NCBI GenBank assembly: GCA_026417535.1
Contig: JAOADB010000001.1
Span: 1 to 32,515 of the forward strand
Source of the DNA: Caldilineales bacterium
GTDB taxonomy: Bacteria; Chloroflexota; Anaerolineae; J102
Direction of reading: 5' to 3'
DNA: 32,515 nt
The notes beneath the pieces were generated by a model that had not been told where the DNA came from, did no database searches, and was given only the letters and a program-made list of their open reading frames with translations. Shown piece after piece: positions 1 to 32,515 of this stretch (positions are counted from its first letter, which is position 1; every line of letters starts with the position of its first letter). The translations under genes and the position numbers were made by a program.

Positions 1-27
1 GCAGCGTCAGATGTGTATAAGAGACAG
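1..27 (+). other. Nextera/Tn5 read-1 adapter remnant (artefact)
   Basis: gcagcgtcAGATGTGTATAAGAGACAG matches the 3' part of the Nextera read-1 adapter including the 19-bp Tn5 mosaic end. Confidence 0.97.
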
Positions 28-31
28 GAAA

Positions 32-64
32 GACGTAGCGCAAGATGGCATCTTGCGCTACATC
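32..64. repeat. 33-bp palindromic repeat, family E copy 1
   Basis: gacgtagcgcaagatg-g-catcttgcgctacatc, near-perfect inverted repeat; related copies at 3607, 3685 and 18679. Confidence 0.85.
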
Positions 65-84
65 TAACCCTCAGCTAGCGGTCT

Positions 85-1443
85 TCAATCCCCCATTCCC
101 CCCTCTTCGGCGAAATACCCCAACGCGAAAAGGGCCAGCAAGAAGCCCAGGTAGTTTTCGTTTAGAAAGCGCGAGAAGTAGGCGAAAGCGAACAGCAGCA
201 AGGCGCCGTGCCAGACGGCATGGCCGAGGGTGTTCGTCCGCCGTTGCCGCTCCAGCAGGTACAGGAGCAAAGGCAGACCCACCACCAGCTCCGGAATCCA
301 GAAAGGCCAGTAGGCAAAACGGTCAGGCAACGCGCCGGTGGCCAGGACGAAGTTGGCAAAACCCCAGCCCCAAATCTGATAGTGGGTTGCCGCCGTGCCG
401 GCCGCCCACCGCCAGACGTCATCCACGAAGGCGTTGGCATCCCAGGCCAGGTAGGGCACCACAAAACCCAAGAAGACGAGCAGACCGGGCCAGCCCCGCC
501 GCCACAGGAGCGGTAGCCGGCTAGGTAGCTCGCGCCAGGCGAAAGGACGGTCGGCCAATAGGGCCAAACCCCAAAACGGCACCAGAAACCAGGCCGTGGG
601 CTTGCTGGCGCAGGCCAGGCCGAGACAGACAGCGCTCCATCCCGGCCGTCCTCGTCGCAGCAGCCACAGACCCAGCACCACCCAGGCCAGGACGAAACTG
701 TCGTTCTGCCCGAAGACGACATCGAGGCCCATAATCGGGTTGAGACCGATCAGCATCGTCAGCAGCAGGCCATCCCGGCGGTTTCCACTCACCAATCCCG
801 GCAAGAGCACCAGGGTCAGCAGCATGAGCAGCAGATAGGTGAACCGCTGGTCGTACCAGCCGAAAAGGGCCTGGGATACGACCCGCACCGGCGCCGACAG
901 GACAAAGGTCGCCGGCAGATACGGGTAGTGCTCCAGCGCCGTGCGGAATTCGGGAAAGCCCCACTCGGCCATGGGTGTCCCGGCGTAGCTCTCGCGGTAG
1001 GGGTTGCGACCTTCGAGAAAGTACGCGATGGCGATCTCGGTCTGGATGACGCCGCCGTCGTGGCTATAGGAATGGGGCAGGTTGTCGTGGCGCAACAGGG
1101 CCAGCTTGAGCGCAGGCAAGAAGAGCAGCACCGCCAGGATGACCCCGAGCAGACCCATCTTCAGCCGGTAGATCGTTTCGGCGCGCCAGCGCTCCTGGAG
1201 CAGGTCAACCAGGGCGTAGAGCAGCATGGCCAGCAGGCTCACCGCGGCCAGCAAAAGGAAAACGGGGTCGCCGAACCACGGCCCGAAGGCATTGATGGCC
1301 GCTGGCGGCAACCAGCCGCCCACCCAGGGATGGCGGACGACATTGGCGAAATGCTCGAACAGGCCGGCCTCGGCGAAGCTGTTGATGCGCAACCGGGCTG
1401 TGATGAGCAGAAAGAGGATGAGGACATCCAGAGAGCGGCGCAT
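85..1443 (-). CDS. polytopic membrane protein, glycosyltransferase-like (GT87/DUF2029-type)
   Basis: Long ORF with many hydrophobic segments; sequence such as GGVIQTEIAIAYFLEGRNPYRESY resembles polyprenol-linked mannosyltransferase-type membrane proteins. Start chosen at MRRSLD; 1464 is an alternative. Confidence 0.65.
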   Translation of the reverse strand: MRRSLDVLILFLLITARLRINSFAEAGLFEHFANVVRHPWVGGWLPPAAINAFGPWFGDPVFLLLAAVSLLAMLLYALVDLLQERWRAETIYRLKMGLLGVILAVLLFLPALKLALLRHDNLPHSYSHDGGVIQTEIAIAYFLEGRNPYRESYAGTPMAEWGFPEFRTALEHYPYLPATFVLSAPVRVVSQALFGWYDQRFTYLLLMLLTLVLLPGLVSGNRRDGLLLTMLIGLNPIMGLDVVFGQNDSFVLAWVVLGLWLLRRGRPGWSAVCLGLACASKPTAWFLVPFWGLALLADRPFAWRELPSRLPLLWRRGWPGLLVFLGFVVPYLAWDANAFVDDVWRWAAGTAATHYQIWGWGFANFVLATGALPDRFAYWPFWIPELVVGLPLLLYLLERQRRTNTLGHAVWHGALLLFAFAYFSRFLNENYLGFLLALFALGYFAEEGGMGD

Positions 1444-1510
1444 AGGACGGATACGGGAAAGCACAAGACGAGGCGGACGCCGTTCGTCACAGGGTTGGGC
1501 TGTTGGCCGG

Positions 1511-1570
1511 GACGGACGATGAAGGACGAAAGAGGGCAGGGCTTCGTTATCGTTCGCCCTTCGTCCTCTC
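1511..1570. repeat. family A (GACGAAR/YTTCGTC) repeat region
   Basis: gacggacgatgaaggacgaaagaggg...gcccttcgtcctctc, facing purine and pyrimidine arms in an intergenic gap. Confidence 0.6.
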
Positions 1571-1730
1571 GCTTTGGACCAACGACGGGGCCAGAAACCC
1601 CACCCGGCATGTTACACGATGCTTGGGGGAAGGGCGAAGCGGCCGTCGCGCCGGGTGTTGACCGGCCCGACGGAGCCTTGGCTGCCTCTCGATCCGCCTG
1701 CGCTCTTGTGCTACAATCGCAAGCGCAGCC

Positions 1731-1757
1731 TTCGTCTTCCTTCGTCCTCCGTCTTCG
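1731..1757. repeat. family A repeat, pyrimidine arm
   Basis: ttcgtcttccttcgtcctccgtcttcg upstream of the ADH gene. Confidence 0.55.
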
Positions 1758-1788
1758 CCCCAGCGGGCACGAACGACGGTTCTTCTTC

Positions 1789-1812
1789 AAAAATTGACCA
1801 CGGTCATTTTTT
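1789..1812. repeat. palindromic element AAAAATTGACCACGGTCATTTTTT, copy 1
   Basis: Near-perfect palindrome immediately upstream of the inferred ADH start; a second copy lies at 1898-1920. Confidence 0.75.
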
Positions 1813-1822
1813 GAGGTCGCTC

Positions 1823-2821
1823 GTGTTGGCCCAAGTGTTATACGAACCCCGCCCCATCACCCAGCAACCGTTGCAGCTCCGTGACGTGCCGACACCTAAA
1901 ATTGACCGCGGTCAACTTTTGCTGAAAGTCACGGCCTGCGGGGTGTGTCGCACCGACCTGCATACGGTCGAAGGCGAGCTGGAATTGCCCCGGTTGCCGC
2001 TAATCCCCGGCCACCAGGTGGTGGGGATTGTGGCGGCCGTGGGGGCCGATGTGCACACGATTCGCGAGGGCGACCGGGTTGGCGTGGTGTGGCTGTATCG
2101 GACGTGCGGCGAATGCCGATATTGCCGGGCCGATCGCGAGAACCTGTGCGAGCGAGGCGAGTTCACCGGTCTCCATGCCGACGGTGGCTATGCCGAGTAC
2201 ATGGTCGTAGACGCGGCCTTTGCCTACCCGCTGCCGGGCCTGCTGAGCGACGTCGAGATGGCGCCGTTGCTATGCGGCGGCGTCATTGGCTATCGGGCCT
2301 TGCGCCTGAGCGAGGTGCGACCGGGCGAAACCTTGGGTCTGTACGGCTTCGGGAATTCGGCCCATGTGACCATCCAGGTGGCGCGGCATTGGGGCTGTCA
2401 GGTCTTCGTGTTCACACGTAGCCCCGGTCACCAGGCCCACGCCCGTGAGTTGGGCGCAGCGTGGGTAGGGCGTGCCGAGGATACGCCGCCGGAACCCCTC
2501 GATGCGGCCATCATTTTCGCTCCGGCCGGCGAGCTGATCCCCCAAGCGTTGCGCGTCTTGCGGCCGGGCGGGACGGTGGCCCTGGCCGGTATTCACATGA
2601 GTCCGTTGCCGACCATGCCCTACAGCTTGCTGTATCGCGAGCGCACCCTCCGCAGCGTGGCCAATAGCACCCGCCAGGATGCCCGCGAGCTGTTGACCCT
2701 GGCAGCCGAAATCGGCATCCGCACGGACGTGACGCCGTTTCCGCTGGCCGCTGCCAACGAGGCCTTGTTGGCCCTCAAGGAGAGCCGACTGCGCGGGGAT
2801 GCCGTGCTTGTGATGGGATAA
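1823..2821 (+). CDS. zinc-dependent alcohol dehydrogenase family protein
   Basis: GTG start in frame with ORF 1574-2821; VTACGVCRTDLHTVEGEL, GHQVVGIVAAVG, CGECRYCRADRENLC structural-zinc motif, GLYGFGNSAH nucleotide-binding loop. Confidence 0.9.
   Translation: MLAQVLYEPRPITQQPLQLRDVPTPKIDRGQLLLKVTACGVCRTDLHTVEGELELPRLPLIPGHQVVGIVAAVGADVHTIREGDRVGVVWLYRTCGECRYCRADRENLCERGEFTGLHADGGYAEYMVVDAAFAYPLPGLLSDVEMAPLLCGGVIGYRALRLSEVRPGETLGLYGFGNSAHVTIQVARHWGCQVFVFTRSPGHQAHARELGAAWVGRAEDTPPEPLDAAIIFAPAGELIPQALRVLRPGGTVALAGIHMSPLPTMPYSLLYRERTLRSVANSTRQDARELLTLAAEIGIRTDVTPFPLAAANEALLALKESRLRGDAVLVMG
1898..1920. repeat. palindromic element AAAATTGACCGCGGTCAACTTTT, copy 2 (inside CDS)
   Basis: Contains perfect 14-bp palindrome TTGACCGCGGTCAA; encodes KIDRGQLL in the ADH reading frame. 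Confidence 0.75.
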
Positions 2822-2835
2822 CGGGACGGGGTCGG

Positions 2836-3582
2836 TTATTCCCCCACCGGCGGCGCCGTTTCTTCAAACACCAAAGCTTCGTAGTAGGTGCCATCGTAAC
2901 CGCAATCACCCGTGCGCGGAGAGTTGACCAGGGGCAAGAAGGAATCCGGCCATTCCGGGTGGTCCTCGGCGTGGGAGTCGCAATAGGGCGCGTAGTCCTC
3001 GTAATAGAGCCAGCCGGCCCGCTCCCCGCATGCGGAGCAGGGGATGACCGGCGCGTAGTTGCGCGCCAGGATGCGGACACCCTTCCCGCCGGCCGGTGCC
3101 TGGCCCTTGCGTTCGCTCACCACTTTCAGCGCAAGCTCGGTCGTTGTGCCGAAATCGTACTCGTGCCGAAACCTATCCCCAGGCGACAGGACTTGCGAGA
3201 GGGGCACGTCCATCGAGGCCCTCGACCCAAAAGGCTCGAAGCCAAGCCCCGGAAAGGGGAGAGCGAAGTCCTCCTCTTCATCGGCATTGGAGTCATAGGA
3301 GACGCCGTGAATGGTAAAGGCGCTGAGATGACCGCAACACTCCAGCCAGATGGCGCGCAGAAAACCGTCGAGCTGCGATAGGGTATGGTCGGCGGGAATT
3401 TCGATATGGAGCCAGTACTCGGGTCGGTCCTTTCCCTCGATGGAAAGGTGATACAACCGCTTCTGGTGGCCGCTGGTGTCGTGGGCCGGCACGCATTTGG
3501 CGAGATGGCGGCCGATGGTGTTTTTGGCAAAAGTCTGACCGCAGACGAAACATTTGCCGTAGGATATGGTACGGGTAGGCAT
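2836..3582 (-). CDS. plasmid pRiA4b ORF-3-like family protein with N-terminal CxxC-HxxxC zinc finger
   Basis: MPTRTISYGKCFVCGQTFAKNTIGRHLAKC...YHLSIEG...YWLHIEIPADHTLSQLDGFLRAIWLECCGHLSAF...FRHEYDFGTTTELALKV is typical of the family. Confidence 0.8.
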   Translation of the reverse strand: MPTRTISYGKCFVCGQTFAKNTIGRHLAKCVPAHDTSGHQKRLYHLSIEGKDRPEYWLHIEIPADHTLSQLDGFLRAIWLECCGHLSAFTIHGVSYDSNADEEEDFALPFPGLGFEPFGSRASMDVPLSQVLSPGDRFRHEYDFGTTTELALKVVSERKGQAPAGGKGVRILARNYAPVIPCSACGERAGWLYYEDYAPYCDSHAEDHPEWPDSFLPLVNSPRTGDCGYDGTYYEALVFEETAPPVGE

Positions 3583-3606
3583 GGAACACTCCTTGAGACG
3601 ATAGAC

Positions 3607-3639
3607 GATGTAGCACAAGATGCCATCTTGCACAACGTG
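3607..3639. repeat. family E palindromic repeat copy 2
   Basis: gatgtagcacaagatgccatcttgcacaacgtg. Confidence 0.75.
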
Positions 3640-3684
3640 ATGAATTCCTCCCTCATGCGTTCTTGAGACGATAACGATATAAAC

Positions 3685-3717
3685 GATGTAGCGCAAGATG
3701 CCTCTTGCACTACCCTC
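3685..3717. repeat. family E palindromic repeat copy 3 (degraded)
   Basis: gatgtagcgcaagatgcctcttgcactaccctc; abuts the stop codon of the DUF6062-like gene. Confidence 0.65.
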
Positions 3718-4393
3718 ACACGTTCTCGGCCTCACCGGCTACGAGGGCCACGGCGCGTGCCCAGGCGTCCTTCTCGACGCCAAAGGGTTCGTGGCGAAAC
3801 CGATGGTCATGCTTGCGGATGAACTCGTCGAGTTGGGCAATCAGGCGGCGATAGACCGCCAGCTGCCGGGTTTGCAGGATGCGGGCCTGTTCCTCGTCGG
3901 CCAAAGCCAGCGCCGCGCGCAGGTGGGGCAGACACAGCCCACCGGCCGCGTCGTAGGCCGGGGCCAAATCGGGATGGTTCAGCCGGGCCAGCAACGTCCG
4001 GCCGTAGCGTTCTACGGCCTCGAGTTCGACAGCGCAGGCCGGACAGGGTCCGGTCGGTTGCAGCCCCGCGGCAGGAGAGCGACGCCCTCGGCGCAGTCCC
4101 GTCCAGGCTTTGGTCCCGTTTTCCATAACGGTGGCCAGGTCTTTGACCAGATGGCGATAGACGATGGCCACGCCCAGGGGACTGCCGCGCATGCGCGTCC
4201 ATTGCCAGGCATGGCGATGGCACAGCCCTTGGGCTTTTTGCAGGGCCTGACGGAGACCGGGATCGTTGACGCCTTCGTAATTCAGCGTGTCGAGATACCG
4301 GGCCGCAGCCCGCTGACCCAGCCGACAGAGGGGGCACCCTCCCGCCCGAAACGCATCCAGCAACTCAAAAAAGAGAGGGTCTTCGCCGGCCAT
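3716..4393 (-). CDS. DUF6062-like Cys/His protein
   Basis: MAGEDPLFFELLDAFRAGGCPLCRLGQRAAARYLDTLNYEGVNDPGLRQAL...GLCHRHAW...GPCPAC; start inside the longer 544-aa ORF, whose upstream part overlaps the MFS gene out of frame. Confidence 0.75.
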   Translation of the reverse strand: MAGEDPLFFELLDAFRAGGCPLCRLGQRAAARYLDTLNYEGVNDPGLRQALQKAQGLCHRHAWQWTRMRGSPLGVAIVYRHLVKDLATVMENGTKAWTGLRRGRRSPAAGLQPTGPCPACAVELEAVERYGRTLLARLNHPDLAPAYDAAGGLCLPHLRAALALADEEQARILQTRQLAVYRRLIAQLDEFIRKHDHRFRHEPFGVEKDAWARAVALVAGEAENV

Positions 4394-4404
4394 GGGGTTC
4401 GCTC

Positions 4405-5607
4405 TCAGAGAGGACCGGACATGCGCCGGGCTACGGCGAAGAACAGCGGTATGCTGGCCAGCTGCGCCGCCACCGAGAAGGCGATCAGACCGGGCAAGGA
4501 GACATCGTAGAGCACGCCCATGAGCGCGCTGCCCAGGAACCAGAACAGGCCGTAGCCCGTGTTGAAGATACCATAGGCTGAGCCGCGACGTTCGCGTGCG
4601 ACCATGTTGCCCACGGCCGCCCGCAGGATGGATTCCTGAGCGCCCATACCGATGCCCCACAGGGCCATGCCGGCCAGAGCGGCCGCAAATCCTCCCAGGA
4701 AGACAAGCGGCGCAAACAGCGCCGAGAGTAGGGCCACGAGCATCAGGATGCGGAGACCGACGCGGTCGAACCAACGGCCGAACAACAGCGCCGCCAGCGC
4801 GTCCACGCCCATGGCCACAGCATACAGCAGCGGAATCCAGGGGCCGGGCACCGAACCCGTCTTCTCGAAATGGAACGCGATCAGCGGGAAATCGGCATAA
4901 CCGGCTGCCACTAGGGCCACGGCCGCCAGATAAAGCCAATAGGCGCGCGGAAAACCTGCCGGCCGCAGTTCGGGGGTCGTCGGTTCCAGGTCTTGCGGCC
5001 GCGGGTAGAGCCGCCGCGCCGTCAGCAGGACCGTCAACGCCAGCACGGCGGGAATGGCCAGCACGGCGAAGGCAGCGGGGTAATCTGCACGCGCGGCGAT
5101 GACCAGGGTGACGATGACGGGTCCGGCCACGGCGCCGATTTGGTCCATGGCCTCGTGTAGGCCGAAGCCCCACCCGCGACCGGTTTCCCGGGTGGCATAC
5201 GACAGCATGGCATCCCGGGCCGGTGTGCGCAGGGCCTTTCCCAACCGTTCGGCGATGAGGAGGGCCGCGGCCAGTTCCCAGCGGTCCGCCAAGGCCAGCA
5301 GGGGCACGGCGAGCAGATTGATGGCATAGCCGGTCAGGGTGAGCGCCCAATAGCGACGGGTACGGTCGCTGAGATAGCCCGAAACCAAACGCAGACTGTA
5401 GCCGATCAGCTCACCGAAGCCGGACACCACGCCGACAACCGTGCCACCGGCGCCCAACAGGGCCAGGTATGGCCCGGCAATGCTGCGCGCACCCTCATAA
5501 GTCGTATCGGCAAGCAAGCTGACCAGACCCAACAGGACGACGAACCGAATGGCCCTCGCCCGGGTCAAGGCAAGGTGTGAAGCAGAGACGGTGGGGGATG
5601 AGGACAT
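4405..5607 (-). CDS. MFS transporter
   Basis: About 12 hydrophobic segments; motif YLSDRTRRYWALTLTGYAINLLAVPLLALA; start at MSSSPTVSAS. Confidence 0.85.
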   Translation of the reverse strand: MSSSPTVSASHLALTRARAIRFVVLLGLVSLLADTTYEGARSIAGPYLALLGAGGTVVGVVSGFGELIGYSLRLVSGYLSDRTRRYWALTLTGYAINLLAVPLLALADRWELAAALLIAERLGKALRTPARDAMLSYATRETGRGWGFGLHEAMDQIGAVAGPVIVTLVIAARADYPAAFAVLAIPAVLALTVLLTARRLYPRPQDLEPTTPELRPAGFPRAYWLYLAAVALVAAGYADFPLIAFHFEKTGSVPGPWIPLLYAVAMGVDALAALLFGRWFDRVGLRILMLVALLSALFAPLVFLGGFAAALAGMALWGIGMGAQESILRAAVGNMVARERRGSAYGIFNTGYGLFWFLGSALMGVLYDVSLPGLIAFSVAAQLASIPLFFAVARRMSGPL

Positions 5608-5700
5608 GGCCTTGCCGGAAGCGCGAAAGCCGGAGAGGCAGGACAAAGCGATGGTCGCGACGAAGCGTCGCGCATCCCATCGTACACCCCCCAAAGCCAA

Positions 5701-5740
5701 AATGAAAAACGACGGAAAGACGAAGGACGAAAAGGGTACT
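5701..5740. repeat. family A repeat, purine arm
   Basis: aatgaaaaacgacggaaagacgaaggacgaaaagg in the gap between the radical SAM and MFS genes. Confidence 0.55.
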
Positions 5741-5770
5741 CTTCCCTATTCCTCTCTCGACTTTCCCCGT

Positions 5771-7201
5771 TCAGACGGCGGCTTCGGTTGCCCAATCGGG
5801 CCGGAAGACAAGCCCCCGCCGGGCGGCCCCGCGTACCGGATAGCCGATGCCGTCTTCGGCCGGCACCCAATCGCGGTGGGCGCATTCCATCCGGTAGCCG
5901 AAATCGGTGCTGAAACTGGTGAAGGCCTTGCGTCGCCAGTCCCGTGGAGGGTAGCGCAGCAATTGGCGCAGGCCGCGGTAGGCAATGCCGGCATAGCCGT
6001 AGAGCTTGCGCGAAAGCCAGTCGTACCCGCGCGCCAGTTGTTCCACCGTCATCCTGGCCGGATAGTAGGTGACGTGGTTCGTATCGTAGAGCGACCACGG
6101 CACTCCCGGAATGAGCCGGCCCTGCGCCTCCCAGGTGGCGCGCTGCGGCGTGCCCACATACGGCGTCAGGATGGTGATACTGACCCCATCCAGCCCGCTC
6201 GTGCGGATGAAATCGTAGGTGTGTTGGAAGATGCTCGGCGGGTCGGCATCGAAGCCGAAAACGAAAAGGCCGACGACGCCGATACCGGCAGCATGAACCC
6301 GCTCGATGACCTGACGATAACGTTCGACGTTGCCTTTGGCCTTGCCGCCCAGCTCGCGGCGGTTTTCGGGATTGGCGCTCTCGAAACCGATGAAGAACTT
6401 GTCGAGATGAGCTTCGCGCGCCAGCTTGAGCAGGTCGGGATAGTCGGCCACCATCTGCTCGGCCTGACAGGTCCAGCCGTCCAGGGGCAGCTTGCGCAAG
6501 GCCCGGAACAGCTCCTCCATGTAGTCGGGATGGAGACGGAAGTTGAGGCCGAAGTTGTCGTCGGTCAGAAAGAAGCGCCGGATGCGGCGGCGCTCGATCT
6601 CCTCGACGATTTGCTCCACCGGACGCAGGCGCATCACCCGGCCCGACACGCGGATGGCCGTGCAGAAGGTGCAATTGCGCGGGCACCCGCGGGTGATCTC
6701 CAGGTAGGGCGTCCAATAGCGGCGGTTTTCGTCCACCTGGCGCAAAACGCGCTCCGTGAGGGGTTTGAGGTCATCGAGGTCGGTCCATTCCTCGTCCACG
6801 TAGCGCGGTTGCAATTGCCCGCGGTCGAAATCGGCCAGCATCTGCGGCCACGTGCGATAGCCCTCGCCCACGGCCACGCTATCGGCCCATTGGGCCACTT
6901 CGTCGGGCGCAAGGGTGGCGTGGGTGCCGCCCACGACCACGGTGGCCCCGCGCGCCTGTGCGCGGCGCGCGATCCAGCGTGCCCGGTCAATCTGCAGGGT
7001 CTTGGCCGTGATCCCCACTAGGTCGCCCGGCCCCATCTCGTCGAAAGGAACCGCCTCCAGGTCCTCGTCCACGATCGTGACCGGGATCTCATCCGGTACC
7101 AACGAGGCCAGGCGCATGAGGGTGTAGGGCGCCATCGTGCCCCTACCCAGGACGGCGCCATCGCGACCGGGTTGGATGAGATAAACCTTGCGCAAGGCCA
7201 T
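5771..7201 (-). CDS. B12-binding domain radical SAM protein
   Basis: N-terminal VVVGGTHATLAPDEVAQWADSVAVGEG; radical SAM Cx3Cx2C in RGCPRNCTFC; FGFDADPPSIF, LTPYVGTP. Confidence 0.88.
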   Translation of the reverse strand: MALRKVYLIQPGRDGAVLGRGTMAPYTLMRLASLVPDEIPVTIVDEDLEAVPFDEMGPGDLVGITAKTLQIDRARWIARRAQARGATVVVGGTHATLAPDEVAQWADSVAVGEGYRTWPQMLADFDRGQLQPRYVDEEWTDLDDLKPLTERVLRQVDENRRYWTPYLEITRGCPRNCTFCTAIRVSGRVMRLRPVEQIVEEIERRRIRRFFLTDDNFGLNFRLHPDYMEELFRALRKLPLDGWTCQAEQMVADYPDLLKLAREAHLDKFFIGFESANPENRRELGGKAKGNVERYRQVIERVHAAGIGVVGLFVFGFDADPPSIFQHTYDFIRTSGLDGVSITILTPYVGTPQRATWEAQGRLIPGVPWSLYDTNHVTYYPARMTVEQLARGYDWLSRKLYGYAGIAYRGLRQLLRYPPRDWRRKAFTSFSTDFGYRMECAHRDWVPAEDGIGYPVRGAARRGLVFRPDWATEAAV

Positions 7202-7229
7202 GGCGATACGGCGGACGAAGACAGGCCGC

Positions 7230-8342
7230 TCAGTCCGGCAGGAACAGGTCAATGGGCGCGGTCTGCGACGATTCGTGTCCGTTCGTGCGCACGGCCTGGC
7301 CGCTGAACTGCTCCTGCACCGGCCGATTGCCGAAACCCGAGGTCAGCGTCGGTTTCCACCAGGCCCATTCGGTGCAGGTGTTGCAGGGTTTCACCCGGTC
7401 GTACTGGCCTGTGACGTGCAAACGGCGCAGCTCCTGCATGCGCGGGCCGTTCCAGTTTTTCATCACCCGCACCACGCCATCGGGATCGATCACATTGCCC
7501 AGGTCGAAGGCCAGGTTGAAATCGCGGTCGCACATGGCAATGGAACCGTCCCAGTAGATGTGGACATGGTACCACAGATTGGGACAGGGGAAACGCGGGG
7601 GCAGAGGCTTGCCGTTGTCCACCTTGAGCGCGCTGATGGCCTCCACCTGGTCGCCCCAAGAGTCGAAAGGCTTGACATGGACGAGGTCCACGCCGGGGAT
7701 GTTTTTCCAGTATTCGACAAAGGCGGCCGTTTCGTGCCGGGTGTGGGCCATTTCGATGATTTGCAGGTTGACGAAGGTCGAATAGCCCCCGCGGTGTTTC
7801 ATCTCGACGAATCGCCGGATGTTCTCGTTGGTCCGTTCGAAGTCGGCGTTGACGCGCACACTCTCGTAGGTCTCTGGCCGGATGCCATCCTGACAGAGGT
7901 AGATGACGTTGAGACCGGCTTCGAGCAGGCGGCGGCTGCGGTCTTCGGTCAGGAGGGTGGCATTCGTGCTGATCTCGGCCCGCAGCCCTTTTTCTCGACA
8001 ATAGGCCACCATATCGAAGATGCGCTTGTGCAACAGCGGTTCGCCCCAAATGTGCAGCGTGGTGGCCTTGACGTGAGGAGCCATCTCGTCCACGATCTGC
8101 TTGAAGACCTCCCAGCGCATGTAGCCGTGGGGCCGGGTGATCTCCTTACGGCCGGTCGGGCACATGATGCAACCGAGGTTGCAGACGTTGGTGGACTCGA
8201 TGTACATGCGGTCGGGCGGCGGCACCAGGCGGGTCTGGCCGGTGACGTAGGCCAGCCACTTGAGCGGTCCCAGGGCCTGGCGTCGGTAGATGCGGGCTTT
8301 GTGGCGCAGTTTCGTCGTGAAGGACAGCTTGGGTACGCTCAT
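7230..8342 (-). CDS. radical SAM/SPASM-type protein
   Basis: ESTNVCNLGCIMCPTG Cx3Cx2C motif; C-terminal CDRDFNL...CNTCTEWAWW auxiliary cysteines. Start MSVPKL (8342); GTG at 8357 is an alternative. Confidence 0.88.
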   Translation of the reverse strand: MSVPKLSFTTKLRHKARIYRRQALGPLKWLAYVTGQTRLVPPPDRMYIESTNVCNLGCIMCPTGRKEITRPHGYMRWEVFKQIVDEMAPHVKATTLHIWGEPLLHKRIFDMVAYCREKGLRAEISTNATLLTEDRSRRLLEAGLNVIYLCQDGIRPETYESVRVNADFERTNENIRRFVEMKHRGGYSTFVNLQIIEMAHTRHETAAFVEYWKNIPGVDLVHVKPFDSWGDQVEAISALKVDNGKPLPPRFPCPNLWYHVHIYWDGSIAMCDRDFNLAFDLGNVIDPDGVVRVMKNWNGPRMQELRRLHVTGQYDRVKPCNTCTEWAWWKPTLTSGFGNRPVQEQFSGQAVRTNGHESSQTAPIDLFLPD

Positions 8343-8347
8343 GCCTC

Positions 8348-9835
8348 TCAGCTCCACGCACCGGCGCCGAAATAGGCTTCCTTGACCCGGCGGAAATGGC
8401 CGAAGAACCCGACGCGGGTCAGGGCGCTGCCCATCTTACGCAGCGGCTCCACCCGCGAGACCGCCCACAGCAGGTCGCCGAGGGGTTCGCCGAAACTCTG
8501 GCGGTACATCCGCCGCTTTTTGGCCTCCAGAAAACGCTGGCGCGCCTTGATGGCCATGGCGCTGAGCACGTCATCGCTCACTTCCGAGACGTTCATGAAG
8601 GGCGCGATCTCGGAGGTGTAGCTGTTGTAGTAGTAGCTTTTGGTGAAATCGGCGTTGTACTTCGTCTCCGGCCGCTTGCGCAGCAGTTCTTCCCACAGCT
8701 GCGTGCCGGGCATGGGCGTCGCAATGGAGAACATGGCTTCGGTCAACGGCAAACTGGCGGCAAACTCGATGGTCTCTTCCATCGTCTCGATGGTGTCGCC
8801 GGGCAAGCCCAGGATGAAATAGCCCTTGCTGTGGATGCCAGCCTCTGCCGTCCAACGGACGGCATCGCGCACCTGGTTCAGGTTGATGTGCTTGGCCGTG
8901 CGCTTGAGCACCTCCGGGTTGCCGCTTTCGATGCCGTAGTGGATCTGCCGACAGCCGGCTTTGTACATCTTCTTGAGCAGCTCGGGATTGACCCGGTCTA
9001 CCCGCGCCAGACAGCGCCAGCGGATATCGAGCTTGCGCTCGATCAGGTGGTCGAGGATACCGTTGAGCCGCCGCACGTCAATGGTGAAGAGGTCGTCAAT
9101 GAAGTAGAAGTTGCGCACGCCGTAGGTCTCGATGACGTGTTCGAGCTCGTCGGCGATGTTCTTGGGGCTGCGCTGCCGATACGTGCGGCCGACGATGCCC
9201 TTGAAGCAGAAGGAGCAGTTCCAGGGGCAGCCGCGGCTGCTGAGCACGGTCAGCATGGGTTCGCCGTTGGGCGCGTAGAGGGGGTACTTGTCCAACTCGA
9301 AGAGATGCCGGGCCGGATAGGGCAGGGCATCGAGGTCTTTGATCAGGGGGCGCTCGCCGCCGCTGACGATGTGACCATCTTCCTTGTACCAAAGCCCCTT
9401 GATCTTGCCCCAATTCGTGTCGCCGGCTTCGAGGGCGCGCAGGAAATCGCGAAAGACTTCTTCGCCTTCGCCGTACACGAGAAAGTCAATGTTCGGATTT
9501 TCCAGGGTCAGATCGGGTAGGGTGGTGGCGTGGGGGCCGCCGATGACAATGGTCACCCCCAGGGCCTCTTTGAGCATGGCCGCGGCCTCTTCGACGCTGG
9601 CGTAGCTGGTCGTCATCGAGGTAAACGCTACCAGGTCGGGCTTGAAGTCCACGACATCCTGCACTTCTTCGGCCAAGGGGCGCTTGGGCCGCAGGCCGAA
9701 GTCGAAAATGCGACACTCATGGCCATCCTGCTCGGCCACGGCGGCTAGATAGCCCAATCCCAGCGAGGGATAGGCATTGACCATTTCGTTCCACTTGGGG
9801 CCGATAAAAGCGATTTTCACCGTGTCATCCTCCAT
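8348..9835 (-). CDS. B12-binding domain radical SAM protein
   Basis: IVIGGPHATTLPDLTLENPNIDFLVYGEGEE; SRGCPWNCSFCFKG; YFILGLPGDTIETMEETI. GTG at 9820 is an alternative start. Confidence 0.9.
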   Translation of the reverse strand: MEDDTVKIAFIGPKWNEMVNAYPSLGLGYLAAVAEQDGHECRIFDFGLRPKRPLAEEVQDVVDFKPDLVAFTSMTTSYASVEEAAAMLKEALGVTIVIGGPHATTLPDLTLENPNIDFLVYGEGEEVFRDFLRALEAGDTNWGKIKGLWYKEDGHIVSGGERPLIKDLDALPYPARHLFELDKYPLYAPNGEPMLTVLSSRGCPWNCSFCFKGIVGRTYRQRSPKNIADELEHVIETYGVRNFYFIDDLFTIDVRRLNGILDHLIERKLDIRWRCLARVDRVNPELLKKMYKAGCRQIHYGIESGNPEVLKRTAKHINLNQVRDAVRWTAEAGIHSKGYFILGLPGDTIETMEETIEFAASLPLTEAMFSIATPMPGTQLWEELLRKRPETKYNADFTKSYYYNSYTSEIAPFMNVSEVSDDVLSAMAIKARQRFLEAKKRRMYRQSFGEPLGDLLWAVSRVEPLRKMGSALTRVGFFGHFRRVKEAYFGAGAWS

Positions 9836-10009
9836 CAGGGTGCGGCGACGGCAGCGGGTGGGCGGCAAGGGGGCCGGGTGAGGCTTCGCCATGGCCCGGC
9901 CCCTGCCCTCAGTATAGCAGGCGCCGATGAAAAAGGGATGAAAACCGTGCCTGCCGATGATGACAGTTCAGACAGGCAAACGGTTACGGCTTTGTTCCTC
10001 CGACGACGC

Positions 10010-11071
10010 TCAAACGAGGGCTTCGGCTTCGATCTGCTTGCGCAGCTTAGTCTTTTCCTTCTTGGGGAAGAAGGTGCGCGTGGCGATGCGGATGTTGCGT
10101 GGCAGATTGAGCCAGAAATCCTTCGTCTTCACGCGGCGAAGGATGGGCGAAGGCCGCAGATAGAAGCGCCGGTAGGCCTTGCGATACATCTCCTCCACCA
10201 GTTCGGCCGTCACCTCGCCCATTTCGTAGCGCGCCTTTTGGTCGAAGAACACGTAATCTTCCCAGTCCTTGATCAGCATGCGCCCTTCGCGTTTGACCTG
10301 TGCATACACTGCCGTGCCCGGATACGGCGTCATCATGCTGAAATTGGCGATCAGCGGGTCGAGCTCGATGGCGAAACGGATGGTATCCTCCATCGTCTCG
10401 CGCGTTTCGCCAGGCAGACCGATGATGAAAAAGCCGATGGTCTCCAGCCCGACTTCTTTGCAAATCTTGAAAGCCTGGCGGATCGTGTCAAGGTCAATGT
10501 TTTTGTCGATTTGCTTCAGAATTTGCGGATTGCCCGTTTCCACGCCAAAAGCCGTGCGTTTGAGGCCGGCCTTCTTGAGCTTGGTCATCAGCTCGTAGTC
10601 CACCAGATTGGCGCGAATGCCGTTGACGAAAATCCAGGGCACGTGGTTCAGATTGTTGGCGATGAGCAGGTCGGCCAGCTCGTGCAGGCGCTTCTTGCGG
10701 ATGTTGGCGCTGTCATCGAGGACGCCGATTTCCTGCGCCCCCATGTCCCTAACCAGATGACGCCATTCCTCGACCACGTTTTCGGGCGTACGGCTGCGCC
10801 ACTTGATGGGCATGATGGATTGGGAGCAGAAGGTACAGCGATAGGGGCAGCCCCGGCTGGTGAGGATGCTGAAACTGCGGGCGCCATCCACGTGGTCGGT
10901 GGCGGGCTGCAGGTTCGTGTACTTGTGCATCTTGAAGAGGTGATAGGCCGGCCAGGGCAGACTATCGAGGTCGGCAATGGCAGGTCGGTCGGGGTTGCGA
11001 TGGAGCTCGCCGTCGCTGGTCTTGTACGTGATGCCCAACACGCCCTTCCACAGGTCGTGACCCGGGTCCAT
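10010..11071 (-). CDS. radical SAM half of an interrupted B12-binding radical SAM protein
   Basis: TSRGCPYRCTFCSQS, FFIIGLPGETRETMEDTI; same frame as 11087-11512, separated by a single TAA. Confidence 0.8.
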   Translation of the reverse strand: MDPGHDLWKGVLGITYKTSDGELHRNPDRPAIADLDSLPWPAYHLFKMHKYTNLQPATDHVDGARSFSILTSRGCPYRCTFCSQSIMPIKWRSRTPENVVEEWRHLVRDMGAQEIGVLDDSANIRKKRLHELADLLIANNLNHVPWIFVNGIRANLVDYELMTKLKKAGLKRTAFGVETGNPQILKQIDKNIDLDTIRQAFKICKEVGLETIGFFIIGLPGETRETMEDTIRFAIELDPLIANFSMMTPYPGTAVYAQVKREGRMLIKDWEDYVFFDQKARYEMGEVTAELVEEMYRKAYRRFYLRPSPILRRVKTKDFWLNLPRNIRIATRTFFPKKEKTKLRKQIEAEALV

Positions 11072-11086
11072 CAGCGCCTTGACCGA

Positions 11087-11512
<426 letters not shown>

Positions 11513-11684
11513 GGGCGCACCTCTCTTGGCGAAGGGAATGGGGTCTTGAACCTGCCGGGTCTCAGGGTATAGCCGGGCTGCGAGCAGAACAGCCCCCACA
11601 GCACGGTCACACGTAACGGCTCATCACTGCCTCGACTTCTTGATGGGACTTCCCTTCCCGCCATTGGCCCCTCACGGGGATGAG

Positions 11685-11735
11685 GAACGGAGGACGAAGA
11701 GCGGTCGTCTTTCGTCATTCGTCTTTCGTCTGCTC
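11685..11735. repeat. family A repeat, facing arms
   Basis: gaacggaggacgaagagcggtcgtctttcgtcattcgtctttcgtct; within a larger imperfect inverted module shared with 22665-22800. Confidence 0.7.
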
Positions 11736-11815
11736 GGCATGGGCCAGGGTGGGAATCGGGGCCATCATCGTCATCAGGCTGAATCGTTACGGTCATGCAA
11801 CATTCAAGCGGGCGG

Positions 11816-11844
11816 ATTATAAGGTCTAAGGGAGCTGAAGTCAA
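11816..11844 (-). promoter_or_regulatory. sigma70-type promoter for the radical SAM cluster
   Basis: On minus strand TTGACT-17 bp-TATAAT; about 300 nt upstream of the 11512 start. Confidence 0.7.
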
Positions 11845-11921
11845 ATTTTTATGAAGTGTGTCATAAAAATTAGGCGCATGTCGTGGTCCGGCCTCCGTCC
11901 CGGAGTGGGGCCGCGGGCGGG

Positions 11922-11952
11922 GACGAAGGACGAACGACGAAGGACGAAGAAA
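11922..11952. repeat. family A repeat, purine arm
   Basis: acgaaggacgaacgacgaaggacgaagaaaa, 7-nt units. Confidence 0.6.
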
Positions 11953-11995
11953 AATTGGAAAAAAGTCCCAATCACACTGGGCACAGGCGCCAGGC

Positions 11996-12028
11996 ACAAA
12001 AGAAGACGCCAGCAGTGCTGGCGTCTTC
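11996..12028 (-). terminator. Rho-independent terminator
   Basis: Perfect hairpin GAAGACGCCAGCA-c-TGCTGGCGTCTTC followed on the minus strand by TTTTG; about 25 bp downstream of CDS 12054-12776. Confidence 0.75.
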
Positions 12029-12053
12029 GACGGCGTCGTCGGCAGTGCGACGT

Positions 12054-12776
12054 TTACCGGTCGCCCCAGTCCAGATCCCAAAACGGCGTCGGCAGGCGCA
12101 CCGCGGCGTCGGCGACGCCGACCAGCTTCTGCACCTCGTAGGCTGTCGTGTCCACCAGGTAGACCCGTGGATCGGCCAGAAGCCTGCCCAGGCTTTGCTC
12201 AGAGACGGTCAGCACCCCGTCCACGACCATGAAGCCGGCCATGGTCGCGCCGTAGTCCGGCGCGGCCGGGTCCGACGAGATGGCCTCCTGGGCCGCCCGC
12301 TCGAGGTCGAAGTCGGTGGCGCCCGAATCCCTGAAGATGGTCGAAGCCATGCGCTGTCCGGCGGCCGTCCAGCCGACCTGGGTGTAGCTGGCGGCCTCCA
12401 CGCCGGCATTGCGGAGCAGCTGCTCCACCTCTCGCGCCGGCAGGGGCCGCGCAAAGGTGATAGTGGTCCGGAGGCGCTCGCCTACAGCCGACCGAAGCAA
12501 AGCCTGTGCTCGTGCGGCGTTGGCCTCCAGATACCGTTGAACGTCTGCCCGGCCGCCGCGGCCGCTGAACGTGACGTCAATCTCTACCGATCCATGTTCC
12601 CGGTGAACGGCGTACTCGAAGGCTCCGCCGGGAGCAGACCGGGTGAAGCCACCCGAGAGGACAGCGGCCATTCGAGGGCCAAGGAGCCCCAGGCTGAGCA
12701 CGAGAACCACGGCGGCGATGGCGATGGTCGCCTTGGTGTAACGAGATGCGCTACTTCGTTGAATGTCCATACGCAT
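12054..12776 (-). CDS. single-TM extracytoplasmic protein, unknown function
   Basis: N-terminal TM ATIAIAAVVLVLSLGLLG, about 200-aa exterior domain; follows the secreted orphan with AGGAGG at the upstream stop codon. Confidence 0.65.
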   Translation of the reverse strand: MRMDIQRSSASRYTKATIAIAAVVLVLSLGLLGPRMAAVLSGGFTRSAPGGAFEYAVHREHGSVEIDVTFSGRGGRADVQRYLEANAARAQALLRSAVGERLRTTITFARPLPAREVEQLLRNAGVEAASYTQVGWTAAGQRMASTIFRDSGATDFDLERAAQEAISSDPAAPDYGATMAGFMVVDGVLTVSEQSLGRLLADPRVYLVDTTAYEVQKLVGVADAAVRLPTPFWDLDWGDR

Positions 12777-12808
12777 GAGTCTCCTGTGCGCAAGGGAGCT
12801 TGCGCCTC

Positions 12809-13441
12809 CTAACAACCCGGAGAACCGCTCAGGATACCGGATGGCGAGGCGCACGTGGGAAAATAGCCAAAATATGGCGCCCCAGACTCCATACGATAGC
12901 GTATCTTTCCAGCCCACCAATCAGTGGTCAGGTTAGAGAACGCCCAGTTAACCTCGTGAACCTGGCCATTCACGGCGTTGTATTTGTAACTCCTTGTCAG
13001 CGTCCAGTACTCGACGTTGTTACCAATTGAGCTACTCTTGATGGGAAATTTGGTCTCCTCCTTGTAGGTTGCAGACCCGCACCCATTAGCAACCGATGGA
13101 CTACTCCTCAGTGGTAGGGTATAACTCGTTGAGTACGTATGCAGCTTGTCACAGCTTGAACCACCCCCTGCTGGATTATATGCCTCGGCCTCAAGCTGAT
13201 ACCAGTCTCCGGCGCCGTTGATGCAGCTGTACTGCGAGCCGCTCCATTTTGCGTACTGATACCACGTAACGTCACTGGTGCTTTTACTCTGGCTCCATAT
13301 GAAATTGCCTTGCGTTGGTCCACAAGCATGTCCATGTGTCAAGTTGACCCAACCCGCCAGAACCGTTGCAACGGCAGAAATCAAGAGCATCAGACTTGCT
13401 GAAGCGCCAATTGCGAGACGAAGCTTTACAGACTTGACCAT
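12809..13441 (-). CDS. secreted Cys-rich protein, unknown function
   Basis: Signal-peptide-like N-terminus (MVKSVKLRLAIGASASLMLLISAVATVLAG); mature part with six cysteines; AGGAGG preceding the ATG. Confidence 0.65.
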   Translation of the reverse strand: MVKSVKLRLAIGASASLMLLISAVATVLAGWVNLTHGHACGPTQGNFIWSQSKSTSDVTWYQYAKWSGSQYSCINGAGDWYQLEAEAYNPAGGGSSCDKLHTYSTSYTLPLRSSPSVANGCGSATYKEETKFPIKSSSIGNNVEYWTLTRSYKYNAVNGQVHEVNWAFSNLTTDWWAGKIRYRMESGAPYFGYFPTCASPSGILSGSPGC

Positions 13442-13540
13442 GCTGCCTCCTGGAAATCGAACTAATTAGATTTACCAATGGCAAAGCCATGATAGCAGCG
13501 CTGAGGTCAATACACAACGGCCAAAACGATAGGTCGCGAT

Positions 13541-13556
13541 CTGTCACTTTTGACAG
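13541..13556. promoter_or_regulatory. putative operator, inverted repeat CTGTCA-CTTT-TGACAG
   Basis: Perfect 6-4-6 inverted repeat about 100 bp upstream of the secreted orphan and adjacent to the response regulator gene. Confidence 0.4.
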
Positions 13557-13601
13557 TTTGCGTCTATGAGAACTGATTGCTCCAAGCCCATGATACTCGT
13601 A

Positions 13602-14249
13602 TCAGCCCTCCCCGAACCCGTTCCGCACCGCCCACACCGCGGCCTCCGTGCGGGTCTGGACGCCGATCTTCTCGCAGATATTGCGCAGATGAAAGCGAAC
13701 GGTGTGCTCGCTGATGTGCAACTCCCGGCCGATGCGCCGGTTGTCCCATCCTTTGGCCAGCAGGCGCAACACCTCTTGTTCGCGACTGGTCAGATCAGCG
13801 TTTCTCTCGCTTGAGGTAGAGCGAACAGCCCAGGCAGCCAGCCGCGACGCCACCCTCGCGCTCCACCGCCCCTCCCCGCGCGCTGTAGCCCGTACGGCCT
13901 CGACGATGGTAGCTGCTGCCTCTTCCTTAAGCAGATAGCCTACGGCGCCGGAGGCCACCATGCTCTGGATGGTTGCGTCGTCGGCGTAGGCGCTCAGGGC
14001 CAGCACCCGGGTAGACAGCCCTAGCCGGTATATCTCTGTCGCCACCTGGCTACCGGGCATGTCGGGCAACTGGTAGTCCAACACAGCCACGTCAGGCCGC
14101 AGCGTCTGGATCAACGCCAATGCCTCCTGACCGGAGCCGGCCTCGGCGATCACTTGCACGTCCGGTGCCTGCTCCAACATGATGCGCAGCCCTACTCGCA
14201 GGGCGGGATGGTCGTCAACTAGGATCACGCGAATGCTAGTGTTACTCAT
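13602..14249 (-). CDS. NarL/FixJ-family response regulator (REC + LuxR HTH)
   Basis: RVILVDDHPALRVGLRIML, AVLDYQLPDMPG; C-terminal LTSREQEVLRLLAKGWDNRRIGRELHISEHTVRFHLRNI. Confidence 0.93.
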   Translation of the reverse strand: MSNTSIRVILVDDHPALRVGLRIMLEQAPDVQVIAEAGSGQEALALIQTLRPDVAVLDYQLPDMPGSQVATEIYRLGLSTRVLALSAYADDATIQSMVASGAVGYLLKEEAAATIVEAVRATARGEGRWSARVASRLAAWAVRSTSSERNADLTSREQEVLRLLAKGWDNRRIGRELHISEHTVRFHLRNICEKIGVQTRTEAAVWAVRNGFGEG

Positions 14250-14292
14250 CGCTCCATCTGTGAAGGAATGAGCTGGACCGATCCCGTTTACC

Positions 14293-15771
14293 TTACGGTG
14301 TCGTTCTCAGCAGCGCATCGAACTCTGCCGCCGCGTCGGCCATACGTCCCCGGCCCAAGGTCAAGCTGAAGTTGTCCCAGCGGCGATCGCCGGATCGATC
14401 CTGGTCCAGAAACCAGCACAATGCTTGCACCTGCGGCGCTTGTCTGACCTCAGCAAGCGCCGTGCTGAGCCAGCCGGCTGGATAGTTATCGGCCGGCGCC
14501 ACGCCTTCAGCCGCAACGAAGGTGTTGGTGGAGGTGATGAAGACCGGCAACCCACGGGTGGTCGGGAAGGCATTGATGATGTCCAGCCAGTCGCGATAGA
14601 CACGGAAGCCGGCCTGGGCCCCGTTCCATTCAGGGCGGCGTTGGTCGGTCCGCGGCTCCAGCGCGCCGAGGTCGCCGACGCGGCCAGGCGCGTGCAGGGC
14701 AAAGCCGTCGGGTGCTGCCAACGCATAGCCTGCAGCGTGTTTAGTCTGAGCGCCGGCGTCCAGCATGGCGACCAGGGTGTACATGTAGTTCAGCCAGGGC
14801 GCATCGGTGGCTGTGGGCAAGTCTCCGTCTTGATCCTCTACCCAGGGGCGCACGGGACCTACCAGCAACCGCACCTGTCCATTCTCCGCCCGCACGATTT
14901 GGATGGCGTTGTCATCTCGGTCCACCGGCTCGCCGTAGCCGTTGAAGATGCGGGCATACCACTGCGGCGTCACGGGCCGCTGGGGATCCAGCTTATTGCT
15001 GCTCAGCTCGTTGTATCCGCTTCCCAGCACGTAGCCATAGACCCCGGTCAGCCGTTGGTCGCGCGCCAGCCTTCGCAGATAGCCCAGGTAGAGGGCCAGA
15101 GCCTGCTGGTCGCCAGCCGGCGGCATGCTCTGGCCCTGGTCGTAGTCCACCCGCACCAGCACACGCAGGCCTCGAGCCGTGACCTGGTGCACGCGCCAGG
15201 CCAGATCGTCAATGCCCCAGTGGGGTTGATCAGCCAATCGCGCATAGGTGAGAGTCACGGCCCAACCGCTGCGGCCATACCAGTTGCGGTCAGGGTTTGC
15301 CTCTACCGCGCACAACGGGGTCGGCGCAGCCGCTCGCTGCGGGAGGCGCGTTGCATTCCTTTCCGATCCGTCCGAGCCCAGAACGATGCTCGATCGTCGC
15401 TGGCACCCCGTGTTGCAATGGTGGTAGAATGCCACCTCCACGACCTCGCCATCGGTCGAAACGGGGAGCACGAAGGCCCAGGCATAGACGCTCGGCGTAG
15501 CGTCAGACAGCAATTGCACGGGCACAGGCTGACCGTTAACGGTGGCCAGGACGTACGGCCAGCCCACGACGTCGCTGATCTGCACCGTCGCGGGGCCGTC
15601 GCCTCCGTTGGCTGAACTGATTCGCCAACGCGGCCAGGGCTCTTCCCATTCACCGCCTGGCGCAATGATCACCTGGCCGCGGATGGGCAACAGCCAATAG
15701 AGCGCCATCAGGGCCAACACGCCCAGACCCCATCCTACCCGCCGCAGCCAGGGTCCAGTCGGCCGACTCAT
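14293..15771 (-). CDS. membrane-anchored protein with glycoside-hydrolase-like (TIM-barrel) ectodomain
   Basis: Single N-terminal TM (VGWGLGVLALMALYWLLPI), long extracytoplasmic domain; ATGA overlap with the upstream kinase gene. Fold assignment is tentative. Confidence 0.6.
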   Translation of the reverse strand: MSRPTGPWLRRVGWGLGVLALMALYWLLPIRGQVIIAPGGEWEEPWPRWRISSANGGDGPATVQISDVVGWPYVLATVNGQPVPVQLLSDATPSVYAWAFVLPVSTDGEVVEVAFYHHCNTGCQRRSSIVLGSDGSERNATRLPQRAAAPTPLCAVEANPDRNWYGRSGWAVTLTYARLADQPHWGIDDLAWRVHQVTARGLRVLVRVDYDQGQSMPPAGDQQALALYLGYLRRLARDQRLTGVYGYVLGSGYNELSSNKLDPQRPVTPQWYARIFNGYGEPVDRDDNAIQIVRAENGQVRLLVGPVRPWVEDQDGDLPTATDAPWLNYMYTLVAMLDAGAQTKHAAGYALAAPDGFALHAPGRVGDLGALEPRTDQRRPEWNGAQAGFRVYRDWLDIINAFPTTRGLPVFITSTNTFVAAEGVAPADNYPAGWLSTALAEVRQAPQVQALCWFLDQDRSGDRRWDNFSLTLGRGRMADAAAEFDALLRTTP

Positions 15772-16865
15772 GACCCTTCCTCCGGCTGGGGCGCCGCCGT
15801 CAGCAGGAAGTGAGCGTGGACGCCAGTAGCGCTGCCCGGGACGGGGCTTTCGATTTGCAGGGCGCTGCCGTGACGGCGCAGCACCTCTTCGACCAGGGCC
15901 AAACCTAGGCCGCTGCCGGCCTGCTCCGGCGCCGCGGCGCGGTAGAAGCGCTGGGTAATGTAGGGCAGGTGCTGGGGAGGGATGCCGGGACCGGTATCGC
16001 TCACGGCGCACCTCACACCCGCGGCCTCGCAGCGCAGGCTAAGGGTAACGCAGTCGCCGGGCCGGCTGTATTTGACCGCGTTGTCCAGCAGGTTAAGCCA
16101 AACGCGCAACAACGCGTCGGCGTCGCCAAGTACAGGGGGCAAGGGGGCGTCAGCCTCTAGCGTCAGCGTAATTCCCTTGGTCGCAGCCTGAGCGCTCATT
16201 TGCTGCATGGCAATCTCGGCCAAGGGCAGCAGGTCCACAGGACGCAGGTCTAAGTCGCCACCGGTTTCCAGCCGGCCCAGGTCTAACATCGCGTTGACCA
16301 GACGAATGGCGCGCTGTGTCTCTTCCTTGAGCAGCCGCAGCGACTCGACGCGCGTCGGTTCAGATAGGTTGGGAAGCGCCTGTACCTCGGCGTGGGTCAG
16401 GATGGTGGTCAGAGGCGTGCGCAGCTCATGGCCCAGGTCGTTGAGCAAACGGCTGCTGGCTCGCACCGCCCGCTGCTGCTCCGTGGCATCGAAGAGGAAA
16501 ACCAGCGCGCCGTCTTCGCTGATCCAGGCCCGCAACCAGCGATCGCGCGGCAGCGCTACCAGCCGGTAGCGGCTGCCCACGGCCTCTTCGTCGGCCAGCA
16601 AATGGTCAACCCATTCTTCTTTTGGCCAGGGGCTGCCGCGAGCCGGCAGGTCCAGCAGGCGTTGGGCGGCCGGGTTGGCGTACTGTACCTGGCCTTCAGG
16701 AGCAAGGCGCAGCACACCAAAGGGGGCATCGTCGAGCGTGCGGCCGAGGACCCATCGCCACCGGCGGCGGCTGGCCACGCGATCCAACCAGACCGCCCCA
16801 CTGACCAACGTGGCCAGCAGGGCGATCAAGACAAAGAGGATAAGTCTCAGATCGAGAATGACCAT
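15768..16865 (-). CDS. PAS-like sensor histidine kinase (HisKA/HATPase_c)
   Basis: N-terminal TM, LNDLGHELRTPLTTILTH H-box, NLLDNAVKYS N-box, DTGPGIPPQHL, GSGLGLALVEEV. Confidence 0.93.
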   Translation of the reverse strand: MVILDLRLILFVLIALLATLVSGAVWLDRVASRRRWRWVLGRTLDDAPFGVLRLAPEGQVQYANPAAQRLLDLPARGSPWPKEEWVDHLLADEEAVGSRYRLVALPRDRWLRAWISEDGALVFLFDATEQQRAVRASSRLLNDLGHELRTPLTTILTHAEVQALPNLSEPTRVESLRLLKEETQRAIRLVNAMLDLGRLETGGDLDLRPVDLLPLAEIAMQQMSAQAATKGITLTLEADAPLPPVLGDADALLRVWLNLLDNAVKYSRPGDCVTLSLRCEAAGVRCAVSDTGPGIPPQHLPYITQRFYRAAAPEQAGSGLGLALVEEVLRRHGSALQIESPVPGSATGVHAHFLLTAAPQPEEGS

Positions 16866-16945
16866 AGATGACCTGGTGATGCTGTCGTTGCCAGCATTCT
16901 ACCCTGGTCTCGGTCTATTGAGAGGTTTGAGAGATCCGCCAGATG

Positions 16946-18397
16946 TCACCCCTTCACCACGGCGATGGGCCGCAGACGGGCAACTTTGCGGGCGATGCCG
17001 GCGTTGTGGACGACCTCGACCACGCGGCTAACATCCTTATAGGCGATAGGCGCCTCCTCGGCCAGACCGCTCATGCTGCCGGCACGGACGACGATGCCGC
17101 CCGACTCCAGCTCGTTCTTGAGCCGGCTGCCCTGGACCTGTTTCTTAGCCGCAGCCCGGCTCATCTGCCGGCCGGCGCCGTGACAGGTCGAACCAAAGGT
17201 TTGGCGCATTGAGCCTTCGGTCCCGGCCAGGACGTAGCTGGCCGTGCCCATGCTCCCCGGCACGAGCACCGGTTGCCCGGCTTCCATGTAATCGGGCGGA
17301 AGGACATGGCTGCCCGGCCCGAAGGCGCGTGTGGCACCCTTGCGATGCACGCACACCCGCAGGTCCCGGCCGTCCACCTCGTGGATTTCCAGTTTGGCCA
17401 TGTTGTGGGCGATGTCGTACACCTGGCGCAGGTCCCCGCCCTTCACCTTGCCGGCCCGCACGGCCTCGAAGGCCTGGCGAGTCTGATGGGTGAGGGCCTG
17501 GCGGTTGGCCCAGGCAAAATTGGCCGCCGCGGCCATGGCGGCGATGTAATCCTGGCCCTCTGGCGACTGGATCGGCGCGCAGACGAGCTGGCGGTCGGGC
17601 AGGGTGATGCCGTAACGCTTGACCGCGCCCTGGAACAGGTTGACGTAGTCGGTGCAGACCTGATGCCCCAACCCGCGCGAGCCGCAATGGATCTGCACGA
17701 CGACCTGACCGGGGAAGAGGCCAAAGGCGCGGGCGATCTCCTCGTCGAAAATTTCGTCCACGACGTCAATTTCGGCGAAGTGGTTGCCGGCGCCCAAGGT
17801 GCCGAGCTGGTCTTGACCGCGTTTCTTGGCCTCCTTGCTCACCTTGTCGGCGCGAGCACCCGGCATCGTCCCGTTCTCCTCGGTGTGGACCAGGTCTTCA
17901 CGTCGGGCCATGCCCCGCTTCAGGGTCCAGGCGGCGCCGGTTTCCAGCACCTCGTCCATTTCCTTGTCGCTCAGGCGGATAAAACCCTCGACGCCCACAC
18001 CGCTGGGCACCTTATGATAGAGGGCCGTGGCCAGGTCTTGCAGATACGGCCGCACCTCGCCTTCTTCCATCTCCGAGGCCAGCAGACGCACGCCGCAGTT
18101 GATGTCATACCCGACGCCTCCGGGCGAAATGACTCCGTCCTCGACCCGCGTGGCCACGACGCCGCCGATGCTGAAGCCGTAGCCCTGGTGGATATCGGGC
18201 ATGGCCAGCGCGTACTTGACGATGCCCGGCAAGGTGGCCGTGTTCACCAACTGGTCGAGGGACTGATCGCCCAACGCCGCCTGCAGGATGGCCTCATCGG
18301 CATAAATCCGCGCCGGCACACGCATATCGGCGCGGAACGACTTGTCAATTTCATACAGATAAGGACCGATCTGGCGCAAATCCTTGCGTGTAACCAT
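16946..18397 (-). CDS. rtcB: RNA-splicing ligase RtcB
   Basis: [65 protein letters not shown]. Confidence 0.96.
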
Positions 18398-18420
18398 AAT
18401 GACAAAAAACCTCCTTTTGG

Positions 18421-18569
18421 ATTGGTTACTGGTTACTGGTTACTGGTTACTGGTTATTGGTTACTGGTTATTGATAACTAAGAAAACCGCATCTTTCAAC
18501 TTATTAAACCAACAACCAATACCTAGTAACCAATACCTAGTAACCAATAACCAGTTACCAATTACCAGC
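18421..18569. repeat. family B 7-nt repeat hairpin (CTGGTTA arm facing TAACCAR arm)
   Basis: Left arm of about seven CTGGTTA/TTGGTTA units (18424-18472), spacer, right arm accaata cctagta accaata cctagta accaata accagtt accaatt accag. Confidence 0.85.
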
Positions 18570-18678
18570 CAAGCTGGAATAACGGCGAAACAGCCGGCCA
18601 GTCGTTATCACTTTATCGTAATGACTCAAGCCGATGATAGCCCAGGTTCCGACAGGGCTCCATCACAGGCGGACGAAA

Positions 18679-18711
18679 GATGTCACGCAAAATGGCATCT
18701 TGCGCTACGTC
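18679..18711. repeat. family E palindromic repeat copy 4
   Basis: gatgtcacgcaaaatggcatcttgcgctacgtc. Confidence 0.75.
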
Positions 18712-18833
18712 TTGCGTCCGTCGTGCTGGCGAGCGGCCGCTGGCAGGAAGGGAAGCCCCATCCGGAACATAAGGCAGTGGGCCAAGTATTTACATTTTAT
18801 CACACAACTGCTCCGACGGGCCTCCTTTCACCT

Positions 18834-18892
18834 CCCATCGTCCATCGTCTAACCCATCGTCCATCATCCACCGTGCATCGTCTGACAATTGC
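18834..18892. repeat. family C 7-nt repeat (CCATCGT)
   Basis: ccatcgt ccatcgt ctaac ccatcgt ccatcat ccaccgt gcatcgt c. Confidence 0.75.
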
Positions 18893-18957
18893 GCGTCTTT
18901 TGCGCCTCCGTTATGATGAAGCCAACGCCCGTCCTTGCTCCCCTCAGGAGAAACCCC

Positions 18958-19644
18958 ATGAGCACACCCACCCGTCTTTGCGCCGCCACCACCAAGGCCG
19001 GCACGCCTTGCAAACGGCCTGCCCGCCCCGGTTCGGCCTATTGCGCCACCCACGCCGCACTGGAAACGGCTCCCGCCCCGCCCCAACCCGAAACCGTGGC
19101 CGAAGCCACCCCGCCTGCGCCGACGGCCCCAACCCCAGCAACGCCTTCGGCCGACGCCACCCAGGCCCTGCGTGAGCTAGCCCGCGAGCTCAACGAGTTG
19201 GCTGCCGAGCTGCAGCGGCTTGTGCCCGAGTACGCGGCTCCGCCTTTCTCACCCCAGGCCCTGCGCAACCTGCTCCATCACGGCCTGGAGCGGTTGGCAC
19301 CTGGTCAGCGTCTGCAAATCCTGGCCGACCTGCGGGCCAGTTTCGAGGGGACATCGCTGGAAGATTTCAAGGACGTCGAGACCTGGAAAGGGCTGTGGTA
19401 CACCCTCAACTACCTGGTCACGAGTGAGGCCGGTCGCCGCAAGGACTGGCTGATCGAACGGCTGCAGCGCCTGCCGGGCATTGGCACGGTGGCCGGCCTC
19501 AAGGAGATGCTGGCCGATACGCCGCCGGAAGAGTTCCTGAAACCCGAAACGTGGAAGGGCCTGTGGTTCATCGCCCACTACGAACTCCAAACCCAGGCGG
19601 CTGCCCTCAAGCGTCGCCTGCTCGGCGGCGAGAGCGGCGAGTAG
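18958..19644 (+). CDS. DUF5763-like zinc-motif protein with internal duplication
   Basis: CAATTKAGTPCKRPARPGSAYCATH; repeated LEDFKDVETWKGLWYTLNY / PEEFLKPETWKGLWFIAHY; AGGAG upstream of ATG. Confidence 0.7.
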   Translation: MSTPTRLCAATTKAGTPCKRPARPGSAYCATHAALETAPAPPQPETVAEATPPAPTAPTPATPSADATQALRELARELNELAAELQRLVPEYAAPPFSPQALRNLLHHGLERLAPGQRLQILADLRASFEGTSLEDFKDVETWKGLWYTLNYLVTSEAGRRKDWLIERLQRLPGIGTVAGLKEMLADTPPEEFLKPETWKGLWFIAHYELQTQAAALKRRLLGGESGE

Positions 19645-19718
19645 CCGGGCAGATCGATGGACGATGAATGGAAGCGTCCGTCGTCGTTTGTCTGCGGTTT
19701 CGGTGATTCGGCCTCAAT

Positions 19719-19765
19719 TCAGGACGGAAGACGAAGGATGAAAAATCGTCGTCCTTCGTCCTGTT
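19719..19765. repeat. family A repeat, facing arms
   Basis: aggacggaagacgaaggatgaaaaatcgtcgtccttcgtcct. Confidence 0.7.
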
Positions 19766-19813
19766 CTTATGCCGATGGGAGAACGAAAGCCCCATCGGAA
19801 CGGTGAAACCAGC

Positions 19814-20512
19814 ATGAACCAAGCACCCGACCCGGCCATCCTTGCCCTCATCCCTGCCTACAACGAAGCGGCCCACATCGGTGCGGTCGTCACGGCCACG
19901 CGGGGTTATCTGCCGGTGCTGGTGGTGGATGACGGTTCGACCGATGCCACGGCGGCAATAGCGACGGCGGCCGGCGCTATCGTGCTATCGCAACGACCCA
20001 ATCAAGGGAAGGGCGCGGCCTTGCGCCTGGGGTTTCGGCAAGCCTTGGCGACTGGTTACGAAGCCGTCATCACCCTGGATGCCGACGGTCAACACGCTCC
20101 CGACGACATCCCGCGTTTTCTGGAATGTTATCGCGTTACTCAGGCCGATTTGATCATCGGCGCCCGCGATTTCGGCCACATCCCACCGGTGCGCCGTCTA
20201 GCCAACATCCTGGGGCGTTTGTCGTTTTCCTGGGCCGTAGGGCAACCCATCCCCGACAACCAATCGGGCTATCGTCTGCTCAGCCGGCGCTTGCTGGAGC
20301 GCGCCCTGGCCGGCCGCGAAACGGGTTACGAGTTCGAGGTCGAGATGATCGTGCTGTGCCTGGAAGCCGGTTATCGCCTGGAGTGGGTTCCCATCCGCAC
20401 CATCTACGCCCACGAGACCAGCCACATCCGGCCGTTGCCTCACGTCATCCACTTCACCCGCTTGGTCTGGCAAACCCGGCGCCGGATGCGCCGCCGCGGT
20501 GATAACTGGTAA
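19814..20512 (+). CDS. family 2 glycosyltransferase (dolichol-phosphate mannosyltransferase-like)
   Basis: ILALIPAYNEAAHIGAVV, VLVVDDGSTDAT, VITLDADGQHAPDDIP, DNQSGYRLLSRR. Confidence 0.92.
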   Translation: MNQAPDPAILALIPAYNEAAHIGAVVTATRGYLPVLVVDDGSTDATAAIATAAGAIVLSQRPNQGKGAALRLGFRQALATGYEAVITLDADGQHAPDDIPRFLECYRVTQADLIIGARDFGHIPPVRRLANILGRLSFSWAVGQPIPDNQSGYRLLSRRLLERALAGRETGYEFEVEMIVLCLEAGYRLEWVPIRTIYAHETSHIRPLPHVIHFTRLVWQTRRRMRRRGDNW

Positions 20513-20537
20513 CTGGTAACCAGTTACCAGTTACTAG
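20500..20537. repeat. family B repeat hairpin (GGTAACT/AGTTACC)
   Basis: gataactggtaactggtaaccagttaccagttactagt; provides the TAA stop codon of the GT2 gene. Confidence 0.8.
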
Positions 20538-20605
20538 TCCCTCATTCACCCTCCAGCAGGCGAGCACTCGTGCCGGACCTGCGGGAGGGTAGGCCGCAAG
20601 GGTGC

Positions 20606-20995
20606 CTATTTGATCTCGGCCACGGCGCCTTCGGCTTCGAGCTTGGCTTTGGCCTCCATGGCCACTTCCTTGCTCACGCCTTCCAACAGGGTGGTCGGCA
20701 CGCCTTCGACCGCGTCCTTGGCCTCTTTCAGGCCCAGGTTGGTCAGCTGGCGCACGACTTTGATCACGGGGATCTTGTTGGGGCCGCTTTCCTTGAGGAT
20801 GACGCTGAATTCGGTCTGTTCCTCTACCGGTTCCGGCGCGGCCGCTGCGGCGGGGGCGCCGGGTAGCGGACCGGCTACGGCCACAGGCGCGGCGGCGGTG
20901 ACGCCCCAGCGCTCTTCCAGCATTTTCTTGAGTTGGGCAGCCTCGAGCAGGGTAAGCGAGCTCAGTTCCTGGTAAAGCTTTTCGAGATCGGCCAT
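20606..20995 (-). CDS. rplL: 50S ribosomal protein L7/L12
   Basis: [43 protein letters not shown]. Confidence 0.97.
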
Positions 20996-21064
20996 GGTAA
21001 AACGGACTCCTTGAGCAAAAGGGATGAGATGGCGAAAGGGAAACGGAGAAACGATAGGGGCAGA

Positions 21065-21607
21065 TCAGGCCGCCGCTGCCGCGCCGCCTTCTTTGTCTAT
21101 GCGGGCCTGCAGCAGGCCGATGAGATCGCGGTGCGGCGCGGTGATCATGCCGACCAGGGTGGTCAACGGCGCGGCCAGGGCGCCCAACAGCTGCGCCAGC
21201 TGCACCTCACGTGTGGGCAGATCGGCCAGGGCCACCGCGCCGGCGGCGTCGAGCACGGTTTGGCCCAACACGGCGCCGCGAATCGTGAAATTGTCGCCCA
21301 TTTCTTTGGCGAAATCCCGCAGCACCTTGGCGCCAGCGGCAATGTCATCGCCTAGAAAGGCAAAACCGACAGGGCCGACCATGGCCTGTTCCGGCACGGG
21401 ATGACCCGTTTCGGTCAGCGCCAGGGCCATGAGGGTCTTCTTGGCGACAACAAAGCGGGCATTGGCCGACCGCAGCGCCCGGCGCAGGTTCTGCAGCTGG
21501 GGCACGGTCAGCGCGCGATACTCGGCCACAACCACGGCCTGGCTTTTGGCGATCTGCTCTTTGTATTCGTTGAGCAGCTCTTGTTTGCGTTCACGGGTAA
21601 CGGGCAA
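21065..21607 (-). CDS. rplJ: 50S ribosomal protein L10
   Basis: MPVTRERKQELLNEYKEQIAKSQAVVVAEYRALTVPQLQNLRRALRSANARFVVAKKTL; immediately upstream of rplL. Confidence 0.96.
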   Translation of the reverse strand: MPVTRERKQELLNEYKEQIAKSQAVVVAEYRALTVPQLQNLRRALRSANARFVVAKKTLMALALTETGHPVPEQAMVGPVGFAFLGDDIAAGAKVLRDFAKEMGDNFTIRGAVLGQTVLDAAGAVALADLPTREVQLAQLLGALAAPLTTLVGMITAPHRDLIGLLQARIDKEGGAAAAA

Positions 21608-21659
21608 GGTGATTCACCTCCTGAGAGTGGGAGTTGGACGATGGAGTTCCATCATCTAT

Positions 21660-21800
21660 CGTCTAGAAAAAAACTGCCTTCGCGCCGAGGACGCGAAGGC
21701 AGGAAGAACGTCAGTTGACGCCCTTTCCTTCGTTGTCTCGGCAGGACATTAAGAGGGACTAGCCCTCACCTGCTGTCATCGACGCCGACAGGGCAAAAGG
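21660..21800 (-). ncRNA. ribosomal protein L10 leader (approximate bounds)
   Basis: Minus-strand GACAGCAGGTGAGGGCTAG...AATGTCCTGCCGAG, followed by a terminator hairpin, upstream of rplJ. Confidence 0.75.
21667..21702 (-). terminator. attenuator/terminator in the rplJ leader
   Basis: 11-bp arms CTGCCTTCGCG / CGCGAAGGCAG followed by TTTTTTT on the minus strand. Confidence 0.85.
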
Positions 21801-21856
21801 GTATCGGTTTGATGGGAACGTGGCTGGCGCGGAATGGGTCCGCAAGGATGGCCTTC

Positions 21857-22573
21857 TCAGGCCAGAGCGCGCAGCGCTGTCAGGGCGTTCACGTCCACCC
21901 GCAGCGAGGGGCTCATCGTGGTCGTCAAATAGGCCTTTTTGATGTAGGCGCCCTTGCTGGCGGCGGGCTTGTTGCGCAGAACCGAATCCACGGCCGCGCC
22001 CAGATTGTGGAGCAACGCCTCGGTCTCGAAGCTGCGCTTGCCGAAGGGGATGTGGATGTTGGCGGTTTTGTCCACGCGATACTCGACGCGACCTTTGCGG
22101 GCCTCCTCGATGACGCGCTTGATCTCGGTGGGCTGGACGACCGTGCCGCTCTTAGGGCTGGGCATCAACCCACGCGGGCCGAGGATACGACCCAGGCGGC
22201 CGACCTTGCCCATGACTGCCGGCACGGCAATCGCCATGTCGAAATCGAGCCAGCCACCCTGAATCTGGGCGATGAGGTCATCCAGACCAACGTAGTCGGC
22301 GCCGGCCTCGCGGGCCATTTCGGCCGCTTCGGTGTCGGCAAAAACGAGAATACGCACCGTCTTGCCCATACCGCGGGGCATGACGACGACCCCACGCACC
22401 ATCTGATCGGCATGTCGCGGGTCCACGCCCATGCGCAGATGGAGCTCGAAGGTCTCATCGAAACGCGCGGGCGCGTTGGCTTTCAGCCATTCGAGGGCTT
22501 CCTGGGGCTGGTAAATTTTGGTGCTATCGAGTTGAGCTTTGAGCGAGCGATACTTTTTGCCGTGTTTGGGCAT
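21857..22573 (-). CDS. rplA: 50S ribosomal protein L1
   Basis: MPKHGKKYRSLKAQLDSTKIYQPQEALEWLK...GRILGPRGLMPSPKSGTV. Confidence 0.97.
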   Translation of the reverse strand: MPKHGKKYRSLKAQLDSTKIYQPQEALEWLKANAPARFDETFELHLRMGVDPRHADQMVRGVVVMPRGMGKTVRILVFADTEAAEMAREAGADYVGLDDLIAQIQGGWLDFDMAIAVPAVMGKVGRLGRILGPRGLMPSPKSGTVVQPTEIKRVIEEARKGRVEYRVDKTANIHIPFGKRSFETEALLHNLGAAVDSVLRNKPAASKGAYIKKAYLTTTMSPSLRVDVNALTALRALA

Positions 22574-22664
22574 GATTCACACTCCTGTGGTGCTGGCGGA
22601 CCGAAGAGGTCCTCCCACATCAAGATGGATGTAACTTATTCAGCTTACCGTTTTCATCTTCCGA

Positions 22665-22800
22665 ATGGGTCGCCGTTGCCGCCATTGGGCTCGAAGGACG
22701 AAAGACGAACGAGGGAAGGCGACGTTTTTCCTCTTTCGTCTTCCGTCTTCCGTCTCTTCGACATGGGGCAAGGTCGGGAACGGGCCCATTACGGACATCG
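22665..22800. repeat. family A repeat inside a larger imperfect inverted module
   Basis: Purine arm gaaggacgaaagacgaacgaggg and pyrimidine arm cctctttcgtcttccgtcttccgtct; outer arms resemble those at 11641-11775. Confidence 0.7.
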
Positions 22801-22826
22801 GCCGATTATAGGCCGATCAAAACGGG

Positions 22827-23255
22827 TCAGTCTTCGACGATTTCGAGGCCCATGCTGCGGGCGCTACCCTCGATCTGGCGCATGGCGCCCTCGATGTCGA
22901 GAGCATTCAGGTCTTTCATCTTGATTTCGGCAATCTCGCGAATCTGAGAACGTTTGATCTTACCGGCTTTTTCCCGGCGCGAGTTGCCGGAACCCTTGGC
23001 GATACCTGCCGCTTTGCGCAGCAGGTCGGCCACCGGCGGCGTCTTGGTCACAAACGTGAACGAGCCGTCCGTGTAGATGGTGATTTCGGCCGGGATGATG
23101 CTCCCTGCCTGGGCAGCGGTGCGGGCGTTGTATTCCTTGCAAAAACCGACGATGTTGACGCCATGCTGACCCAGGGCAGGACCTACCGGCGGCGCGGGGG
23201 TGGCTTTACCGGCCGGAAGTTGCAGAGTAACGATTGCTTTGATTTTCTTGGCCAT
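22827..23255 (-). CDS. rplK: 50S ribosomal protein L11
   Basis: [46 protein letters not shown]. Confidence 0.97.
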
Positions 23256-23349
23256 ACCGGACTCAAAAAAGCGGAGATGTTGGGGAGAAAACGAAAAAAG
23301 CGACGCGCCGAGGCGAAACCTGCCCTCATCGCTCTGCAACCAGAGCGTT

Positions 23350-23949
23350 TCAGACCTTTTGCAATTGCAGGAAGTCCACCTCGACCGGCGTGTCCCGGCC
23401 GAAAATGCTGACGAGGATGCGCGCCTTGCCGCGGTCGAGGTCAATGCCATCCACCACGCCGTGGAACTCGGCAAAAGGCCCCTCGGTGATCCGCACGCGT
23501 TCGCCGACCTTAAAGTCAATCTGGACCCGCGGCGCCTCGGCTTCGATGCGCCGCATGATGCGCTCGACCTCTTCATCGGAAAGGGGCGTCGGTTGATTAC
23601 CGATACCCACGAAGCCGGTGACGCCGGGCGTGTTGCGCACGACATACCAGCTCTCATCGTCCAGGATCATCTGTACCAGGATATAGCCGGGGAAGACGCG
23701 TCGTTCGACCACGCGACGCTGCCCCTCTTTCAGTTCGATTTGCTCTTCCGTGGGCACGATCACCTGGAAGATTTTGTGCCCCACGTGCATGGACTCGATG
23801 CGATGTTCCAGGTTCTTTTTGACCTTGTTTTCCATGCCCGAGTACGAGTGGACCACGTACCAGGCGCGCGCGTCCTTCGGCTCCTGCTTCTGCTCAGGGG
23901 CCGCGGCGATGTCTTCGGTTTCGGGACGGAGTTCGGGGCGCTCGGGCAC
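23350..23949 (-). CDS. nusG: transcription termination/antitermination protein NusG
   Basis: [68 protein letters not shown]. Confidence 0.97.
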
Positions 23950-23985
23950 GGTGCTTTCCGTTCGGTCGAAGGATGTGGCGAAGGA

Positions 23986-24207
23986 TTACAGTCGCAACAG
24001 CAACTCGATCAGTTGGGAACCGATGGCGTCGGCCACACCCAAGATGACGGCCATGATGGCTGTCACGACGAGGACGATGCCGCTCAGACGCAGCCACTCC
24101 TCGCGGGTGGGCCAGGTGACCTTGGCCAGTTCGGCGCGGGTCTCGCGCAGGTAGCGCGTGACGGGGGTGAGAGGTGACCTGGAAGTCGTGGCCTCGTTAT
24201 CGGCCAT
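23986..24207 (-). CDS. secE: preprotein translocase subunit SecE
   Basis: Short protein with YLRETRAELAKVTWPTREEWLRLSGIVLVV; position next to nusG. Confidence 0.93.
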   Translation of the reverse strand: MADNEATTSRSPLTPVTRYLRETRAELAKVTWPTREEWLRLSGIVLVVTAIMAVILGVADAIGSQLIELLLRL

Positions 24208-24283
24208 GAGGGGAAAAACTCCTGGCGTAAGGGATGAAAAGGCAGAATGGTCGCCAAAGGGCTTGGTGAAACAGGCCCTCTAC

Positions 24284-24327
24284 GTTTCAAGACACCGTCC
24301 CCGTTACGGAGAGCGGTGTCTTGAAAC
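24284..24327. repeat. 14-bp perfect inverted repeat GTTTCAAGACACCG/CGGTGTCTTGAAAC
   Basis: Arms at 24284-24297 and 24314-24327; between secE and tRNA-Trp; no U-tract. Confidence 0.75.
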
Positions 24328-24332
24328 AGGAC

Positions 24333-24403
<71 letters not shown>

Positions 24404-24438
24404 ACGAGGAGCAGTGCTCGGCGATGTATTAGGATAGC

Positions 24439-24606
24439 CTATTTGGTCTCGCGATGCAAGCGGTGAGACCGACAACGCGGACAATACTTGCGCAGCTCCA
24501 GACGACCGGTCTGGTTGCGGCGATTTTTGCTGGTAATGTAGTTGCGTTCCTTGCACTCGGTGCAGGCAAGGATGATGTGTACGCGATTCGCACCTTTTTT
24601 GGCCAC
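24439..24606 (-). CDS. rpmG: 50S ribosomal protein L33
   Basis: GTG-start ORF absent from the ORF track: [55 protein letters not shown]. Confidence 0.95.
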
Positions 24607-24654
24607 GGTTTACAGGACTCCGTTGGGAATGGCGTCGCAGGCGACGATTGGCAG

Positions 24655-24686
24655 GGAAAAGGGGAGCAGACCGCAGTCTGCTCCCC
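24655..24686 (-). terminator. Rho-independent terminator downstream of tuf
   Basis: GGGGAGCAGAC-tgcg-GTCTGCTCCCC followed by TTTTCCC on the minus strand. Confidence 0.75.
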
Positions 24687-24716
24687 GACGAATAGACAGC
24701 CTTGAGAGACCGGTGG

Positions 24717-25916
24717 TTATTCCAGGATTTTGGTGATGACGCCAGCGCCGACGGTGCGACCGCCCTCGCGGATGGCAAAGCGAGAGCCGGCCTCCAGCGC
24801 CACGGGCACGATCAGGTCCACCTCGAAGGTCACGTTGTCTCCGGGCATGACCATCTCGACACCCGGCGGCAGCTTCACCGAGCCCGTCACGTCCATCGTC
24901 CGAATGTAGAACTGCGGCCGATAGCCGTTGAAGAAGGGCGTGTGCCGACCACCCTCCTCCTTCTTCAGCACGTACACCTCGGCCAAAAACTTCGTGTGCG
25001 GCGTGATGCTGCCCGGCTTCGCCAACACCTGGCCGCGCTCCACCTCGTCGCGGTCCACCCCGCGCAGCAGCACACCCACGTTCTCGCCGGCCTCGGCGTA
25101 ATCGAGGGTCTTGCGGAACATCTCCAGGCTCGTCGCCACCACCTTCCGGGTGGGTCGCAGCCCCACGATCTCGACCTCACTCATGGGGGTGATGCGGCCG
25201 CGCTCGACACGACCCGTCACCACCGTGCCACGACCCTTGATCGAGAACACGTCCTCGATGGGCATCAGGAAGGGCTTGTCCACCTCCCGCACGGGGATGG
25301 GGATGTACTCGTCAACGACCCGCATCAGCTCCCAAATGCAGGCGTATTCGGGCGCATTCGGGTCGGTGGAGGTGCTCATCAGGGCATTCAGGGCGCTCCC
25401 GCGCACGATGGGCGTTTCATCACCGGGGAAGCCGTAGTTGTCCAGAAGCTCGCGCAGTTCGAGTTCGACCAACTCCAGCAGTTCCGGGTCGTCCATCATG
25501 TCCACCTTGTTCAGGAACACGACCATGGCCGGAACTTCCACCTGGCGAGCCAGGAGGACGTGCTCACGGGTCTGGGGCATGGGGCCTTCCGGCGCCGCCA
25601 CGACAAGGATGGCGCCGTCCATTTGGGCAGCCCCGGTGATCATGTTCTTGATGTAGTCGGCGTGACCGGGGCAGTCCACATGGGCGTAGTGGCGCTTCTC
25701 CGTCTCGTACTCGACGTGGGAGATGGCGATGGTGATGCCGCGGGCGCGCTCTTCGGGGGCGTTGTCAATGGAATCGAAGGGCCGAAACTGCGCCAGACCT
25801 TTGAGGGAGAGGACCTTGGTGATGGCGGCGGTCAGGGTCGTCTTGCCGTGGTCAATGTGGCCGATGGTGCCCACGTTGACGTGGGGCTTCTTGCGCTCAT
25901 AGACGGGCTTGGACAT
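24717..25916 (-). CDS. tuf: elongation factor Tu
   Basis: [55 protein letters not shown]. Confidence 0.98.
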
Positions 25917-25971
25917 GCGTTGCTACTCCTGAAGTCTGCTTTGAGGATACAAAACAGTAACAGGCCTTTGG

Positions 25972-26009
25972 CGTTTTTTGGCCGCCCGTGGAAGGGCGGC
26001 CAAAAAACG
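25972..26009. other. 16-bp perfect hairpin between tRNA-Thr and tuf
   Basis: cgttttttggccgccc-gtggaa-gggcggccaaaaaacg; T-run precedes and A-run follows on both strands. Confidence 0.85.
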
Positions 26010-26028
26010 GAAACCGTATTCAGGATGG

Positions 26029-26101
<73 letters not shown>

Positions 26102-26147
26102 AAGAGAAGCGAGAGCGCAGGGGGCTAACCACCTGAGTTCTCGGAAG

Positions 26148-26233
26148 TGGGCCGGGCAGGACTCGAACCTGCGAAGGCGCTATCGCCAGCGGATTTACAG
26201 TCCGCACCCTTTGCCGCTCGGGACACCGACCCA
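26148..26233 (-). tRNA. tRNA-Tyr (GTA)
   Basis: Minus-strand cloverleaf with long variable arm; anticodon loop CTGTAAA, anticodon GTA. Confidence 0.96.
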
Positions 26234-26307
26234 ATTGCAGATTATAGCAGAACAGGCCGGAATAGGCAACATCCGGACGGCCGTTTGTAAAGGGTTCGGC
26301 GCCAAAA

Positions 26308-26379
26308 GCCGACGAAGGGACTCGAACCCATAACCCGCGGTTTACAAAACCGCTGCTCTGCCGGTTGAGCTACGTCGGC
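26308..26379 (-). tRNA. tRNA-Thr (TGT)
   Basis: Minus strand GCCGACGTAGCTCAACCGGCAGAGCAGCGGTTTTGTAAACCGCGGGTTATGGGTTCGAGTCCCTTCGTCGGC; anticodon TGT. Confidence 0.96.
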
Positions 26380-26399
26380 TGGCGTAGTATCAACCGTTT

Positions 26400-26428
26400 A
26401 TTTTAGCCGGATCGAGTCAAAGCGTCAA
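26400..26428 (-). promoter_or_regulatory. sigma70-type promoter of the tRNA-tuf transcription unit
   Basis: On minus strand TTGACG-17 bp-TAAAAT, just upstream of tRNA-Thr(TGT). Confidence 0.7.
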
Positions 26429-26507
26429 AAAACCTGAAGCACGAATGGGGAATGTTGCACCGCACCCCGGCCGATGATAGACTTGCGCCTGACTTCTCTA
26501 TCCGCGT

Positions 26508-26996
26508 ATGACCGCTTTCGTCCCTCCCCATCGCCACGATCCCAACCCCTTTCCGCCTTCCGACGATCCCACCTTCACCCTCGAACAGCCTGACGGCAGC
26601 GCCGTCCGGCTGACGGTGGCCGATCTCCGCGCCTTGCCCGCCGTGACCGTGCCCAATTGCTACATCGTCAGCACCGGCCACGGCACGTCTGGGCCTTTTA
26701 CCTTCGGCGGCGTCCTGGTACGGGACCTATTGGCAGCCTATCTCCCTGCCGAGATGCCCTGGTCGGCCGTCGTCGTCCTCAGCGGCGATGGATTTGGCAC
26801 GCGGCTATCCGCGGCCGAAGTGCAAGCGGAACCGGTCCTGCTGGCCTATACGGTTGACGGCCGGCCGCTGACCCGTCGGGAGGGGCTGGTGCGGTTGATC
26901 GTGCCCGGCGAAACCGACGATGCCCTCAAGCAGGTCAAATGGGTGGAAAGGGTGATGGTGATTACAGAATTCGCGCGAGATCGCGCAGGGCCATGA
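26508..26996 (+). CDS. small molybdopterin-binding-domain (sulfite oxidase-like) protein
   Basis: TFTLEQPDGSAVRLTVADLRALPAVTVPNCYIVSTGHGTSGPFTFGGVLVRDLL...VVVLSGDGFGTRLS...LIVPGETDDALKQVKWVERV resembles the oxidoreductase molybdopterin-binding domain. Confidence 0.75.
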   Translation: MTAFVPPHRHDPNPFPPSDDPTFTLEQPDGSAVRLTVADLRALPAVTVPNCYIVSTGHGTSGPFTFGGVLVRDLLAAYLPAEMPWSAVVVLSGDGFGTRLSAAEVQAEPVLLAYTVDGRPLTRREGLVRLIVPGETDDALKQVKWVERVMVITEFARDRAGP

Positions 26997-29160
26997 ACCA
27001 CTCCTGATGGGGCCGTTCGGCGGGCCAAGCGATCTCGGCCAGGGCCTCGCTCAACTCGGTGGTGACGATATGCTTGCCGCGCAGGCCGATGGTGTGGAAA
27101 CCGGCCTGATCGTGCATGCGCAGCAGGGCTTCCACAGCCGCCTTGCCCAACCGTGCCGCCAGGATGCGGTCAAACGGCGAAGGTGAGCCACCTCGCTGCA
27201 CATGGCCCAGGGTCACCGAGCGCACATCGAACAGGCCGCTGCCTTCGGCGTCGAGGATACGGCGGATCATTTCGGTGGTGTAGGCAGGCGAGGCCCGCTC
27301 GTTGTAGATGAGGATGGCCAAACGTTTGCCCGCTTGAAAATCCCGGCGCAGACGCTCGGCGTCGGCCGCCAGGCGTTGCAGGGTCACCCCTTCTTCGGGC
27401 AGGTAGACCTGCTCGGCGCCACTCGCCAGCGCCGCCATCAGGGCCAAATAGCCACAATCGTAGCCCATCACCTCGACGACGTAGGCCCGTTTGTTGGCGC
27501 CGGCCGTGTCCTTGACCTTGTCAACGGCGGCGATGATGTTGTTGAGGGCGGTGTCGGCGCCGATGGCGAAGTCGGTACCGGGCAAGTTGTTGTTGATGCT
27601 GGCCGGGACCACGAGGACGGGGATCTGCATGGCCGGATAGCGGCGATAATGGGCGGCCATGACCTCGGCGTTTTGATAGGCGTCCATGCCGCCAATGAGG
27701 ATCATGGCCGTGACGGCATGCTCGTGCAGGACCGCAGCCAGCCGGTCCAAGTCGCCGGGCTGAAGCAAATAGCGCCCCGATCCCAGCTCCGAACCCCCGC
27801 GCGCGGCCCAACCGCTCACCGTCATCCACGCCAGCTCGATCACATCCCCGCGCAAAAGCCCTTCCAGACCGTATTGGGCGCCGAGGACGCGGTAGCCGTG
27901 GTCGCGGGCCACGCGCGTCACTACTCGCACGCAGGCATTCATCCCCGGCGCGTCGTGCCCGGCCGTCACGACCAGGATGGTGCCGGCATGGGTGTCCTCC
28001 TTCGGAGCCACCTCGGTCAGCAATCGCAACAGGGCCAGCTGATCCTGGAAGCTGGGGCCGCGCAAAGTCAGGGCGGTCTCGTAATCGCCGGCGTCAATGC
28101 ACTTGCCCACGGCTTGGCTCTTCTCCACCACCTCCACCAAAGGGGTGCTCTGCACCTCATTGTTGACGATGCCGAGAAAGCGCGGGGGCTGCTCGGCGCC
28201 GTGGGCCAGCAGATCCTCGACCGCAGCCGCGCCTAGGCGGGTGGCCAGGATGCGGTCGTAGGCGCTGGGCGAGCCGCCCCGCTGCACATGGCCGAGCACG
28301 GTCACACGGGTTTCGGCGCCCAGTTGCTTTGTGAGGATGTCGCTGACGGTGGCCGCCGAAAGGGGCAGGCCGTCGGGATGGCGAGCGCCTTCGGCCTGGA
28401 TGACGATGGCATGTTTGCGCCCCGCCTCGCGACCGCGACGCAGGGATGCCACCATCTCCTGGTGCCACCGCGGCTTCAACTCCTCTTCGGGGATGATGAT
28501 CCAGTGCGCGCCCGAAGCCAGCCCGCCGGCCAGGGCCAAGTAGCCGCAATTGCGGCCCATGACCTCCAGGACGAAGGTGCGCTGGTGGGCCGAAGCCGTG
28601 CTGACGAGCTGATCGGCGGCCTCGACGATGCGATGCAGGGCCGTATCGGCGCCGATGGACATGTCGGTGCCGTAGGTATCGTTGTCAATGGAACCGGGCA
28701 GGCCGACAACGGCCAGGGTGGGGCGGGCATCGGCGGGCAACTCGATTTCGCCCGCGGTTGCCGCCTCGCGCAGCAGGTCGGGCCATTCCTCGGCCAGGAT
28801 GCGGGCGCCGGTCAACGACCCATCGCCGCCGATGACCACGAGACCGTCAATCCTGTGGCGGTAGAGGTTGACGGCGGCCTTGCGCCGGCCTTCGCGGGTG
28901 CGGAACTCCTGGGACCGGGCCGTGCCCAAAACGGTGCCGCCCTTTTGCAGGATACCGCCTACCGACCACCAGTTCATCGGCTCGATGGCCTCACCCCCCT
29001 CAACGGCCCCTTGCCAACCGTTGTGAATGCCATACACCTGGAGGCCGTGGTACAGGGCCATGCGCACCACCGCGCGCACGGCTGCGTTCATCCCCGGTGC
29101 ATCACCCCCGCTGGTGAGCACTGCAATGGCGCGGACTTTGCCTGACGTCATGGAAGCCAT
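26962..29160 (-). CDS. fused double 6-phosphofructokinase (tandem PFK domains)
   Basis: N half: LTSGGDAPGMNAAVRAV, GGDGSLTGA, PGSIDNDTYGTDMSIGADTALHRI, HQRTFVLEVMGRNCGYLAL, GHVQRGGSPSAYD. C half: VTAGHDAPGMNACVRVV, GGMDAYQNA, PASINNNLPGTDFAIGADTALNNI, MGYDCGYLAL, GHVQRGGSPSPFD. Confidence 0.95.
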   Translation of the reverse strand: MASMTSGKVRAIAVLTSGGDAPGMNAAVRAVVRMALYHGLQVYGIHNGWQGAVEGGEAIEPMNWWSVGGILQKGGTVLGTARSQEFRTREGRRKAAVNLYRHRIDGLVVIGGDGSLTGARILAEEWPDLLREAATAGEIELPADARPTLAVVGLPGSIDNDTYGTDMSIGADTALHRIVEAADQLVSTASAHQRTFVLEVMGRNCGYLALAGGLASGAHWIIIPEEELKPRWHQEMVASLRRGREAGRKHAIVIQAEGARHPDGLPLSAATVSDILTKQLGAETRVTVLGHVQRGGSPSAYDRILATRLGAAAVEDLLAHGAEQPPRFLGIVNNEVQSTPLVEVVEKSQAVGKCIDAGDYETALTLRGPSFQDQLALLRLLTEVAPKEDTHAGTILVVTAGHDAPGMNACVRVVTRVARDHGYRVLGAQYGLEGLLRGDVIELAWMTVSGWAARGGSELGSGRYLLQPGDLDRLAAVLHEHAVTAMILIGGMDAYQNAEVMAAHYRRYPAMQIPVLVVPASINNNLPGTDFAIGADTALNNIIAAVDKVKDTAGANKRAYVVEVMGYDCGYLALMAALASGAEQVYLPEEGVTLQRLAADAERLRRDFQAGKRLAILIYNERASPAYTTEMIRRILDAEGSGLFDVRSVTLGHVQRGGSPSPFDRILAARLGKAAVEALLRMHDQAGFHTIGLRGKHIVTTELSEALAEIAWPAERPHQEWFMALRDLARIL

Positions 29161-29163
29161 CCT

Positions 29164-29239
29164 GACGAGAACGAAGACAAAGGACGAAAGACGGAAGACG
29201 AAAAAACACCTTCGTCCTTCGTCTTTCGTCTTTCGTCCT
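29164..29239. repeat. family A repeat hairpin, facing arms
   Basis: Arm aggacgaaagacggaagacgaa (29181-29202) versus ttcgtctttcgtctttcgtcct (29218-29239), 22-bp stem with one G-T position. Confidence 0.85.
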
Positions 29240-29291
29240 AAAGGCGAGACCGAAAGCGGAACGAAGGACAGACGACGCCCGAAAGCGACGC

Positions 29292-30533
29292 TCAGGACGA
29301 CACCCCGCGACGGGGCGGCGGTCCATCCAAACCCGCAGCCCGGCGCAGTTCCTCGGCCCGATCGGTGTGCTCCCAAGGCAGGTCAATGTCGGTGCGACCG
29401 AAGTGGCCGTATGCGGCCGTCTGCCGGTAGATGGGCCGGCGCAGGTTCAGGTCGCGGATGATGGCGCCCGGCCGTAGGTCGAAATGCTCACGCACGAGCC
29501 GCTCGATGAGGGCATCATCCACCTTGCCCGTGCCGAAGGTCTCGATGCTGATGCTTAGAGGTTCGGCCACACCGATGGCATAGGAAATCTGGATTTCGCA
29601 GCGGTCGGCCAGGCCGGCGGCGACGATGTTCTTGGCCACCCAACGGGCCGCATAGGCGCCGGAACGGTCCACCTTGGTGGGGTCTTTGCCCGAAAAGGCG
29701 CCGCCGCCATGCCGACCGACGCCGCCGTAGGTGTCCACGATGATCTTGCGACCGGTCAAACCGGCATCGCCCAGCGGACCACCCAGGACAAAACGCCCCG
29801 TCGGGTTGACGAAAATCTTGGTCGAGCCGTTCATCCAACGGCCCAGGACCGGCTCGATGACATATTCGATGATATCGGCCCGGATCTGCTTTTGTTCGAT
29901 TTCCGGCGCATGCTGGGCCGACACGAGTACGGTATCCACCCGTTGGGGCTTGCCGTAGCTGTACTCGACCGTAACCTGGGCTTTGCCGTCGGGCCGCAGA
30001 TAGGGCAGGATGCCGGTCTTGCGCACCTCGGCCAGCCGTCGGGTCAGGCGATGGGCCAAGCTAATGCTGAGGGGCATGAGTTCGGGCGTTTCGTCGCAGG
30101 CAAAGCCCACCATCATCCCCTGGTCGCCGGCGCCGATGAGGTCAATCTCGGCATCGGTCATCCGCCCTTCCTTGGCCTCGAGGGCCCGGTCCACCCCCAT
30201 GGCGATGTCGGGCGATTGGGCGGCGATGGCCGACTGGACGGCGCAGGTATCGGCATCGAAACCGTAGGCGCTGCAGGTGTAGCCGATCTCGCGGATGGTC
30301 TGGCGCACGAGCTGGTCGAAGTTGACGACGGCCGTGGTGGTAATTTCGCCCAGCAGCATGACAAAGCCGGTCTTGGTCGCCGCCTCGCAGGCCACGCGGG
30401 CGTAAGGGTCCTGGGCCAGGCAGGCATCCAGCACGGCATCGCTGATCTGGTCGCACATCTTGTCGGGATGCCCTTCCGTCACCGATTCGCTGGTGAAGAA
30501 GAGCTTGGGCGAACGCATGAAGGTGGTACTCAT
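29292..30533 (-). CDS. metK: S-adenosylmethionine synthetase
   Basis: [72 protein letters not shown]. Confidence 0.98.
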
Positions 30534-30542
30534 AGGCGGATT

Positions 30543-32515
<1,973 letters not shown>

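Follow-up and report, generated by a model that had tools for sequence, protein, structure and literature searches.

A double, tandem-fused ATP-type 6-phosphofructokinase (PFK) of 732 aa is encoded on the minus strand at 26962..29160 of the window, the whole 32,515-nucleotide stretch of Caldilineales (Chloroflexota) DNA analysed here. The reading that we prefer, with a probability of roughly two in three, is that this bacterial protein and the duplicated PFK-1 of animals and fungi are orthologues, descended from a fusion in bacteria that eukaryotes later acquired. In the window protein, the N half would catalyse the ATP-dependent reaction and the C half would act as a sensor.

The duplication in PFK-1 has been described as a eukaryotic event that gave rise to complex regulation (PMC7702303, 2020; PMC12203962, 2025). 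The existence of a double enzyme in Chloroflexota is not new, because Cagg_2702 of Chloroflexus aggregans was reported in 2021 as a eukaryotic-type protein of 747 aa, close to double the length usual in bacteria, that has relatives across many Chloroflexota and in few other bacteria and is transcribed at a low level compared to the single-domain PFK (PMC8004040). In the literature searched, no study turned up in which bacterial doubles serve to root the duplication; earlier work is possible, and the classic Bapteste 2003 analysis lies outside that coverage. Prior literature on the clade, named originally as a finding that would refute the prediction, thus exists in part. The rooted phylogeny together with the deep position of the window lineage may be the new elements.

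Results

An intact double PFK gene in a bacterial setting

The ORF at 26962-29160 is intact and encodes 732 aa plus a stop. Its mechanical start is a TTG at 29376, upstream and within metK, and the homologous protein runs from the ATG at 29160. As originally predicted, this single ORF contains two PFK domains: two PF00365 domains lie in tandem in one chain, and the TIGR02478 model (6PF1K_euk) gives a single continuous match spanning residues 10-732 that, at 825.9 bits, exceeds the cut-off of 708.4. Among PDB sequences, human and rabbit PFK-1 match best over the full length (626 bits, E 5e-187), the top-scoring single-domain PFK from bacteria reaches 279 bits, and chance is excluded as the source of the resemblance to PFK-1. 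The window PFK is the sole PF00365 protein found in its 79%-complete genome.

The gene is flanked by a molybdopterin-binding ORF, tRNAs and EF-Tu on one side, and by metK and ahcY on the other. The nearest neighbour, on the plus strand at 26508-26996, carries an oxidoreductase molybdopterin-binding domain (PF00174), runs towards the PFK gene and shares 35 bases with its 3' end. On the minus strand at 24329-26380 follow, in order, tRNA-Thr(TGT), tRNA-Tyr, tRNA-Thr(GGT), EF-Tu and tRNA-Trp, an order that resembles the tRNA-tufB arrangement of E. coli.

The window sits in a draft genome of 482 contigs, a setting in which a PFK-1-like gene might be suspected of being eukaryotic contamination of the assembly. 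However, the flanks (EF-Tu, tRNAs, metK and ahcY) are bacterial, intact copies with 76% and 71% identity are present in two genomes of the same genus, and copies occur in most genomes of the family. These flanks and the intact copies across genus and family refute contamination, which we regard as vanishingly improbable.

The double enzyme was originally noticed in one bacterium; it proved real but not restricted to this bacterium, being widespread in Chloroflexota and present in some other phyla. Its distribution is patchy, with 32 of 301 sampled phylum genomes passing the TIGR02478 cut-off. A scan of named genomes, which used an alignment of C halves as query and whose phylum and genome lists are lower bounds, recovered doubles in at least Arsenicicoccus, Mycolicibacterium agri, Actinomyces, Schaalia, Propionibacterium and Ornithinimicrobium among Actinomycetota, in at least Contendobacter, Competibacteraceae and Accumulibacter among Pseudomonadota, and in at least one Aminicenantes MAG. 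Other Chloroflexota families reach about 1000-1038 bits on TIGR02478, versus 826 for the window PFK, and represent what we call the typical bacterial type; one of these higher-scoring families is probably that of Chloroflexus.

A predicted catalytic N half and a C half that has lost its ATP-site residues

The protein can be divided into an N half, the putative catalytic domain (residues 1 to about 356; 28093..29160, minus strand), linker helices (residues about 357-393; 27982..28092, minus strand), placed from the AlphaFold model and the alignment split point, and a putatively non-catalytic C half (residue 394 to the end; 26962..27981, minus strand). The AlphaFold model, built from a 28-sequence bacterial alignment, has a mean pLDDT of 89.5, and the PDB structures closest to it are those of human PFKP and PFKL (TM-scores of 0.95-0.96, rmsd of 1.6-1.8 A).

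All the motifs named in the original prediction are present, namely GGDGS, GSIDND and MGRNCGYLAL in the N half and GGMDAY, SINNN and GHVQRGGSP in the C half. An active site of ATP type is indicated by GGDGS (111-115) and GSIDND (156-161), GGDG and PG.IDND being the ATP-type letters of the PFK family. Human and yeast PFK-1 have the same residues at the catalytic and fructose 6-phosphate (F6P) site positions examined in the N half, and they share the D, G and S of GGDGS. The C half has lost its ATP-site residues (GGMDAY), and Asn stands in place of its catalytic Asp (SINNN), but it keeps the equivalents of human R481, R576, E639, R665 and H671 in the sugar-phosphate pocket, residues that belong to the pocket for fructose 2,6-bisphosphate. 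The same five residues are retained in other bacterial doubles, with one exception seen (L012, where R481 is Tyr). Judged by these residues, the protein is best read as a PFK that uses ATP, in which the N half would carry out catalysis and the inactive C half would hold a sugar-phosphate pocket but no ATP site; a role of the C half as an allosteric site would fit.

The C halves of two other doubles, L024 and L062, read TIDND, so that the catalytic Asp is kept though the ATP-site motif is lost. In view of this intermediate pattern, bacterial doubles seem to have lost the second active site step by step.

The window PFK shares with eukaryotic PFK-1 (human PFKP, PFKM and PFKL; yeast Pfk1 and Pfk2) the two-domain architecture, the catalytic N half and the C half with its ATP site lost and its sugar-phosphate pocket kept, in addition to fold and duplication. 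It differs within the C half at three positions in human PFKP numbering (585 is Tyr not Gly, 540 is Asn not Ser, and 674 is Arg not Gln). It also lacks the C-terminal regulatory tail of about 20 residues described for mammalian PFK-1 (PMC12203962), ending in LARIL, aligned to residue 789 of 812 in human 4xyj. Compared with single-domain ATP-PFK (PfkA, Bacillus/E. coli type), its N half has the same fold and active site, whereas PfkA has a single domain, one effector site, and Thr at position 125 (GTIDND). At this position (Bacillus numbering), all double N halves compared have Ser (GSIDND) where the single-domain reference has Thr, and this Ser may be a hallmark of the double enzymes.

One duplication-fusion shared with animals and yeasts

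For the tree of halves (78 rows), 28 doubles, 23 bacterial and 5 eukaryotic, were split in halves and combined with 22 rows labelled single-domain. The eukaryotic sequences were taken from PDB alignments and number six overall (two human and four yeast). One row labelled single-domain, L098, proved to be a double cut by a contig end and was dropped from later trees. The N halves, whether bacterial, animal or yeast, all fall into a single clade (100/97) and the C halves all fall into a second one (100/100); each clade includes the corresponding eukaryotic halves. Because of this separation, the bacterial, animal and yeast doubles have one duplication-fusion in common, from which both halves of the window PFK descend. 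The smaller set used for the duplication tests below favours, at a level short of firm support, N and C halves as each other's closest relatives (92/89) over an origin from two different single PFKs. The likeness to animal PFK-1 that had been noticed in the motifs thus extends to homology of the whole protein, each half grouping with the matching animal or yeast half.

A duplication-fusion of PFK is simple in principle, and bacteria and eukaryotes could have fused two PFKs independently. Besides the grouping of each half with its eukaryotic counterpart, however, forced-duplication tests on a smaller set than the 78-row tree speak against such convergence. Forcing eukaryotic N and C halves together cost 169 log-likelihood units (AU p 1e-39), and forcing window-type N and C halves together cost 149 (p 8e-35), which also strongly rejects a recent lineage-specific duplication, the finding named originally as fatal to a link with eukaryotes. 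Convergence is refuted by these tests under the model used, and we consider it scarcely credible.

The window lineage branches before eukaryotic PFK-1

Rooted trees were made from both halves joined, with single-domain PFKs as the one kind of outgroup. The first split separates the window type from all other doubles including eukaryotes (100/99), and the same split appears in a second data set, to which window-type rows were added and from which long-branched doubles were left out. The window type comprises the window's family, a double of the same class (L015) and the Chloroflexota double L074; among the other named tree neighbours, L063 belongs to Anaerolineae. As one clade it receives 47/23 in the first data set and 83/74 in the second, the alternative being a series of early branches. 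Eukaryotic PFK-1 groups with the remaining bacterial doubles to the exclusion of the window type, and no one bacterial double is resolved as its exact sister. Human PFKP is 52% identical to the Chloroflexota double L016 and 45% identical to yeast Pfk1.

The lineage of the window gene therefore branches before the split of eukaryotic PFK-1 and the other bacterial doubles. Because it branches outside both the eukaryotes and the typical bacterial group, the window PFK is not a eukaryotic gene but a homologue from a sister lineage; a clade of window type and eukaryotes is rejected (p 0.013). Cagg_2702 is the same kind of protein from the same phylum, but its family probably falls among the typical bacterial type, whereas the window PFK belongs to the deeper-branching one.

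The duplication could instead have occurred in an early eukaryote, with uptake by bacteria perhaps more than once. PFK transfers have been recorded in both directions (PMC12203962), the two papers cited above for the duplication call it eukaryotic (PMC7702303 and PMC12203962), and single-half tests on the 78-row tree are compatible with eukaryotes as the first branch and bacterial doubles as one clade (N half p 0.24, C half p 0.47). However, the deepest branch lies among bacterial doubles, with eukaryotes beside the typical bacterial type, and the nesting would need two separate transfers out of eukaryotes. When the halves are combined, a position of eukaryotes outside all bacterial doubles is rejected in both data sets (p 0.019 and 0.0067). 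Transfer from eukaryotes to bacteria is thus unlikely, though it carries more weight than the other rivals.

The presence of doubles in several bacterial phyla and in eukaryotes might also suggest inheritance from a very ancient double PFK, predating the split of bacteria and eukaryotes and followed by massive loss. Against this stand the patchy distribution and the gene tree, which does not recover each phylum as a clade. Actinomycetota and Pseudomonadota doubles nest among Chloroflexota doubles, which indicates spread by transfer. We regard ancient inheritance as quite improbable.

The original prediction that this gene bears on the origin of the eukaryotic duplicated enzyme, or on gene transfer, is supported, because its halves group with eukaryotic halves and separate duplications are rejected. 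The trees favour a bacterial origin of the doubled PFK followed by transfer to eukaryotes, which we hold with moderate confidence, as the eukaryotes sampled are animals and yeasts and others could branch deeper.

Discussion

In the history that we propose, bacteria that probably belonged to Chloroflexota or stood close to that phylum would have duplicated and fused the gene, and at least the ancestor of animals and fungi would have received it from a bacterium. The N half is predicted to phosphorylate F6P with ATP. The C half, having lost ATP binding and chemistry, may have kept its sugar-phosphate pocket to sense a fructose phosphate, for which F6P and fructose 1,6-bisphosphate are the probable candidates. 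A crystal structure of human PFKP contains fructose 1,6-bisphosphate in the corresponding C-half pocket (PMC12203962). Fructose 2,6-bisphosphate is probably not the ligand, because PFK-2 (PF01591) had no match in 21 phylum genomes, nearly all of them picked for having the double, in a search without a positive control above the family cut-off. PFK-2 was likewise not detected in the window organism, a further difference from eukaryotic PFK-1. Eukaryotes would later have tuned the pocket to fructose 2,6-bisphosphate.

The double enzyme may provide a regulated and irreversible step with ATP alongside a reversible one with PPi, because close relatives also encode a separate PPi-type PFK, which reads GGDD and KTMDND. 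A gene of this type directly adjoins the double ATP-type gene at L063, at L098 and on contig C168 of genome G053 (L148 with L022); some Chloroflexota therefore carry ATP-type and PPi-type enzymes side by side.

The fullest form of this account, to which we give even odds, is that bacteria invented the doubled PFK-1 of animals and fungi and an early eukaryote acquired it, that its regulatory C half evolved in bacteria to sense F6P or fructose 1,6-bisphosphate at a time when signalling by fructose 2,6-bisphosphate did not yet exist, and that the window lineage is the deepest surviving branch. If the duplication is bacterial, loss of the second active site and its turn into a regulatory pocket would predate eukaryotes, and bacterial enzymes could be used to ask what the pocket first sensed. 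Animals and fungi would then owe one more central glycolytic enzyme to bacterial transfer.
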